Shown piece after piece: positions 1 through 64,000 of a DNA stretch of 64,000 nucleotides. Every line of letters begins with the position of its first letter. The stretch's first letter is position 1. The DNA comes from Actinomycetes bacterium (GTDB taxonomy: Bacteria; Actinomycetota; Acidimicrobiia; Acidimicrobiales; RAAP-2): contig JAJXZW010000012.1 of NCBI GenBank assembly GCA_021779855.1, positions 1 through 64,000 of the forward strand, written 5' to 3'. Position numbers and translations under genes: made by a program. Below the pieces are notes generated by a model that saw nothing but the letters and a program-made list of their open reading frames with translations, had not been told where the DNA came from and made no database searches.

Positions 1-171
1 CCCGCGCGCGAGCCGGCCGTCGCGCCGGTGACCGAGGCCGTCCCCTCGGTGCCCGCGCGCGCGGTGCCCCCGCGTCCCAGCCAGACGCCCCCGCCGGCCC
101 CCGCGCCGTCGGGTCGCACCCCGACTATCGGCCAGATGCTGCGCATGGACCAGGGACGCGACGAGGCGTAG
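1..171 (+). CDS. C-terminal tail of a Pro/Ala-rich protein (partial)
   Basis: The frame is open from the window edge to a TAG stop and encodes the last 56 residues of a larger protein. The tail is rich in Pro, Ala and Val and ends with a more ordered segment (TPTIGQMLRMDQGRDEA). It lies just upstream of a DksA-like gene and lspA. In Streptomyces a DivIVA-type gene sits close to that pair, so a DivIVA-like coiled-coil protein with a Pro-rich tail is possible, but this is only an inference from position. I do not recognise the family. Confidence 0.5.
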   Translation, partial: PAREPAVAPVTEAVPSVPARAVPPRPSQTPPPAPAPSGRTPTIGQMLRMDQGRDEA

Positions 172-188
172 CCCTCGCCCCCGGCTGG

Positions 189-194
189 TAGGGT
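189..194 (+). promoter_or_regulatory. Predicted -10 (TAGGGT) for the DksA-like gene
   Basis: TAGGGT lies in the short gap after the upstream stop. Transcription from about 201 would give a 26-nt leader that contains the AGGAG ribosome site at 217-221. Confidence 0.45.
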
Positions 195-226
195 CTCCGC
201 TCACCCGTCACGGTAGAGGAGTGGAG

Positions 227-1228
227 ATGGCCGCCAGCTCGAAGACCACGTCCAAGGCAGCGTCGAAGAAGGCCCCGGCGAAGAGGGCGGCCAAGGCCAC
301 CGCCAAGGCCCCGGCGAAGAAGGGCGCCAAGGTCCCCGCGGCGAGGGCGGCCGCCCAGAAGGAGCGCGAGGCCAAGGCCAAGGCCGCGGCGAAGGCGACG
401 GCCGCCAAGGAGCGCGAGGCCCGGGCCCGCGCCGCCCAGAAGGAGCGCGAGGCCAAGGCCAAGGCCGCCGCCGCCGCCCAGGCCAAGGCCGCCAGGGAGC
501 GCGAGGCCAAGGCCCGCGCCGCCCAGAAGGAGCGCGAGGCCAAGGCCAAGGCCGCCGCCGCCGCCAAGGCCAAGGCCGCCAGGGAGCGCGAGGCCAAGGC
601 CCGCGCCGCCCAGAAGGAGCGCGAGGCCAAGGCCAAGGCCGCGGCCCGGGCCCGCGAGGTCGCGCGCAAGGCCCGCGAGAAGGCGGCCGTCGAGGCCAAG
701 CGCCAGCGCGAGATCGAGGCGAAGAAGAAGTCCGTCGAGGCCGAGCGTCTGCGCAAGCTGCGCGAGATCGAGCGCCGCGAGGCCGAGGAGCGCAAGCGCC
801 AGGAGCGCCGCGAGGCCGAGGAGCGCAAGCGCCATGAGGCCCTCGAGCGCAAGATGCACTCCAAGCCCTACGCCGAGGACGCCCCCTTCCTCGAGGAGTT
901 GCGCACCCTGCTCGGCGAGACTCGGGCCGCGACCATGCACCAGATCGACATCGCCGAGAGCGAGGCCAACGAGATGCTCGTCGACCGCGAGCGCCTCGAG
1001 TACGACGACGAGGACGGGACCGGGGCGGCGTCGGACATCCAGCGCGACCAGCTCAAGGAGTTCGCGGTGACCCTGCGCACCAAGGTCGACGAGATCGACG
1101 TGGCCCTCGCCCGCGTGGCCGACGGCAGCTACGGGCGCTGCGACGGCTGTTACGAGCCGATCAGTCAGGCCCGCCTGCGCGCGCAACTGCCGGTGTTCAC
1201 CTGCGTCTCGTGCCGCGCCACCGTCTAG
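227..1228 (+). CDS. DksA/TraR zinc-finger protein with a long histone-H1-like Lys/Ala repeat arm
   Basis: This is a 333-residue protein. Residues 1-42 are Lys/Ala/Pro-rich like bacterial histone-H1-like or HU tails (PAKK runs). Residues 43-150 are imperfect 27-29 residue repeats built on KEREAKAKAAA. Residues 150-210 are a highly charged helix, and about 215-333 form the TraR/DksA domain. The zinc finger is intact: Cys305, Cys308, Cys326 and Cys329 (C-x2-C-x17-C-x2-C). Family members act on RNA polymerase through the secondary channel, but are usually 70-150 residues. ATG 227 was chosen because AGGAG ends 5 nt upstream; a GTG at 221 overlaps that site. The end overlaps lspA by 19 nt. The basic arm suggests nucleic-acid binding, which is inference. 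Confidence 0.85.
   Translation: MAASSKTTSKAASKKAPAKRAAKATAKAPAKKGAKVPAARAAAQKEREAKAKAAAKATAAKEREARARAAQKEREAKAKAAAAAQAKAAREREAKARAAQKEREAKAKAAAAAKAKAAREREAKARAAQKEREAKAKAAARAREVARKAREKAAVEAKRQREIEAKKKSVEAERLRKLREIERREAEERKRQERREAEERKRHEALERKMHSKPYAEDAPFLEELRTLLGETRAATMHQIDIAESEANEMLVDRERLEYDDEDGTGAASDIQRDQLKEFAVTLRTKVDEIDVALARVADGSYGRCDGCYEPISQARLRAQLPVFTCVSCRATV
353..640 (+). repeat. Intragenic tandem repeat, 87-nt unit
   Basis: Units begin at 353, 434, 521 and 608. The first step is 81 nt and the next two are exactly 87 nt. The 434-520 and 521-607 copies are nearly identical at the DNA level, which points to recent duplication; the fourth copy is partial. Each unit encodes the QKEREAKAKAAA...REREAKARA pattern. 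Confidence 0.9.
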
Positions 1229-1689
1229 GGGCCCGCGGCACGATCAACCTCGGGGTCGTCGCGGTGGCGCTCAGCGTGACCGCGCTCGATGCGCTCACCA
1301 AGGCCTGGGCCCGCCACGCGTTGACGCACCACGCCGTGCACGTCGTCGGCCCGCTCTGGCTCCGCCTGCACTACAACACGGGGGCCTCGTTCTCGGTGGC
1401 GAGCTCGGGCCCCCTCCTCGTGACCGTGGCCACCGCGGTCGTTGCCGTGGCCGTCGTGGCGGTGGGCCTGCACGCGCGGCGGGGGTGGTCCACCACGGGC
1501 TTCGGGCTGCTCATCGGCGGCGGGGTGGCCAACCTCCTCGACCGGCTCGCCGCGACGCCGCACGCCGTCACCGATTTCGTCGCCGTCGGGAGCTTCCCGG
1601 TCTTCAACCTGGCCGACGCGGCGATCACCGTCGGCTTCGGCGTGCTGGCGGTGGTGGCCCTGCGCGGCCAGAACCTGGCGGCGCGATGA
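1210..1689 (+). CDS. lspA: Lipoprotein signal peptidase (signal peptidase II)
   Basis: LspA cleaves prolipoproteins after lipid attachment to the lipobox cysteine and works in the cytoplasmic membrane. The 159-residue protein has four hydrophobic segments and both catalytic aspartates: Asp111 in NLLDR and Asp136 in FNLAD. The YNTG segment near residue 55 matches the family. The GTG start lies inside the end of the upstream gene, so translation is probably coupled. The end overlaps rluD by 4 nt (ATGA). At least one likely substrate, the lipoprotein at 26925, is in this window. Confidence 0.93.
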   Translation: MPRHRLGARGTINLGVVAVALSVTALDALTKAWARHALTHHAVHVVGPLWLRLHYNTGASFSVASSGPLLVTVATAVVAVAVVAVGLHARRGWSTTGFGLLIGGGVANLLDRLAATPHAVTDFVAVGSFPVFNLADAAITVGFGVLAVVALRGQNLAAR

Positions 1690-2624
1690 CCACCGAGCGG
1701 CTCGACCTGCGCGTCCCCGAGGTGCTGGCCGGCGAGCGGGTCGACCGCGTCGTGGCGACCCTGGCCGAGCGCTCCCGCACCGAGGTGCGCGCCGTGCTCG
1801 AGGCGGGGGGCGTGCGCCTGGACGGTGTCGCGGTGACCCGCGGCGCCACGCCGGTCGCCCCGGGGCAGCGCCTGGAGGTCGACCTGCCGGTGCGCGACGA
1901 CGGGACGGTCGCCCCCGAGCCCGCGGTCGCCGTCTCGGTCGTACTCGAGGACGACGACTTCGTCGTGGTCGACAAGGCGCCCGATCTCGTGGTGCACCCC
2001 GGTGCCGGCCAGCGCCGGGGCACCTTGGTCGCGGGGCTGCTCGCGCGCTACCCCGAGATCGCGGTGCTCGCCGCGCTGGGCGAGCCGGAGCGCCCGGGTG
2101 TCGTCCACCGGCTCGACAAGGGCACCTCGGGGCTGCTGGTCGTGGCGCGCACTGCCACCGGGCTGGCATCGCTGCGCGAGCAGATGGTGACACGGTCCGT
2201 CTCGCGTACCTACACCGCCTTCGTCCAGGGGCACGTGGCCGAGGACCGCGGGGTGGTGGACGCGCCGATCGGGCGCTCGGCCCGCCAGCCCACGGCGATG
2301 GCCGTGCGCGGCGACGGCCGTCCCGCGCGCACTCGCTACCGGGTGCGTGCGCGCTACGACACGCCCTACCCGATGACCGAACTGGAAGTGGAGCTCGAGA
2401 CGGGGCGGACCCACCAGATTCGGGTGCACCTCGCCTCGATCGGCCACCCGGTCGTGAACGACGCGCGCTACGGTCACCGGCGCGACGAGCGGCTCGCCGA
2501 AGGGCGCGTCGCCCTGCACGCGAGCGCGTTGGCCTTCTCCCACCCGCGCACCGGCGAGAGGGTGCGGGTCACCCGTGAGCTCCCCGGCGACCTCGCGACG
2601 CTGCGCGAGGGGGCCTCGGCCTAG
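1686..2624 (+). CDS. rluD: RluD-family 23S rRNA pseudouridine synthase
   Basis: This 312-residue protein has an S4 RNA-binding domain at about residues 15-75 and a pseudouridine synthase domain after it. The signature HRLDKGTSG holds the catalytic Asp144, and the late motif TGRTHQIRVHL is present. It modifies 23S rRNA uridines in the cytoplasm. It is translated from ATG 1686, overlapping the lspA stop, and the lspA-rluD order is standard in Actinobacteria. Its TAG stop shares the CTAG palindrome with the convergent sigma-factor gene. Confidence 0.93.
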   Translation: MTTERLDLRVPEVLAGERVDRVVATLAERSRTEVRAVLEAGGVRLDGVAVTRGATPVAPGQRLEVDLPVRDDGTVAPEPAVAVSVVLEDDDFVVVDKAPDLVVHPGAGQRRGTLVAGLLARYPEIAVLAALGEPERPGVVHRLDKGTSGLLVVARTATGLASLREQMVTRSVSRTYTAFVQGHVAEDRGVVDAPIGRSARQPTAMAVRGDGRPARTRYRVRARYDTPYPMTELEVELETGRTHQIRVHLASIGHPVVNDARYGHRRDERLAEGRVALHASALAFSHPRTGERVRVTRELPGDLATLREGASA

Positions 2625-3475
2625 GCGACCTCGTGGGCCGCGACGACCGAGGCGTCCTGGCGCAGCACGGCCAGGGCCTCGTCCTCGGCGCGGCGCACCC
2701 GGCGCACGCCGATGTCCATCTTGGCCGCGGTCGCCTGCAGCGACAGCGGCGTGGCGCCGTTGAGGCCGAAGCGCAGCGTGATTACCTCGCGCTGGAGGTC
2801 GCTCAACTGGTCGAGGGCCCCGTGGATCTGGTCGTTGATCATCGAGGTCTCGAGGCTGCCGACCCAGTCGTCCTGGCTCGGGGCGACGAGGTCGCCGAGG
2901 GTCGTGGCCGAGTCGGCCGAGGCCGGCTGGTCGAGGCTGGCCGTCACCCCGGCGAGGCCCTTGAGGTTGTCACGCTCGGCCTTGGCCATTCCGGTGGCCT
3001 CGGTGAGCTCGTCGTCGGTGGGCGGGCGGCCGAAGGTCGAGGTGAGCTCGGCCGTGGTCGCCTCGAGCCGCTGGAGCTGCTCGCCGACCTCGAGGGGGAT
3101 GCGGATGGTGCGCCCGTGCTGCTGGACGGCGCGCTGGAGCGCCTGGCGGATCCACCAGGTCGCGTAGGTGGAGAACTTGAAGCCGCGCTCCCAGTCGAAC
3201 TTCTCGACCGCGCGCAGCAGGCCGAAGACGCCCTCTTGGACGAGGTCGACCATCTCGACGCCCCGGTCCTGGTAGCGGCGGGCCCAGTGCAGGACGAGGC
3301 GGAGGTTGGCCGCCACCATCTGCTTCTTGGCCTCCTCGTCCCCGGCGGTGACCCGTTTGGCCAGCTCGACCTGCTCGTCGTAGTTGGGCATGGGGTAGCG
3401 GTCGAGGTCGCGCATCAAGAGGCCGAGCATGTCAGTGGTGTTGACGGCCGACCGGCGGGGGGTGATGGTGCTCAC
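2621..3475 (-). CDS. Sigma-70 family RNA polymerase sigma factor (group 2 type)
   Basis: This 284-residue sigma factor lacks region 1.1. Region 1.2 is at about 14-50, region 2 at 53-120 (the core-binding and -10 recognition helix ends in STYATWWIRQALQRAV), region 3 at 121-200 and region 4 at 215-275. The strong region 2 resembles housekeeping and HrdB/SigB-like factors, so promoters of the usual TANNNT type are expected. GTG 3475 was chosen because AAGGAG lies 5 nt upstream; the frame runs open to 3502 but without a ribosome site. Region 4 (SLQATAAKMDIGVRRVRRAED) is more divergent than region 2. The stop overlaps the rluD stop. Confidence 0.9.
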   Translation of the reverse strand: MSTITPRRSAVNTTDMLGLLMRDLDRYPMPNYDEQVELAKRVTAGDEEAKKQMVAANLRLVLHWARRYQDRGVEMVDLVQEGVFGLLRAVEKFDWERGFKFSTYATWWIRQALQRAVQQHGRTIRIPLEVGEQLQRLEATTAELTSTFGRPPTDDELTEATGMAKAERDNLKGLAGVTASLDQPASADSATTLGDLVAPSQDDWVGSLETSMINDQIHGALDQLSDLQREVITLRFGLNGATPLSLQATAAKMDIGVRRVRRAEDEALAVLRQDASVVAAHEVA

Positions 3476-3547
3476 GGCGACTCCTTGTCTAAGGGGGGCC
3501 AATAGTCTCGCGTCTCACGGATTCATTTCTCCTATGAGCGCCTTAAT

Positions 3548-3553
3548 AATTTA
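3548..3553 (-). promoter_or_regulatory. AT-rich -10 candidate for the sigma-factor gene
   Basis: The gap 3476-3580 holds TAAATTATTAAGG on the minus strand, a sharp AT island in GC-rich DNA. It lies about 70 nt before the GTG start, which would leave a leader of roughly 65 nt. The remaining gap holds no gene. Confidence 0.35.
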
Positions 3554-3580
3554 CCACGGGCCCGGCCCCGGGCGCAAGGA

Positions 3581-4027
3581 TCAGGCGCTGTGGGTGCGCG
3601 CCACGGGCCGTCCGCCCCGGGCCTGGTCGACCATGTCGGCCAGGCTGTAGCTGGCCAGGTGCTCGCGCATGTGGTTGCCCACGTCGGCCCAGACCTCCAG
3701 CAGGACGCACTGGCCCTCGTGGTCGCAGGCCCCGTTGCGGTGGGGCTCGCCGAAGTCGCCGGCGTTGATCGGCCCGTCGACGGCCGCGACGATCTCGGCC
3801 AGGGTGATCGCCCGCGCCGGGCGGGCGAGCACGTAGCCCCCGCCCACGCCGCGCTTGGAGCGCACCAGCCCGGCTCCCTTGAGGCTGAGCAGGATCTGCT
3901 CGAGGTAGGGCTGGGGCAGCCCGGTGCGCTCGGCCAGGTCCCGGACCGAGGTGGGCGAGCCGTCGTCGCGCAGGGCCAGGCTCAACAGGGCCCGACTGGC
4001 GTAGTCGCCACGGGTGGAGACCCTCAC
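3581..4027 (-). CDS. Rrf2-family transcriptional regulator
   Basis: This 148-residue protein has the Rrf2 winged helix at residues 1-60 (MRVSTRGDYASRALLSLAL; LPQPYLEQILLSLKGAGLV) and the long dimer helix at the end. Family members such as IscR, NsrR and RsrR sense Fe-S clusters or redox signals and bind DNA as dimers. The ligand loop keeps Cys101 and Cys107 (C-x5-C), but the position of the usual first cysteine is Pro95. A cluster, if bound, would need another ligand such as Glu94 or His96. The gene has its own leaderless-type promoter and diverges from bpa. Confidence 0.9.
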   Translation of the reverse strand: MRVSTRGDYASRALLSLALRDDGSPTSVRDLAERTGLPQPYLEQILLSLKGAGLVRSKRGVGGGYVLARPARAITLAEIVAAVDGPINAGDFGEPHRNGACDHEGQCVLLEVWADVGNHMREHLASYSLADMVDQARGGRPVARTHSA

Positions 4028-4033
4028 GCCCCC

Positions 4034-4039
4034 ATGCTA
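4034..4039 (-). promoter_or_regulatory. Leaderless-type -10 (TAGCAT) for the Rrf2 gene
   Basis: TAGCAT on the minus strand, a 6-nt spacer, then GTG 4027. Confidence 0.6.
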
Positions 4040-4088
4040 CCGGGACCCCGGCGCGCCCCGGGGGTGACCGAAGGTCCCGAAACTCTGG

Positions 4089-4094
4089 CACACT
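4089..4094 (+). promoter_or_regulatory. Weak leaderless-type -10 (CACACT) for bpa
   Basis: CACACT sits exactly 6 nt before GTG 4101, the same spacing as the better TANNNT sites here, but with C in place of the first T. No ribosome site is visible upstream. Confidence 0.35.
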
Positions 4095-4100
4095 GGCCCG

Positions 4101-4598
4101 GTGAGCGACGCCGAAACACCCCAGACCCCGACGAGCGAGCCGGTCGGACCCGACGTGGTCCTGCCCCCCGGGGAGGAGCCCCAGAGTCCCGGGGAGGGGG
4201 AGGCCACCGACTACATCAGCCAGCCGGCCAAGGTGATGCGCATCGGCTCGATGGTCAAGACCCTCCTCGACGAGGCGCGCACCGCCCCCCTCGACGAGGC
4301 CGGCCGGACCCGCCTGCGCGAGATCTATCAGACATCGGTCGAGGAGCTCTCCGGGGCGCTCTCGCCCGACCTGCGCACCGAGCTCGGGCGCATGACCCTG
4401 CCCTTCGCCGCCGAGGTCCCCTCGGAGTCCGAGCTGCGCGTCGCCCAGGCCCAGCTGGTCGGGTGGCTCGAGGGGCTCTTCCACGGGATCCAGGCCTCCC
4501 TCTTCGCCCAGCAGGCGGCCGCCGCGGCGCAGTTGGAGAAGATGCGCGACCGCTCCCTCCCGCCCGGGCCCGACGCTCGGGCCGGGACGTACCTCTAG
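4101..4598 (+). CDS. bpa: Bacterial proteasome activator (Bpa/PafE)
   Basis: This 165-residue protein matches mycobacterial Bpa/PafE from about residue 38 on: QPAKVMRIGSM, the APLDEAGRTRLREI helix, PSESELRVAQAQLVGWLEGLFHGIQ and a C-terminal helix. The C-terminus is GTYL, equivalent to the GQYL tail that docks into the 20S proteasome alpha-ring and opens its gate. In Mycobacterium the protein forms a ring and drives ATP-independent degradation, for example of the heat-shock repressor HspR. Its presence implies a 20S proteasome elsewhere in the genome. The acidic, Pro-rich first 35 residues are expected to be disordered. Confidence 0.92.
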   Translation: MSDAETPQTPTSEPVGPDVVLPPGEEPQSPGEGEATDYISQPAKVMRIGSMVKTLLDEARTAPLDEAGRTRLREIYQTSVEELSGALSPDLRTELGRMTLPFAAEVPSESELRVAQAQLVGWLEGLFHGIQASLFAQQAAAAAQLEKMRDRSLPPGPDARAGTYL

Positions 4599-4625
4599 GG
4601 GGCTAGCCTTCGAAATCCCATCGGT

Positions 4626-4631
4626 GTAGTT
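4626..4631 (+). promoter_or_regulatory. Predicted -10 (TAGTTT) for dnaE
   Basis: TAGTTT in the 55-nt gap after bpa. The start at about 4638 would leave a 16-nt leader made almost entirely of the purine-rich GGAGAGGAGG ribosome site. Confidence 0.45.
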
Positions 4632-4653
4632 TGCGCAGGAGAGGAGGTCGCCG

Positions 4654-7600
4654 GTGCCCGACGGGTTCGTCCACCTGCACAACCACACCGAGTACTCGAT
4701 GCTCGACGGCGCGGCGCGCATCGAGGAGCTCGTGCTCGCGGCCAAGGCCGACGGCCAGCGCGCCCTCGCGATCACCGACCACGGCAACCTCTACGGCGTC
4801 ATCGACTTCTACCAGACGTGCCGCGCGCACGGGGTCACGCCGGTGCTGGGTCTCGAGGCCTACATGGCGGCCACGAGCCGCTTCGACCGGCCGGCGCGCC
4901 GTGGCCGCATCGACGACACCGGCGGCGAGACCGAGGGGGGCCAGAAGCTCTACCACCACCTGACGCTGCTCGCCATGACCGACGAGGGCTACCGCAACCT
5001 GCGCGAGCTCTCGTCGCTGGCCTTCCTGGAGGGCTACTACTACAAGCCTCGCGTCGACTGGGAGCTGCTCGAGCGCCACGCCGAGGGGCTGGTGGCGACC
5101 TCGGGCTGCCTGGGCGGGGTCGTCCTGCAGGCCCTGCTCCAAGACGACTACGGGCGGGCGCGCGAGCTCGGGGGGCGCCTGCAGGGGATCTTCGGCCGCG
5201 AGAACTTCTTCATCGAGCTCCAGGACCACGGCCAGCCCGAGCAGCGCCGGACCAACCCGCGGCTGGTTGAGCTCGCCCGCGACCTCGGGGCGCCGCTGCT
5301 CGCCACCAACGACCTGCACTACGTGCGCCCGGGCGACGCCGAGATGCACGACGCGCTCTTGTGCATCGGTACCGGCGCCCGGGTCTCGGACCCGGACCGC
5401 TTCCGGTTCCAGAGCGACCAGCACTACCTCAAGACCGCGGCCGAGATGCGCGAGCTCTTCTCCGAGCTGCCCGAGGCCTGCGACAACACGCTGCTCGTCG
5501 CCGAGCGGGCCGGGGTCACGATCGACTTCGACAACGACGCGCTGCCGGAGTTCCCGTTGCCGGCGGGCTACCTCGACCTCTCGCACAAAGACGGCGCCGC
5601 GCGTTACCTACGCGACCTCGCCTACCAGGGGGCCCGGGAGCGCTACGGCCACGACCTCTCCGACGCGGTGCGCGAGCGCCTGGAGTACGAGCTCTCGGTG
5701 ATCGGGGAGATGGGATTCGCCGACTACTTCCTCGTCGTGTGGGACCTGATCCGCCACGCCCGCGAGAGGCGGATCCGCGTCGGTCCGGGCCGGGGGTCGG
5801 CCGCGGGGTGCTGCGTCGCGTACTGCCTGCGCATCGTCGACATCGACCCCATCGCCAACGGGCTCATCTTCGAGCGCTTCTTGAACCCCGGGCGCAAGCA
5901 GATGCCCGACATCGACATGGACTTCGACGAGCGCTTCCGCGGCGACATGATCCGCTACGCCGCCGAGCGCTACGGCGCCGACCACGTCGCCCAGATCATC
6001 ACCTTCTCCACGATCAAGGCGCGCGCCGCGGTGCGCGACGCCGCTCGCGTGCTCGGCTACCCGCCCCAGCTCGGCGACAAGATCGCCAAGGCCATGCCCC
6101 CGCTCGTCATGGGCCAGGACCTCCCCCTCGAGGCGTGCTTCGCCCCGACGCCGGGCTACGAGGGCCGCTTCGCCGAGGCGGCCGAGCTGCGGGCCCTCTA
6201 CGGGAGCGATCCCGAGGTCCGCCACGTGGTCGACGTCGCCAAGGGCTTCGTGGACAAGCGCCGCCAGGACGGGATCCACGCGGCGGCGGTCGTGATCACG
6301 AAGGACCCCGTGCTCGCCTACGTCCCGGTCCAGCGCAAGAGCGGCCCCAACGCCGCGGGCGACGACGCCCCGATCGTCACCCAGTACGAGGCGACCGCCA
6401 TCGAGAAGCTCGGCCTGTTGAAGATGGACTTCCTCGGGCTGCGCAACCTGGCGATCATCGAGCGCACGCTCGACCACATCGAGCGCCGTCACGGCGAACG
6501 CGTCGATATCGACCGGGTGCCCCTCGACGACCCGGCCGTCTTCGAGATGCTGCGCCAGGGGAGCTCGATCGGGATCTTCCAGCTCGAGGGCGACAAGATG
6601 CGCCAGCTCATGCGCCGGCTCGCGCCGACGTCCTTCGACGACATCGCCGCCCTGAACGCGCTGTATCGGCCGGGACCCCTCAGCGAGAACGTCCACAACG
6701 ACTACGCCGACCGCAAGAACGGTCGCCAGCGGGTCACCTACGACCACCCCGACCTCGAGGCGATACTCGGCGAGACCTACGGGCTGATGATCTACCAAGA
6801 GGACATCATGCGCGTCGCCACCACGGTGGCCGGGTTCTCGATGACCGAGGCCGACGACCTGCGCAAGGCCTGTTCGAAGAAGATCAAGGAGATGATCCAG
6901 GCCCAGCGGGCCAAGTTCGAAGAGGGCGCCGAGCGCCAGGGCTACGGCCGGGCGCTGGGCAAGGCCATCTTCGACAAGATCGAGCCCTTCGCCGACTACG
7001 CCTTCAACAAGAGCCACGCCTACGGCTACGCGCTGGTGGGCTACCAGAACGCCTGGCTCAAGGCCCACTACCCGGTCGAGTACATGGCGGCGCTGCTGAC
7101 CTCGTTCCGCGAGGACAAGGACAAGTCCGCGCTCTACCTCAACGAGGCCCGCCAGATGGGGATCACGGTCGGCGTGCCCGACGTCAACGCCTCCTTCGCC
7201 GACTACACGCCCTCACCGAGCGAAGAGCGGACGATCCTGTTCGGGATGGCCGCGGTGCGCAACGTCGGCGAGGGCCTCGTGGAGCGGATCGTCCACGAGC
7301 GCGAGGCCCACGGGCCCTTCGCCTCGGTCTACGACTTCGTGCGCCGCGTCGACCCGGTGGTGCTGAACCGGCGCACCCTGGAGTCCCTCGTCAAGGCCGG
7401 CGCGTTCGACTCCTTCGGGGTGAGCCGACGGGGCCTGCTGCTCGCCGTCGACGAGATCGTGGAGCTGACGCTCGCGCGCCGAAAGGACCTGTCGCTCGGC
7501 ATCTCCACCCTCTTCGCCGCGCTCGGGGGCGAGGGCGGCGACGACTGGGAGGGGACCGAGGTGCCGATCCCGCCCGAGGAGTTCGACACTCCCGTCAAGC

Positions 7601-8214
7601 TCGACTTCGAGCGCGAGATGCTCGGCACCTACGTCTCGGACCACCCGCTCTACGGGGTCCAGGCGGCGCTGGCCCAGCGCACCGACGGCTCGCTGGGCGA
7701 GATCCGCGAGCGGGCCGAGGAGATCGCTCGCGCCGGCCGGCCCGTCACCGTCGGGGGGCTGTTGAGCGAGGTCCAGCTCCGCCAGACCAAGGCGGGGCGC
7801 ACCTACGCGCGGGTGGTGCTCGAGGACCTCGGGGGCTCGCTCGAGGTGAACTTCTCGGCGGCGAGCTTCGAGCGCTTCAGCGGCTTCCTCGTGAAGGACA
7901 ACGTCGTGCTGATGCGGGTGCGGCCCAACGAGGGCGACGAGGACCTGCGCTTCAGCGCCGTCGACGTGGAGGCCTTCGCCCAGTCGTCGGGGGCCGGCGA
8001 ACTGCGGCTCTCGTTGCGGCCCGAGGACCTCACGGCCCGGTCGATCGCGACGTTGCGCGAGATCCTGGCGCGCTACCCGGGCCCGAGCCCGGTCGTGGTC
8101 GACACCGGCGCCGCCGGCAAGGTCTTCCGGCTCGGGCCCGACTACACCGTCGACATCGCCGGGGTGGTGGCCGAGCTGCGCAGCGAGTTCGGCCGCCGGG
8201 TCATCTCGGCCTAG
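4654..8214 (+). CDS. dnaE: DNA polymerase III alpha subunit (DnaE1 type)
   Basis: This 1186-residue protein is the replicative polymerase catalytic subunit. The N-terminal PHP domain starts FVHLHNHTEYSML and has TDHGN at about residue 40. The polymerase palm carries the two-aspartate motif PDIDMDFD near residue 420. Helix-hairpin-helix motifs follow near residue 900, and an OB fold lies near 1030-1100 (RPVTVGGLLSEVQLRQTKAG). The PHP metal ligands look intact. In mycobacterial DnaE1 this domain does the proofreading, so the same is likely here (inference). GTG 4654 is preceded by GGAGAGGAGG. Length is normal for the family. Confidence 0.97.
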   Translation: MPDGFVHLHNHTEYSMLDGAARIEELVLAAKADGQRALAITDHGNLYGVIDFYQTCRAHGVTPVLGLEAYMAATSRFDRPARRGRIDDTGGETEGGQKLYHHLTLLAMTDEGYRNLRELSSLAFLEGYYYKPRVDWELLERHAEGLVATSGCLGGVVLQALLQDDYGRARELGGRLQGIFGRENFFIELQDHGQPEQRRTNPRLVELARDLGAPLLATNDLHYVRPGDAEMHDALLCIGTGARVSDPDRFRFQSDQHYLKTAAEMRELFSELPEACDNTLLVAERAGVTIDFDNDALPEFPLPAGYLDLSHKDGAARYLRDLAYQGARERYGHDLSDAVRERLEYELSVIGEMGFADYFLVVWDLIRHARERRIRVGPGRGSAAGCCVAYCLRIVDIDPIANGLIFERFLNPGRKQMPDIDMDFDERFRGDMIRYAAERYGADHVAQIITFSTIKARAAVRDAARVLGYPPQLGDKIAKAMPPLVMGQDLPLEACFAPTPGYEGRFAEAAELRALYGSDPEVRHVVDVAKGFVDKRRQDGIHAAAVVITKDPVLAYVPVQRKSGPNAAGDDAPIVTQYEATAIEKLGLLKMDFLGLRNLAIIERTLDHIERRHGERVDIDRVPLDDPAVFEMLRQGSSIGIFQLEGDKMRQLMRRLAPTSFDDIAALNALYRPGPLSENVHNDYADRKNGRQRVTYDHPDLEAILGETYGLMIYQEDIMRVATTVAGFSMTEADDLRKACSKKIKEMIQAQRAKFEEGAERQGYGRALGKAIFDKIEPFADYAFNKSHAYGYALVGYQNAWLKAHYPVEYMAALLTSFREDKDKSALYLNEARQMGITVGVPDVNASFADYTPSPSEERTILFGMAAVRNVGEGLVERIVHEREAHGPFASVYDFVRRVDPVVLNRRTLESLVKAGAFDSFGVSRRGLLLAVDEIVELTLARRKDLSLGISTLFAALGGEGGDDWEGTEVPIPPEEFDTPVKLDFEREMLGTYVSDHPLYGVQAALAQRTDGSLGEIRERAEEIARAGRPVTVGGLLSEVQLRQTKAGRTYARVVLEDLGGSLEVNFSAASFERFSGFLVKDNVVLMRVRPNEGDEDLRFSAVDVEAFAQSSGAGELRLSLRPEDLTARSIATLREILARYPGPSPVVVDTGAAGKVFRLGPDYTVDIAGVVAELRSEFGRRVISA

Positions 8215-9036
8215 TCAGGGCCGCGCCCCGGCCGCCCGGGCCTGGCGCCACGTGTAGAAGAGGGCCGGCCGGGCGCCGACGACCTGGACGATGAGCTCGC
8301 TGAACGAGCCGTAGCCGCCGCCCGCGCCGTCCGCGACGTAGCCCGCGCCCATCACGTAGGCGCAACCGCCCGAGGGGCAGGGCTCGCGCGCCGCGTCGAC
8401 CAGGATGTTGTCGCGATGGCCCCAGCAGCCCGGGGCGCCCGCCGCGGTGCAGTCCGCGTTGCGGGTGGCCGTCCCGGCCCAGCCGTCGAGGTACATCCAG
8501 CCGTAGTTGGCGTCGAGCGCGTTGTCCCCGCCGGCCCAGTTCGAGGCGTAGGCGCCGGTGGCCCCGGCGACCGGGGCGCTCATCAGGGGGTCGCCGTCGT
8601 GGGCCGCCCCGACCTGGGCCTCGGCGTCGAGCGTGCGGCTCAGCCCGAGGATGGGCGCCTCGCCGCGGCTCACCCGCTCGACGTCGCCGAGCACGAAGAG
8701 CTGCTCGGCGACGCTGAGCCGGGCCCAGTTCCGCGGCAGGCGCACCGGCGCCAGGTGCTCGAGGGCGTGGGCGTGGTCGGTCGCGGCGACCTCGGCGGCC
8801 ACGCAGGCGCTCGCGGTGGCGGCGAGGGCGAAGCCCGCCCCCCGCCAGGTCCAGCACGGGGGCAGGGGCTGGCCCACCGTGTAGGACACGCCGGGGGCGA
8901 GGGAGTACGCCGGGTCGGCGGGCACGTCGCGCGCCGGGTTGCGCGGCGGCGCGAGGCCCGCGCCGCCGGCGGTGGCCGCGCCGATGGCCCCCGCGAGGAC
9001 CGCGGCGAGGGCCGTCGTCACGAGGCGCGCGCGCAC
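8215..9036 (-). CDS. Secreted or membrane-anchored CAP-domain (SCP-like) protein
   Basis: The 273-residue protein starts with a signal sequence or anchor (ARLVTTALAAVLAGAIG) followed by a Pro-rich stretch. The CAP fold is shown by CWGHRDNIL near residue 215, which carries the family's GHRxNIL motif, and by the closing strand GSFSELIVQVV. CAP proteins are extracellular; bacterial members are mostly of unknown function. GTG 9036 was chosen over longer frames because it gives a clean signal peptide and has AAGGGGG upstream. The stop abuts the dnaE stop with no gap. Confidence 0.8.
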   Translation of the reverse strand: MRARLVTTALAAVLAGAIGAATAGGAGLAPPRNPARDVPADPAYSLAPGVSYTVGQPLPPCWTWRGAGFALAATASACVAAEVAATDHAHALEHLAPVRLPRNWARLSVAEQLFVLGDVERVSRGEAPILGLSRTLDAEAQVGAAHDGDPLMSAPVAGATGAYASNWAGGDNALDANYGWMYLDGWAGTATRNADCTAAGAPGCWGHRDNILVDAAREPCPSGGCAYVMGAGYVADGAGGGYGSFSELIVQVVGARPALFYTWRQARAAGARP

Positions 9037-9062
9037 GTCCCACCCCCTTCTCGACCGGGCGA

Positions 9063-9068
9063 AGCGTA
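9063..9068 (-). promoter_or_regulatory. Predicted -10 (TACGCT) for the CAP gene
   Basis: TACGCT on the minus strand in the 139-nt divergent gap 9037-9175. The start near 9056 leaves a 20-nt leader containing the ribosome site. Confidence 0.4.
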
Positions 9069-9162
9069 CCGGGTGAGGGCGCCGCGCGCGGGCCCGGCCC
9101 GGTGAATCTCCAACGCACGCCCGGCTGAGCATCGGCCCGGGACCCGGGTCACGGGCCTCCCG

Positions 9163-9168
9163 TAGAAT
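9163..9168 (+). promoter_or_regulatory. Leaderless-type -10 (TAGAAT)
   Basis: TAGAAT, a 7-nt spacer, then ATG 9176. The alternative ATG at 9167 overlaps the hexamer itself, so it would not be transcribed. Confidence 0.6.
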
Positions 9169-9175
9169 GGGGACC

Positions 9176-9847
9176 ATGGCGATGACGGTGACGACCAAGG
9201 ACACCACGGCCCTGAGCGACGCCGAGTTGGCCGAGATGGCCGACCTCTGCGTCGATCGGGAGCCCAACTTCGACATCGGGTTCCTCTCCAAGCAGCGTGA
9301 GGAGTGGGTGCTCGTGACCTACGCCAAGGAGGGGTCGCGGCTCCGGGGGTACTCCTTCTGCTCCCTCGAGCGCATCGGCGGCACGCCGTCGCTCCTGGTG
9401 GGACTGCTGCTCGTGGACCGCAACGCCAAGTCCGACCAGACCCTGCGCGCGATCCTGCACGACCAGTTCCGCCGGGCCCTGCTGGCCTTCCCCGACGAGG
9501 ACGTCCTGCTCGGGACCCGGCTCACCTCGCCCGACGGGTACCGCGCGTTCCTGGGCCTCGAGGACGTGGTGCCGCGCGTCGGCTACCGGCCGACCGGCGA
9601 GGACCGGGCCTGGGCGCGTCGCCTGGCCAAGCGCTTCGGCGCGGAGAAGGCCATCGACGACAAGACCTTCGTGATGTCGACGGTGCCCGGCCCCGTCGGC
9701 GGGCTCGACTACGTGGCGGCCAAGGGCGCGGTGCCCGACGGCGTCGCCGGTCTCTTCTCGGGGGTCGATCCCGCCTCGGGCCAGCGGCTCGTGGTCTTCG
9801 GTTGGGCCATGGCCGAGGCGCTCGCCTCGGGCAAGTTGCCCCGCTAG
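9176..9847 (+). CDS. GNAT-like protein of unknown substrate
   Basis: This 223-residue soluble protein has the alternating pattern of a GNAT acyltransferase core: EEWVLVTYAKE, LRGYSFCSLERIGGTPSLLVGLLLVDR, then a helix and LLGTRLTSPDGYRAFLGLEDVVPRVGY. The classic acetyl-CoA loop (Q/RxxGxG/A) is not obvious, so the assignment is tentative and function unknown. The start is fixed by the leaderless promoter. It converges with the operon to its right, with one nucleotide between stops. Confidence 0.6.
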   Translation: MAMTVTTKDTTALSDAELAEMADLCVDREPNFDIGFLSKQREEWVLVTYAKEGSRLRGYSFCSLERIGGTPSLLVGLLLVDRNAKSDQTLRAILHDQFRRALLAFPDEDVLLGTRLTSPDGYRAFLGLEDVVPRVGYRPTGEDRAWARRLAKRFGAEKAIDDKTFVMSTVPGPVGGLDYVAAKGAVPDGVAGLFSGVDPASGQRLVVFGWAMAEALASGKLPR

Positions 9848-9848
9848 C

Positions 9849-10568
9849 TCATCCCCGGGGCAGGAGCCCCGTGCAGCTCTTGTAGCAGTGGCCCTCGACC
9901 GGGGCCGACAGTGTCGTGAGCACGTAGGCCGGCCGAAAGCCGAGGGCCGTCGCGAGCTCCTTGCCCGAGAGGGTGGTGCGCCGGGTGGACTCGATGGTGC
10001 GGATGGCGTGCGCGTCCTCGCACAGCAGCCAGATGTCGTCGCCGAACCAGCCGAAGCGCACCCAGGTCGAGCCGTCGTCGGGGCGGCGCAGCAGCTGGGG
10101 CCCGCGGTCGGGGGCGACCAGGGCGACGCTCGGCCGCTCGCCGCGGAACTCCCAGTACGGGGCGCTCGGCCCCCGGAAGCCGAACAGTGGGCCGTCGGCG
10201 GGGGTGACCAGCCGCTCGAGCCACACGCGCACCCGGCGGCCCCGGTACGTGCCCAGGCGGCGGGGGAGCTCGGCCAGCGTGACGCTCTCGGGCTGGGCGA
10301 GGTCGTCGCGTTCGAGGTCCTCCGCGAGCACCGCCTCGACCACGTCGAACAGGGCCAGGTCGGTCTCCTCACCCGGCGGCCACGGCACGCGCCAGCGCAC
10401 CAGGGCCTGGCTCGTGAGGTCGATGACCGTGGTCGACTCGTTGGTCGAGCCGAGCACCAGGCCGTGGACGGTCGAGCCCCCCACCAGGGTCACCGCGTCG
10501 CGATGGGGCATGTGGGTGATCAGGCGGCGCGTCGCGCGCACCGCGGGGTCCCGGGTGATCAGCGCCAC
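9849..10568 (-). CDS. Conserved-looking hypothetical protein, last gene of a three-gene operon
   Basis: I do not recognise this 239-residue protein. It looks soluble, with short beta-rich segments (AVTLVGGSTVHGLVLGSTNESTTVIDL, TWVRFGWFGDDIWLLCEDAHAIRT) and ends with GHCYKSCTGLLPRG, a possible redox or metal pair of cysteines. GTG 10568 overlaps the end of the DUF255 gene by 10 nt, so it is probably translated by coupling. Confidence 0.65.
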   Translation of the reverse strand: MALITRDPAVRATRRLITHMPHRDAVTLVGGSTVHGLVLGSTNESTTVIDLTSQALVRWRVPWPPGEETDLALFDVVEAVLAEDLERDDLAQPESVTLAELPRRLGTYRGRRVRVWLERLVTPADGPLFGFRGPSAPYWEFRGERPSVALVAPDRGPQLLRRPDDGSTWVRFGWFGDDIWLLCEDAHAIRTIESTRRTTLSGKELATALGFRPAYVLTTLSAPVEGHCYKSCTGLLPRG

Positions 10569-12562
10569 GCCAGCGCCTCGGCCAGGGCCGCGTCGAGTGC
10601 CGCGGGGTCGTCGACGGGGGCGGTGCACACCCCCGCCCGACAGACGTAGGCCCGCCCGGCACTGCGCCCGACGAGCAGCGGCGACCGGCCCTCACCGGTG
10701 ATGACGACGGTGCGCGGCACGACCAACGATCGTAGGTGACGGGCGAGGGGGCCCTCGGCGCCGGGCACGGCGACCTCGACGCCCTGGAGGGCGAAGCCGG
10801 CCGCCTCGACGAGGTCGGGTACGGCCAGGGGGTGCTCGAGGAGCGTGGCCGCCAGTGCCACCAGGCGCTGGGCGAGGGCGAGGCGGTCGGGGTCGGCGTC
10901 GACGAGGGCCAAGCGGGCGAGGGCCCGGGTGGCCAGCGCGTGGGCCGACGGGGTGGCGCCGTCGAGGACGTCCTTGGGCCGGGTCACCAGGCCCAGGGTC
11001 TCGCGGTCGGGGGTGGCGACGCCGGCGCCCGCGTCGGGCGCGCGCGCGCTCGGGCGCGGCCCCTCCCAGTGACGCTCCACGAGCGCGTCGGCGATCGCGC
11101 GCGCCCGATCGCGCCAGCGGTCGTCCCCGGTCGCGACGAAGGCGTCGAGATGGGCGTCGCAGAGCGCGGCGAGGTCCCCGGCCGTCGCCGCGACGCGCCG
11201 GTGCTGGGTGCGCCACCACCGGGACTCCGCTCGGTGAGTCGCCCAGAGGCCCTCGAGGAGGCCGAGCGCGCGCGAGCGGTGGGGCTCGGTCCCGGCCGCG
11301 AGGAGGGCCTGGGCGAGGTAGGCGTTCCACTCGAGCACGACCTTGTCGTCGCGTGCGGGCTGGGCCCGGCGCGCGCGGGCCTCGGCGAGGCGTCGGGCCG
11401 CCCCCCCGAGGTCGGGCGGGTTCGCGAAGGGCTCCCCGTCGGCCAGGCGGGGCACGCTGCGGCCCTCGAGGTCGCCGGCGTCGGTGATCGTCCAGCGCGC
11501 GAGGGCGCCCTCGACCACCGCCGGGGGCTCCCCGGCCAGCGCCTCGCGCACCTCCTCGGGGGTCCAGGTGACGTGGCCCCCCTCGACACCCCCGGCGTCG
11601 GCGTCGAGCGCGGCGGCGTACCCGTCGGGGGTGCGCAGCGTTCGCTCCACGAAGTCGAGGGTGGCGAGCCCCACCTCCCGCCACTCGGACCGTCCGAGGG
11701 CGCGCGCCGCCTCGAGGTAGCAGCGGGCGAGCAGGGCCTGGTCGCTCAGCATCTTCTCGAAGTGGGGGACGTGCCAGAGGGCGTCCACGCTGTAGCGGGC
11801 GAAGCCCCCGTCGAGGTGGTCGTAGAGGCCCCGCCGGGCCATCGCCTCCAGTGCCCCGGCGAGCGCCCGTCGGGCGTCGTCGTCGTCGAACTCGAGGAGG
11901 GCGCGCAGGTAGCTCGGCCGGGGGAAGCGCGGCGCCGGCCCGAAGCCGCCGTCGGCGTCGGCGCGCTCGACCAGCGCGTCGCGCAGGCCCCGGCGCACCT
12001 GGGCGAGGTCGACCGGGCGCACGGCGGGGCTCAGGTGGTCGATCAGGCGCACCTCGCGCTCGATCGCGTCGGCCAGCTCGTCGGCCTGGGCCTCGACGAG
12101 GGTGCGCTGCTCGCCCCACGCGTGGTCGACGGCCGCGAGCAGGCGGGCGAAGCCGACCAGCCCGCCGCGGTCGCGGGGCGGGTAGTAGGTGCCGGCGAGG
12201 AAGGGTCGCCCGTCGGGCAGGGTGAAGACCGACATGGGCCAGCCCCCGTGGCCGCTCGAGAGCTGGACCGCGGCCATGTAGAGGGCGTCGACGTCGGGCC
12301 GCTCCTCCCGGTCGACCTTGATCGGGACGAAGCGCTCGTTGAGCACCCGCGCCACCTCGGGGTCCTCGAAGGACTCGTGGGCCATCACGTGGCACCAGTG
12401 GCAGGCCGCGTAGCCCACCGAGAGGAAGACGGGCCGGTCGAGGCGACGCGCCTCGGCCAGGGCGTCCTCGCCCCAGGCCCACCACGCGACCGGGTTGTCG
12501 AGGTGCTGGCGCAGGTAGAGCGAGCCGAGCGCGCCCGGGTCGTCGCGCAGCCGTGGGCTCAC
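10559..12562 (-). CDS. DUF255 / YyaL-type thioredoxin-domain protein
   Basis: This 667-residue protein starts with the thioredoxin-like domain of the spermatogenesis-associated protein 20 (YyaL) family: NPVAWWAWGEDAL, then CHWCH at residues 54-58, followed by WPMSVF and GGTYYPP-like motifs (FLAGTYYPP). The rest is a long (alpha/alpha)-barrel region resembling glycan-processing folds (GLYDHLDGGFARYSVD; HFEKMLSDQALL). Family function is not settled. The start overlaps the upstream GNAT stop by 4 nt (GTGA), and the stop overlaps the next gene. Length is normal for the family. Confidence 0.88.
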   Translation of the reverse strand: MSPRLRDDPGALGSLYLRQHLDNPVAWWAWGEDALAEARRLDRPVFLSVGYAACHWCHVMAHESFEDPEVARVLNERFVPIKVDREERPDVDALYMAAVQLSSGHGGWPMSVFTLPDGRPFLAGTYYPPRDRGGLVGFARLLAAVDHAWGEQRTLVEAQADELADAIEREVRLIDHLSPAVRPVDLAQVRRGLRDALVERADADGGFGPAPRFPRPSYLRALLEFDDDDARRALAGALEAMARRGLYDHLDGGFARYSVDALWHVPHFEKMLSDQALLARCYLEAARALGRSEWREVGLATLDFVERTLRTPDGYAAALDADAGGVEGGHVTWTPEEVREALAGEPPAVVEGALARWTITDAGDLEGRSVPRLADGEPFANPPDLGGAARRLAEARARRAQPARDDKVVLEWNAYLAQALLAAGTEPHRSRALGLLEGLWATHRAESRWWRTQHRRVAATAGDLAALCDAHLDAFVATGDDRWRDRARAIADALVERHWEGPRPSARAPDAGAGVATPDRETLGLVTRPKDVLDGATPSAHALATRALARLALVDADPDRLALAQRLVALAATLLEHPLAVPDLVEAAGFALQGVEVAVPGAEGPLARHLRSLVVPRTVVITGEGRSPLLVGRSAGRAYVCRAGVCTAPVDDPAALDAALAEALAWR

Positions 12563-13107
12563 CGGGCGGCCCGGCCGGGCTCGGCGCGCCGGGCGAGGAC
12601 GACCTCGCTCGTCCACTCGCCCCTGACGAACTCGTGCTCGACGAAGTGGGCCTCGCGGCGCCGGCCGGCGCGCTCGAGGGAGCGGATCGACGCCTCGGTG
12701 CGCGCGTCGCGGCACCCGACCAGCCGGTGCGGCCCGAGCTCGTCGAAGGCGACGCCGAGCAGGACGCCGTATACCTCGGTGGCGTAGCCCTGGCCCTGGT
12801 GCGCGGGCAGCAGGCTGCCACCCATCTCGCCCTGGCGGTGCGTCGGGTCCCACCACAGCGCGAAGTCGCCGACCATCTCGTCGCTCTCGCGCAGGGCGAC
12901 GCACACGTTCATCCGGGGCTCGTCGGAGTCCCGCGCGAGCCGGGCCTCGAGGAGGTCGCGGGCCTCGTCGGCCGTGCGGGGCTGGCTGTAGAGGTACCGG
13001 TTCACCGACGGGTCGGCCACGAGCTCGGCGCAACGGTCGAGGTCGGGCCCGGCGAAGGGGCGTAGGCGCAGCCGCGCGGTCTCGCGCGCGGGGTCGAGGC
13101 GGGTCAC
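12559..13107 (-). CDS. GNAT N-acetyltransferase, RimJ/RimL type
   Basis: This 182-residue protein has the RimJ/RimL layout: TARLRLRPFAGPDLDRCAEL at the start, an acetyl-CoA loop near residue 103 (HQGQGYATE) and NxxSxR-like ARTEASIRSLERAGRRREAH late. It should transfer an acetyl group to a protein N-terminus or small amine; the substrate cannot be read from sequence. It is first in a minus-strand operon with the DUF255 protein. Confidence 0.85.
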   Translation of the reverse strand: MTRLDPARETARLRLRPFAGPDLDRCAELVADPSVNRYLYSQPRTADEARDLLEARLARDSDEPRMNVCVALRESDEMVGDFALWWDPTHRQGEMGGSLLPAHQGQGYATEVYGVLLGVAFDELGPHRLVGCRDARTEASIRSLERAGRRREAHFVEHEFVRGEWTSEVVLARRAEPGRAAR

Positions 13108-13113
13108 CGCACC

Positions 13114-13119
13114 GTTCTA
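13114..13119 (-). promoter_or_regulatory. Leaderless-type -10 (TAGAAC) for the GNAT operon
   Basis: TAGAAC on the minus strand, a 6-nt spacer, then GTG 13107. The last base departs from TANNNT. Confidence 0.45.
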
Positions 13120-13139
13120 GCGCCGGGGCGTCGCCGCAA

Positions 13140-13145
13140 TAGCGT
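13140..13145 (+). promoter_or_regulatory. Predicted -10 (TAGCGT) for the Gfo/Idh gene
   Basis: TAGCGT, with transcription predicted near 13152 just before the AGGAGG site. It shares a 58-nt divergent region with the GNAT operon promoter. Confidence 0.45.
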
Positions 13146-13165
13146 GGTTGCGTCCAGGAGGCCGG

Positions 13166-14140
13166 ATGAACAAGACCGTTCGCTGGGGCGTCGTGGGCAC
13201 CGGGCGCATCGCCCAGACCTTCGCGAGCGACCTCGCCCCCCTCGCCGAGGGCGAGGTCGTCGCGGTGTGCTCGCGCTCGGCCGAGTCGGCCGAGGCCTTC
13301 GCCCGCCGCTTCGGGGTGGCCCGTCACTACGCCGGCTACGAGGCGCTCTGCGAGGACCCCGGAGTCGACTGCGTGTACGTGGCCACGCCGCACCCCTTCC
13401 ACCACGCCAACGCCCTGCTGGCCCTCTCGCGGGGCAAGCCGGTGCTCGTCGAGAAGGCCTTCACGATGACCGCCGACGAGGCGCGCGAGGTCGTCACGGC
13501 GGCCCGTCGTGCCGGTCTGTTTGCGATGGAGGCGATGTGGACGAGGTTCCTGCCCCACGTGGTGGCGCTGCGCGAGCGCGTCGCGGCGGGGGTGCTCGGC
13601 GAGGTCGTCCTCGTGCTCGCCGACCACGGCCAGTGGTTCGCCCGGGACCCGGCCTCGCGCCTCTTCGCCCCCGAGCTCGGTGGGGGAGCGCTGCTCGACC
13701 TCGGGGTCTACCCCGTCTCGTTCGCCTCGATGCTCCTGGGCGCGCCCTCGAGCGTGCGCTCGATGGTGACCCCGGCCTTCACGGGGGTGGACGCCACCGT
13801 CTCGATCCTGCTCGGCCACCCCTCGGGGGCCCAGGCCGTGCTCGCCTGCAGCTCGTCGGCGCGCAGCGCGACGCGGGCGAGCGTGGTCGGCACCGAGGCC
13901 CGCCTCGAGGTCGAGGGGGACTTCTACGCCCCGAGCGCCTTCTCGATCGTCGGGCGCGACGGCTCGCTGCTCGAGCGGGTCGAGGGCCCCGTGGCCGGTC
14001 GGGGCCTGCAGTTCGAGGCGCTCGAGGTGGCCCGCTGCCTCGGGGCCGGTCTCACCGAGAGCCCCGTCATGCCCCTCGACGAGACGGTGTCGATCATGGC
14101 GACGATGGGGCGGGTCCTCGGGGGCGCGGCGTCGGGCTGA
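13166..14140 (+). CDS. Gfo/Idh/MocA-family oxidoreductase
   Basis: This 324-residue protein has an N-terminal Rossmann fold (WGVVGTGRIAQTFASDL) and the family lysine motif at EKAFT near residue 97, followed by the C-terminal alpha/beta domain. Members oxidise or reduce sugars and related compounds with NAD(P). The ending resembles dihydrodiol or xylose dehydrogenase relatives. It has a strong AGGAGG site before ATG 13166. A sugar ABC transporter follows, so a role in sugar use is reasonable but not shown. Confidence 0.88.
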   Translation: MNKTVRWGVVGTGRIAQTFASDLAPLAEGEVVAVCSRSAESAEAFARRFGVARHYAGYEALCEDPGVDCVYVATPHPFHHANALLALSRGKPVLVEKAFTMTADEAREVVTAARRAGLFAMEAMWTRFLPHVVALRERVAAGVLGEVVLVLADHGQWFARDPASRLFAPELGGGALLDLGVYPVSFASMLLGAPSSVRSMVTPAFTGVDATVSILLGHPSGAQAVLACSSSARSATRASVVGTEARLEVEGDFYAPSAFSIVGRDGSLLERVEGPVAGRGLQFEALEVARCLGAGLTESPVMPLDETVSIMATMGRVLGGAASG

Positions 14141-14177
14141 GCCCGGCGGAACGGCGGCGGCGGAGCCCGTCTTCTGC

Positions 14178-14183
14178 TACCGT
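14178..14183 (+). promoter_or_regulatory. Predicted -10 (TACCGT) for the sugar transporter operon
   Basis: TACCGT in the 126-nt gap before the binding-protein gene. It predicts a leader of roughly 77 nt, unusually long for this window. Confidence 0.35.
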
Positions 14184-14227
14184 TCCGACAGACCGCCTCC
14201 GGGCGTTCACGCAGTGGACACAAAAGC

Positions 14228-14245
14228 GGCACCAACGGCGGTGCC
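14228..14245. repeat. Inverted repeat in the transporter leader
   Basis: GGCACC-aacggc-GGTGCC, a perfect 6-bp stem with a 6-nt loop. It lies 22 nt before the start codon. It could be an RNA hairpin near the ribosome site or an operator for a sugar repressor. Confidence 0.4.
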
Positions 14246-14266
14246 ATCCAAATGGTTGGGGAGATT

Positions 14267-15499
14267 ATGAAATTCACAAAGGGTAGGGCCCTCGCGGCCG
14301 TCACTCTGGCGGGCACGTTCGTTGCCCTGGCCATCCCGAGCGTGGGGTCGGCCGGGGGGACCGTGTCCGCCTCGTCGTTCAACGCGAACTACACGACGAT
14401 GGCGAACCTCAAGGCGATCACCGCCGCGGGTTCGGGTGGCATCGGCGTCATCCTGCCGGACGAGGTCTCGTCGAACCGGTACGTCGACTTCGACGCGCCG
14501 AACCTGACGACGGCCCTGACCGACGCCGGCCTGCCGGCGAGCGACCTCAACGTCCAGAACGCGCTGGGCGTCGACGCCAACGAGATCAGCATCGCCCAGG
14601 GCGACATCGCCGCCGGCGACAAGGTGCTCATCATGGACCCGCTGGACTCGACGACCGGTGTGACGATCGAGAAGGCCGCGGCCAAGGCCGGGGTCCAGGT
14701 CATCGACTACGACCGCCTCACGGTGGGCGGGTCGGCCCCGTACTACGTCAGCTTCAACAACGTCGCGGTGGGTCAGCTCATCGGACGCGGTGAGCTCGCG
14801 TGCATCAAGGCCTACAAGATCAAGAAGCCCCTCGTCTACGTCATGAACGGCAGCACTACGACCGACAACAACGCGGTGCTCTTCGCCCAGGGCTACGACG
14901 GCGTGCTGAACAAGGCCGGCTACAAGGCCAGCGTGGGCGGTGCGGGCAACGCCAAGACGATCAACGAGACGGGAACGGGCACCTGGACGCCGTCCCAGGC
15001 GCTGACCGACTTCCAGGGCGCCTACTCGCAGAACCCGAAGATCAACGCGGTCGTGACGCCCAACGACGAGAACGCCGCGCCGATCATCGCGTACTTGCAG
15101 AAGAAGGGCCTCAAGCCCTACACGATGCCCTTCACCGGCCAGGACGCGACGCTCACGGGCTTCCAGAACATCATCTCGGGCTACCAGTGCGGCACGGTGT
15201 ACAAGCCGATCTGGAAGGAGGCCCAGGCGGCCGCGGCCATCGCGCTCTACCTGCGCGCGGGCAAGACCCCGCCGAGCTCGCTGGTGAACGGCTCGACCAA
15301 GGACCCGAGCACGGGTCGTGCGGTCCCGTCGGTCCTGCTGCAGGCCACGTGGGTCACCCCCGCGCTCGTCGAGTCCACGGTGATCCACGACGGGGTCATC
15401 AACCCGGTGGCGCTGTGCACCAAGGTCCGTCCGGCGGTCGCGGGTGACCAGAAGATCCCGACCTACGCCCAGGACTGCGCGAAGTACAAGATCCACTAG
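14267..15499 (+). CDS. xylF: Xylose-type sugar ABC transporter, substrate-binding protein
   Basis: This 410-residue secreted protein has a signal peptide (about residues 1-32, ending near GSA) and a periplasmic-binding-protein type 1 fold. The segments DKVLIMDPLDSTTGVTIEK, VIDYDRLTVG, and GQDATLTGF...GTVYKPIW match XylF of the CUT2 sugar family. The expected lipobox cysteine is missing, so the protein would not be lipid anchored, which is odd for a cell without an outer membrane. ATG 14267 follows GGGGAG by 3 nt; the earlier ATG 14252 has no such site. Xylose is the best guess for the substrate. Confidence 0.85.
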   Translation: MKFTKGRALAAVTLAGTFVALAIPSVGSAGGTVSASSFNANYTTMANLKAITAAGSGGIGVILPDEVSSNRYVDFDAPNLTTALTDAGLPASDLNVQNALGVDANEISIAQGDIAAGDKVLIMDPLDSTTGVTIEKAAAKAGVQVIDYDRLTVGGSAPYYVSFNNVAVGQLIGRGELACIKAYKIKKPLVYVMNGSTTTDNNAVLFAQGYDGVLNKAGYKASVGGAGNAKTINETGTGTWTPSQALTDFQGAYSQNPKINAVVTPNDENAAPIIAYLQKKGLKPYTMPFTGQDATLTGFQNIISGYQCGTVYKPIWKEAQAAAAIALYLRAGKTPPSSLVNGSTKDPSTGRAVPSVLLQATWVTPALVESTVIHDGVINPVALCTKVRPAVAGDQKIPTYAQDCAKYKIH

Positions 15500-15517
15500 G
15501 TCGCGTCAGCTACGACC

Positions 15518-16327
15518 GTGCCCGAGCCCGTGACGAACGAGAGCGTCCCTCCGCCCGTCACGGGCTCGGGCGCGTCGGGTGACCCGGCGCCGCTGCTGAG
15601 CCTGCGCGCGATCACCAAGAGCTTCGGCGCCGTCCAGGCCCTGCGCCACGTGGACCTGGACATCCCCGCCGGCCGGGTGACCGCGCTCATCGGCGACAAC
15701 GGCGCGGGCAAGTCGACGCTGATCAAGGTGATCGCCGGCATCTACGAGCCCACCTCGGGCGAGAAGTTCTGGCTCGATCGGAGGGTCGACACCCACACGC
15801 CGCGTTCGGCCGCCGAGCTCGGGATCGCCACGGTGTACCAGGACCTCGCGCTGTGCGACAACCTCGACATCGTCGCCAACATGTACCTCGGCTACGAGAA
15901 GACCCGGCGCGCGGTCCTCGACGAGGTGACGATGGAGGTGCGCACCCGTCAGACGCTCGCCGACCTCTCGGTCTCGAACATCCAGTCGGTGCGCCAACTC
16001 GTCGGCTCCCTCTCGGGCGGCCAGCGACAGGCGATCGCGGTGGCGCGCGCGGTGATGCGCGACGCCAAGCTCGTGATCATGGACGAGCCGACGGCGGCCC
16101 TGGGTGTCACCCAGACCAAGAACGTCCTCGACCTCATCACGACGCTGGCCTCGCGCGGCATCGCGGTGCTGGTCATCTCGCACAACCTGAACGACGTGTT
16201 CGCCGTGGCCGACCGGATCGCCGTGATGCACCTCGGCGCCCTGGTGAGCAGCGGCCCCGTCGCCGACTACGACACCGCCAGTGCCGTCGAACTGATCACG
16301 ACGGGCACGACTACTCGCGCCGCCTAG
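15518..16327 (+). CDS. Sugar ABC transporter ATP-binding protein, single domain
   Basis: This 269-residue ATPase has a Walker A (GDNGAGKST, about residues 58-66), signature LSGGQRQAIAVARA, Walker B LVIMDEPTAALG and the switch histidine in VISHN. CUT2 systems such as XylG usually carry two fused ATPase domains of about 500 residues; this is a single domain like FrcA, so it should act as a homodimer. GTG 15518 lies 18 nt after the xylF stop with no clear ribosome site. Confidence 0.9.
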   Translation: MPEPVTNESVPPPVTGSGASGDPAPLLSLRAITKSFGAVQALRHVDLDIPAGRVTALIGDNGAGKSTLIKVIAGIYEPTSGEKFWLDRRVDTHTPRSAAELGIATVYQDLALCDNLDIVANMYLGYEKTRRAVLDEVTMEVRTRQTLADLSVSNIQSVRQLVGSLSGGQRQAIAVARAVMRDAKLVIMDEPTAALGVTQTKNVLDLITTLASRGIAVLVISHNLNDVFAVADRIAVMHLGALVSSGPVADYDTASAVELITTGTTTRAA

Positions 16328-16347
16328 CCGCGGCGAAGGACCCCCCT

Positions 16348-17580
16348 ATGTCCCTCGACACCAGCACCCTCGAGACCGAGGATGCTCCCTCCCCACGCCA
16401 ACGACTGCGCGCCCTGGTGGGCGGCGACCTCGGACTCGTCCCGGTCCTGATCGCCCTCGTCGTCCTGGTCGTCTACTTCCAGGTGCGCAACTCGGTCTTC
16501 CTGTCGGCGGCGAACGTCACCAACCTCTTCATCCAGGCCGTCATCTACGTCTTCCTCGGCATGGCCGAGGTCTGGCTCCTCCTCTTGGGCGAGATCGACC
16601 TCTCGCTCGGCTGGGTCGCGGGGATGGGCGGGTCGATCGCGGCCATCCTCACCAACGTGCAGTACGGGTGGCCGTGGTGGGCGGCCTTCTTCGTCGCCCT
16701 GGCGGTCTCGGCCGCCATCGGGGCGCTGTGGGGGCTGTTCGTGGTCCGCCTGCGGCTGCCCTCGTTCATCGTCACCTTGGCCGGCAACTTCATCGTCGAG
16801 GGCGTCCTGCTCTACATCCTCGACCACGTCTTCCAGGGCGGCGGCGCCCCGGTCCAGGAGAAGGTCCTGAGCGACCTCACGAACGGGAACCTCACCCCGA
16901 CCTGGACGTGGGTCTTCGTCGTGGCGACCGTGGTGGTGTCCACCGTGGTCGCCCTGTCACGCGAGCGGGCGCGCCGGCGCGCGGGGCTGGCTAACGCGCC
17001 CCTCTACCGGCTGGTCGTCAAGCTCGTCGCCCTCGCCGTCTTCGGGGTCTTGCTGGCCCTGGTCTTCAACGCCGACCGCGGCTCGTTCATCCCGATCCGG
17101 GGGATGCCCTTCGCCGTGCCCCTCGTCTTCGGGGTGATGGTGCTCTACTCGTTTGTGCTGGCGCGCACCAAGTTCGGGCGGTACCTCTACGCCATCGGCG
17201 GGAATCCAGAGGCCGCCCGCCGGGCCGGGATCCCGGTGGACCGCTACCGGGTCTACGCCTTCCTGCTCGGCGGGCTGACCGCGGGCATCGGGGGCCTCTT
17301 CTACGTCTCGCGGCTGGGCGGCTACTCCTCGAGCTCGACCGACTCGACGGTCGTCCTCTACGCGGTGGCCGCGGCGGTCATCGGCGGGACGAGCCTCTAC
17401 GGCGGACGGGGCAAGATGACCTACCCGGTGGTGGGCGGGATCATCCTCGCGGTGATCATCAACGGCCTGGTCTTGATCCAGGTCTCGGCGACGATGGAGT
17501 TCGTCGTCACCGGCGTCGTCTTGCTGGCGGCGGTGACCGTCGACTCACTGGCCCGGCGGAGCCAGACCCTGCTCAAATAG
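16348..17580 (+). CDS. xylH: Xylose-type sugar ABC transporter permease
   Basis: This 410-residue inner-membrane protein has about ten hydrophobic segments. The motif GEIDLSLG (residues 76-83) and NPEAARRAGIPV with GGTSLYGGRG are hallmarks of the CUT2 permease family (XylH/RbsC). A central soluble loop near residues 170-220 matches the longer XylH subgroup. ATG 16348 is 20 nt past the ATPase stop, with GAAGGA upstream. It presumably forms a homodimer with two copies of the ATPase. Confidence 0.88.
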   Translation: MSLDTSTLETEDAPSPRQRLRALVGGDLGLVPVLIALVVLVVYFQVRNSVFLSAANVTNLFIQAVIYVFLGMAEVWLLLLGEIDLSLGWVAGMGGSIAAILTNVQYGWPWWAAFFVALAVSAAIGALWGLFVVRLRLPSFIVTLAGNFIVEGVLLYILDHVFQGGGAPVQEKVLSDLTNGNLTPTWTWVFVVATVVVSTVVALSRERARRRAGLANAPLYRLVVKLVALAVFGVLLALVFNADRGSFIPIRGMPFAVPLVFGVMVLYSFVLARTKFGRYLYAIGGNPEAARRAGIPVDRYRVYAFLLGGLTAGIGGLFYVSRLGGYSSSSTDSTVVLYAVAAAVIGGTSLYGGRGKMTYPVVGGIILAVIINGLVLIQVSATMEFVVTGVVLLAAVTVDSLARRSQTLLK

Positions 17581-17581
17581 C

Positions 17582-18691
17582 TCAGTGCACGTGGGCGAGG
17601 TCGCCCCGACGCACCTTGCCGCTCGTGGTGCGCGGGATGGCCGTCACGTAGCGGATCTCCTTGGGCTTGGCCCACGGGCCGATCGCCTCCTCGGCGGCCG
17701 CGCGCAGCGCCCCGTCGAGGTCGCGGGCGTCGGCGACCACGAGTGCGACCACCCGCTCGCCCCACTCGTCGTCCGCCAGCCCCGTCACGGCGACGTCGGT
17801 GACGCCGGTGACCCGTGCGAGGACGGCCTCGAGGTCCTCGGGCCAGACCTTCTCACCGCCGGTGTTGATGACGTAGCCCAGGCGGCCGAAGACGGTGAGC
17901 CGTCCCTCGTCGAGCCGGGCCGCGTCGCCGGTGGGGAACCAGTCGTCGCGGCCGTCGGGCCCGACGCAGGTCGGCCGGTCCCGGTCCCGGTAGCGGGTGA
18001 AGAGGGTCGGGCTGCGCACGCAGAGCTCCCCGTCGACGACGGCGAGCTCGACGCCCGGCAGGGCCACGCGGTCGTAGACGACACCCGAGCCGGTCTCGGT
18101 CATGCCCCAGGTGGTGACGACGTTGTCGGCGAGGGCGTGGGGCGGTCGAGCGCCCCCGAGCAGGACGGTGCGGTAGCGGGCGGGGTCGAGGCGGGCGAGC
18201 TGGGCACCCACGACCGCGACGTGGCTCGCTCCGAGGTCGGGCCCGGAGTCGGGTCGCTCGGGGTCGCCCCAGACGAGGGTCGCGTCCGAGAGCACCCCGC
18301 GCAGCACCACGGCGAGCCCCCCGATGTGGCAGGCCGGCAGGCAGGGGAACCAGGCCGGGGGCGCGTCGTCGCGCAGCGTCGCCTGGGTGATCCGCGCGCT
18401 CGCCTCGAGCGCCGCCCAGGTGAGCTCGGCGGCCTTGGGCGCCCCGCTCGAGCCCGAGGTGAGCATCACCAGGCCCACGCCGTCCTCGACGCCGCGACCC
18501 TCGGGTCGCGCCCGGCGTCCGGCCGCGTCGAGCACGTGGGTCGGGGCGAGCCGCTCGAGCTCGACGGCGCGCGCGCGGGGCGAGAGCCGCTGATCGAGGA
18601 CGCAGAACGCGTCGCCCGAGGCGGCCACCTCGTGCACGGCCCGCTCGAGACCGGGTCCCAGCGCGAGGTCGAGGGCGACGAGGTCACGCAC
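17582..18691 (-). CDS. menE: o-Succinylbenzoate-CoA ligase (MenE-like)
   Basis: This 369-residue AMP-forming enzyme has the ATP/AMP loop LTSGSSGAPKAAEL, the TTWGMTETGSG motif, TGDAARLDEGRLTVFGR and the C-terminal lysine motif TTSGKVRRGDL. It is short for the superfamily, as MenE proteins are. The general motifs alone would fit any acyl-CoA ligase; MenE is chosen because menB, menA, menH and menD follow. It activates o-succinylbenzoate in menaquinone synthesis. It is transcribed away from the other men genes. Confidence 0.82.
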   Translation of the reverse strand: MRDLVALDLALGPGLERAVHEVAASGDAFCVLDQRLSPRARAVELERLAPTHVLDAAGRRARPEGRGVEDGVGLVMLTSGSSGAPKAAELTWAALEASARITQATLRDDAPPAWFPCLPACHIGGLAVVLRGVLSDATLVWGDPERPDSGPDLGASHVAVVGAQLARLDPARYRTVLLGGARPPHALADNVVTTWGMTETGSGVVYDRVALPGVELAVVDGELCVRSPTLFTRYRDRDRPTCVGPDGRDDWFPTGDAARLDEGRLTVFGRLGYVINTGGEKVWPEDLEAVLARVTGVTDVAVTGLADDEWGERVVALVVADARDLDGALRAAAEEAIGPWAKPKEIRYVTAIPRTTSGKVRRGDLAHVH

Positions 18692-18697
18692 CCCGCG

Positions 18698-18703
18698 AGC
18701 CTA
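18698..18703 (-). promoter_or_regulatory. Leaderless-type -10 (TAGGCT) for menE
   Basis: TAGGCT on the minus strand, a 6-nt spacer, then GTG 18691. The 35-nt region also has to serve the divergent SRPBCC gene, for which TAGTAA at 18716-18721 is a weaker candidate. Confidence 0.6.
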
Positions 18704-18726
18704 CGGGGCGCGTGCTAGTAAGGCGC

Positions 18727-19122
18727 ATGGCCTCGGTCCGCTACGAGCGTCGGATCAGTGTCCCGGCCGACCAGGTCTGGGCGCTCGTGGGCGACCCGGC
18801 TCGGATCGTCGAGTGGTTCCCCGGCGTCCTCGAGGCGCGGCTCGTGGGCGATCGGCGCACCCTGCGGCTCGCCACGGGCGCCGAGATGCCCGAGCGGATC
18901 CTCGCCGCCGACGCGCGCACCCGCCACGTCGCCTACCGCCTCGAGACCGACCTCGTGGGCTTCCACCTGGGGACGATCGACGTCTTCGAGCTCGGGCCGA
19001 GCGACACGCTGGTGGTCTACGCCACGACGGCCGAGCCCGACACCATGGCGCTCGTCATCGGTGGCGCCACCGACGAGGCCCTCGACGCCATCGTGCGCCT
19101 GAGCGAGGGGACAGGGGGTTAG
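18727..19122 (+). CDS. SRPBCC-family (polyketide cyclase-like) protein
   Basis: This 131-residue protein fits the START/SRPBCC helix-grip fold: ISVPADQVWALVGDPARIVEWFPGV at the start and a C-terminal helix. Such proteins bind small hydrophobic ligands. It is the first gene of the plus-strand stretch SRPBCC-sulfatase-menB-menA, although menB has its own promoter. ATG 18727 is preferred to a GTG at 18712. Confidence 0.8.
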   Translation: MASVRYERRISVPADQVWALVGDPARIVEWFPGVLEARLVGDRRTLRLATGAEMPERILAADARTRHVAYRLETDLVGFHLGTIDVFELGPSDTLVVYATTAEPDTMALVIGGATDEALDAIVRLSEGTGG

Positions 19123-19124
19123 GG

Positions 19125-20693
19125 GTGGGGCGGAAGATCCTCTTCGTCACGACCGACCAGCAGCGCTACGACACGCTCGGGGTCAACGGGGGCCGCGTGG
19201 CCTCGACGCCGGTGGCCGACGCGCTCGCGCGCGAGGGGGTGCGCTACACGCGCTGCCAGCCGACGTCGGTGGTCTGCATGCCCTCGCGCGCCTCCATGCT
19301 GACCGGCCAGTACCCCTCGACCCACGGGGCCTGGATGAACGGCGTCGCGCTGCGCGTGGACGCCCCGTCGGTGGCGGCGGCCCTCCACGACCGGGGCTAC
19401 GCCACGGCCCTGGTGGGCAAGGCCCACTTCGAGCCGTTCCTCGACCCCTTCGGGCGCTACGCCGAGAACGCGCTCTCGAACCTGGGGGTGCCGACGGTGG
19501 AGCAGCCGTGGTTCGACGGACGCCTCGGGGTACACCGCGGCTTCGACTCGATGGAGCTCGCGACCCACGGCGTGCTCGGCCCGCTCCACTACGCCCGCTG
19601 GTTCCGCCGCACCCACCCCGAGGCCGTCGAGGGCTTCTACCCGGTGCTCGACGCCGACCTCAACGTGAACGCGGCCGGGGGCGGCGACACCGGCGCGCCC
19701 CAGGTGCACTACAACGACGTGCCGCGCGAGTGGTACCACACCGACTGGGTCGCCGACCGGACGATCGCCTGGCTGGAGAGCCTCGACGCGACCCGGGACT
19801 GGTTCTGCTGGATGAGCTTCCCCGACCCCCACCACCCCTGGGACCCACCGGCCGAGGCCGTCCGACGCGTCGACTGGCGCGAGGTGCCCCTGCCCGAGAA
19901 CTACCCCGAGCGGCGCGAGGAGCGCGAGCGCCTGCTCGACGCCAAGGCCCGCCACTGGCGGCTCTGGTACGACGGGCGCGTGGTGTCGAACTACGAGGCC
20001 CCGGCCCACTGGGTGCCGGCGACGCTCACCGCCGACCAGGTCCGCGAGGTCAACGCCCTCAACGCGGTCGAGGTCGAGCTCATCGACGAGGCCATCGGCC
20101 GGGTGCTCGCCGTGGTGGAGGCCCGTGGCTGGGGGGAGGAGACCGACGTGGTCTTCACCTCCGACCACGGCGAGCTGCAGGGCGACTTCGGGCTGCTCTT
20201 CAAGGGCCCCTACCACGTCGACGGGCTCTTGCGCCTTCCGCTGGTGTGGCGACCGGCCCGCTCGGCGGGCGTGGCGCCCGCGGTGGTCACCGCCCCGGTG
20301 AGCCTGGTCTCGCTGGCCGCGACGTTCCTCGGAATCGCCGGGGGTGAGCGGCCGGCGTGGACCGAGGGCGACCCTCTGCCCCTCGAGGACGCGGCGGCGC
20401 CGACTGACGCGGCCACCGTGACCGAGTGGGACTCCGCGCTCTTCGGGGTGGACGTGCACGTGCGCACGATCCTGACCCGCTCGCACCTGTACACCGAGTA
20501 CCAGAGGGGCGCGATGCACGACGGCACCGAGGGCGAGCTCTACGACCTCGCCGACGACCCGCTCCAGCGGGTGAACCTCGCCGCGGACCGCGGCGCCCGG
20601 GCGATGCGCGCCGAGCTCAGCGAGCGGCTCGCCGCGCACGAGGTGCGCCCGGTGGAGCGGGCGGCCCCGGGCCGCCTGGTCGCGCCGGTCTAG
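19125..20693 (+). CDS. Type I sulfatase
   Basis: This 522-residue protein carries the sulfatase signature CMPSR at residues 51-55, in which Cys51 is converted to formylglycine, and metal-site segments FVTTDQQRYD and VVFTSDHGELQGD. Sulfatases hydrolyse sulfate esters. No signal peptide is present, so it should act in the cytoplasm, and it requires a formylglycine-generating enzyme, not seen here. Relatives include choline sulfatases and phosphonate monoester hydrolases, so the substrate is open. GTG 19125 follows AGGGGG and begins 2 nt after the SRPBCC stop. Confidence 0.87.
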   Translation: MGRKILFVTTDQQRYDTLGVNGGRVASTPVADALAREGVRYTRCQPTSVVCMPSRASMLTGQYPSTHGAWMNGVALRVDAPSVAAALHDRGYATALVGKAHFEPFLDPFGRYAENALSNLGVPTVEQPWFDGRLGVHRGFDSMELATHGVLGPLHYARWFRRTHPEAVEGFYPVLDADLNVNAAGGGDTGAPQVHYNDVPREWYHTDWVADRTIAWLESLDATRDWFCWMSFPDPHHPWDPPAEAVRRVDWREVPLPENYPERREERERLLDAKARHWRLWYDGRVVSNYEAPAHWVPATLTADQVREVNALNAVEVELIDEAIGRVLAVVEARGWGEETDVVFTSDHGELQGDFGLLFKGPYHVDGLLRLPLVWRPARSAGVAPAVVTAPVSLVSLAATFLGIAGGERPAWTEGDPLPLEDAAAPTDAATVTEWDSALFGVDVHVRTILTRSHLYTEYQRGAMHDGTEGELYDLADDPLQRVNLAADRGARAMRAELSERLAAHEVRPVERAAPGRLVAPV

Positions 20694-20701
20694 CACTTCG
20701 G

Positions 20702-20707
20702 TAGCGT
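20702..20707 (+). promoter_or_regulatory. Leaderless-type -10 (TAGCGT) for menB
   Basis: TAGCGT, a 7-nt spacer, then ATG 20715. It gives menB-menA a promoter separate from the sulfatase. Confidence 0.6.
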
Positions 20708-20714
20708 GGACGCC

Positions 20715-21605
20715 ATGACGACCGTGATCCAGGGCCCCCCGACCGACCCCCTCGACGCCTTCCGCGCCCAGGCGCTGCCCCTCTGGGAGCGCTCGGGCGA
20801 GTACGGCGACATCATCTACGAGACGGCCGAGGGCATCGCGCGCATCACCATCAACCGGCCGGAGGTGCGTAACGCCTTCCGCCCCCAGACACTCTTCGAG
20901 CTCGAGGACGCCTTCGAGCGGGCCCGCGACGACGTGTCGGTGGGAGTGGTGATCCTCACCGGGGCCGGACCGGACGCCTTCTGCTCCGGCGGCGACCAGC
21001 GGATCCGCGGGACCGACGGCTACCTGGGCGACGACGAGGTCGCCCAGCACGGGGTGGGCCGGCTCAACGTGCTCGACCTCCAGGTCCAGATCCGCCGGCT
21101 GCCCAAGCCGGTCATCGCCCAGGTAGCGGGGTACGCCATCGGCGGGGGCCACGTCTTGCACCTGGTGTGCGACCTCACGATCGCCGCGGACAACGCGCGC
21201 TTCGGCCAGACGGGCCCGCGCGTGGGCTCCTTTGACGGTGGCTACGGCGCCTCGCTGCTCGCGCGCACGATCGGGCTCAAGCGGGCCAAGGAGGTCTGGT
21301 TCCTCTGTCGCCAGTACGACGCCGAGACGGCGCACGCCTGGGGTCTCGCGAACACCGTCGTGCCGCTCGCCGACCTCGAGCGCGAGACCGTGGCCTGGTG
21401 CCGCCAGATCCTGACCCTGTCGCCGATCGCGCTGCGCATGCTCAAGGGTGGCTTCAACGCGGCCGACGACGGACTCGCCGGCATCCAGCAGCTGGCCGGG
21501 GACGCGACGATGCTCTTCTACATGTCCGAGGAGGGACAGGAGGGACGCAACGCCTACGTCGAGCGCCGCCGACCCGATTTCTCGAAGTACCCCAAGCGCC
21601 CATGA
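20715..21605 (+). CDS. menB: 1,4-Dihydroxy-2-naphthoyl-CoA synthase
   Basis: This 296-residue crotonase-fold enzyme closes the naphthoate ring of o-succinylbenzoyl-CoA. MenB-specific features are [42 protein letters not shown] and the C-terminal FSKYPKRP ending. It has an N-terminal extension of about 30 residues, common in actinobacterial MenB. The start is set by the leaderless promoter. The stop overlaps menA (ATGA). Confidence 0.95.
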
Positions 21606-22480
21606 CCTCGGCCCCCGGGCCGGTCCGTCGCTGGGTGCTGGCGGCGCGCCCGCGCACGCTGCCCGCCGCCGCGGTGCCGGTGGTGCTCGGGGTCGCCCTG
21701 GTGCGCCCGACGCCGGTCGAGTGGACCAACAGCGTGCTCTGCCTGGTGGTGGCCCTCGCTCTGCAGGTGGGGACCAACTACGCCAACGACTACTCCGACG
21801 GCGTGCGCGGAACCGACGTGACCCGCGTGGGGCCGTTCCGGCTCACCGCGTCGGGTCTGGTGGCCGCGGCGCGGGTGCGCGACGCGGCCTGGCTCACCTT
21901 CGCGCTGGCCGCGGCGTCGGGGCTGGTGCTCGCCTCGCGCACGTCGTGGTGGCTGGTGGCGATCGGGGCGAGCGCGGTCGCGGCCGGGTGGCTCTACACC
22001 GGCGGCCCGCGGCCCTACGGCTACCTGGGCCTGGGCGAGCTGTTCGTCTTCATCTACTTCGGCCTCGTCGCCACGGTGGGCACCGCCTACGTCCAGCACG
22101 AGTCGATCCCGGCGCGTGCGTGGTGGCTCGGCGCCGCCACCGGGGCGATGGCCTGCGCGCTGCTCGAGGCGAACAACCTGCGCGACGTGGAGGGCGACCG
22201 TGCGGCGCGCAAGCACACCCTGGCGACGCGCCTGGGCCGAGAGCGCGGCGCGTGGCTCTACGGGCTCTGGGTGGCGGTCGTCGCCGGCGCCCTCGCGGGG
22301 GCGCGCGAGCTGGCGGCGGCGCTGGTCGCCCTCGTGGTCTACGCCCCGGCGCTGCGCCTGGCCTTCTCGCCCCGGCGCGGGCGCGAGCTGCTCGCCCTGC
22401 TGCGCGACTCGGCGCGCGCCCAGCTGGCCCTCGGGGGGGTGGTCGCGGTGCTGCTCGCGACGGCCACCTACTGGGGCTAG
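21602..22480 (+). CDS. menA: 1,4-Dihydroxy-2-naphthoate polyprenyltransferase
   Basis: This 292-residue UbiA-family membrane enzyme attaches the polyprenyl chain to dihydroxynaphthoate. Both Asp-rich motifs are visible: [11 protein letters not shown] (about residues 62-72) and NNLRDVEGD (about 196-204). About eight hydrophobic helices are present. It is co-transcribed with menB. Its TAG shares CTAG with the stop of convergent menH. Confidence 0.94.
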
Positions 22481-23223
22481 CCGAGGAAGTCGCGCACCAC
22501 GCCCGCCACCCTCGCGGGGTCTTCGAGGTGAGCCGCGTGGCCGAGGCCCTCGAGCACGACCAGCCGGGCCCCCGCGATGGTGCCGGCGAGGCGGGTCCCG
22601 GCCTCGACGAACTTGGGGTCGAGCCCCCCGGCGAGCACGAGCGTGGGCACCTCGATCCCGGCGAGCGCCCCGAGCAGCCACGCCTGGGTCCCGGTCCCGG
22701 CGCGGCGCAGCGAGTCGGCGAGCCCGGCGGCGTCGGTGCTGCGCGCCGCGCGCTCGGCGTCGTCGCGCGCGAGGGTGGAGAAGAGGGGCTGAGCCAGCCA
22801 CTCCTCGAGGAAGGCCGGGGCGCCGACCCGCCCGATCCGGCTCGCCAGAGCCTCGTCGCGCGCGCGGCGCGCGGCGCGCTCGGACTCGTCCTCGATGCCG
22901 GCGCTCGCGCTCAGCAGGACGAGGCGCGAGACGAGCCCGGGGTGGCGCAGGACCACGTGCAGGGCGACGCGCCCGCCCATCGAGTACCCCCCCAGGGCGA
23001 CCGGCCCGGCGCCCGCGGCCGCCGCCACGAGGTCGGCCGCCTCCTCCAGCGAGGCGCTGAGTCCGGCGCTCGTACCGTGGCCGGGCAGGTCGGGGCTGAG
23101 GACCTCGTAGTCTGTGGCGAGAATGGTCCGGTAGCGACGGGCCGAGTCCCGGGTCTGGGTGAAGCCGTGGAGCCACACCAGGACCGGGCCCGAGCCCTCG
23201 CGCGCCACCCCGAGGAGCCCCAT
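22477..23223 (-). CDS. menH: Alpha/beta hydrolase, probable SHCHC synthase (MenH)
   Basis: This 248-residue hydrolase has the nucleophile elbow GYSMGG (Ser81), an acid at Asp202 (GGLDPKF) and the histidine at His229 or His232 (GLGHAAHLED). The short length and opening VWLHGFTQTRDSAR match MenH, which removes pyruvate from SEPHCHC. Many MenH-like hydrolases are misnamed, so the call depends on the location between menA and menD. It is transcribed opposite to menD from a shared start region. Confidence 0.82.
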   Translation of the reverse strand: MGLLGVAREGSGPVLVWLHGFTQTRDSARRYRTILATDYEVLSPDLPGHGTSAGLSASLEEAADLVAAAAGAGPVALGGYSMGGRVALHVVLRHPGLVSRLVLLSASAGIEDESERAARRARDEALASRIGRVGAPAFLEEWLAQPLFSTLARDDAERAARSTDAAGLADSLRRAGTGTQAWLLGALAGIEVPTLVLAGGLDPKFVEAGTRLAGTIAGARLVVLEGLGHAAHLEDPARVAGVVRDFLG

Positions 23224-23230
23224 TGACCCG

Positions 23231-23237
23231 TAGCGTA
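23231..23237. promoter_or_regulatory. Overlapping divergent -10 elements of menH and menD
   Basis: The sequence TAGCGTA reads TAGCGT on the plus strand (toward menD) and TACGCT on the minus strand, 8 nt before the menH ATG. One heptamer may therefore serve both directions. Confidence 0.4.
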
Positions 23238-23252
23238 CCGAGCCCGAGCGAG

Positions 23253-24881
23253 GTGCAGGCCACCTTCGCCGCGACCCTCTTCGACGAGTGGCGCCGGGCC
23301 GGACTCACCGACGTCGTGCTCGCCCCGGGGTCGCGCTCGACGCCGCTCGCCCTGGCGGCGGCGTCGACCGAGGGGCTGACGCTCCACGTGCGCCTCGACG
23401 AACGCTCGGCCGCGTTCTTCGCGATCGGCCGGGCTCTCGCGAGCGCCCGCCCGGTCGCGGTGGTGGTGACCTCGGGCACGGCCGCGGCCGAGCTGCACGC
23501 CGCCGTCGCCGAGGCCGACCTCGCCCGGGTCCCGCTGCTCGTGGTGACCGCCGACCGCCCGCCGGAGCTGCGCGGGGTCGGCGCCCCCCAGACGATCCTC
23601 CAGAGCCACCTCTACGGACCGATGGTTCGGCTGTTCGAGGAGCCCGGCGTCGCCCGGGCCGAGGCCGCGCCGACGTGGCGGCCGCTCGCGACGCGCCTCT
23701 ACGCGGCCGCGCGGGGCCGTCGGGGCGAGCCGGGCCCGGTGCACCTCAACGCCGCCTTCGTCGAGCCACTGGTCGGCACGGCCTACGAGCTGCCGGCGGC
23801 GCGCGCCGAGTCCGACGGGCCGACCCACGAGGTCGGCCCGGCCGCCGGCCTGGACCTCGCCGGCCGGGCCGTGCTGTGCGTGGTGGGCCTGGGGGTCTCG
23901 CCCGCGACCGTCGCGCGGGCTCGCGCGGCCGACTGGGCCGTGGTGGGCGACGCCACGGTGGCGGGCACGCTGGCCCACGCCGACGTCGTCCTGCGCGACG
24001 ACGCCCTGGCCGCGTGGCTGGCGCCCGAGGTCGTGGTGCGCCTCGGCGGGGCGCCGGCCTCGAAGTCGCTGGCCGCCCGCCTCGGGGGTTGGGGCGCGCC
24101 CGTCGTCGCCCTCGACGGGGAGGGTCCGGTCGCCGACCCCGACGGCGTCGTGACCCACCGGATCGGCGGACGTCCCGAGCCGGCCGAGCCGAGCCACCGG
24201 GGCGACCCCCGCTACGTGGCGCGCTGGGCCGCGTCGAGCGAGGCCGTCGAGTCGTACCTGGCCGAGCGGCGCGACGAGGTGCTCGACGAGCCGGCCGTCG
24301 CCCGGATCGTGGTCGCGGCGGCCAACGAGTCCGGGGTCGACCTCGTGGTCGGCTCGTCGATGCCCGCGCGCGACGTGGAGTGGTGGGCGCCCCCGCGGCG
24401 GGCTCGGGTCTTCTCGAACCGCGGCGCCAACGGCATCGACGGGGTCGTCTCGACGGCGTTGGGGGTGGCTGCGGGCTCGCGGGCCATCGCCCTGGTGGGC
24501 GATCTCACCTTCTTGCACGACGTCTCGGGCCTCGTGAGCGGACTCGGCCCGGGCGGCGGGTCGCTCGTGCTCGTCGTCGCCGACAACCGGGGCGGGGGGA
24601 TCTTCTCCTTCCTCGCCCAGCGCGCGCTGCTCGCCCCCGAGAGGTTCGAGGCGCTCTTCGGTACCCCCCACGACCACGACCTCGTCGCGGTGGCGCGCGC
24701 CTTCGGGGCGTGCGCCACGCGGGTCGGCGACGCCGCGGCCCTGGCGGCCGAGGTCGGCGCGGGCCTCGCGGCCGGGGGCCTGCGCGTGGTGGTGGCGACC
24801 GTGCCCGACCGCGACGAGAACGTGGAGCGTCACGAGCGGCTCGTCGAGGGCGCCTGCCGCGCGGTGGGGGCGCTGCGGTGA
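23253..24881 (+). CDS. menD: SEPHCHC synthase (MenD)
   Basis: This 542-residue thiamine-diphosphate enzyme joins 2-oxoglutarate and isochorismate, the first committed menaquinone step. Near the start, VVLAPGSRSTPLALA and RLDERSAAFFAIG hold the isochorismate and ThDP contacts. The C-terminal ThDP site has GDLTFLHD and the ADNRGGGIFSFL loop. The frame is open from a TTG at 23223, but that codon touches the menH start and lies before the predicted transcription start, so GTG 23253 is preferred. It overlaps ccdA by 4 nt. Confidence 0.93.
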   Translation: MQATFAATLFDEWRRAGLTDVVLAPGSRSTPLALAAASTEGLTLHVRLDERSAAFFAIGRALASARPVAVVVTSGTAAAELHAAVAEADLARVPLLVVTADRPPELRGVGAPQTILQSHLYGPMVRLFEEPGVARAEAAPTWRPLATRLYAAARGRRGEPGPVHLNAAFVEPLVGTAYELPAARAESDGPTHEVGPAAGLDLAGRAVLCVVGLGVSPATVARARAADWAVVGDATVAGTLAHADVVLRDDALAAWLAPEVVVRLGGAPASKSLAARLGGWGAPVVALDGEGPVADPDGVVTHRIGGRPEPAEPSHRGDPRYVARWAASSEAVESYLAERRDEVLDEPAVARIVVAAANESGVDLVVGSSMPARDVEWWAPPRRARVFSNRGANGIDGVVSTALGVAAGSRAIALVGDLTFLHDVSGLVSGLGPGGGSLVLVVADNRGGGIFSFLAQRALLAPERFEALFGTPHDHDLVAVARAFGACATRVGDAAALAAEVGAGLAAGGLRVVVATVPDRDENVERHERLVEGACRAVGALR

Positions 24882-25624
24882 TCGCCACGGTCACCACGTC
24901 GTCGGTCATCGCGGCCGCCCCCCTCGCGCTCGCGGCGGGACTCGTCTCGTTCGTCTCGCCCTGCGTGCTGCCGCTGCTGCCCGGCTACCTCGCCTTCCTC
25001 TCGGGCTCCGCCGGGAGCCTCGAGGGATCCCGGGGCCGCGGACGGGCCGTCGTGGGCTCGATCGCCTTCATCGTCGGCTTCGCCCTGGTCTTCGTGAGCC
25101 TCGGGGCGATCTTCGGCCAGACGGGTCGCGAGGTTCGCCTCCACCAGCGCGGCCTCGAGGAGGTCTTCGGGCTGGTCACGATCGCGCTGGGCTTCTTCTT
25201 CGCGGGGTGGTGGCCGTCGCGCTGGCTCCAGCGCGAGCGTCGGATCCACAGGGTGCCCCGGGCCTCGGTCCTCGGCGCGGGAGCCCTCGGCTTCACCTTC
25301 GGGCTGGGCTGGACCCCCTGCATCGGACCGACGCTCGCGGCGATCCTCGGTCTCGCGGCCTCCTCCTCGGGGGCGACGGCGCTGCGCGGCTCGGTGCTCG
25401 CCTTCGTCTACTGCCTGGGGCTGGGCATCCCCTTCGTGGTGGCGGCGCTCGCGACGGAGTGGATGGCGACGGCGTCGTCGTGGCTGCGTCGCCACGCCCG
25501 CCCGATCGGGACCGCGGGCGGGCTGCTGCTGATCGTCATCGGCGTGTCGGAGGTGACCGGTCTCTGGCACGCCTTCGTGGTGTGGCTGCAGGTGCACGTG
25601 CCGAACACCTCGACGGCCCTGTGA
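24878..25624 (+). CDS. ccdA: Cytochrome c biogenesis protein CcdA
   Basis: This 248-residue membrane protein of the DsbD/CcdA family has six helices and the paired cysteines in SPCVLPLLPGYL and WTPCIGPTL. It carries electrons from cytoplasmic thioredoxin to extracytoplasmic thiol proteins, which keeps haem-binding cysteines of c-type cytochromes reduced. It is coupled to menD by a GTGA overlap, linking quinone synthesis to cytochrome maturation. ResB and ResC partners are not in the window. Confidence 0.92.
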   Translation: MIATVTTSSVIAAAPLALAAGLVSFVSPCVLPLLPGYLAFLSGSAGSLEGSRGRGRAVVGSIAFIVGFALVFVSLGAIFGQTGREVRLHQRGLEEVFGLVTIALGFFFAGWWPSRWLQRERRIHRVPRASVLGAGALGFTFGLGWTPCIGPTLAAILGLAASSSGATALRGSVLAFVYCLGLGIPFVVAALATEWMATASSWLRRHARPIGTAGGLLLIVIGVSEVTGLWHAFVVWLQVHVPNTSTAL

Positions 25625-25635
25625 GGGCGCGCTCG

Positions 25636-25641
25636 TAGACT
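25636..25641 (+). promoter_or_regulatory. Leaderless-type -10 (TAGACT) for tyrS
   Basis: TAGACT, a 6-nt spacer (GAGCCC), then GTG 25648. The whole TAGACTGAGCCCGTG block differs by one base from that of mihF. Confidence 0.65.
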
Positions 25642-25647
25642 GAGCCC

Positions 25648-26928
25648 GTGAAGCTGAGCGAAGACTGGCGCCGGAGGGGCCTGATCTACCAGGTCACCGA
25701 CGAGGCCGTGCTCGACCAGCTCGACGCCGGCTCGGTGACCGCCTACATCGGCTTCGACCCGACCGCGTCCTCGCTCCACCTGGGCAGCCTCATGCAGATC
25801 TGCTCACTGCGCCGCCTCCAGCTGGCCGGCAACGCCCCCATCGCCCTGGCCGGGGGCGGGACCGGACTGATCGGGGACCCCAGCTTCAAAGACGCCGAGC
25901 GGCCCCTGCTCGACGCCGACACCATCGGGGCCAACGTCGAGGCCATCGGGCGCCAGCTGGCCCGCTTCCTCGACTTCACCCCCGACGGCGGGCCGGCGCG
26001 GGCGCAACTGCTCGACAACGCCGAGTGGCTCACCCGGATCCCCCTCACCGACTTCTTGCGCGACGTGGGCAAGCACGTGACGGTCAACCAGATGGTGGCC
26101 AAGGAGGCGGTGCGCGTGCGCCTGGAGCGCGAGGACGTCGGCCTGTCGTTCACGGAGTTCACCTACATGCTCTTGCAGGGCTACGACTTCGTGCGGCTCA
26201 ATCTCGACCACGGCTGCACCCTCCAGCTCGGAGGGTCGGACCAGTGGGGCAACATCACCCTCGGCGCCGAGATCGTGCGCAAGATGACCGGCCACGCGGC
26301 CTACGGGCTGACCTCGCCGCTCATCCTGCGCGCCGACGGCACCAAGTTCGGCAAGACCGCGTCGGGGGACAACGTCTGGCTCGACGCGGCGCGCACCTCG
26401 CCGTTCGCGATGCACCAGTTCTTCCTGAACTGCGACGACGTCGTGACCGGGACCCTGCTGCGCTTCGTGACCTTCGTGGACCACGACACCCTGGCCGAGC
26501 TCGACGAGGCCACCGAGAGCCACCCCGAGCGGCGCGCCGCCCAGCGACGTCTGGCCGACGAGGTCGTGACCCTCGTCCACGGCCCCGCCGCCGCCGCTCG
26601 GGCCCGGCGCGCCGGTGAGGCGCTCTTCTCCGAGGCGATCGCCGAGCTCGACGAGGCGACCCTGCTCGAGGCGGTCGCCGACGCGCCGTCGTCGAACTGG
26701 CCGCGCGCTGAGGTCGCGGTCGGCGTCGACCCGGTCGAGCTGGTCGTGCGCACGGGCCTGGCCCGCTCCAAGGGGGAGGCGCGCCGCTTCCTCGACCAGG
26801 GGGGCGTCTACGTCAACAACGCGCGTGTCGCGCCCACCGACCTCGTCGGGGTCGCCGACGCCCTGCACGACCGCTATCTCGTGGTGCGCCGGGGCCGTCA
26901 CCAACTCCACCTCGTGGTGCTGGTGTGA
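25648..26928 (+). CDS. tyrS: Tyrosyl-tRNA synthetase
   Basis: This 426-residue class I synthetase charges tRNA-Tyr. The HIGH-type motif is LHLGS near residue 46, the tyrosine pocket includes YDF and QLGGSDQWGNI, and the KMSKS-type loop is KFGKT near 233. The C-terminal 70 residues form an S4 RNA-binding domain (SKGEARRFLDQGGVYVNN). The length is normal for the bacterial TyrRS type. It overlaps the following lipoprotein gene by 4 nt. Confidence 0.96.
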   Translation: MKLSEDWRRRGLIYQVTDEAVLDQLDAGSVTAYIGFDPTASSLHLGSLMQICSLRRLQLAGNAPIALAGGGTGLIGDPSFKDAERPLLDADTIGANVEAIGRQLARFLDFTPDGGPARAQLLDNAEWLTRIPLTDFLRDVGKHVTVNQMVAKEAVRVRLEREDVGLSFTEFTYMLLQGYDFVRLNLDHGCTLQLGGSDQWGNITLGAEIVRKMTGHAAYGLTSPLILRADGTKFGKTASGDNVWLDAARTSPFAMHQFFLNCDDVVTGTLLRFVTFVDHDTLAELDEATESHPERRAAQRRLADEVVTLVHGPAAAARARRAGEALFSEAIAELDEATLLEAVADAPSSNWPRAEVAVGVDPVELVVRTGLARSKGEARRFLDQGGVYVNNARVAPTDLVGVADALHDRYLVVRRGRHQLHLVVLV

Positions 26929-27365
26929 GGGCGCGCGCCGCGCTCGCACTGGTGGCGAGCGGCCTGGTGCTGGCCGCCTGCGGGGGATCGCTCTCGGGCG
27001 CCACGGCGGTGGCCACCTGGGCGAAGAACGCGAACTTCACCGCCAACACCCGCACGCTCCTCGACGACGCCCGTCACGCCGTGACGGCACTCGCGGACCC
27101 CTCGAGCACCGCGAACGACCTGCACACCGTCTGCGGGGTGCTCCAGACCGACGACGAGGCCGCCTACAACAGCCTGCCCTCGCCCGACGCCGCGGCGACC
27201 CGACTGCTCAATCGCGCCTACAACCAGCTCGGCACCGGCGCCAGCCACTGCTACGACGCCGGCGCCTCGGTGAGCGCGCGGGCCCGGGCGCTGCGCGAGG
27301 TCACCGTCGGCAGCGCCGACCTCGCCGAGGGGGCCGCGCGGATCGCGAGTGGGCTCGTCCCCTAG
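26925..27365 (+). CDS. Small lipoprotein of unknown function
   Basis: This 146-residue protein has a lipoprotein signal peptide with the lipobox LAAC (Cys19), so it should be anchored to the outer face of the membrane after LspA cleavage. The mature part is helical and has two further cysteines (THTVCGV-like at about 66 and SHCYDAG at about 107) that may form a disulfide. I do not recognise the family. It is coupled to tyrS by GTGA and converges with the next gene through CTAG. Confidence 0.75.
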   Translation: MRARAALALVASGLVLAACGGSLSGATAVATWAKNANFTANTRTLLDDARHAVTALADPSSTANDLHTVCGVLQTDDEAAYNSLPSPDAAATRLLNRAYNQLGTGASHCYDAGASVSARARALREVTVGSADLAEGAARIASGLVP

Positions 27366-27592
27366 GCCTCGCGCGCCTCGGGCGGTCGCAGGTCGATCTC
27401 GAGGCGCAGGACGCCGTCCTCGAGCCGGGCCGTGGCGTCGCCGACCATGGCGAAGTCCTGGAAGTCGATGCGGGCCTGCTCGAGGAAGCGCTGGCGCTCG
27501 GGTCCCTCCACCGGGGGCAGGCCGCGTCGGCGCACCGCCTCGGCCCGGTCCCGGAAGCGCTGGATCATGTCCTGGGGGTCGAATCCGTCCAC
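27362..27592 (-). CDS. Small hypothetical protein
   Basis: This 76-residue protein has an amphipathic N-terminal half (DPQDMIQRFRDRAEAVRRRGLPP) and a beta-rich end (GDATARLEDGVLRLEIDLRPP). No known domain is recognised. Its leaderless promoter at the expected spacing and its stop shared with the lipoprotein gene support it as real. Confidence 0.7.
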   Translation of the reverse strand: MDGFDPQDMIQRFRDRAEAVRRRGLPPVEGPERQRFLEQARIDFQDFAMVGDATARLEDGVLRLEIDLRPPEAREA

Positions 27593-27598
27593 GGACTG

Positions 27599-27604
27599 AT
27601 GCTA
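27599..27604 (-). promoter_or_regulatory. Leaderless-type -10 (TAGCAT)
   Basis: TAGCAT on the minus strand, a 6-nt spacer, then GTG 27592. Confidence 0.55.
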
Positions 27605-27635
27605 GGGGCCGGGCCGGTCTCGGGGAGGGGCCGGG

Positions 27636-27641
27636 TAGTAT
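27636..27641 (+). promoter_or_regulatory. Predicted -10 (TAGTAT) for the 70-residue zinc-ribbon-like gene
   Basis: TAGTAT predicts a start near 27648 and a leader of about 65 nt. The leader starts with GACTC...GAGTC arms that could form a small hairpin and ends in the GAGGAG ribosome site. Confidence 0.4.
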
Positions 27642-27712
27642 CGGGTAACGACTCGCCGAGCGAGAGTCGCGGCCGCCGTCCCCTGAGGGCCCGCGGTCAG
27701 TGAGGAGTTGAC

Positions 27713-27925
27713 GTGAAAAAAGGTCGCCACCGTCGCTTTGTCGAGGCTCGCGAGCTCAAGCGCTCGACCGGGCCCCGGGCCACCACCTGCGCGGAGTGCG
27801 GCGCCGCCCCCGACGACGTCCACGCCGAGTGGTGCCGCGCCGAGGAGGACCGCTTCGACGAGATCCTCGGTTCGCTGCCGAGCGCGACCCTCGCGGACGA
27901 GGACCCGCTCGCGGCGGAGAACTAG
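27713..27925 (+). CDS. Small zinc-ribbon-like protein
   Basis: This 70-residue protein has a very basic N-terminus (KKGRHRRFVEARELKR) and a CxxC pair at Cys26/Cys29 followed by His37 and Cys41, a plausible one-site zinc ribbon; the C-terminus is acidic. I do not recognise the family. GTG 27713 follows GAGGAG by a normal distance. The stop shares CTAG with the convergent Cys-rich gene. Confidence 0.7.
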   Translation: MKKGRHRRFVEARELKRSTGPRATTCAECGAAPDDVHAEWCRAEEDRFDEILGSLPSATLADEDPLAAEN

Positions 27926-28662
27926 CGCCGACGGCGCACCACGGGGTGCGCCAGCCGGGTCTCGCGGGGCTGGGTCGCGCGCCGGTCGAGGTGGGCCATG
28001 AGCATCGCGTACACCTCGTCGCCGACCATGGCGACGAGTTCGTCGCGCATCGAGTCCGCCACCCGGGCCTTGCCGACGAAGGCCTCGGGCGCCTCGGTGC
28101 ACCACCAGTGGAAGTCGTCGCCGCCACCGCCCCAGTGGCGCCGGTCCCACTGGGTGATCCGAGTGATCACGTGGCCGTCGTCGAGGACCTCGTCCTCGCG
28201 GCGCAGCGGCAGCTGCCAGCAGACCTCGGGCTTGAGCCCGACGTAGCTCTCCCCGGTGTCGAGCGCCATCACGTGGAAGGCGCAGCCCGCCCCGCGGTGG
28301 AAGTCCGGCCGGTTCAAGAAGATGCACGCGTCCTGGACGAGGCGGGTCGTCATCTCGCCCGAGCGCGACACCTTGGTGGTGCCCTTGGCCCCCTTGGCCT
28401 TGAACTGCCACTGGTCGGCGCTGAGGCGCGTCGCCGCGCGCTCGACCCGGTCGCGGTCGGCCTCGTCGGAGAGGTGGGCGCCGTAGCTGCAGCAGCCCTG
28501 GACGAGCTCGGGGGCCGGGCCCGTGAGCACGCCCTGGCAGCCGTGGCCGAAGATGCAGGTCCAGTTGCTCTCGAGGAAGGTCACGTCGAACATCCAGGTC
28601 CGCGCGAACTCGGGGTCCTCGAAGCTCACCCACTCGTGGGCATCGGACGGGAGTCGGGTCAC
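27922..28662 (-). CDS. Cysteine-rich conserved protein of unknown function
   Basis: This 246-residue protein has an N-terminal cluster Cys36, Cys42, Cys57, Cys58 (WTC-x5-C-x14-CCSYGAHLS) and four more cysteines (DACIFL, GAGCAF, EVCWQL, WWCTEA). The layout resembles YkgJ/UPF0153-type proteins thought to bind zinc or iron, and an Fe-S cluster is possible; neither is proven. It has a leaderless promoter and is divergent from the Nfu-type Fe-S carrier 54 nt away. Confidence 0.72.
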   Translation of the reverse strand: MTRLPSDAHEWVSFEDPEFARTWMFDVTFLESNWTCIFGHGCQGVLTGPAPELVQGCCSYGAHLSDEADRDRVERAATRLSADQWQFKAKGAKGTTKVSRSGEMTTRLVQDACIFLNRPDFHRGAGCAFHVMALDTGESYVGLKPEVCWQLPLRREDEVLDDGHVITRITQWDRRHWGGGGDDFHWWCTEAPEAFVGKARVADSMRDELVAMVGDEVYAMLMAHLDRRATQPRETRLAHPVVRRRR

Positions 28663-28668
28663 GGCAAG

Positions 28669-28674
28669 AAACTA
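28669..28674 (-). promoter_or_regulatory. Leaderless-type -10 (TAGTTT) for the Cys-rich gene
   Basis: TAGTTT on the minus strand, a 6-nt spacer, then GTG 28662. Confidence 0.55.
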
Positions 28675-28704
28675 GCCTCCGTTCGCCCGGGCCCGATCCA
28701 CCCC

Positions 28705-28710
28705 TAGACT
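28705..28710 (+). promoter_or_regulatory. Leaderless-type -10 (TAGACT) for the Nfu gene
   Basis: TAGACT, a 6-nt spacer, then GTG 28717; back to back with the minus-strand promoter. Confidence 0.6.
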
Positions 28711-28716
28711 CGCGCC

Positions 28717-29367
28717 GTGAGCACGGTGGAGACCTTCGACGTCCTCTCCCTCACCGACGGGGCCCGCTCGGTGGTGCGAGAGGCCCTGGCCGCCGAGGCC
28801 AACCACGAGGGCCTCGCCCTGTGGGTCGAGGTCACCGGTACCCGGGGCCCGGGCTACGCCTACGACCTGTACTTCTCGGAACTGTCCCTGGCGCCCGGTG
28901 ACGCGGCGGTCGGGCGCGACGGCGACCTCAGCATCGTCGTGCCCGCGGCGAGCGTCGAGCGCCTGCGCGGCAGCCGCCTGGAGTTCTCCGACGAGGGCGG
29001 GGGCGGGCTGGTGCTCGTGAACCCGAACGCGCCCACCCGCGAGGAGATGAACCCGGGGATCCCCGAGGAGATCCTCGCCCACGGCGTCGAGGGCCCGCTC
29101 GGGCTGGTCGCGACCCGCGTCCTCGACGAGCAGGTGAACCCGGCCATCGCCAGCCACGGCGGACGCTGCGACCTCGTGGCCCTCGACGAGGCGGCCCGGG
29201 TCGCCTACGTGCGCCTCGGGGGCGGCTGCCAGGGGTGCGCGCTGAGCCGCATGACGCTGAGCCAGGGGATCGAGTCGATGCTGAAAGAGGCCATCCCCGA
29301 ACTGGAGGGCGTGGTCGACGTGACCGACCACGCCTCGGGGGCCAACCCCTTCTACGCCCACGAGTAG
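28717..29367 (+). CDS. nfuA: NfuA-like Fe-S carrier with a degenerate A-type domain
   Basis: This 216-residue protein has two domains. Residues 1-105 resemble an A-type carrier (HesB/IscA) fold but lack its three cysteines. Residues about 120-205 form an Nfu domain with the cluster-binding pair Cys171/Cys174 (GGCQGCALSR) and the ESMLKEAIPELEGVVDVT ending. NfuA dimers carry a [4Fe-4S] cluster to target proteins, with the A-type domain aiding target recognition. An extra Cys151 is present. Confidence 0.9.
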   Translation: MSTVETFDVLSLTDGARSVVREALAAEANHEGLALWVEVTGTRGPGYAYDLYFSELSLAPGDAAVGRDGDLSIVVPAASVERLRGSRLEFSDEGGGGLVLVNPNAPTREEMNPGIPEEILAHGVEGPLGLVATRVLDEQVNPAIASHGGRCDLVALDEAARVAYVRLGGGCQGCALSRMTLSQGIESMLKEAIPELEGVVDVTDHASGANPFYAHE

Positions 29368-29383
29368 CCCCGGGCGTCTTTCG

Positions 29384-29389
29384 TAGACT
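29384..29389 (+). promoter_or_regulatory. Leaderless-type -10 (TAGACT) for aroC
   Basis: TAGACT, a 6-nt spacer, then ATG 29396. It heads the aroC-aroK-aroB-aroQ operon. Confidence 0.65.
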
Positions 29390-29395
29390 GGGGCG

Positions 29396-30583
<1,188 letters not shown>

Positions 30584-30585
30584 CC

Positions 30586-31074
30586 GTGGCGCGAGTAGTG
30601 CTGGTGGGCCTGCCCGGCGCGGGCAAGTCGGCGCTGGCCCGGGCCCTCGCCGAGCGGTGGGGCTGCGCGGTCCTCGACACCGACGAGGTGCTGGCCCGCC
30701 GCGTCGCGGCCCCGACGGCCGCGTACCTGCGCGACGTGGGGGAGGACCGGTTCCGCGCGGCCGAGTTCGACGCCCTCGTCGAGGCGCTCGGCGCCGACGC
30801 GGTGGTCGCGACCGGGGCGGGGGCCGTCACGCGCGCCGACGCGCGCGCACGGCTGCGCGCCGAGCGCACGCTCTGGCTCGACGCCCCCGACGCGACGCTG
30901 CTCGCGCGCGTCGCCGACGGTGACCGTCCGCTCCTGGGCGACCGCCCGGCGGAGGCCCTGGCGCGCCTGCGCGCGGAGCGGCTCCCCCTGTACCAGGCGG
31001 TCGCCTCGGCGGTCGTGGACACCTCGGGGAGCCTCGACGAGGCGCTCCAGCGCCTGGTCGAGGCGGTCTCGTGA
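30586..31074 (+). CDS. aroK: Shikimate kinase
   Basis: This 162-residue kinase phosphorylates shikimate with ATP. It has the Walker A loop GLPGAGKSAL (residues 6-15), the DTDEVL motif and the ATGAGAV segment around residue 75. It has GTG starts on both sides: it begins two nucleotides after aroC and its TGA overlaps the aroB GTG. Confidence 0.94.
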   Translation: MARVVLVGLPGAGKSALARALAERWGCAVLDTDEVLARRVAAPTAAYLRDVGEDRFRAAEFDALVEALGADAVVATGAGAVTRADARARLRAERTLWLDAPDATLLARVADGDRPLLGDRPAEALARLRAERLPLYQAVASAVVDTSGSLDEALQRLVEAVS

Positions 31075-32117
31075 GGATCCCGGTCGAGCTCGGCGAGCGC
31101 GCCTACGAGGTCGTCGTGGCCGACGGGGCCCGCCGCGAGCTCGCCGGGCTGCTGGCCGCGCGCGCGCCGCGGGCCCGGCTGGCCGCCCTGGTGACGAGCG
31201 AGCCGCTGCGCGCCGAGCCCTGGTTCGACCTCGAGACCGGTCTCGAGCAGGTCGTGCTCAGCGTCCCCGACGGCGAGGCGGCGAAGTCGCTCACCCAGCT
31301 CGAGGCCCTGGTGGAGCGGCTGGCGATCGCCAACCTCTCGCGCGACGACGTGGTCGTCGCCGTCGGCGGCGGGGCGGTCTGCGACCTGGCGGGCTTCGCC
31401 GCGTCGGTCTACCGCCGGGGCGTGGGCGTGGTGCACGTGGCGACGTCGCTCGTGGCCCAGGTCGACGCGGCCGTGGGCGGCAAGACGGGGGTCAACCTGC
31501 GGGCCGGCAAGAACCTGGCCGGGACGTTCCACCAGCCCTGGGGCGTGCTGTGCGACACCGATGTGCTCGCGACGCTGCCCGAGCGCGAGGTCCGCAACGG
31601 CCTGGCCGAGGTCGCCAAGTGCTGGCTGATCGAGGGACGTCGCGCCGAGGCCGTCGCCGGGACGCCCCTCGTCGCGCTGGTGGAGGCGGCCGTCGGGCTG
31701 AAGGCCCGGGTCGTCGCGCGCGACGAGCGCGAGGGCGGACCGCGCGCCGTGCTCAACTACGGCCACACCGTGGCCCACGCCCTCGAGGCGTTGGCGCTGG
31801 CGCGCGGGGACGACGTGCGCCACGGCGAGGCCGTCGCCACGGGGCTCGCCGTGGCGGCCCGGCTGGCCCGGGCCCTCGGGCGAATCGACGGGGGGGGCGT
31901 CGCCTACCACGACGCGGTGCTCGGCGCCTTCGGCCTGACCCCGTGGTCGACGCCGGCCTACGAGCCCGGGGCGCTGATCGAGGTGATGGCGCGGGACAAG
32001 AAGGCCCACCACGACCTCACCTTCGTCCTCGACGGCCCCCGCGGCATCGAGACGGTGTCCGGGGTCGACGCGGGACTCGTGCACGACGTGCTAGAGCGGT
32101 TCGAGGAGGAGAGATGA
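31071..32117 (+). CDS. aroB: 3-Dehydroquinate synthase
   Basis: This 348-residue NAD- and metal-dependent enzyme converts DAHP to dehydroquinate. Visible motifs: VGGGAVCDLAGFAASVYRRG, TSLVAQVDAAVGGKTGVN, and the metal histidine segment NYGHTVAHALE with HGEAVATG. Length and order match Actinobacteria. It overlaps aroK and aroQ by 4 nt each. Confidence 0.96.
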   Translation: MRIPVELGERAYEVVVADGARRELAGLLAARAPRARLAALVTSEPLRAEPWFDLETGLEQVVLSVPDGEAAKSLTQLEALVERLAIANLSRDDVVVAVGGGAVCDLAGFAASVYRRGVGVVHVATSLVAQVDAAVGGKTGVNLRAGKNLAGTFHQPWGVLCDTDVLATLPEREVRNGLAEVAKCWLIEGRRAEAVAGTPLVALVEAAVGLKARVVARDEREGGPRAVLNYGHTVAHALEALALARGDDVRHGEAVATGLAVAARLARALGRIDGGGVAYHDAVLGAFGLTPWSTPAYEPGALIEVMARDKKAHHDLTFVLDGPRGIETVSGVDAGLVHDVLERFEEER

Positions 32118-32575
32118 GCGGCGTGATCCTGTTGCTGTCGGGGCCCAACCTCGACCAGTTGGGCCGACGGGACCCGGCGCTCTACGGCACGGCCACGCTC
32201 GAGGAGCACGTGGCGCGCCTCAGCGAGGTGGCCCGGTCGCGCGGCTACGCGCTGCGCCACGTGCAGTCGAACTTCGAGGGCGATCTCATCGAGGCGGTGC
32301 GCGACGCCACCGACTGCGCCGCGGTGATCGTGAACGCCGGGGCGCTCACCCACACCTCCTGGGCGCTCGCCGACGCCCTGGCGACCTTCGCCGGCCCCCG
32401 GGTGGAGGTCCACCTGTCCAACCCGGCGGCACGCGAACCGTTCCGCCACGTCACGACCCTGGCCGGCGTGGTGGAGGGCTCGATCGCCGGCTTCGGCGCC
32501 CTGAGCTACGACCTCGCCCTGGTGGCGGTGCTGCGGCGTCTCGGGGACGGGCCCGGCGTCGTCGCCGGCTCCTAG
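32114..32575 (+). CDS. aroQ: Type II 3-dehydroquinate dehydratase
   Basis: This 153-residue enzyme makes dehydroshikimate. It has the type II signature GPNLDQLGRRDPALYG with catalytic Tyr24, the SNFEGDLIE segment and the NAGALTHTSWALADAL motif. The dodecameric type II enzyme is usual in Actinobacteria. Its start overlaps the aroB stop (ATGA). Confidence 0.95.
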   Translation: MSGVILLLSGPNLDQLGRRDPALYGTATLEEHVARLSEVARSRGYALRHVQSNFEGDLIEAVRDATDCAAVIVNAGALTHTSWALADALATFAGPRVEVHLSNPAAREPFRHVTTLAGVVEGSIAGFGALSYDLALVAVLRRLGDGPGVVAGS

Positions 32576-32578
32576 ACT
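32573..32578 (+). promoter_or_regulatory. Predicted -10 (TAGACT) for efp
   Basis: TAGACT overlaps the aroQ stop codon and predicts a start near 32585, giving a 30-nt leader. Confidence 0.5.
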
Positions 32579-32590
32579 CGTCCCCGCACG

Positions 32591-32602
32591 CTTTCGCGAA
32601 AG
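32591..32602. repeat. Perfect 12-bp palindrome in the efp leader
   Basis: CTTTCGCGAAAG lies between the predicted transcription start and the efp start codon and reaches the purine-rich ribosome site. It could be an operator or a small hairpin. Confidence 0.45.
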
Positions 32603-32614
32603 GGAAACGGGCCC

Positions 32615-33178
32615 ATGGCCGCCATCACGACCTCCGACATCAAGAACGGCATCACGATCAAGCTCGACGAGGGCCTCTACACGATCATCGAGTTCCAGCA
32701 CGTCAAGCCGGGCAAGGGCGGGGCCTTCGTGCGCACGAAGCTGCGCAACCTGCGCACCGGGGCCGTCATCGAGCGGACCTTCCGGGCCGAGGAGCGGCTC
32801 GAGCAGGCGATCATCGACAAGCGCGACACGCAGTTCCTCTACCGCGACGGCGAGGACTACATCTTCATGGACCAGACGACCTTCGACCAGGTGCCGGTGC
32901 GCGCGACGACCCTCGGGGAGGCGGCGAACTTCCTGGTCGAGACGGGCCGGGCCATGCTCGTGTCCTACGAGGACGAGGTCATCGGGGTCGAGCTGCCGGC
33001 GTCGGTGGAGCTCACCGTCACCGAGACCGAGCCCGGGGTCCAGGGCGACCGGGTCTCGGGGGCCCGCAAGCCGGCCACCCTCCAGACCGGCTTCGTCGTC
33101 CAGGTGCCGCTCTTCGTCGGGCCGGGTGAGACGATCAAGGTCGACACCCGTACCGGCGAGTACATGACCCGGGCCTAG
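32615..33178 (+). CDS. efp: Translation elongation factor P
   Basis: This 187-residue protein relieves ribosome stalling at polyproline stretches. The three-domain layout is complete, with the tip loop KPGKGGA carrying Lys34. It lies between aroQ and nusB, the usual actinobacterial position. nusB begins one nucleotide after its stop. Confidence 0.96.
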   Translation: MAAITTSDIKNGITIKLDEGLYTIIEFQHVKPGKGGAFVRTKLRNLRTGAVIERTFRAEERLEQAIIDKRDTQFLYRDGEDYIFMDQTTFDQVPVRATTLGEAANFLVETGRAMLVSYEDEVIGVELPASVELTVTETEPGVQGDRVSGARKPATLQTGFVVQVPLFVGPGETIKVDTRTGEYMTRA

Positions 33179-33179
33179 G

Positions 33180-33578
33180 GTGCGCCCGGGCCCCGAGCGC
33201 CACCGGGCGCGCGAGCGGGCCCTCGAGATCCTCTACGAGGCGGCGATCAAGGGCCGTCGCGTACCCGAGGTCCTCGCGTCGCTCGCGGTGGCACCCGACC
33301 CCTACGCGGTGCGCCTCCTCGAGTCGGCCGAGGCCCACCGCGAGCGCGCGGAGGGCCTGATCGCCGCGTGCGCGATCGACTGGCCCCTCGAACGCATCGC
33401 CCTCGTGGACCGGCTGGTGATGACCCTCGCGGTGGGCGAGATGCTGCTCGATGACCCGCCGCCCCTCGCCGTTATCCTGGACGAGGCCGTGGAGCTGGCC
33501 AAGGTGTTCTCGACCGAGGGGTCGCCGTCGTTCGTGAACGGCGTGCTGGCCGAGGCCGCGCGGCGCCTCAGGGACTGA
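33180..33578 (+). CDS. nusB: Transcription antitermination factor NusB
   Basis: This 132-residue all-helical protein acts with NusE in rRNA antitermination. The start has the family RHRARERALEILYEA and the end has LDEAVELAKVFSTEGSPSFVNGVLAE. GTG 33180 lies directly after the efp stop. In other Actinobacteria pyrR or bldD comes next; here a 10-kb oxidase block intervenes. Confidence 0.95.
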   Translation: MRPGPERHRARERALEILYEAAIKGRRVPEVLASLAVAPDPYAVRLLESAEAHRERAEGLIAACAIDWPLERIALVDRLVMTLAVGEMLLDDPPPLAVILDEAVELAKVFSTEGSPSFVNGVLAEAARRLRD

Positions 33579-33594
33579 CGAGAGGGGACCCCGC

Positions 33595-35331
33595 GTGCCG
33601 GGAATGGGTCAGAAGGGCGTCTCGCTCACCAACGCCCTCACCGTCGCGGCCTTCCACCACAGCGCCTACCAGGTCGCCCTCTACTGGATCATCGCCGTCG
33701 CCGTCGTGGCCCTCGCGGCGGCGGCCCTCACCGGCCGGCTCGGCTCGTTCAACCTGTCGGCGGCGGGGCTGGCCGAGCCGCGGGCGCGCACCGTGCTGCG
33801 GGTGGGCTTCGGCGTGCTCTGGCTCGTCGACGGACTCCTGCAGTTCCAGCCCGGGATGCCCCTCGGGCTCGCCAACGACGTCGTCCAGCCGGCGCTCGCG
33901 GGGACGCCCGGATTCTTCAAGCCCGTGGTGCGCCACGCGATCACCCTGTGGAACCTGCACCCCGTCGCCCTCGCCACGGGGGTCGCCTGGCTCCAGGTCG
34001 GCCTGGCCCTCGCCCTCCTCAGCTCGAACGGCCGGCTCGGCCGGCTGGCCGGGGCCGTGTCGGCGGGGTGGGCGCTGGGCGTCTTCGCGGTGGGCAACGG
34101 GCTGGGCGGGGTCTTCGCCCCGGGGGCCTCGATCCTCTTCGGCTGGCCCAGCGCCGCCTTCTTCTACCTGGTCGCGGGGGTGTGGCTGGCCCTCAGCCCG
34201 GACTACTTCGCCCGGCGGTTCTCCACGGTGACGACCCGACTGGTGGCCGTCGTGCTCGTCCTCGGGGCGCTCGTGCAGGCCCTGCCCTCGGCGGGCTTCT
34301 GGCGAGGCGGCGACGCCAACGCCCTCACCCGGATGTCGCGCTCGATGACCGCCATGGCCCAGCCCCACGCCCTCGCCTGGGTGGTGCGCCACGTCGGTGA
34401 CCTCGCCGGGACGATGGGCGGGGGCTTCAACGTGATCGTCCTGCTGTGGCTGCTCGGCACGGCCGCGGGCCTGTGGTGGGCGACGCGGCGCCCGGCCACC
34501 TGGCCCTACCGGGCGCTGGCGGTGGGCGCGGTCGTCGTCTGGGTGGCGGCCGAGGACCTGGCGGTGTTCGGAGGGGTGGGCACCGACATCAACTCGATGG
34601 TCCCGATGGCCTTCCTCGCCTGGTGCGCGCGCCCAGCCCTCGCGGCGCGCGCACCCTACCCCCGGCGCTGGCCGCGCGAGCTGCGCTCGAACTCGGGCTC
34701 GGTGGTGGCCGCCTTCGCCGCGGCCATGGTGCTCTTCTCCTCGGTGTCGATGGCGGTGGCGGCCGCCTCCCCGGCCGAGTCGACCCTCTTTCTCGCCGCG
34801 AACGGCTCGGTGGGCTCCGAGCACGTGCGCGAGACGCCCTTCACCCTCACCGACCAGCACGGGCAGCCCTACACCCTCGGCGAGCACGCGGGCCGCTACA
34901 CGATCCTCGCGTTCCTCGACCCGGTCTGCTGGACCGACTGCCCGATCATCGCGAACCAGCTCGCGAGGGTGCGCGCGGCCCTCGGCCCGACCGCTCCGGT
35001 CGACGTCGTGGCGGTGGCGGCCAACCCCGAGCACCAGACGCTCGCGAACGTGCGCCACTTCATCGCCATCCACCACCTGGGCTCGATGCCCGACTTCTAC
35101 TTCGTGACCGGGCCGGTCGCCAAGACCCGCAAGGTCTGGAACGCCTACGGCATCGGGGTCTCGAACGAGAAGGGCTTCGCGATGAGCATCCACGCGGACT
35201 ACCTCTTCGTGATCGACCCCCGGGGCTACGTGCGCTGGCTCGTCCCGGACGACCCCGGGACCGGGGGGGCCCAGACGACCTCGACGGTGACCGAGCTGCT
35301 CGGGCTGCTCGGCCAGATCGGGCTGCGCTAG
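33595..35331 (+). CDS. Polytopic membrane protein fused to a Sco1/SenC copper-chaperone domain
   Basis: This 578-residue protein has about ten membrane helices in residues 25-385, a domain I do not recognise (FGVLWLVDGLLQFQPGMP is its most distinctive segment). An extracytoplasmic thioredoxin-fold domain of the Sco1/SenC type occupies residues 400-578. The Sco copper site is complete: Cys445 and Cys449 (CWTDC) and His533 (SIHADYLFVIDP). Sco proteins deliver copper to the CuA centre of cytochrome oxidase. The gene leads into the oxidase cluster, 16 nt after nusB. The membrane part could handle copper import, which is inference. Confidence 0.82.
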   Translation: MPGMGQKGVSLTNALTVAAFHHSAYQVALYWIIAVAVVALAAAALTGRLGSFNLSAAGLAEPRARTVLRVGFGVLWLVDGLLQFQPGMPLGLANDVVQPALAGTPGFFKPVVRHAITLWNLHPVALATGVAWLQVGLALALLSSNGRLGRLAGAVSAGWALGVFAVGNGLGGVFAPGASILFGWPSAAFFYLVAGVWLALSPDYFARRFSTVTTRLVAVVLVLGALVQALPSAGFWRGGDANALTRMSRSMTAMAQPHALAWVVRHVGDLAGTMGGGFNVIVLLWLLGTAAGLWWATRRPATWPYRALAVGAVVVWVAAEDLAVFGGVGTDINSMVPMAFLAWCARPALAARAPYPRRWPRELRSNSGSVVAAFAAAMVLFSSVSMAVAAASPAESTLFLAANGSVGSEHVRETPFTLTDQHGQPYTLGEHAGRYTILAFLDPVCWTDCPIIANQLARVRAALGPTAPVDVVAVAANPEHQTLANVRHFIAIHHLGSMPDFYFVTGPVAKTRKVWNAYGIGVSNEKGFAMSIHADYLFVIDPRGYVRWLVPDDPGTGGAQTTSTVTELLGLLGQIGLR

Positions 35332-35633
35332 CCGGTCGGGGAGTCCTCGTCGCGGTGGACGCGGCGCAGGTACTCGTTGTAGGCCTCGAGGGCGGCGTCC
35401 TCGGCCGGGTCGGCCGGCGGCGGCCGAGGCGCGAGGCGCTCTTCTCTCAGCATCTTTCGGGTCATGTAGAGGGCGTAGAGGGAGAAGAGGGGCCACTCGA
35501 AGACGTAGGCCCACGACAGGTGATTGCCCGTGAGGGCCCGGTCCAGCTCGAAGCCGAAGGCGGTCCAGCACAGGGCCTCGGCCAGGACGAGGCCGATGTA
35601 TATCAGAAGAATGTTCTTATTTTCGCCGGACAA
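35328..35633 (-). CDS. Small membrane protein, paralogue of the one at 42639
   Basis: This 101-residue protein has two membrane helices (NILLIYIGLVLAEALCWTAF and [17 protein letters not shown]) and a charged cytoplasmic tail. The second helix contains [11 protein letters not shown], which recurs exactly in the protein at 42639, near the other end of the oxidase block. Function unknown; a role in oxidase assembly or as an accessory subunit is suggested by location. It starts with TTG, preceded by GAGGA. The stop shares CTAG with the Sco fusion gene. Confidence 0.72.
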   Translation of the reverse strand: MSGENKNILLIYIGLVLAEALCWTAFGFELDRALTGNHLSWAYVFEWPLFSLYALYMTRKMLREERLAPRPPPADPAEDAALEAYNEYLRRVHRDEDSPTG

Positions 35634-35641
35634 CGGTCCTC

Positions 35642-35647
35642 AATTTA
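35642..35647 (-). promoter_or_regulatory. -10 candidate (TAAATT) for the small membrane protein
   Basis: TAAATT on the minus strand, 8 nt before TTG 35633, inside an AT-rich stretch (about 35590-35670). Confidence 0.4.
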
Positions 35648-35661
35648 TTCGTCGTTCTGGC

Positions 35662-35667
35662 TACTGT
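35662..35667 (+). promoter_or_regulatory. Predicted -10 (TACTGT) for the oxidase operon
   Basis: TACTGT predicts a start near 35674 and a 34-nt leader with AAGGAG at 35696-35701. It would drive 35708 through ctaG-like 40256. Confidence 0.45.
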
Positions 35668-35707
35668 TCACCGGGAGCCGTAAGCACCGGTCGCTAAGGA
35701 GCTTGGT

Positions 35708-36391
35708 ATGACGATGAGTGGAAGATTGGGGGCCGTCCTAGGACTCTTCGTGATCGCCGTCGGGCTGATCATCTGGGTCTTGATGGGCCTCCTGACGCCG
35801 GGGACCCCGGAGGGCGTCGTCAACTACGTGGGCTCGTCGGCTCCGGGCCAGCCGGTCAACCTGACGCTCCAGACGGTGGGCACGATCGGTTTCGGCGACC
35901 ACCCGACGTGGGTGAGCTACCTGGCGAGGACCCCCCAGGGCGAGTGGGTCCACGACACCACCTGGCAGCTGCCGGCCGACACCCTCATCAACGTGACCAT
36001 CTACCAGTACGACTCGGGCGGCCCGCTGCGCAACCAGGAGTTCGGCCAGGTCACCGGCACCGTCGGCAACTACGAGACGGTGAACGGCAAGACGATCCGC
36101 GCCTTCAACTCCTACAGCGGCGCGGGGGTCGGCCACACGTTCACCGTCCCGGCCCTTGGGATCAACGTCCCGCTGATCGCCAACTCCGCCTCGACGCTCT
36201 GCGGCTTCGCGCCCTGCCATGTGTCATCGGCGCACCAGCTGATCCACTTCAGCTTCAAGACGCCCGCCAGGACCGGCGAGTACCACTGGCAGTGCTTCAT
36301 ACCCTGCGGACTGGGCTACCTGTACGGCAACGGAGGTCCGATGTCGACCCAGGGCTTCATGGGCGGCTTCTTGGACGTGGTTTCGCAGTAA
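35708..36391 (+). CDS. COX2-like membrane-anchored cupredoxin with an incomplete CuA site
   Basis: This 227-residue protein has one membrane helix (residues 8-29) and an extracytoplasmic cupredoxin-like domain. Against oxidase subunit II it keeps the first CuA histidine (His143 in GHTFTVPALGI) and both cysteines (Cys196, Cys200 in CFIPCG), but the second histidine is Tyr204, the glutamate between the cysteines is Ile198, and the methionine is absent at its usual place. An extra pair Cys165/Cys170 precedes it. It cannot hold a standard CuA and may bind one copper or act as an assembly or accessory subunit. AAGGAG lies 6 nt before ATG 35708. Confidence 0.75.
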   Translation: MTMSGRLGAVLGLFVIAVGLIIWVLMGLLTPGTPEGVVNYVGSSAPGQPVNLTLQTVGTIGFGDHPTWVSYLARTPQGEWVHDTTWQLPADTLINVTIYQYDSGGPLRNQEFGQVTGTVGNYETVNGKTIRAFNSYSGAGVGHTFTVPALGINVPLIANSASTLCGFAPCHVSSAHQLIHFSFKTPARTGEYHWQCFIPCGLGYLYGNGGPMSTQGFMGGFLDVVSQ

Positions 36392-36424
36392 CCGGATTCG
36401 AGCGACGACGACGGAGATATTGCA

Positions 36425-37396
36425 ATGAACAACGAACCTCGCCACATGCGCCGGATCGTGACCGCCTGGGTCATCGCGTCGGTGATCGGTGACCTGCTCT
36501 GGTGGTTCCTGGTCGGTCCGCACATCCCGCCGGGGAACATGACCGAGTCGGCCCACTGGAACCAGTTCGACTTCAACGTCCTCGCCGTCACGGCCATCCC
36601 GGTCGTCTTCATGGTGTGGCTCTGGATGGGCTACGCGCTGGTCAACTGGCGCGACAAGCCCGGCGTGCCCGACCCGGTCGGCGGGGAAGCCGCGAAGGCC
36701 CCCTACCGGGTCCAGGCCGCCTGGATCTCGATCACCTCGATCGTGGTGATCGCGGCCGCCATCTACGGCACCGTCGCCCTGATCGGCGACCACGGCTCCG
36801 GCGGCGGCGAGGGCCCGAACCCCGTCTGGGCCCCCGAGGGCGCGGTCGCCGCCAACACCGCGGCCATCCAGGGCAAGGCGACCTGGTCGCCCGCAGGCCA
36901 CCAGCCGCTCGTCGTCCAGGTGATCGCCCAGCAGTGGAAGTTCACCTACCGCTACCCGGCCTTCGGAGGGATGGAGACGAGCCGGCTCATCCTGCCGGTG
37001 GGCACCGACGTGGTCTTCGACGTGACCTCGCTCGACGTCATCCACGACTTCTGGGCGTACCAGTTGAGCGTGAAGGCCGACGCGAACCCCGGGGTCAACA
37101 ACGTGGCCTTCGCCGACACCCATCAGACCGGTCAGTTCATGGTCCGCTGCGACGAGCTGTGCGGCATCTGGCACGGGGCGATGTACAACAGCGGGCGGAT
37201 CCTCTCGAAGACGGCCTTCATGGCCTGGGCGACCAAGACCGAGGCCCAGAACGCCTCGAACACGAAGTACCTCCCGCCCTTCGCGTGGACCTACACCCCG
37301 GACGCCAACGGCGCCAGCGGCGGGCTCTACCCCGACGGCAACGTGACGCCCTACAGCCCGTACGACACCTACGGCGCCAAGCAGCCGGCCTCGTGA
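36425..37396 (+). CDS. ctaC: Cytochrome c oxidase subunit II
   Basis: This 323-residue subunit accepts electrons from cytochrome c at its CuA centre. All ligands are present: His207 (VIHDFW), Cys242, Glu244, Cys246, His250 and Met253 (CDELCGIWHGAM). Three hydrophobic segments precede the cupredoxin domain (about 8-30, 52-72, 100-120), one more than usual. There is no lipobox cysteine and no fused haem c domain. It follows the broken-CuA homologue and precedes ctaD. Confidence 0.94.
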   Translation: MNNEPRHMRRIVTAWVIASVIGDLLWWFLVGPHIPPGNMTESAHWNQFDFNVLAVTAIPVVFMVWLWMGYALVNWRDKPGVPDPVGGEAAKAPYRVQAAWISITSIVVIAAAIYGTVALIGDHGSGGGEGPNPVWAPEGAVAANTAAIQGKATWSPAGHQPLVVQVIAQQWKFTYRYPAFGGMETSRLILPVGTDVVFDVTSLDVIHDFWAYQLSVKADANPGVNNVAFADTHQTGQFMVRCDELCGIWHGAMYNSGRILSKTAFMAWATKTEAQNASNTKYLPPFAWTYTPDANGASGGLYPDGNVTPYSPYDTYGAKQPAS

Positions 37397-37451
37397 GCGT
37401 CGGACCAGTTCGAGTAATGCGTGATCACTGTCAAGAAATGGAGATGGTGCG

Positions 37452-39422
37452 ATGACAATTAGCGCCGAGCGACCCACCGAGACGGCGGCCGGCACTGCGG
37501 CGCCCGCGGGACCCCGAAGGGTCTCGTGGACCAACCGTCCCGGCTGGATGAGCCAGCACCTGGGCACGGCGTTGGTGCTGGCGTTCCTGGGCTACCTGCT
37601 GGGCCACTGGTGGGGCAACCACATCGCCGGTAACTACCACTACATCAACGGAGCGAGCGGCCAGAACAGCGTGGCCGACTTCCTGGCCCTGCTGCTCATG
37701 GTGGTCGGCTGGCTCGTCGGCATCGGTGCGCTGAACTACCCGATCGCCAAGCTCTTCGGCCGCGAGGCGGTCGAGGAGGCGCCGGCCAAGGGGATGAGCC
37801 GGTACTTCCGCTACACCCTCGACCACAAGGTCGTGGGCATGCAGTACGTGGTGGGCACCCTGCTCTTCTTGTTCACCGGGGGCCTGCTCGCCATGGCCAT
37901 CCGGACCGAGTTGCTCAACCCGACGGTCCACATCTTCAACCCGGGGACGTACATCGAGATCGTGTCCGAGCACGGCACGATCATGATGATGATGGCGACC
38001 TCGGTCGTCGTCGGGCCGCTGGGCAACTACCTGGTGCCCCTGATGATCGGCTCTCGGCGGATGGCCTTCCCGCGCATCGAGGCGTTCAGCTTCTGGATCT
38101 TCTCGGCCGGCTACATGGTCATCTTCTCGGCCCTCTTCTACGGCGGGTTCCCGACCGGGTGGACGGGCTACGCCCCGCTGCAGAACCAGGCCGGTCCGGG
38201 AATGATCTCGTACCTGTTCGGCTTCGCCGTCATCGGCATGGGCATGATCGCGGCGGGCTTCAACATCGCGGTCACGATCATCAACTACCGCGCGCCGGGG
38301 ATGACCTGGAGCCGGGTGCCGATGTTCGTGTGGTCGATCCTCGCGACCGCGTCGCTGCTCACCCTGGCCACGCCGGTCCTGTTCTCGGCCGGGCTCTTCG
38401 GCATCTTGGACCACGTGGTGCTGACCAGCCTGTACGTGAACGAGCACGGTGGGAGCTCGTACCTGTGGGAGAACCTCTTCTGGTTCTTCGGCCACCCGGA
38501 GGTGTACATCATGGCCCTGCCGGGCTTCGGCATCGTGGCCGAGATCGTGCCGGTCTTCACCCGAAAGCCGTTGTTCGCCTACAAGGTCGCGGCGGCCGGC
38601 ATGATGGGCGTGGCGTTGCTGTCGTTCTTCGTGTGGCAACACCACCTCTTCCAGAGCGGCATCAACCCCGACATGCGGCCCCTGTTCATGCTCACGACCG
38701 AGCTGATCTCGATCCCCACGGGCTTCATCTACCTGGTGGGCATGGGTTCGCTCTACAAGTCGAAGATGCGCCTCGAGATCCCGATGCTCTTCTCGCTCGC
38801 GCTCTACTTCAACTTCCTGATCGGTGGGATCACCGGCGTGTTCCTCTCGGACGTGCCGGTGAACGTGACCGTGCACGGCAGCTTCTTCGTGCTGTCGCAC
38901 TTCCACTACACGATCATGGGTGGGCTGATCTTCGCCTTCATGGCCGGCCTCTACTACTGGCTGCCCAAGATGACGGGCTACATGATGAACAAGAAGTTGG
39001 GCCTGTGGCACTTCTGGACCATGTTCATCTTCTTCAACATGACCTTCTTCCCGATGTTCATCATCGGCCTGCTCGGTCAGCCCCGTCGCGTCTTCGAGTA
39101 CGCCCACGGCCTCCAGGGCCTGAACGACTTCTCGTCGATCAGCGCGTTCTGCCTCGGGGCCTCGTTCCTGCTGTTCTTCTGGAACCTGATGTACTCGATG
39201 ATCATCAACCCGAAGAAGGCTCCGGCGAACCCGTGGGACTCGCTGGGCCTCGAGTGGCAGACGGCGAACCCGGTTCCGCTCTACAACTTCGAGCGGATCC
39301 CGGTCATCGTGACCGAGCCCTACCGCTACAGCGAGCCGGGCGCCCCGGCGTACGCGGACTTCGGCGGGGGGGGATCGGACGGCGGTTCGTCGGGTGCGGT
39401 CGGCAGTTCGGTCGAAGAGTGA
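37452..39422 (+). CDS. ctaD: Cytochrome c oxidase subunit I
   Basis: This 656-residue haem-copper oxidase core has about 14 membrane helices. Ligands: His174 for low-spin haem (SEHGTIMMM), His348 with Tyr352 as the cross-linked CuB pair in GHPEVY, His397 and His398 for CuB (WQHHLF), and His483/His485 (SHFHYT) for the two haems. The Glu350 of GHPEV fits a type A1 oxidase with a D-channel. Extra N-terminal helices (LGTALVLAFLGYLLGHWW) and a Gly/Ser-rich tail are additions. GGAG precedes ATG 37452. Confidence 0.96.
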   Translation: MTISAERPTETAAGTAAPAGPRRVSWTNRPGWMSQHLGTALVLAFLGYLLGHWWGNHIAGNYHYINGASGQNSVADFLALLLMVVGWLVGIGALNYPIAKLFGREAVEEAPAKGMSRYFRYTLDHKVVGMQYVVGTLLFLFTGGLLAMAIRTELLNPTVHIFNPGTYIEIVSEHGTIMMMMATSVVVGPLGNYLVPLMIGSRRMAFPRIEAFSFWIFSAGYMVIFSALFYGGFPTGWTGYAPLQNQAGPGMISYLFGFAVIGMGMIAAGFNIAVTIINYRAPGMTWSRVPMFVWSILATASLLTLATPVLFSAGLFGILDHVVLTSLYVNEHGGSSYLWENLFWFFGHPEVYIMALPGFGIVAEIVPVFTRKPLFAYKVAAAGMMGVALLSFFVWQHHLFQSGINPDMRPLFMLTTELISIPTGFIYLVGMGSLYKSKMRLEIPMLFSLALYFNFLIGGITGVFLSDVPVNVTVHGSFFVLSHFHYTIMGGLIFAFMAGLYYWLPKMTGYMMNKKLGLWHFWTMFIFFNMTFFPMFIIGLLGQPRRVFEYAHGLQGLNDFSSISAFCLGASFLLFFWNLMYSMIINPKKAPANPWDSLGLEWQTANPVPLYNFERIPVIVTEPYRYSEPGAPAYADFGGGGSDGGSSGAVGSSVEE

Positions 39423-39437
39423 GTGGAGAGATCCAAG

Positions 39438-40094
39438 ATGACTGACACCTACAAGGACTCGACGGCGCCAAACGCCACGCCCGAGGAGCGGGAGTTCGAG
39501 TTCCGCTCGCACATCGGGTCTATCTGGACCGGGGGACGGCTCGCCATCGGCGTGGCCACGTTCATGTACGCGTCGCTGGCCTTCGCGTACTTCTACCTCC
39601 GTTCCAGCAACAATTCCCACCTGTGGCGGATCCCGGGGCAGCTGGCGCCCCTCTACTACGGCTGGACGATCCTGATCTGCATGCTGGTCATGGCGGGTCT
39701 GGGGATGTACGGGCACAGCCGGCTGCGCAAGGGGTTCACCAACGACTTCCAGGTGGCCGGCTGGACGGGGGTGGCGGCGGGACTCATCGCCCTCTTCTTC
39801 CAGATCTGGGAGCTCGTGGTCCTGCCCTTCTACCCGGGCTCGAGCGGTTACGCGTCGACGTTCGTGGCCTTCGTGGTCATGAACATCATGACGATCGTCT
39901 TCGCGACGTACTGGCTGGAGACCGCGGTGGCCCGCTCCCTGCGCCTGCGCAAGGAGCTCGGCGGGACCAGGCCCGAGCTCTCGTCGGCCCACACGGCGCG
40001 CTCCTTCCGGGCCAACGTGTCCTCGATGTCGTACTACCTGGGATACGTCGGTATCATCAGCATCGGGTTCTTCCTGATGTTCTACGTGCAGTAG
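39438..40094 (+). CDS. ctaE: Cytochrome c oxidase subunit III
   Basis: This 218-residue membrane protein has five or six helices and the subunit III pattern: HIGSIWTGGRLAIGVATFMYASLAFAYFYLR near the start, a conserved WELVVLPF and a final helix. Subunit III stabilises the oxidase and its proton uptake. It is shorter than the usual 260-280 residues, so the first helices may be missing. ATG 39438 follows GGAGAG; ctaD ends 15 nt upstream. Confidence 0.88.
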   Translation: MTDTYKDSTAPNATPEEREFEFRSHIGSIWTGGRLAIGVATFMYASLAFAYFYLRSSNNSHLWRIPGQLAPLYYGWTILICMLVMAGLGMYGHSRLRKGFTNDFQVAGWTGVAAGLIALFFQIWELVVLPFYPGSSGYASTFVAFVVMNIMTIVFATYWLETAVARSLRLRKELGGTRPELSSAHTARSFRANVSSMSYYLGYVGIISIGFFLMFYVQ

Positions 40095-40129
40095 CCGTCG
40101 GGTCGGATCTGAGTTAAGGAGAGTTGGCT

Positions 40130-40240
40130 GTGGACATCTACATCGGCCCCCAGGTCCAGACGATGGTCTTCCTGCTGGGCGTGCTCGGGGCTGTGATCAT
40201 TTGGGGAGCCTTCCAGCACCGGAATCACAGCGAGAAGTAG
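40130..40240 (+). CDS. 36-residue single-helix membrane peptide, candidate oxidase small subunit
   Basis: A short frame with AAGGAG at 40116-40121 and GTG 40130 encodes MDIYIGPQVQ, a membrane helix (TMVFLLGVLGAVIIWGAF, about residues 11-28) and a basic tail QHRNHSEK. It sits between ctaE and the CtaG-like gene in the same direction. Its size and place fit an oxidase minor subunit or a CcoQ/subunit-IV-like stabiliser; no sequence family is recognised. Confidence 0.7.
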   Translation: MDIYIGPQVQTMVFLLGVLGAVIIWGAFQHRNHSEK

Positions 40241-40255
40241 GCGGTCGCGAGCCGC

Positions 40256-41032
40256 ATGTCGCATCGGGTGCGGCGGCTCCGGAACGCGGCGCTGGTCGCG
40301 GGCGTGGTTGCGTGGGTGGTGTTCCTCGCGCCCCCTCTCGACTCGTGGGCGGGGCGCTACGAGTTCATGAACGCGCTGCAGTTCGGCGTGTTCGCGTTCT
40401 GGGTCCCGGCGGCGCTGGCCGTGGGCGCACCCTGGCGGTTGACCCGCGCGGGTCGCGCCCTGGCGGCGGGCGACACGAGGGTGACCTGGCTGACGCGCTG
40501 GACGGCGCGGCGCGAGGCGTTCTCGCGCGAGGCGCGCGCGGTGGTCGTGACCGTCGTGTTCATCCTGCTCGAGGTGTTCTGGCGCCTCGCGCCGGTGGTC
40601 GATGACGTCGCGGCGCACGGGTGGGGCCGGGCACTCGAGTCGGTGACCCTGGTGGGCGCGGGCGTGGCCCTCTTCGTGTCGATGGTGGAGTCGCCGCCGC
40701 TCACGCCCCTGCCCAAGCGCGTCCTGCGGATCTTCATGGCCGCGCCGGTGATGTGGACGATCTGGATCATCGGGTACATGGACGGCATGACCGGCGCCGG
40801 GTGGTACCGGGTGTTCCACCACGTGGCCGGGGCCGGGGTGTCCCTGGTCGCCGACAAGGAGATCGCCACCGGGGTGCTCTGGGCGACGTCGGCGGTGATC
40901 TTCATCCCGGTCGTCTTCTGGAACATGGTCCACTGGCTCCAGTCCGAGTCGACCCCGGACGAGGAGATGTACGACCTGGTGCGCGAGGAGCGCACCCGCG
41001 GCCTCTTCGGGCCGCGGGCGGAGCGCTTCTAG
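40256..41032 (+). CDS. CtaG-like membrane protein, divergent
   Basis: This 258-residue polytopic protein aligns by eye with the Caa3-type CtaG family: FMNALQFGVFAFWVPAALAVGAP corresponds to the H-rich HMxxH...[12 protein letters not shown] segment, and VADKEIATGVLW to the [11 protein letters not shown] segment of the copy at 43046. The histidines of the first motif are lost, so copper binding may be altered. It probably assists oxidase assembly. ATG 40256 has only a weak ribosome site. Confidence 0.72.
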   Translation: MSHRVRRLRNAALVAGVVAWVVFLAPPLDSWAGRYEFMNALQFGVFAFWVPAALAVGAPWRLTRAGRALAAGDTRVTWLTRWTARREAFSREARAVVVTVVFILLEVFWRLAPVVDDVAAHGWGRALESVTLVGAGVALFVSMVESPPLTPLPKRVLRIFMAAPVMWTIWIIGYMDGMTGAGWYRVFHHVAGAGVSLVADKEIATGVLWATSAVIFIPVVFWNMVHWLQSESTPDEEMYDLVREERTRGLFGPRAERF

Positions 41033-41038
41033 CCCTGT

Positions 41039-41713
41039 CTAGCCGCCCGGCGGCGGGCTCACCACCGGCAGGCGCGGCGTGACGAGCGGGGACCCCAGGG
41101 TCCGGCTCGCCTGGGAGATATCGCCGAGGACCTGGTCGCGCTCGCGGTTGAGCTCGGACGCCTGGTAGGCGAGGTTGGCCTTCAGGGACGCGTTGGTCGG
41201 GTCGTCGAGCAACTGGCGGATGTCCTGAATGGCCTTGAGGGCGGTGCCGCTGATCCAGTGGTCGAGGGCCGTGTGGGCGGCGTCGACGTGCTTGCCCGCG
41301 GCGGTCAGGGTGACCTGGATGTTGTTCGTGAGGTCGTAGACGGGTTGCCCGGCGAACGAGCACGGGACCTCGTCCTCGGCGATGTAGGTCTTGGTGGTCG
41401 CGAGGTTGGCGGGCGACAGTGCGCCCCTGACGAACCGGGCGTAGAGCGAGAAGCTCTCCGAGACGCCGAAGGCGCACTCGCGGGCGTCGCTGCGCATCTG
41501 GGTGAGGACGGCGTTCTGGGCGGCGATGTCCTGGGACACGGTGATCGGGTGGGGCAGGTCGGTCACCACCGAGATCGCGATGATGACCGCGGCGATCGAC
41601 GACACGAGGAACCAGGGCCGCCGGAACCAGGGCACGCGCCGGTTCGTCAGCGACGAGATGGCCATCGTCGAGGGGTCGTACTCCTCCTCGGAGAGGTCCA
41701 GGTGGTCGGTCAC
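41039..41713 (-). CDS. Membrane-anchored extracytoplasmic protein of unknown function
   Basis: This 224-residue protein has an acidic cytoplasmic N-terminus, one membrane helix (about residues 34-52) and a helical outer domain with two cysteines (ARECAF, VPCSFAG), then a Pro-rich end. No known domain is seen. Its start overlaps the stop of the Sco gene (GTGA), so the two are co-translated and a shared role in oxidase biogenesis is plausible. Confidence 0.7.
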   Translation of the reverse strand: MTDHLDLSEEEYDPSTMAISSLTNRRVPWFRRPWFLVSSIAAVIIAISVVTDLPHPITVSQDIAAQNAVLTQMRSDARECAFGVSESFSLYARFVRGALSPANLATTKTYIAEDEVPCSFAGQPVYDLTNNIQVTLTAAGKHVDAAHTALDHWISGTALKAIQDIRQLLDDPTNASLKANLAYQASELNRERDQVLGDISQASRTLGSPLVTPRLPVVSPPPGG

Positions 41714-42528
41714 GGGACGAGACTACCGGCGGTCCGGGCGATGCCCTCGGCCCAGCGCGCCACCTGGGCGGCGCCCAGGGTGTAGGTGCCCGAGTGGCTC
41801 TCGTTCGCGAACGGGGTGGCCAGGTCGGCGAGCCCGCCGTGCGGGCCGATGAAGTACATGATCTCGTTGTGGGCCATCTGGTTCGAGCGGCGGCCCACGG
41901 TGATGGTCACGCCGTAGTCCGACCAGACCGGGTCGATCTCGGACAGGCTCCCGGTGAGGAAGTACACGTTCCCCAGGTGGTCGAGCCCGGTCCGGGAGAG
42001 GGCCGGGGGATCGGCGGTCCCCTTGAGGTCGCGCGGGTCGGTGTTGACCACGACGAAGTCCACCCCGTGGGCCCGGGACCCCAGGAGCGACTCCGCCCGG
42101 CGGATCTCCTCGCCGACGACCGGGCAGATGTCGGTGCAGGTGCCGTTGAAGAACGTGAGGACGACGACGTGGCCCCGGGCGCCTCGGAGGGTCCAGGGAC
42201 GCCCGTGCTGGTCGGTCAGGCTGAAGCCCGGGGCCACCTCCGAGCTGATGGGCTTGAGTCCCATGAGGGCGTCGAGACTGGAGGCGAGCGGTCGGGTCGA
42301 CCCGGCGGGGGCCGTCGTCGTGGCGTGGGGCGCCGGGGTCGAGCCGACGCGACCGAAGTAGTAGTCGGCCACGAGCCCGATGACCCCGAGGAGAACCAGG
42401 AACGTGACGAAGCGCCCGACGTAGCGGCTCGACGCCTTCGGCGTCCCCTCGGCCAGGGCGCGCCGGCGCTGCTCCTCGGAGAGCCCGCGGGGTGCGTCGG
42501 CGCGTTGCTCTTCGGACAGGTCGGAGAT
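41710..42528 (-). CDS. Sco1/SenC-type copper chaperone, possible AUC start
   Basis: The protein has an N-terminal charged segment, one membrane helix (FVTFLVLLGVIGLVADYYF) and a Sco domain with FFNGTCTDICPVVGEE (C-x3-C) and the histidine in MAHNEIMYFIGP. It should insert copper into the oxidase. The only standard start codon in frame is GTG 42372, which lies inside the membrane helix. The frame upstream is open to a stop at 42568-42570 and has a GGGAGG site 5 nt before an ATC codon at 42528. A start at ATC gives a 272-residue protein with an intact anchor. An alternative is CTG 42519 or a sequencing error. Confidence 0.8.
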   Translation of the reverse strand: MSDLSEEQRADAPRGLSEEQRRRALAEGTPKASSRYVGRFVTFLVLLGVIGLVADYYFGRVGSTPAPHATTTAPAGSTRPLASSLDALMGLKPISSEVAPGFSLTDQHGRPWTLRGARGHVVVLTFFNGTCTDICPVVGEEIRRAESLLGSRAHGVDFVVVNTDPRDLKGTADPPALSRTGLDHLGNVYFLTGSLSEIDPVWSDYGVTITVGRRSNQMAHNEIMYFIGPHGGLADLATPFANESHSGTYTLGAAQVARWAEGIARTAGSLVP

Positions 42529-42569
42529 GAGGGCCTCCCGGGTGGTGCAGTCGCCGCGATGGTCGTCCT

Positions 42570-42575
42570 ACGCTA
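42570..42575 (-). promoter_or_regulatory. Predicted -10 (TAGCGT) for the Sco operon
   Basis: TAGCGT on the minus strand predicts a start near 42563 and a leader of about 35 nt that includes GGGAGG before the proposed ATC start. Confidence 0.45.
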
Positions 42576-42626
42576 CCACCGGTCGGATTCCTCGATCCGG
42601 GCGTTGAGCGCGCGGGGAGGGCGAAG

Positions 42627-42632
42627 TAGCCT
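42627..42632 (+). promoter_or_regulatory. Leaderless-type -10 (TAGCCT)
   Basis: TAGCCT, a 6-nt spacer, then GTG 42639. Confidence 0.55.
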
Positions 42633-42638
42633 CGCGGC

Positions 42639-43049
42639 GTGAGCGATTCGCCTCGTGAGACGTCACCCGACGCGCCCCCCGAGCGGCTCCGCGGGGCCGC
42701 GGCGCTAAGACTCCACCTGACGCTGGCCGGCGGTCTCGCGCTCTGCACGGTGGCGTTCTGGTTCGAGCTGCATCGGGCCGAGGGCGGCAACAGCCTCAGC
42801 TGGGCGTACGTCTTCGAGTGGCCGCTCCTCGGGATCTTCGCCGTGTACATGTGGTGGAAGTTCCTGCACCCGGGCCGCGACGTCGTGCGCGAGAGGGCCC
42901 GGGCCCGGCGCCGCCCGCCCGCCCCGGTCGTCGAGGCGCAGTACCAGGGCATGCTCGAGGCCTGGCAGGCCCACCAGCGCGAGCTCACCGAGCGCCAGGC
43001 GGTCGAGGACGCCCAGAGGTCGTCCCGCCCGCCCTGGACCCCGTCGTGA
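42639..43049 (+). CDS. Small membrane protein, paralogue of the one at 35328
   Basis: This 136-residue protein has two membrane helices ([20 protein letters not shown] and [21 protein letters not shown]) with [11 protein letters not shown] between [10 protein letters not shown] and the second helix. The C-terminal 60 residues are charged and cytoplasmic. It overlaps the following CtaG gene by 4 nt (GTGA), so the two are translated together, which ties this family to oxidase assembly. Confidence 0.75.
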
Positions 43050-43987
43050 GGGCCCTGACCCAGGGCTGGTCCTGGGACCCCACGGTCTACGCGCTCGCGC
43101 TGACGGTCGCGGCCCACGAGCTCGGGCTGCGCCGCCTCGCCCGACGCTCCTCGGCGAAGAGCCGTCGCGCCAGGCGGCGTCGCGCCGGGGCCTTCTACGC
43201 CGGGCTCGCCCTCTTGCTCCTCACGATCGACTCGCCCCTCGACTACTGGTCGGGCAGCTACTTCTACGTCCACATGATCGAGCACATCGTCCTGATGTTC
43301 TTCGTGCCGTTCCTCGTGGTGTGGGGCGCGCCGTGGAACCCGCTGCTCTTCGCCCTCCCGGTGCGCTGGCGGCGGGCCACGGGGCGGTTCTTCTACCTGA
43401 GCCCCCGGGCCCGGCCGTACCGGGCGGTCGGTCGCCTGGTGCGCAACCCGTGGTTCGCGCTCGTCTTGATGAACGTGGTGATGCTCGCCTGGCACGTCCC
43501 GCGGCTCTTCGACCTCGCCGAGACCAACACGGCCGTCCACATCGTGCTCATGCACGGTAGTTACGTCGTGGCGGGGGTCCTCTTCTGGCTCCAGATCGTG
43601 CCCTCGTTCCCGATGACGCCGCGCAAGGGCTACGTCTGGCAGGGGAGCGCGATCCTCTTCACGAACCTCGTGATGACCATGCTCGCCATCTCGATGAGCA
43701 TCCTGACCTCGACGAGCTGGTACAGCGTCTACGACCACGTGCCCGGCGTGACGCTCTCGCCCTTCGCCGACCAGCAGATCGGCGCGGCGATCCTCTGGAT
43801 CTGCGGCGACTTCTGGGCGCTGCCGGGGATCAGCTACGTCATCCGCAAGGCCATCCGCACCGAGGGCTCGGCCGGCGCGGTGCTCGACCGGTTGACCGGG
43901 CGCGCGTCCCACTTCGGCTCCGAGGTGCCCCACTGGCCCGCCTCGAGCGTGGAGGCCGCGATCAACGCGAAGTACGAGTTGGAGTAG
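43046..43987 (+). CDS. ctaG: CtaG-family oxidase assembly protein
   Basis: This 313-residue polytopic protein matches the Caa3-type CtaG family: [49 protein letters not shown] and [18 protein letters not shown]. About seven helices. The conserved histidines (HMIEH) are present, unlike the copy at 40256. Family members are needed for an active caa3-type oxidase, probably in copper insertion. Confidence 0.88.
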
Positions 43988-43998
43988 CGCGGCGCTGC

Positions 43999-44004
43999 TA
44001 CCAT
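43999..44004 (+). promoter_or_regulatory. Predicted -10 (TACCAT) for the pyr operon
   Basis: TACCAT predicts transcription from about 44011, so that the RNA begins right at the PyrR hairpin. Confidence 0.45.
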
Positions 44005-44014
44005 GACCCGCGAC

Positions 44015-44047
44015 GTCGTGAAGCGGGTCCCGTGAGGCCCGTACGAC
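44015..44047 (+). promoter_or_regulatory. PyrR-binding RNA hairpin in the pyr leader
   Basis: A lower stem GTCGT/ACGAC (44015-44019 with 44043-44047), an internal bulge GAAG opposite T, an upper stem CGGG/CCCG (44024-44027 with 44038-44041) and a terminal loop TCCCGTGAGG. The segment GGTCCCGTGAGGCC (44026-44039) matches the PyrR-binding consensus ARUCCNGNGAGGYU at all but the first and last base. The GGAGG ribosome site follows 1 nt after the stem. PyrR with UMP bound here should block translation of pyrR and the genes coupled to it. Confidence 0.75.
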
Positions 44048-44057
44048 CGGAGGTGAC

Positions 44058-44597
44058 GTGACCGAGACCGAGGACCCGCGCACCCCGAGCGGGGCGGCCC
44101 GACCCCTCCTGTCGTCGTCCGACGTCACCCGGGCGTTGCGCCGGATGGCCCACGAGATCCTCGAGCGCAACCACGAGGCGCCCGTGTGCGTCGTCGGCCT
44201 CCGACGCGGCGGGGTGGCCCTGGCCGAGCGCCTCGCCCACGACCTGCGGGAGGTGGGTGCGGCCGACGTCGAGCTCGGCCAGCTCGACGTGGCCTTCTTC
44301 CGCGACGACCTGGCGGCGCGGCCGGTCACCGGCGCCGGCGCCACGGCGCTGCCGGCGCTCGAGGACCGGGTGGTCGTGCTGGTCGACGACGTCCTCTACA
44401 CCGGACGCACCGTGCGCGCGGCGCTGAACGCCCTCGTCGAGTGGGGCCGGCCCCGGGCCGTGCAGCTCGCGGTCCTGGTCGACCGCGGCCACCGGGAGCT
44501 GCCCATCCGCGCCGACTTCGTGGGCAAGAACGTCCCCACCGCCCGCGAGGAGTCGGTGCGCGCCACCCTCGACGGCGTCTGGCTGGAACGGCCGTGA
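44058..44597 (+). CDS. pyrR: Pyrimidine operon regulator PyrR
   Basis: This 179-residue protein has the phosphoribosyltransferase fold with the PRPP loop VVVLVDDVLYTGRT (about residues 105-117). PyrR binds pyr mRNA when UMP is high and often has weak uracil phosphoribosyltransferase activity. GTG 44058 follows GGAGG directly after the RNA hairpin, so PyrR probably represses its own operon at translation, as in mycobacteria. It overlaps pyrB (GTGA). Confidence 0.95.
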   Translation: MTETEDPRTPSGAARPLLSSSDVTRALRRMAHEILERNHEAPVCVVGLRRGGVALAERLAHDLREVGAADVELGQLDVAFFRDDLAARPVTGAGATALPALEDRVVVLVDDVLYTGRTVRAALNALVEWGRPRAVQLAVLVDRGHRELPIRADFVGKNVPTAREESVRATLDGVWLERP

Positions 44598-45580
44598 GCG
44601 TCGCGTCGATCCGGGGGCGGAGCCTGCTCGGCCTGGCGGACCTCTCGCGCGAGGGCGTGCTCGAAGTCCTCGACACGGCCGAGACCTTCGTCGAGGTCCA
44701 CAGCCGCGAGGTGAAGAAGGTGCCGGCGCTGCGCGGGCGGGTCGTGGCCTCGCTCTTCTACGAGGAGTCGACCCGTACCCGGCTCAGCTTCGAGACGGCG
44801 GCCAAACGCCTCTCGGCCGACGTGCTCTCGCTGGCGGTGGCCTCCTCGAGCGTGAAGAAGGGGGAGTCCCTACGCGACACGATCGCCACGATCGACGCGC
44901 TGGGCATCGACGCCGTCGTGATGCGCCACGCCGCCTCCGGCGCCGCCGAGGCCGTCGCGCGCTACGTGCCCCACGTGCGGGTCATCAACGCCGGCGACGG
45001 CCTCCACCAGCATCCGACCCAGGGCCTGCTCGACGCCTTCACCCTGCGCCAGGCGCTGGCCGAGCGGGCCGGCGTGTCCGGCCCCGACTCGGGCGCCTCG
45101 CTCTTCGCGGGGCTGAACGTCCTCATCGTCGGCGACATCCGCCACAGCCGCGTCGCGCGCAGCGACGTCGCGGTCTACACCACCCTCGGGGCGCGCGTGC
45201 GCCTGGCCGCGCCCGGGACGCTCCTGCCCCCGGGGGTGGCGAGCTGGCCGGTCGAGGTCGTCGACGACCTCGACGCGGCGCTCACCGAGGCCGACGTGGT
45301 CTGCCTGCTGCGCCTGCAGCGCGAGCGCGGTAGCGGGACCTTCGTGCCGGGGCTCGCCGAGTTCACCCGAACCCACGGTCTCACCGTCGAGCGCCACGCG
45401 CGCCTCCGGCCCACCGCGTTCGTGATGCACCCCGGCCCGATGATCCGCGGGGTGGAGATCGACTCGGCGGTGGCCGATGCCCCGAACGCGCTCGTCGAGC
45501 GCCAGGTGGCCAACGGCGTGCCGGTGCGCATGGCCGTGCTGTACCTCACGATCGCCGGGCTCGGGCGGGAGGCGGGGTGA
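44594..45580 (+). CDS. pyrB: Aspartate carbamoyltransferase
   Basis: This 328-residue catalytic chain joins carbamoyl phosphate and aspartate. The carbamoyl-phosphate motif STRTR is at residues 59-63, and HPTQ with QGLLDAFTL near 139. The later motif HPGPMIRGVEID is also present. No pyrI regulatory chain follows, as is usual in Actinobacteria. It overlaps both neighbours by 4 nt. Confidence 0.95.
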   Translation: MSVASIRGRSLLGLADLSREGVLEVLDTAETFVEVHSREVKKVPALRGRVVASLFYEESTRTRLSFETAAKRLSADVLSLAVASSSVKKGESLRDTIATIDALGIDAVVMRHAASGAAEAVARYVPHVRVINAGDGLHQHPTQGLLDAFTLRQALAERAGVSGPDSGASLFAGLNVLIVGDIRHSRVARSDVAVYTTLGARVRLAAPGTLLPPGVASWPVEVVDDLDAALTEADVVCLLRLQRERGSGTFVPGLAEFTRTHGLTVERHARLRPTAFVMHPGPMIRGVEIDSAVADAPNALVERQVANGVPVRMAVLYLTIAGLGREAG

Positions 45581-46887
45581 GGCTCGTCGTGCGCGGGGGC
45601 GAGGTCGTGGGGCCCGACGGGCCGGTGCGCGCCGACGTCGGGGTCGAGGACGGCCGGATCGTCGTCGTCGGTCCCGACCTCGAGGCGCCCGGCGACGCGC
45701 GGATCGTGGACGCGACGGGCTGCTGGGTGGGGCCGGGCCTGGTCGACCTGCACGCCCACCTGCGCGAGCCGGGCCACGAGGAGGCCGAGACGATCGAGAG
45801 CGGGGCCCGGGCCGCGGCCCGGGGCGGCTACAGCGCGGTGGTGGCCATGCCGAACACCGAGCCGGCGCTCGACACCGCCGCGATGGTGGCCTTCGTCCAG
45901 GCGCGAGGGCGCGAGGCCTGCGTCGAGGTCGCCGTGGCCGGGGCCGTCACCCAGGGCCGGCGCGGCGAGCTGCTGGCCCCGATGGCCGAGATGGCGGCGC
46001 TCGGGGTGCGCCTCTTCACCGACGACGGCCGGGGCGTCGAGGACCCCCTGGTGCTGCGCCGGGCGATGGAGTACGCGCGGGGCCTGGGCGCGCGCATCGC
46101 CGAGCACTGCGAGGACGAGCGCCTGGCCGCGGGCGGCGTGATGCACGAGGGCGCCCTCTCGGGGCGGCTCGGCCTGGTCGGCCGGCCGGCCCTGGCCGAG
46201 GAGCTGATGGTGGCCCGCGACCTCGAGCTGGCGCGCCTGACGGGCTGTCCCCTGCACGTGATGCACCTGTCGAGCGCGCGCGCCCTCACCCTGGTCGTCG
46301 CGGCCCGCGCCGAGGGCCTGCCGGTCACCTGCGAGGTGACCCCCCACCACCTCACCCTCGACGAGACCGCGGTCGAGGGCTACGACCCGCTGTTCAAGGT
46401 CCACCCGCCGCTGCGCCCGCGCGCCGACGTGGAGGCGCTCGTGGCGGGCCTCGCCGGCGGCGCGATCGACGCGGTCGCGACCGACCACGCCCCCCACGCT
46501 CCCGAGACCAAGGACCGGACCTTCGACGAGGCGCCCCCCGGGATGCTCGGCCTGGAGCACGCCGCCGCCTTGACCCTGGAGGCCCTCGGGGGCGCCGCGG
46601 CGTCCGCGGCGGCGTTCTTCGCGCTGCTCAGCCGGCACCCGGCGCGCATCGCCGGGCTCGACGTCGCCGATCCCCGTTCGGGGCTGGGCGCCCACGGCGG
46701 GCGGGTCGCCGCGGGCGAGGACGCCAATCTGGTGGTCTTCGACCCGCGGCGGCGCTGGCGCGCGAGCCGCGAGGACCTCGCCAGCCGGGCCCGCAACACC
46801 CCCTACCACGGGCGCGAGCTCACCGGCCGGGCGCGGGCCCTGCTCGTGGCCGGCCGCGTGGTGCTCGACGCAGAGGAGCTCGCGTGA
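45577..46887 (+). CDS. pyrC: Dihydroorotase
   Basis: This 436-residue class I dihydroorotase closes the pyrimidine ring precursor. The metal motif DLHAHLREPGHEEAE is near residue 56. The segment LFTDDGRG, a histidine in VTPHH and the late aspartate in ATDHAPH complete the site. The class I type commonly works beside PyrB, and here both are encoded in a coupled operon. Confidence 0.95.
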   Translation: MRLVVRGGEVVGPDGPVRADVGVEDGRIVVVGPDLEAPGDARIVDATGCWVGPGLVDLHAHLREPGHEEAETIESGARAAARGGYSAVVAMPNTEPALDTAAMVAFVQARGREACVEVAVAGAVTQGRRGELLAPMAEMAALGVRLFTDDGRGVEDPLVLRRAMEYARGLGARIAEHCEDERLAAGGVMHEGALSGRLGLVGRPALAEELMVARDLELARLTGCPLHVMHLSSARALTLVVAARAEGLPVTCEVTPHHLTLDETAVEGYDPLFKVHPPLRPRADVEALVAGLAGGAIDAVATDHAPHAPETKDRTFDEAPPGMLGLEHAAALTLEALGGAAASAAAFFALLSRHPARIAGLDVADPRSGLGAHGGRVAAGEDANLVVFDPRRRWRASREDLASRARNTPYHGRELTGRARALLVAGRVVLDAEELA

Positions 46888-47971
46888 GAGAGGCGGCCCA
46901 CCTCGTGCTCGCCGACGGCGCGGCCTTCGCCGGCGAGGCCGCCGGCTTCGCGCCGCGCGACGGCCTCACGACGGGCGAGTTCGTCTTCAATACCGCCCTC
47001 TCGGGCTACCAGGAGGTCATCACCGACCCCAGCTACGCCGGCCAGGTCATCACCTTCACCTACCCCCACGTGGGCAACTACGGGGTCACCCCCCTCGACG
47101 ACGAGTCGGTGCGCCCCTGGTGCCGCGGGGTGGTGGTGCGCGAGCTCAACCCCGTCGGCTCGAACTGGCGCGCGCGCGAGGAGCTCGAGTCGTTCCTCGC
47201 GCGCCACCGCGTGCCCGCACTCGTCGGGGTCGACACCCGCCGGCTCACGCGCCACCTGCGGGCCCACGGCGCCCTGCCCGGCGCCTTCGGCACGGCGCCC
47301 CTAGCGACGCTCGAGGCGGCCGCGCGCGAGGCCCGCGGCACCGACGACACCGACTTCGTGACGACGGTCACGACCTCTGAGGCGTACCGGCGCGGGGGGG
47401 CGGGGCGCCACGTGGTCGCCCTCGACTACGGCATCAAGCGCACGATGGTCGACCAGCTGGCCCGGCGCTTCTCGGTGAGCGTGGTGCCCGCGACCACGAC
47501 GGCTGACGAGGTGCTCGCGCTCGCGCCGGACGGCGTCTTCCTCTCCAACGGCCCCGGCGACCCGGCGGCCCTCGACGGGCTCGCGGCCGAGCTCGCCCGC
47601 CTGCTCGGGCGGGTGCCGATCTTCGGGATCTGCCTCGGCCACCAGCTGCTCGCCCGGGCCCTGGGCGGGCGCACCTACAAGCTGCCCTTCGGCCACCACG
47701 GCTCGAACCACCCGGTGAAGGACCTCGCGACCGGGCGGGTCGAGATAACGGCCCAGAACCACAACTACGCCGTCGACCCCGACTCGCTGGCCCGCGCCGC
47801 CGTCAGCCACGTCGACCTCAACGACGGCGTCGTCGAGGGCCTGGCGCTGCGCGAGGAGCGGTGCTTCTCGGTCCAGTACCACCCCGAGGCCGGGCCCGGG
47901 CCCCACGACGCGCGCTACCTGTTCGAGCGCTTCGCGCGCCTCGTCGAGTCCGCCCAGTGGTGGGAGGGCTG

Positions 47972-47972
<1 letters not shown>
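46884..47972 (+). CDS. carA: Carbamoyl-phosphate synthase small (glutaminase) subunit
   Basis: This 362-residue subunit releases ammonia from glutamine for CarB. The N-terminal domain has [17 protein letters not shown]. The class I amidotransferase part has the nucleophile in GICLGHQ (Cys near 248) and the His/Glu pair in QYHPEA. It overlaps pyrC by 4 nt and carB by 1 nt (TGATG). Confidence 0.96.
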
Positions 47973-51257
<3,285 letters not shown>

Positions 51258-51265
<8 letters not shown>

Positions 51266-52172
51266 CCTCTCGACCCGGGTCGGCTCGGTCCGGCTCGCCT
51301 GCGCGGTCCTCACCGCCTCGGGCACGGCCGGGGTCGGCGACGAGCTCGCGGCCTACGGGGAGCTCGACGGCCTCGGGGCCGTCGTCGTGAAGTCCCTCGC
51401 GGCCTTCGCCTGGCCGGGCAACCCGGCGCCGCGCCTGGCGACCTGGGGCGCCTCGATGGTGAACGCGGTCGGCCTCTCGGGCCCGGGGGTGGCCGCGTGG
51501 CGCGCCGACGGGCTCACCCGGCTGCGCCGGCGCGGCGCGACGGTCGTCGCCTCGATCTGGGGGCGCACCGTGGCGGAGTTCGAGGCCGCGGCCGCCGGGC
51601 TCGCCGGCGCCGAGGTCGTCGCGGTGGAGGTGAACGCCAGCTGCCCCAACCTCGAGGGGCGCCGGGAGATCTTCGCCCACTCGCCCGAGGCGACCGCGGC
51701 CGTCGTGGAGGCGGCCGGCGCCGCGGGTCTGCCGCGGTGGGCGAAGCTGAGCCCGAACACGCCCGACCTCGTCGAGGTGGCCGGGGCGGCCCTGGCCGCC
51801 GGCGCCGAGGCGCTGGTGCTCGTGAACACCGTGCTCGGGATGGTGATCGACGTCGAGGCCCGGCGCCCGGCCCTCGGCCACGGCGGCGGGGGACTGAGCG
51901 GTGGCGCGATCGCCCCCATCGCGCTGCGCGCGGTCTACGACTGCCGCGAGGCCTTCCCGGAGGCGGCGATCGTCGGCGTGGGCGGGATCGCCACCGGCGA
52001 GGACGCGGTGGCGATGGCGATGGCCGGCGCCGACGCGCTCGAGGTGGGCACCGCCACCTTCGCCGACCCGCGCGCGCCCTTCCGGGTGCGCGACGAGCTC
52101 GACCGCTGGCTCGACGACCACGGCGTCGCCTCGCTCGGCGAGATCGTGGGGGTGGCCCATGGCGACGGGTGA
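51258..52172 (+). CDS. pyrD: Dihydroorotate dehydrogenase, class 1B type
   Basis: This 304-residue flavoprotein oxidises dihydroorotate. The class 1 base is a cysteine, seen in [11 protein letters not shown]. The segments [34 protein letters not shown] and [11 protein letters not shown] match class 1B. That class normally pairs with PyrK, which passes electrons to NAD, but no pyrK lies in this operon. Most well-known Actinobacteria instead use the membrane class 2 enzyme. It overlaps carB and pyrF. Confidence 0.92.
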
Positions 52173-52995
52173 GACCTTCGGGGTGCGCCTGGCCGGCGCG
52201 ATCGAGGCGCGGGGCCCCCTGTGCGTGGGACTCGACCCGAGCGCCGCGGTGCTGGCCGACTGGGGCCAGCCCGACACGGCCGAGGGGGCGCGCTACCTCG
52301 CCCTCACCACGATCGAGGCCGTCGCCGAGACGGCGGCCGCCGTCAAGGCCCAGGTCGCCTTCTTCGAGCGCTTCGCCTCGGCGGGCTACGCGGCCCTCGA
52401 GCGGGTGGTGGAGGTGGCCCGCGAGGCGGGGGTGCTGCTCATCGCCGACGCCAAGCGCGGCGACATCGGCTCGACCAACGAGGGCTACGCGCAGGCCTGG
52501 GCGGGGGAGGGCTCCGCGCTGCGCGCCGACGCGGTGACGCTGCACCCCTACCTCGGGGTCGCCTCGCTCGCCCCGCTGCTCGCCGCGGCCCGGGCCAGCG
52601 GCACCGGGGCGCTGGTGCTCGCGGCCACCTCGAACCCCGAGGGCCGGCGGGTCCAGGAGGCCCTCTACGAGGGCCGCAGCGTCGAGGCGGGGGTGTGCGC
52701 GGCCGTGGCGGGGCTGAACGCGGTGGAGGGGTGGGGGTCGGTCGGGGTCGTGGTCGGCGCGACGCGGGCCCCCCTCGGCTTCGACCTCGCCGGCCTGGGC
52801 GGGCCCGTCCTCGTCCCGGGGGTCGGGGCCCAGGGGGCGGGGCCCCGCGAGGTGGCGGCGGTGACGGCCGGCTGCGCGCGCGCCAGCGTCCTCGCGAGCG
52901 TCTCGCGCGCGCTGCTCGCGGCCGGCCCGTCGCGCCGGGCCCTGCGCCGGGCGGCCGAGCGCTGGCGCGACGACCTCACTGAACTCCTAGCCTGA
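52159..52995 (+). CDS. pyrF: Orotidine-5'-phosphate decarboxylase
   Basis: This 278-residue enzyme makes UMP. The catalytic motif DAKRGDIGST is near residue 98, in the longer type 2 family usual in Actinobacteria, with HPYLG and PGVGAQG further on. ATG 52159 lies 14 nt inside pyrD. It ends the pyr operon. pyrE is not in the operon, so the full route needs a gene elsewhere. Confidence 0.94.
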   Translation: MATGETFGVRLAGAIEARGPLCVGLDPSAAVLADWGQPDTAEGARYLALTTIEAVAETAAAVKAQVAFFERFASAGYAALERVVEVAREAGVLLIADAKRGDIGSTNEGYAQAWAGEGSALRADAVTLHPYLGVASLAPLLAAARASGTGALVLAATSNPEGRRVQEALYEGRSVEAGVCAAVAGLNAVEGWGSVGVVVGATRAPLGFDLAGLGGPVLVPGVGAQGAGPREVAAVTAGCARASVLASVSRALLAAGPSRRALRRAAERWRDDLTELLA

Positions 52996-53010
52996 TCACC
53001 CGGCGCCGGG

Positions 53011-53016
53011 TAGTCT
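53011..53016 (+). promoter_or_regulatory. Leaderless-type -10 (TAGTCT) for mihF
   Basis: TAGTCT, a 6-nt spacer (GAGCCC), then GTG 53023. Confidence 0.65.
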
Positions 53017-53022
53017 GAGCCC

Positions 53023-53343
53023 GTGGTCCCAACTCCACCGTCCCTGACCCAGCAGCAGCGCGTCGAGGCCTCCCGGCTCGCGGTCGCCAACCGCCGGCGC
53101 CGCGCCGAGGTCAAGCGCCTCGTCAAGACCGGGCAGCTCTCCCTGGAGGAGTTGTTCGAGCTGGCCGCGCGCGAGGACTGCATCGCCCAGATGCGCGCCT
53201 ACGACCTCATCAGCGCCCTGCCGGCCATCGGCGAGGTGAAGGCCGAGCGCATCATGAAGGCCGCCCAGATCGCCAAGACCCGGCGCATCCGGGGGCTGGG
53301 GCCCAAGCAGCGCGCCGAGCTGTTCCGGGCCCTTGTCCGGTGA
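53023..53343 (+). CDS. mihF: Actinobacterial integration host factor (mIHF)
   Basis: This 106-residue nucleoid protein is unrelated to the enteric IHF. It has a long basic helix (SRLAVANRRRRAEVKRLVKTG) followed by the helix-two-turn-helix segment DLISALPAIGEVKAERIM and the KTRRIRGLGPKQ end. It binds and bends DNA. The mihF-gmk-rpoZ order is conserved in Mycobacterium and Streptomyces. Confidence 0.95.
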   Translation: MVPTPPSLTQQQRVEASRLAVANRRRRAEVKRLVKTGQLSLEELFELAAREDCIAQMRAYDLISALPAIGEVKAERIMKAAQIAKTRRIRGLGPKQRAELFRALVR

Positions 53344-53899
53344 GTCCCTCGTCGTCGTCCTGATCGGCCCGGGCGGCGTCGGCAAGGGCACGCTGGCGCA
53401 CCGCCTCGTCGAGCGCGACGGCCACCTCTGGCTGTCGCGGAGCTGGACGACCCGCCCGCCCCGGCCCCACGAGACCGACGCCGACTACGCCTTCGTCTCG
53501 CCCGAGGAGTTCGCCCGCGCGATCGACGAGGGCCGCTTCCTCGAGTGGGCCGAGTTCCACGGCCACCTCTACGGCACGCCCCGGCCGACGCCGCCGGAGG
53601 GCGACGACGTGCTCCTGGAGATCGACGTCCAGGGGGCCGAGCAGGTCCGCCGGCTCGTCCCCGACGCCGTGGTCGTCCTGGTGACCGCGCCCGACGACTC
53701 GTCGCTCGAGGCGCGCCTGCGCGGGCGCGGCGACGACGAGTCCCACGTGCGGGCGCGCCTGGCGAGCGCCCCCGCGGAGGTCGCCCGGGGCCGGGCCCTG
53801 GCGGACCGGGTGGTGGTCAACGACGACCCGGACCGGGCGGCCGCGGAGATCGTCTCTATACTGGAGGGGCTGCGCCGAGCCCGGCGCACCCCCGCCTGA
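53333..53899 (+). CDS. gmk: Guanylate kinase
   Basis: This 188-residue enzyme converts GMP to GDP. The Walker A is GPGGVGKGT (residues 12-20), and the GMP site has RSWTTRPPRPHETDADYAFVS and FLEWAEFHGHLYGTP. TTG 53333 is the only reasonable start in frame and lies 11 nt inside mihF, so translation is coupled. GTG 53340 is out of frame and meets a stop at once. Confidence 0.93.
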   Translation: MSGESLVVVLIGPGGVGKGTLAHRLVERDGHLWLSRSWTTRPPRPHETDADYAFVSPEEFARAIDEGRFLEWAEFHGHLYGTPRPTPPEGDDVLLEIDVQGAEQVRRLVPDAVVVLVTAPDDSSLEARLRGRGDDESHVRARLASAPAEVARGRALADRVVVNDDPDRAAAEIVSILEGLRRARRTPA

Positions 53900-53911
53900 G
53901 AAGGACGCCCC

Positions 53912-54265
53912 ATGGCCGAACGCCCCACCCTCGTCGACCCGCCCATCGAGGACCTCCTGGCCAAGGTCGGCGCGTCGAGGTTCACGCTGGTCGCGGTGTC
54001 CTCGATCCGGGCCCGCCAGATCAACGAGTACTACAACGGGCTCGGCGCCGGCCACGGCGGGGTCATCCCGCCCCAGGTGACCAGCCTGTCGAACAAGTCG
54101 CTGTCGATCGCCATGGAGGAGCTCTTCGAGGGCAAGCTCCAGTATCACCGCCCGACCCCCGAGGAGATCGAGGCCGAGCGCGAGGCCGCCGAGGCGGCCG
54201 CCGAGGCCCGGGCGGACGCGGGCCTCGACCTCGACGCGTTCACCGATGCCCTCCGCGACGCCTGA
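53912..54265 (+). CDS. rpoZ: RNA polymerase omega subunit
   Basis: This 117-residue protein helps assemble the beta-prime subunit. It has PPIEDLLAKVGASRFTLVAVSSIRARQIN at the start and SNKSLSIAMEELFEGKLQY, both typical of actinobacterial omega. The tail is acidic and Ala/Glu rich. AAGGA precedes ATG 53912. The end overlaps coaBC by 20 nt. Confidence 0.95.
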   Translation: MAERPTLVDPPIEDLLAKVGASRFTLVAVSSIRARQINEYYNGLGAGHGGVIPPQVTSLSNKSLSIAMEELFEGKLQYHRPTPEEIEAEREAAEAAAEARADAGLDLDAFTDALRDA

Positions 54266-55478
54266 GCCGGGGCCCTACCGCATCGTCCTAGGCGTCGCCG
54301 GCGGCGTCGCCGCCTACAAGTCGGCCGAGTTGATCCGTCGGCTGCGCGCGCGCGGCTACGAGGTCGAGCCCGTCATGACCCGCGAGGCCGCGCGCTTCAT
54401 CGGCCCGACGACCCTGGCGGCCCTGGCCGGCCGGCCGGCGCGCACCGAGCTCTTCGACGACCCCACGACGCCGATCCCGCACACCCGGCTCGGCCAGGGC
54501 GCCGACTGCGTCGTGGTGGCCCCGGCGACGGCCCACCTGATCGCCCGCTACGCGCTGGGCCTGGCCGACGACCTGCTCAGCGCCACCCTGCTCGCGACCC
54601 GGGCGCCGGTCGTGCTCTGCCCGGCGATGCACACCGAGATGTGGGAGAGCCCCTCGGTGGGCGAGAACCTGGCCACGCTGCGCCGGCGCGGCGTGCTGGT
54701 GCTCGGCCCCGACGCGGGACCGCTCGCCGGCGGCGACGAGGGGCCGGGACGCCTCGCGGAGCCCGAGGCGATCTGCGCGCTGGTCGCGCGCGTGCTCGAG
54801 GGCTACCGCGGACCCCTGTCGGGCCGGCGGGTCCTCGTGAGCGCCGGGGGCACGCGCGAGGCGATCGACCCGGTCCGGGTCCTCACGAACCGCTCCTCGG
54901 GCCGCCAGGGCCTCGCCCTGGCGGAGGTCGCGGCCCGCCTCGGGGCCGACGTGACCCTCGTCACGGCCGGGGCCCACGAGGTGGCCCCCGACGTCGCGCG
55001 CGCCGTGACGGTCGTGCGGGTCGAGAGCGCGGCCCAGATGGCCGACGCGCTGGCGCGCGACTTCGCGCGCGCCGACGCCCTGGTGATGGCGGCGGCCGTG
55101 TCGGACTTCACCGTCGGGGCCCGCCCCGAGAAGATCAAGCGCGCCGACGGCGCGCCGACCCTCGCGCTCGTGGCGGCCCCCGACGTGCTGGCCGGGCTCG
55201 CGGCCGCCCGCCGCCCGGGCCAGGTGCTCGTGGGCTTCGCCGCCGAGACGACCGACGTCGAGGCGAACGCCCAGCACAAGCTCGAGGCCAAGGGCGTCGA
55301 CCTGCTCGTCGCGAACGACGTCACCGCCCCCGGGGCCGGCTTCGACCACGAGACGAACGAGGTCGTGATCCTCGCGCGCGACGCGGCGCCCGAGCGCGTC
55401 GCGCTCGCCTCGAAGGGGGCCGTCGCCGAGGCCATCTTGGCTAGGGTGGCTGCGTTGCTGGAGCGAGGAGCCCGATGA
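54246..55478 (+). CDS. coaBC: Bifunctional phosphopantothenoylcysteine decarboxylase/synthase
   Basis: This 410-residue protein carries two steps of coenzyme A synthesis. The N-terminal CoaC flavoprotein half has [16 protein letters not shown] and PAMHTEMWE (His in place of the enteric Asn of PAMN, seen in Actinobacteria). The CoaB half starts near residue 190 with [22 protein letters not shown] and has EKIKR. ATG 54246 lies inside rpoZ. It overlaps metK by 4 nt. Confidence 0.94.
55442..55447 (+). promoter_or_regulatory. Possible internal -10 (TAGGGT) for metK
   Basis: TAGGGT inside the end of coaBC. It would give a roughly 20-nt leader containing GCGAGGAG before ATG 55475. Confidence 0.35.
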
Positions 55479-56671
55479 GCGACCGCACGCTGTTCACCTC
55501 GGAGTCGGTGACCGAGGGCCACCCCGACAAGATCGCCGACCAGATCTCCGACAGCGTGCTCGACGCCATCGTCGCCCAGGACCCCGACGCGCGCGTGGCC
55601 TGCGAGACCCTGCTCACCACCGGGCTGTGCGTGGTGGCCGGCGAGGTCACCACCAGCGCCTCGGTCGACATCACCTCGATCGCGCGCCGGGCGATCCTCG
55701 ACATCGGCTACGACGACGGCGCGAAGGGCTTCGACGGGCGCACCTGCGCGGTGCTGGTCTCCCTCGGGCGCCAGAGCCCGGACATCGCCGGGGGCGTCGA
55801 CCGGGCCCTCGAGCTGCGCGACGGCACCGGAGGCGAGGACGAGCTCAACGCCCTGGGCGCCGGCGACCAGGGGATGATGTTCGGCTACGCCTGCGACGAC
55901 AACGAGGACTTCATGCCCCTGCCGATCTGGCTGGCGCACCGGCTCTCGATGCGCCTGGCCCAGGTGCGCCGGACCGGGCTCGTGCCCTACCTGCGACCCG
56001 ACGGCAAGACCCAGGTCACCGTCGCCTACGAGGACGGGCGGCCCGTCGGGGTCGACACGGTGCTCGTCTCGACCCAGCACGAGGACCACGTGAGCCACGC
56101 CCTCATCGAGCGCGACGTGATCGAGCACGTGATCGCCCCGGTGCTGCCCGGCGACCTCGACCACCGCTCGATGCGCACGATCGTCAACCCCTCGGGCAAG
56201 TTCGTCCTGGGCGGCCCCCACGCCGACGCCGGGCTCACGGGTCGCAAGGTCATCGTCGACACCTACGGCGGGATGGCCCGCCACGGCGGGGGCGCCTTCT
56301 CGGGCAAGGACCCGTCCAAGGTCGACCGCTCGGCGGCCTACGCCGCGCGGTGGGTGGCCAAGCACGTGGTGGCCTCGGGGGCCGCGCGCCGCTGTGAGGT
56401 CCAGGTGGCCTACGCCATCGGCATGGCCCGGCCGGTCTCGGTGCTCGTGGAGACCTTCGGCACCGAGCGGGTCGACACGGCCACGATCGCCAAGGCCATC
56501 GACGCCCTGTTCGACCTGCGCCCGGCGGCGATCATCCGCGACCTCGACCTGCGCCGGCCGATCTACGCGCGCACCGCGGCCTACGGCCACTTCGGCCGGA
56601 CCGACCAGGGATTCACCTGGGAGCAGACCCCGCGGCTCGACGACCTGCGCCGCGAACTCGACCTGGCCTAG
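55475..56671 (+). CDS. metK: S-adenosylmethionine synthetase
   Basis: This 398-residue enzyme makes SAM from methionine and ATP. Motifs: [17 protein letters not shown] at the start, [12 protein letters not shown] near residue 127 and [16 protein letters not shown] near 270. Length is normal. It is preceded by AGGAG and coupled to coaBC (ATGA). The TAG shares its last G with the GTG of priA. Confidence 0.97.
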
Positions 56672-58374
56672 TGGCCGGGGTCGTCCGGGTCCTCACCGAG
56701 GTCGCCCCCCTCGAACGGGGCTTCGACTACCGCGACGGGGGGATGGCGCTCTCGGTGGGCGACCGGGTGCGCGTCGCGCTCGGCCCGCGCTCGGTGCGCG
56801 GCTGGGTGATCGACCAGGGCGTCACCGAGCCCGAGCGCCCCGCCGAGGGGCTGCGGGCCGTCACCGCGTCGCTCGGGCTCGGGCCGCCGCCCGCGGTCGT
56901 CGAGCTCGCCCGCTGGGCCGCCTGGCGCTACGGCGCGCCCTGGAGCCACTTCCTCGCCACGGCCTCGGCGCCCCGGATCGTGCGCGAGCTCCCGGTCGCC
57001 CCCGCCGCCGGCCCGGCCGACCCGCCCCCGCGGCGGGTCTGGGCGCCCGGGACCTACCAGCTGGCCCCCACGACCGACCCCCTCGACCTCGTGCTCTCGG
57101 CCTACGAGGCGACCCGGGGGCGCGAGGGCTCGCTCCTGGTCGTCGTGCCCCACGAGGGGTGGGCCGAGCGGCTGGCGTCGCGGCTGGAGCGCCGCGGGCT
57201 CGCCGTCGCGCGCGAGGACTGGGCCCGGGCCCGGGCCGGCTGGCCGGTCGTGGTGGGGACGAGGGCGGCGGCCTTCGCGCCCGCGCCCCGTCTGGCCGGG
57301 GCGGTCGTGCTCGACGCCGACGACGACGCCCTCGCCTCGAGCGCCGCCCCGACCTGGGACGCGCCGACCGTGGTCGCGGAGCGGTGCCGGCGCGACGCGG
57401 CCCCGCACTGGACGGGCGCCCTCTGGCCCTCGCCGGCGCTCGTCGGGCGGGGGGGCTACGCGCGCGACCCCGACCTCGTCGGCGGGTGGCCACGGGTCGT
57501 CGTGGTCGACCGGCGCGACCGCGACCCCCACGAGGGGGCGCTCGCGCCGGAGGTGCTCGAGGCGGCGCGGCGCGCGCTCGCGAGCGACGAGCCGGTCGCC
57601 CTCGCCGTCCTCCACCAGCGCCTCGGGACGGGTCGACTCCTCGCGTGCGGGCGCTGCGGGGCGCTCGTGCGCTGCCCCACGTGCGGCCAGGCCGAGGCCG
57701 AGGCCGGGGGCGCCCTGGCGTGCCCGGGGGGGCACACGCGCGAGCGCTTCTGCGCCGCGTGCGCCTCGACGGCGCTGCGCCGGGTGCGCTCGGGCGTGAC
57801 GACCCTCGCGCGCGACGTCGCGGCCCAGCTGGGCGTCGCCGTCGCCGAGGTCACCGCCGCGCGCCCCTACGACGGCGCGGCGCGCGTGGTGGTGGGCACC
57901 GAGGCGCTCTTCGCCTCGGTGCGCCGGGCCGGGGCGGTCTGCGTCGCCGACGCCGACCAGTACCTGCTGGCCCCGCGCGCGGCGGCCCGCCGCCAGTTCG
58001 TCCACGCGCTCGGGCGCGCCGGCCGGCTCGTCGGCTCCCGGCGCGAGGGGCGCGCCGTGCTCTACGTGCAGACCCGGCGCGGCGCGGACCCGGTGCTCGA
58101 GGCGGTGGTCGCGGCGCGCTTCGACGACCTCGTCGCCGAGGAGGCCGCCGAGGCCGCGCTGCTGGGCCTCTCGCCCTTCGGGGGCGAGGCCCGGCTCTCG
58201 GGCGAGGGCGCCGGCGAGCTGGCGGCGGAGCTCGCGGCGCACGGGGTGGAGGTGCGCGAGGGCGCGGGGGGCTTCGTCGCGCGCGCGCCCGACGTCGCGA
58301 CGCTCTGTGACGCACTGGCCGCGTGCGCGTCGCGGCGGCGGTGTCGGGTCGCCGTGGCGGGGGGCGACGGGTAA
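56671..58374 (+). CDS. priA: Degenerate primosomal protein N' (PriA-like)
   Basis: This 567-residue protein keeps the PriA N-terminal DNA-binding part (LERGFDYRDGG...GDRVRVALGPRSVRGWV) and the zinc-binding region with CGRCGALVRCPTCG and FCAACAS. The helicase is broken: no Walker A GxGKT is seen where the TSGKT loop should be (ATRGREGSLLVVVPHEGW), and the DExH box reads DADDDA. Actinobacterial PriA proteins are generally like this, so it probably works as a replication-restart loader without helicase activity. Confidence 0.88.
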   Translation: MAGVVRVLTEVAPLERGFDYRDGGMALSVGDRVRVALGPRSVRGWVIDQGVTEPERPAEGLRAVTASLGLGPPPAVVELARWAAWRYGAPWSHFLATASAPRIVRELPVAPAAGPADPPPRRVWAPGTYQLAPTTDPLDLVLSAYEATRGREGSLLVVVPHEGWAERLASRLERRGLAVAREDWARARAGWPVVVGTRAAAFAPAPRLAGAVVLDADDDALASSAAPTWDAPTVVAERCRRDAAPHWTGALWPSPALVGRGGYARDPDLVGGWPRVVVVDRRDRDPHEGALAPEVLEAARRALASDEPVALAVLHQRLGTGRLLACGRCGALVRCPTCGQAEAEAGGALACPGGHTRERFCAACASTALRRVRSGVTTLARDVAAQLGVAVAEVTAARPYDGAARVVVGTEALFASVRRAGAVCVADADQYLLAPRAAARRQFVHALGRAGRLVGSRREGRAVLYVQTRRGADPVLEAVVAARFDDLVAEEAAEAALLGLSPFGGEARLSGEGAGELAAELAAHGVEVREGAGGFVARAPDVATLCDALAACASRRRCRVAVAGGDG

Positions 58375-58377
58375 CGT
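58372..58377 (+). promoter_or_regulatory. Leaderless-type -10 (TAACGT) for def
   Basis: TAACGT overlaps the priA stop (TAA), with a 6-nt spacer to GTG 58384. Confidence 0.6.
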
Positions 58378-58383
58378 GGTCCG

Positions 58384-58890
58384 GTGAGCCTGCTGCCGAT
58401 CCGCGTCTTCCCCGACCCGGTCCTCACCACCCCCACGACCGAGGTCACCGAGATCGACGGCGCCCTGGCCTCGCTGTGCGACTCGATGATCGAGACGATG
58501 TACGACGCGCCGGGCGTGGGGCTGGCCGCGAACCAGATCGGGGTCGCCAAGCGGTTCTTCGTCTACGACGCGGGCGAGGGCCCGCGGGTCGTGGTCAACC
58601 CGCGGATCGTCGAGACCTCGGGCGAGTGGGAGTACGACGAGGGCTGCCTCTCGGTGCCCGGGATGGGCTGGGCGATCACCCGGCCCGGGACGGTCCACCT
58701 GGTCGGGGTGGACCTGGAGGGCCGCGAGCTCGACGTCGTCGCCACCGAACTCGAGGCCCGCATCTTCCTGCACGAGACCGACCACCTCGACGGGCGACTC
58801 CTGCTCGACCGGCTGGACGAGGACGAGCGTCGCGAGGCGCTGCGCGAGCTGCGCGGCCGGCGGCTGCGGCTCGGACGCCGCGCCGACTAG
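58384..58890 (+). CDS. def: Peptide deformylase
   Basis: This 168-residue metalloenzyme removes N-formyl groups from new proteins. All three motifs are present: GVGLAANQIG (44-53), EGCLSVPG with Cys88, and HETDH (His130, Glu131, His134). The HExDH has Thr in the middle, a harmless variant. fmt starts directly after its stop. Confidence 0.96.
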   Translation: MSLLPIRVFPDPVLTTPTTEVTEIDGALASLCDSMIETMYDAPGVGLAANQIGVAKRFFVYDAGEGPRVVVNPRIVETSGEWEYDEGCLSVPGMGWAITRPGTVHLVGVDLEGRELDVVATELEARIFLHETDHLDGRLLLDRLDEDERREALRELRGRRLRLGRRAD

Positions 58891-59781
58891 ATGCGTCTCG
58901 CCTTCCTCGGCACGCCGCGCGCGGCGGTGCCGACCCTGGAGGGCCTCTGCGACGCCGGCCACGACGTCGCCCTCGTCGTCACCCGGCCCGACCGCCGCCG
59001 GACCCGGGGCGGGCGGCCCGAGCCGAGCCCCGTGAAGCGCGCCGCCCTCGAGCGGGGCCTGCGCGTCACGAGCCGGCTCGCCGACGTGCTCGACGTCGGG
59101 GTCGAGCGCGGGGTGGTCGTCGCCTACGGTGCGCTCGTGCCGCCCGCGGTGCTCGCGGCGGTGCCCATGCTCAACGTCCACTTCTCCCTGCTGCCGCGCT
59201 GGCGCGGCGCCGCCCCGGTGGAGCGGGCCATCCTGGCGGGCGACGAGCGCACCGGGGTGACGATCATCACGCTCGAGGAAGCCCTCGACACCGGGCCGAT
59301 CCACGCGTCGGCCGCGGTCGAGGTCGACGAGAAGGACGCCGCGGCCCTCACCGAGGAGCTGGCCGCCCTCGGGGCCCGACTGCTCCTCGGGGTGCTCGAG
59401 GACCCCACGGCGCTCGGGGGCGCGCGACCCCAGGTCGGCGAGGCGACCTACGCGAGGAAGCTCACGAAGGCCGAGCGGGCCCTCGACCCCTCGACGGGGG
59501 CCGCCCGGGCGGCGCGGGTGGTGCGCCTCGGCGGCGCCCACCTCGAGTGCGCGGGCCAGCGGCTCCTCGTCGAGCGCGTCGCGCCGAGCGGGGCGCGCGT
59601 CGCGGCGGGCACCGTCGCCCTCGTCGAGGGCCGGGTGGTCCTGGGCCTCGACGACGGCGCCCTCGAGCTCCTCGAGGTGCGCCCGGCCGGTCGGGGCTCG
59701 ATGGCGGCGTCGGCGTGGTGGCGCGGACGACGCGCCGACGCCCCGGCGACGTGGTCGGGCGGCGCGGGCGACCCCCTCTAG
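58891..59781 (+). CDS. fmt: Methionyl-tRNA formyltransferase
   Basis: This 296-residue enzyme formylates initiator Met-tRNA, the partner reaction to Def. It has LAFLGTPRAAVPTLEGL at the start, NVHFSLLPRWRGAAPVERAI (catalytic Asn/His/Asp region) and GVTIITLEEALDTGPI. The C-terminal OB-like domain is present. ATG 58891 abuts the def TAG. The rsmB gene that often follows fmt is absent here; rpe comes next. Confidence 0.95.
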   Translation: MRLAFLGTPRAAVPTLEGLCDAGHDVALVVTRPDRRRTRGGRPEPSPVKRAALERGLRVTSRLADVLDVGVERGVVVAYGALVPPAVLAAVPMLNVHFSLLPRWRGAAPVERAILAGDERTGVTIITLEEALDTGPIHASAAVEVDEKDAAALTEELAALGARLLLGVLEDPTALGGARPQVGEATYARKLTKAERALDPSTGAARAARVVRLGGAHLECAGQRLLVERVAPSGARVAAGTVALVEGRVVLGLDDGALELLEVRPAGRGSMAASAWWRGRRADAPATWSGGAGDPL

Positions 59782-59784
59782 GCT
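59779..59784 (+). promoter_or_regulatory. Leaderless-type -10 (TAGGCT) for rpe
   Basis: TAGGCT overlaps the fmt stop codon, with a 6-nt spacer (GAGCGC) to GTG 59791. Confidence 0.6.
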
Positions 59785-59790
59785 GAGCGC

Positions 59791-60477
59791 GTGAGCGCGC
59801 ACCCCCCCGGTGAGGTCGGGGCGCTGCGCGTGGCGCCCTCGATCCTGTCGGCCGACTTCGGGCGCCTCGGCGCGTGCGTCGCCGAGGTCGACGCCGAGAC
59901 CGACTGGCTGCACGTCGACGTGATGGACGGCCACTTCGTGCCCAACGTGAGCCTGGGCCCGCCGGTGGTCGCCTCGCTGCGGCGCTACAGCGAGCGCTTC
60001 TTCGACTGCCACCTCATGATGGATGAGCCCGGGCGCTACCTCGAGGCCTTCGCCCGCGCCGGCGCCGACGGCTGCACCGTGCACGTCGAGGTGGGCGGCA
60101 CCGACGGGCTGATCGACGCGATGCGCGCCCTCGGCCTGCGCGTCGGGCTCGCCGCCAACCCCGACACGCCCTTTGGCGCCGTCGAGGCGTTCCTCGGACG
60201 GATCGACCTGCTGCTGCTCATGACCGTCTTCCCGGGCTTCGGGGGCCAGTCCTTCATGGCCGAGGTGATGGACAAGGTCGAGCGGGCGCGCGCGGCGATC
60301 GAGGCCGGCGGGCTCGGGGTCGACCTCGAGGTCGACGGCGGGATCGACCCGGGGACGGCCCCCGTCGCCGTCGCGGCCGGCGCCAACGTGCTGGTCGCCG
60401 GCTCGGCGATCTTCGCCCGGCCCGATCCCCTGGGGGCGGCCCGGGCGCTGCGCGCCGCCGCCGCGGCCGCTCGATGA
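59791..60477 (+). CDS. rpe: Ribulose-phosphate 3-epimerase
   Basis: This 228-residue TIM barrel interconverts ribulose-5-phosphate and xylulose-5-phosphate. Motifs: VAPSILSADFGRLG, LHVDVMDGHFVPN (metal and catalytic residues), HLMMDEP and MTVFPGFGGQSF. It supplies pentose phosphates, of which ribulose-5-phosphate is a substrate of RibBA downstream. It overlaps ribD by 4 nt. Confidence 0.96.
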   Translation: MSAHPPGEVGALRVAPSILSADFGRLGACVAEVDAETDWLHVDVMDGHFVPNVSLGPPVVASLRRYSERFFDCHLMMDEPGRYLEAFARAGADGCTVHVEVGGTDGLIDAMRALGLRVGLAANPDTPFGAVEAFLGRIDLLLLMTVFPGFGGQSFMAEVMDKVERARAAIEAGGLGVDLEVDGGIDPGTAPVAVAAGANVLVAGSAIFARPDPLGAARALRAAAAAAR

Positions 60478-61454
60478 TCGACCTCGAGGGGGCGATGGCC
60501 GCGGCCCGTGCCGCGGCCGCCACCGCCCGCCTCGACGCGCCGCCCAACCCCTGGGTGGGGGCGGTCGTGCTCGACGACCTCGGCGAGGTGCTGGCCACCG
60601 GGGCGACGGCCGCCCCGGGGGGTCCCCACGCCGAGGTGGCGGCCCTGCGCGCGGCCGGGGCGTGGGCGCGGGGCGCGACGCTCGTGGTGACCCTCGAGCC
60701 CTGCGCCCACACCGGGCGCACGCCGCCCTGCGTGGAGGCGATCGAGGCGGCCGGGGTCTCCCGGGTCGTGGTCGGGGTCGTCGACCCCGACCCCCGCGTG
60801 GCCGGCCGGGGCCTGGCGCACCTGCGCGCGGCCGGGGTCGAGGTCGTCGAGGGCGTCGACGGGCCCGCCGTCGCCGACCAGCTGGCCGCGTACCTGACCC
60901 ACCGGCGCACGGGCCGGCCCTACGTGGTGGGCAAGGTGGCCGCCACCCTGGACGGCATGGTCGCCGTCGCCGACGGGACCAGCCAGTGGATCACCGGCGA
61001 GGCGGCCCGCGCCGACGCCCACCGCCTGCGCGCCGAGAGCCAGGCGATCCTCGTGGGGGCGGGCACGGTGCGCGCCGACGACCCGCGCCTGACCGCTCGG
61101 CTGGGGGAGCGCACCTACGAGCCCCTGCGGGTGGTGCTCGGGGCGGCCCCGGCCGCGGCGCGGGTCCGCCCCTGCCTGGAGCGCTCCGGCGAGCTCGGCC
61201 CGATCCTCGACGAGCTGGGCGCCCTCGACGTGCTCCAGCTGCTCGTCGAGGGCGGCCCGCGCACCCTGAGCGCGTTCCTCGAGGCCGGCCTGGTCGACCG
61301 GCTGGCCTGGTACGCGGCGCCGGCCCTCGCGGGCCCGGCGGGCCTCCCGGCCCTGGTCGGGCTGGCCACCCCTACGATGGAGTCCCTGAGGCGCGGCCGC
61401 CTGGTCGCCGTGACGCGCCTCGGCGAGGACGTACGGCTCGACGTGGAGGTCTGA
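60474..61454 (+). CDS. ribD: Bifunctional riboflavin deaminase/reductase
   Basis: This 326-residue protein carries two early riboflavin steps. The deaminase half has the zinc site HAEVAAL with EPCAHTGRTPPC (about residues 45-85). The reductase half starts near residue 142 (RPYVVGKVAATLDG) and is somewhat short, with the usual middle segment trimmed near residue 230. It overlaps ribBA by 1 nt. Confidence 0.93.
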   Translation: MIDLEGAMAAARAAAATARLDAPPNPWVGAVVLDDLGEVLATGATAAPGGPHAEVAALRAAGAWARGATLVVTLEPCAHTGRTPPCVEAIEAAGVSRVVVGVVDPDPRVAGRGLAHLRAAGVEVVEGVDGPAVADQLAAYLTHRRTGRPYVVGKVAATLDGMVAVADGTSQWITGEAARADAHRLRAESQAILVGAGTVRADDPRLTARLGERTYEPLRVVLGAAPAAARVRPCLERSGELGPILDELGALDVLQLLVEGGPRTLSAFLEAGLVDRLAWYAAPALAGPAGLPALVGLATPTMESLRRGRLVAVTRLGEDVRLDVEV

Positions 61455-62674
61455 TGGCGCTGGCGACGATCGAGGAGGCGATAGCCCAGATCCGCGCGGG
61501 CGGGATCGTGGTGGTGGTCGACGACGAGGACCGCGAGAACGAGGGCGACCTGGTGATGGCGGCCGAGGACGTCACCGCGAAGTCGATGGCCTTCTTCCTC
61601 GAGCACACCTCGGGGGTGATCTGCGCGCCGCTCGAGAGCGAGCGGGCCGACGAGCTCGACCTGCCGCTGATGGTGAGCGCGAACACCGAGAGCCAGCGCA
61701 CCGCCTTCACCGTCTCGGTCGACTACCGCCACGGCACCACGACCGGGATCTCGGTCCACGACCGGGCGGCCACGGTGCGCGCCCTCGTCGATCCGGCGAC
61801 GCGCTCGACGGACCTGAACCGGCCCGGCCACGTCTTCCCCCTGCGCTACCGCGAGGGCGGGGTCCTGAAGCGGGCCGGCCACACCGAGGCCACCGTCGAC
61901 CTGTGCCGGCTGGCCGGCAAGGCGACGGTGGGGGTGCTGTGCGAGGTGGTGACCCCCGACAAGTCCGACATGGCCCGCCTGCCCGACCTCGAGGCCTTCG
62001 CCGAGCGCCACGGGCTGCCGCTGGTCACGATCGCCGACCTCATCCGCTACCGGCGACGCCACGAGAAGCTCGTGCGCCGGGTCGCCGAGGCGAGCCTGCC
62101 GACCGAGTGGGGCACCTTCAGCGCCCTGGTCTACGAGAGCGTGCTCGACCACGAGCAGCACATGGCCCTCGTCTACGGGGACCTCGCGAGCCGGCCCGAC
62201 CCGCTGGTGCGGGTCCACTCCGAGTGCCTGACCGGCGACGCGCTGGGCTCGCTGCGCTGCGACTGCGGCCCCCAGCTGCACACCGCGCTCGCCAAGATCG
62301 CGGCCGAGGGAGCCGGGGTCGTGGTCTACCTGCGCGGCCACGAGGGCCGGGGGATCGGCCTCGGCCACAAGATCCGGGCCTACGCCCTCCAAGAGAGGGG
62401 CCGCGACACCGTCGACGCCAACCTCGACCAGGGCCTGCCCGTCGACTCGCGCGAGTACGGGATCGGTGCCCAGATCCTGGAGGACCTGGGGGTGCGCGCC
62501 ATGCGGCTCATGACCAACAACCCCGCGAAGTACGGCGGCCTCGAGGGGTTCGGGCTGCGCATCGTCGAGCGCGTCGCGCTCGAGAGCCAGCCGACGCCCT
62601 TCAACATCGACTACCTGCGCACCAAGCGCGAGCGGCTCGGACACCTCCTCGAGGGGCTCGATGAGCTCGAGTGA
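61454..62674 (+). CDS. ribBA: DHBP synthase / GTP cyclohydrolase II fusion
   Basis: This 406-residue protein joins two riboflavin enzymes. Residues 1-200 are the dihydroxybutanone phosphate synthase (DDEDRENEGDLVMAAE; GHTEATVDLCRLAG). The rest is GTP cyclohydrolase II with the zinc site SECLTGDALGSLRCDCG and GHEGRGIGL. It makes both precursors of lumazine. No ribE (riboflavin synthase) gene lies between ribD and this gene, its common place. It overlaps ribH by 14 nt. Confidence 0.95.
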   Translation: MALATIEEAIAQIRAGGIVVVVDDEDRENEGDLVMAAEDVTAKSMAFFLEHTSGVICAPLESERADELDLPLMVSANTESQRTAFTVSVDYRHGTTTGISVHDRAATVRALVDPATRSTDLNRPGHVFPLRYREGGVLKRAGHTEATVDLCRLAGKATVGVLCEVVTPDKSDMARLPDLEAFAERHGLPLVTIADLIRYRRRHEKLVRRVAEASLPTEWGTFSALVYESVLDHEQHMALVYGDLASRPDPLVRVHSECLTGDALGSLRCDCGPQLHTALAKIAAEGAGVVVYLRGHEGRGIGLGHKIRAYALQERGRDTVDANLDQGLPVDSREYGIGAQILEDLGVRAMRLMTNNPAKYGGLEGFGLRIVERVALESQPTPFNIDYLRTKRERLGHLLEGLDELE

Positions 62675-63191
62675 CAAGACCCTCCTCGACCCCGTGGCGC
62701 AGGCCCGCCTCGCCGGGCGGGTGGGCCGGCACCTCGACCCGGCCCCCGAGGGTCGCGGCCGCCGGGTGGCGATCGCCTGCGCCCGCTTCAACGGCGGGGT
62801 CACGACGCGCCTGCTCGAGGGCGCCCTCGAGGCGCTGGCCGAGCGCGGCGTCGAGCCCCACGACGTGACCGTCGCCTGGGCGCCGGGCGCCTTCGAGCTG
62901 CCCCTCACCGCCCGCGCGCTCGCGGCCGGCGGACCGGACGCGGTGATCGCCCTGGGCGCGGTGATCCGCGGGGACACCGGCCACTACGACTTCGTGGCCG
63001 GCGAGTGTGCGCGCGGCCTGCAGGACGTGGCGCTCTCGACCGGGGTGCCCGTCGTCTTCGGGGTGCTCACCACCGACACGGTCGACCAGGCGCTCGAGCG
63101 CTCGCGCGCCGACGGGTCCAACAAGGGTCGCGAGGCCGCCGAGACGGCGCTGTCGAGCGCCGCCCTGCTGCGCGGGCTCGCCGCGCGGTGA
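62661..63191 (+). CDS. ribH: 6,7-Dimethyl-8-ribityllumazine synthase
   Basis: This 176-residue enzyme forms lumazine. The family pattern is clear: ARFNGGVTTRLLEGALEAL, WAPGAFELPLTAR, ALGAVIRGDTGHYDFVAGE and GVLTTDTVDQALERS, with a longer N-terminus of about 35 residues. ATG 62661 lies inside ribBA; the stop overlaps the next gene (GTGA). Confidence 0.95.
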   Translation: MSSSDKTLLDPVAQARLAGRVGRHLDPAPEGRGRRVAIACARFNGGVTTRLLEGALEALAERGVEPHDVTVAWAPGAFELPLTARALAAGGPDAVIALGAVIRGDTGHYDFVAGECARGLQDVALSTGVPVVFGVLTTDTVDQALERSRADGSNKGREAAETALSSAALLRGLAAR

Positions 63192-63391
63192 GGGTCGAGG
63201 GGGTCGTCACCGCCTTCGACGAGGCGCGCGGCGACGGCGAGGTCACGACCGACCGGGGCGAGCGGCTCTACCTGCACTGCGTGGCGATCGCCGACGGCAG
63301 CCGGCGCGTGGCGCTGGGCGCGCGGGTCGCGGGCGTGCGCCAGGTCGGGCGGCGGGGGGCCGACGAGATCGCGGCGGTCGAGCCCCTCTAG
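63188..63391 (+). CDS. Small cold-shock-like (OB-fold) protein
   Basis: This 67-residue protein resembles a CspA-type OB fold: GVVTAFDEARGDGEVTTDRGERLYLHCVAI corresponds to the first three strands of cold-shock proteins, followed by the GARVAGVRQVGRRGADEIAAV end. The aromatic RNP1/RNP2 residues are mostly replaced, so nucleic-acid binding is uncertain. It is coupled to ribH by GTGA and shares CTAG with the convergent secreted protein gene. Confidence 0.72.
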   Translation: MRVEGVVTAFDEARGDGEVTTDRGERLYLHCVAIADGSRRVALGARVAGVRQVGRRGADEIAAVEPL

Positions 63392-63858
63392 CCCTTCGTC
63401 TTCAGCACCGGAGGCGGGCCGAGGGTGACGAGGGCCGCCGAGCGCACGGTGGCGGCCTGGATGATGGCGGCCTCCATCGCCTGCAGGGCGGCCGAGCGCT
63501 GGGCGGCCGAGTGCGCGGCGCGGATCGAGTGGCGGAACAGCACCCTCGCCTGGGCCACGGCCTGGCGGAAGGCGGCGTCGATCTGGTCGGCCGCCTGGCG
63601 GTAGTCCTTGAGCTCGCACTCGTAGAGCGCCTCGGCCGGGCTCTGGCTGTCGCCCCGGGTGTCGCTGGGGCTCGGGCCGCTCGCCCCGCCGCCCGCGACG
63701 AGCGCGGCGCAGCTCGCGTAGGGACCGGTCGGCGAGGTCAGCGTGGTGGTCGTGGTCGTCGGACCCCCGTGGTCGTCGGCCGTCGCGACGGCCGGGGTCG
63801 CCAGGATGGCCAGGCCCACCACCAGGGCCAGGACGGTCCGGGCCACGACACTTCTCAC
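63388..63858 (-). CDS. Secreted protein of unknown function
   Basis: This 156-residue protein has a clear signal peptide (VVARTVLALVVGLAILATPAVATA), a Thr/Ser/Pro-rich linker and a helical domain of about 85 residues with two cysteines in total. The frame is open to an ATG at 63882, but a TACCTT hexamer 7 nt before GTG 63858 fixes the later start, which also gives a standard signal peptide. No known family is recognised. Confidence 0.75.
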   Translation of the reverse strand: MRSVVARTVLALVVGLAILATPAVATADDHGGPTTTTTTLTSPTGPYASCAALVAGGGASGPSPSDTRGDSQSPAEALYECELKDYRQAADQIDAAFRQAVAQARVLFRHSIRAAHSAAQRSAALQAMEAAIIQAATVRSAALVTLGPPPVLKTKG

Positions 63859-63865
63859 CTGGTCC

Positions 63866-63871
63866 AAGGTA
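63866..63871 (-). promoter_or_regulatory. Leaderless-type -10 (TACCTT)
   Basis: TACCTT on the minus strand, a 7-nt spacer, then GTG 63858. Confidence 0.55.
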
Positions 63872-63939
63872 GCGAGGGCCATCTCAGAACTGGCTGTGAG
63901 GATCCTGGAAAAGGGGTGAGAACCGGGGCGGCCCCCGGG

Positions 63940-63959
63940 CGGCCCCCGACCGGGGGCCG
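63940..63959. repeat. GC-rich inverted repeat
   Basis: CGGCCCCCG and CGGGGGCCG arms separated by two bases. There is no T tract, so it is not a standard terminator. It lies upstream of the gene that starts at the window edge. Confidence 0.4.
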
Positions 63960-63972
63960 GCGCCCGGTCCGG

Positions 63973-63978
63973 TACGCT
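63973..63978 (+). promoter_or_regulatory. Predicted -10 (TACGCT) for a gene starting at the window edge
   Basis: TACGCT is followed by GGGGAGG at about 63990-63996 and the last two bases AT, which may begin an ATG at 63999. The coding part lies outside the window. Confidence 0.4.
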
Positions 63979-64000
63979 CGCACCGGGGAAGGGGAGGCAT

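Follow-up and report, generated by a model that had tools for sequence, protein, structure and literature searches.

A twelve-gene block between nusB and pyrR in an Acidimicrobiales genome as a probable module for a dedicated alternative A-family heme-copper oxidase

A twelve-gene block occupies positions 33595 to 43987 of the 64,000-nucleotide stretch of actinobacterial DNA analysed here (the window). On balance, we read it as a self-contained module for a dedicated alternative A-family heme-copper oxidase, with cupredoxin electron entry and copper-insertion factors of its own. Judging from sequence, this oxidase would most likely serve alongside a canonical COX1 whose gene lies at another locus. 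The block encodes a COX1 (E), a COX2 (D), a COX3-like protein (F), two Sco proteins (A, J), two CtaG proteins (H, L), a peptide (G), a cupredoxin (C), a membrane protein (I) and two paralogues (B, K), so that every part named in the initial annotation is present (Table 1). In the proposed mechanism, D, E and F would provide the CuA-bearing COX2, the COX1 and the COX3-like subunit, while A, J, H and L would, by homology, insert copper. C would be a membrane-anchored outer-face cupredoxin that passes electrons to CuA in D in the manner of AcoP or rusticyanin, but with His, two Cys and two Met as its residue set. Small structural subunits would be provided by G and perhaps also by B and K, and I, whose gene overlaps that of the Sco protein J, would help to mature or hold the copper proteins. 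Proton uptake by E would bypass the textbook D and K channels, and pumping may be reduced or absent; for an acidophile, in which a steep pH gradient is already a source of proton motive force, this would be fitting.

Table 1. Genes of the oxidase block and its flanks, by position in the window.
Gene	Positions	Strand	Features
nusB	33180-33578		flank of block
A	33595-35331	+	membrane domain (about 1-380) fused to SCO1/SenC with CxxxCP; PF02630 1.1e-11
B	35328-35633	-	small membrane protein, 101 aa; motif starting N; putative paralogue of K
C	35708-36391	+	membrane-anchored cupredoxin (predicted); H143, C196-x2-P-C200, M212-x5-M218
D	36425-37396	+	COX2, CuA intact (C-x-E-x-C-x3-H-x2-M); PF00116 3.1e-15
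E	37452-39422	+	COX1, 656 aa, N-terminal extension; PF00115 8.3e-125
F	39423-40094	+	COX3-like subunit by position and profile likeness to short-module F
G	40130-40240	+	36-aa single-helix peptide; GTG start, AGGAG upstream
H	40256-41032	+	CtaG-like; Caa3_CtaG PF09678 9.3e-18
I	41039-41713	-	uncharacterised helical membrane protein; one TM helix and predicted four-helix bundle
J	41710-42372	-	Sco with CxxxCP; PF02630 4e-14; overlaps I by 4 bases
K	42639-43049	+	small membrane protein, 136 aa; putative paralogue of B
L	43043-43987	+	CtaG-like; Caa3_CtaG PF09678 3.8e-45
pyrR	44058-44597		flank of block

The gene order of the block is kept, as far as contigs extend, in most of 80 named related loci, which were collected partly by a WQC..PC pattern, so that CxxPC in them is partly present by construction. 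Among the loci that reach the gene in question, order was conserved for D in 75/75, E in 69/69, F in 66/68, H in 62/65, I in 55/63 and J in 57/63. Such recurrence is beyond chance and establishes the claimed oxidase block of about 10 kb as real; it also rules out a one-off insertion. The genes are found clustered away from nusB as well, for example in the order K-A-L-C-D-E-F-G-H-I-J (loci L076, L084 and L089). Across the 80 loci and 61 genomes, samples that partly overlap (contigs of equal length occur, for example, in L067/G099, L072/G067 and L090/G141) and are not independent, the gene set was largely co-inherited. This co-occurrence off-site, together with the way in which I tracks COX1, bears out the earlier view that nearly all of the block is dedicated to one oxidase.

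Placement of the oxidase between nusB and pyrR is specific to a clade, being found in 10/10 genomes in three genera and in 0/40 others. The distance from efp to pyrR was measured in the 50 family genomes that have both genes on the same contig. In 24 of them the two genes lie less than 1 kb apart, and in 13 the spacing is 1.2-3.3 kb. Three more have a gap of 5.4-8.7 kb that lacks COX1, and the other 10 have one of 7.6-10.9 kb that contains it. Within the family, these spacing classes uphold the description of the block as inserted. In other relatives a different oxidase occupies the site. Long and short oxidases share the same gap in one genus and form separate clades in the tree (support 100/99 and 100/100); the tree of canonical COX1 did not resolve carriers of the long from carriers of the short module inside genus g1. 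In genome G249, which belongs to a different genus, a long-type E with 82% identity lies upstream of pyrR. The initial annotation took the block as the best candidate in the window for an undescribed multi-component assembly system. Of the two findings that together would count against this, frequent occurrence at the site and an existing description, the first holds within the clade, and a search of the open-licence literature returned no description.

Sco and CtaG proteins are ordinary copper-insertion assembly factors. The CxxxCP motif is kept in 46 of 51 complete relatives of A and in 61 of 62 of J. The membrane part of A gave neither a Pfam nor a PDB sequence match, and the relative of A in locus L047 gave no Pfam SCO match. 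H and L score 64.9 and 154.6 bits against a Pfam Caa3_CtaG cut-off of 27.7; L falls below the NCBIfam cut-off. A shared motif suggests that B and K are paralogous; the motif of B is invariant in 47 sequences, together with C22, E29 and R32.

Protein C had been described as a COX2-like protein with a broken CuA, a description that did not hold. The motif C-x-E-x-C-x3-H-x2-M is absent and no His follows C196 in the window protein; the AcoP copper loop C-x6-H-x4-M is likewise absent. Instead, a different residue set is invariant in 14 diverse members with identity down to 23%, among which H143 is the only invariant His and a second His ligand is missing. Invariance of these alternative residues in distant relatives rules out a decayed CuA. 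C has a predicted TM helix (residues 3-29), and its gene adjoins that of COX2 in all 75 loci that reach. The profile matches are copper proteins, with 5 of the 14 members matching Cupredoxin_1, and the folds nearest to the predicted one are cupredoxins at Z 7.1 or less; values of Z under 8 may reflect no more than an arrangement that many folds share. The AF2 model (pLDDT 75, falling to about 30 for residues 201-227, which include both Met) matched nothing in Foldseek at E<=0.001, and a single-sequence PDB search returned one match, which was meaningless. Taken together, C appears better read as a cupredoxin family of its own, in which C196-C200 could be a disulfide instead.

In function, C seems closer to a redox cupredoxin than to an assembly factor, because its family is also represented in operons that encode an Fe-S protein and an NrfD-like protein and near which no copper oxidase gene was seen (L038, L047, L182). 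Operons of this type with C-family members also occur in genome G215, where only a single COX1 match was seen, so that Fe-S/NrfD operons need not feed the oxidase of the block. The alternative that C is a copper(I) chaperone whose soft His/Cys/Cys/Met/Met site hands copper from Sco to the CuA of D, with the block as the multi-component assembly system of the initial annotation, draws on the two Sco and two CtaG proteins encoded alongside, on a C-x3-C spacing like that of Sco, on the position of C directly before the CuA gene and on the lack of the second His seen in electron-transfer cupredoxins. It sits poorly with the Fe-S/NrfD operons, with the relative of A in one of them that has no Pfam SCO match and with nearest folds that include rusticyanin; we regard it as credible but unlikely. 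The heading of assembly system given in the initial annotation is apt for the Sco and CtaG proteins but is not supported for the block as a whole, because C looks redox, G looks structural and the most unusual feature, the channel residues of COX1, is unrelated to assembly.

Among the oxidase subunits, D has the CuA motif (E or Q allowed) in 79/79 relatives, with conservation of the upstream H207 at 1.00. F gave no Pfam match above cut-off; a search of genome G000 for PF00510 at E<=10 did not find F and did find one canonical copy. F aligns with short-module F (hhalign, 98.8%); its alignment with canonical CtaE is poor. Relatives of G were recovered by tblastn in 46 of 64 cases, and inspection by eye for a terminal W-x-FFQR added about 15. 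G has the look of a small structural subunit.

E keeps H94, H325, H326, H411, H413, E278, Y280 and T351 in 86/86 long-type rows, and so has the A1-type ligands and the Glu278/Tyr280/Thr351 fingerprint given in Table 2 of PMC3084760. It departs from the A1 type in its channels. D-channel Asp124 is replaced throughout the 86 rows (79 Arg, 5 Lys, 1 Gly, 1 Gln), as is Asn131 (85 Glu, 1 Gln); K-channel Lys354 is lost in 85 and kept in one (L077); and position S291 is non-hydroxyl in 84, with Ser or Thr in the other 2. The same genomes encode a canonical COX1 elsewhere, as a second COX1, and these paralogues retain the D-channel Asp and Asn, the K-channel Lys and a Ser or Thr at 291 in 14/14 scorable rows (row L154 is empty and appears as a gap). 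S193 is unconserved in the canonical rows too. Short-type rows keep both Asp124 and Asn131 (14/14). Between 105 and 140 residues precede the DHK motif of E, and two hydrophobic stretches are visible by eye. The channel changes do not prove that pumping is lost.

These features might also be read as those of an ordinary deep-branching (2TM) A-family acidophile oxidase whose accessory genes are lineage-specific and whose channel changes are neutral drift that calls for no special mechanism. PMC8239418 describes iron-oxidizer COX1 proteins with two additional helices at the N terminus and, for archaeal family A, recurrent loss of the K channel; the window COX1 has an extension of 100-140 residues and lacks the K-channel Lys. 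Drift, however, fits poorly with D-channel substitutions that are nearly fixed (Arg or Lys in 84 and Glu in 85 of the 86 rows) and that are found again in genomes G435 and G440 outside the class. It also fits poorly with the Glu that 85/86 rows have gained nine residues ahead of the Lys position. This explanation seems to us improbable.

Protein I tracks this oxidase. Among 61 family genomes, I is present in 17/17 with this COX1 and in 0/44 without it; the possibility that the block's uncharacterised proteins would be missing from other genomes with the oxidase is thus not realised for I, which on this distribution is an obligate companion of the enzyme. C80 and C118 are invariant and the model has a pLDDT of 86. 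Its best structural matches reach Z 10.3 and are ligand domains of chemoreceptors; helical bundles can give such values by chance, and that assignment was rejected. The exact co-occurrence of I and COX1 argues for a functional set and, with no tRNA found in the window and each sizeable gene of the block accounted for, makes it very improbable that the genes are passengers of a laterally moving oxidase island at a recombination-prone site, a scenario prompted by the long and short clades in one gap, the placement in G249, the other neighbours found elsewhere and the low GC of the oxidase genes (0.64-0.67, the lowest in the window).

Proton channels are the features by which heme-copper oxidases are classified, and in a 2011 survey only 4 of 1216 sequences were without the expected channel residues (PMC3084760). 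The present clade, from acid mine and bog actinobacteria, has both channels changed at diagnostic positions and a canonical paralogue as internal control, and makes the need for channels testable in a natural enzyme. In Acidimicrobium and Ferrimicrobium, a-type cytochrome spectra have been reported and a unique pathway posited (PMC5143472). The a-type spectra of iron-grown Acidimicrobium do not prove a role of this oxidase in iron oxidation, as two COX1 are present in G014 (presumed Acidimicrobium). The C family provides candidate electron carriers for Gram-positive acidophilic iron oxidizers, and I offers a clear example of an uncharacterised protein linked to a single oxidase. A wider and doubtful reading would join these elements: acidophilic actinobacteria would run a cupredoxin-wired respiratory branch in which the C family, as an undescribed cupredoxin family with a His-Cys-Cys-Met-Met copper site, serves both a small Fe-S/NrfD complex and a dedicated oxidase that has neither textbook proton-uptake channel and has I as its obligate maturation protein. 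The Fe-S/NrfD complex would work on the quinone side or in reverse for Fe(II) electrons, and the oxidase would rely on the acid outside for its proton motive force.

We know of no C, G or I associated with the canonical aa3 oxidase. The block differs from ordinary Sco and CtaG systems in that the SCO domain of A is joined to a membrane domain that matches nothing in Pfam and each factor is present twice. E is homologous to the COX1 of the canonical actinobacterial aa3 oxidase (for example that of the bcc-aa3 supercomplex, PMC8795186), which differs in keeping the D-channel Asp and Asn and the K-channel Lys. C resembles AcoP, a TM-anchored cupredoxin encoded with and bound to an acidophile cytochrome c oxidase (PMC4059628), in its predicted anchor and gene cluster; AcoP has the ligands H85 and C159-x6-H166-x4-M171, whereas C has C-x2-P-C and M-x5-M and no second His. 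With rusticyanin (ligands His85/Cys138/His143/Met148; PMC10654088), C shares a predicted cupredoxin fold (Z 5.9-6.7) and an acidophile setting; it differs in lacking the second His and in having an additional Cys and a predicted TM anchor. E also resembles the 2TM COX1 of acidophilic iron oxidizers (PMC8239418), which has two extra N-terminal helices. The two have in common an N-terminal extension, K-channel variants, acidophile hosts and CtaG in the gene cluster; in E the D-channel Asp and Asn are also replaced, and E may correspond to one of the 2TM subclades. We regard the oxidase of the block as a new variant within a known kind, K-channel loss and two extra N-terminal helices having already been described in oxidases of iron oxidizers or archaea.

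Pfam matches and gene coordinates confirmed the terminal oxidase block that the initial annotation had placed between nusB and pyrR (G000:C36, in a 2.06 Mb assembly of 51 contigs). It comprises twelve genes, A to L, of which B, I and J lie on the minus strand. Matches were obtained for E (COX1), D (COX2), A and J (SCO domains) and H and L (Caa3_CtaG); the COX3-like F had none above the cut-off, and the Pfam search returned nothing for the small membrane paralogues B and K, the putative cupredoxin C or the helical membrane protein I. An NCBIfam search gave no match for A, B, C, G, I or K. The gene for G, a 36-residue peptide, starts with GTG and has AGGAG 5' of the start. A second COX1, on contig 21, scores better than that of the block; thirteen further genomes tested hold two copies (12 genomes) or three (one). 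The proposal that the block is an undescribed multi-component assembly system survived in part: the module is dedicated and conserved, but the description that fits best is an alternative oxidase complex, equipped with a cupredoxin and copper-insertion factors of its own, in place of a new assembly system.

Coordinates of the flanking genes, the second kind of C-family operon and outlying relatives
Feature	Coordinates	Remarks
nusB	33180-33578	one flank of A-L
pyrR	44058-44597	other flank of A-L
C-family operon	L047:4583-11544	with DsrO-like 4Fe-4S and NrfD/DsrP-like proteins
C-family operon	L038:7736-13269	with DsrO-like 4Fe-4S and NrfD/DsrP-like proteins
C-family operon	L182:4804-11190	with DsrO-like 4Fe-4S and NrfD/DsrP-like proteins
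Further C-family cupredoxin	L044:9701-10357 (G000:C16:74203-74841)	window genome
Weak relative of I	L032:14406-15074 (G014)	23% identity

Conservation of the module was assessed beyond the window. Protein C found matches in 19 of 198 genomes of the class, and scanning the genome collection with a pattern yielded 332 stretches, 292 of them confirmed; the best 80 became loci L048-L127. These are mostly labelled as Actinomycetes, Acidimicrobiales or Acidimicrobiaceae MAGs of acid mine, bog or palsa origin, with a few labelled otherwise (Acidobacteria, Saccharibacteria) and one isolate, Acidiferrimicrobium sp. IK. Most share the order C-D-E-F-G-H followed by I and J reversed, the exceptions including L114, L119, L122, L124 and L126. 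Among loci with a contig of sufficient reach, D is found in 75/75, E in 69/69, F in 66/68, H in 62/65, I in 55/63, J in 57/63, K in 45/62 and L in 37/59; upstream, nusB and A each occur in 42 of 64 and B in 43 of 71, while pyrR is present in 33 of 59. Where F and H lie close together (64 loci), tblastn found G in 46; a W-x-FFQR-like ending, read by eye, added about 15 more. Away from the nusB-pyrR site the module has other neighbours, as in L076, L084 and L089.

In 50 of 61 sampled genomes of the family, efp and pyrR share a contig; the distance between them is below 1 kb in 24 and 1.2-3.3 kb in 13; in three, all of genus g110 (G245 = L168, G204, G231), it is 5.4-8.7 kb without COX1, and in ten, where COX1 lies within the interval, it is 7.6-10.9 kb. 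This last group comprises every listed genome of genera g1, g3 and g109 and none of the 40 others, so the arrangement is common to one clade. The site holds either the long module, as in the window, or a short module made up of A, L', B or K, C', D', E' and F'; the long and short COX1 share about 40% identity. The short module lies between nusB and pyrR in L034, L035, L036, L037, L039 and L042, from related genomes, some of the same genus. Most long and short loci retain A and B (L028 lacks both, L030 lacks A), and oxidases seem to have been exchanged at this site. In g2 the short module follows carB (L040, L160), and in two genomes of another family, G014 (L032) and G134 (L031), a C-D-E-F set also lies near efp and nusB. 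A COX1 tree resolved long (100/99), short (100/100) and canonical (100/99) clades, with a warning from the tool that the short and canonical sets join through long branches. One genome outside the class, G435, has both modules (L178, L179), each with its own C-type cupredoxin.

Protein I was found by its own profile in 17 of the same 61 genomes. Long-type COX1 (at least 69% identity) is present in all of these 17, which span ten genera, and missing from the remaining 44. Although these genomes are not independent samples, the link is strong, since the pattern is patchy inside genera. The I gene overlaps the Sco gene J by four bases. I is predicted to form one transmembrane helix and a four-helix bundle (model pLDDT 86), with C80, C118, D52 and W153 invariant; fold comparison of the model gave no indication of function. 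The weak relative of I in L032 adjoins nusB and is separated from the C-D-E-F genes.

We scored 86 long-type COX1 rows against the A-type fingerprint in Table 2 of PMC3084760. The heme and CuB ligands, E278, Y280, T351 and S134 are kept in all 86, N113 in 84 and N199 in 85. The channel positions are replaced: D124 by R (79), K (5), G (1) or Q (1); N131 by E (85) or Q (1); K354 by I (76), L (8) or V (1), with K in one; at S291, 84 rows have a residue other than Ser or Thr. The long-type COX1 of G435 and G440 agree with this pattern (KRMAFPRIE and RRMAFPRIE; PTGFV and PTGFT). Canonical paralogues retain D, N and K in all 14 scorable rows (one further row was empty), and the short type has D and N in 14/14 and the Lys in 0/14. 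Nine residues ahead of the K354 position, a Glu stands in 85/86 long and 14/14 short rows but in no canonical row. These substitutions suggest that proton uptake in the long type may be blocked or rerouted. The single Lys, in L077, may be genuine or may stem from an error in alignment or assembly.

C was aligned in two sets: sixteen oxidase-linked members, and fourteen members made up of four from the first set plus ten more. Besides the start Met, D102, H143, T144, P169, C196, P199, C200, M212, M218 and G220 are invariant in the second set, in which identities go down to 23%. Conservation of C196, P199 and C200 in the 80 loci is partly by construction, the loci having been found partly by a WQC..PC pattern. 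Scanning eight further stretches for C-x2-P-C-x(3-14)-M-x5-M-x-G gave 17 matches, which share the motif by construction and all carry H-T-[FWI] upstream. C has neither the CuA motif C-x-E-x-C-x3-H-x2-M nor the second His of type-1 copper sites, the window C having no His after C196. Copper proteins ranked first in a profile search of the PDB (best E 0.00048), and Cupredoxin_1 matched 5 of 14 family members. An AF2 model (60 sequences, pLDDT 75, about 30 for residues 201-227) lay nearest, at middling Z scores, to nitrite reductase cupredoxin domains (6.9-7.1) and rusticyanin (5.9-6.7), then nitrosocyanin (5.8-6.0) and oxidase subunit II (up to 5.8); Foldseek returned no match reaching E 0.001.

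In L047, L038 and L182, two to four C-family members share an operon with an NrfD-like protein and a 4Fe-4S protein, whose top NCBIfam model is DsrO at a score below the cut-off; such an operon possibly encodes a quinone-cupredoxin oxidoreductase. The L047 and L182 operons include a relative of A's membrane domain, that of L047 having no Pfam SCO match. Together, this absence and the Fe-S/NrfD company of the family favour electron transfer over copper delivery for C. Against this, G215 has such an operon yet showed only one COX1 match. The family is uncommon in the phylum (9 of 296 genomes, two outside the class); in both of those two a member accompanies an oxidase (L178-L180). The further C-family cupredoxin in the window genome has no oxidase gene seen nearby.

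No description of the module or of a C-type site was found in the open-licence literature searched, and the module is absent from the portions of PMC10654088 and PMC8357290 examined. Excerpts of PMC5143472 report a-type cytochrome spectra for iron-respiring Acidimicrobium and Ferrimicrobium, those of PMC8790237 list Acidiferrimicrobium australe among iron oxidizers, and those of PMC8795186 name channel residues in an aa3 oxidase from an actinobacterium. C differs from AcoP in lacking its copper motif, C-x6-H-x4-M, as given in part of PMC4059628. Extra N-terminal helices and K-channel loss are not new in kind, since the sections of PMC8239418 seen describe both: iron oxidizers with a COX1 extended by two N-terminal helices, and archaeal family A oxidases that have lost the K-channel repeatedly.
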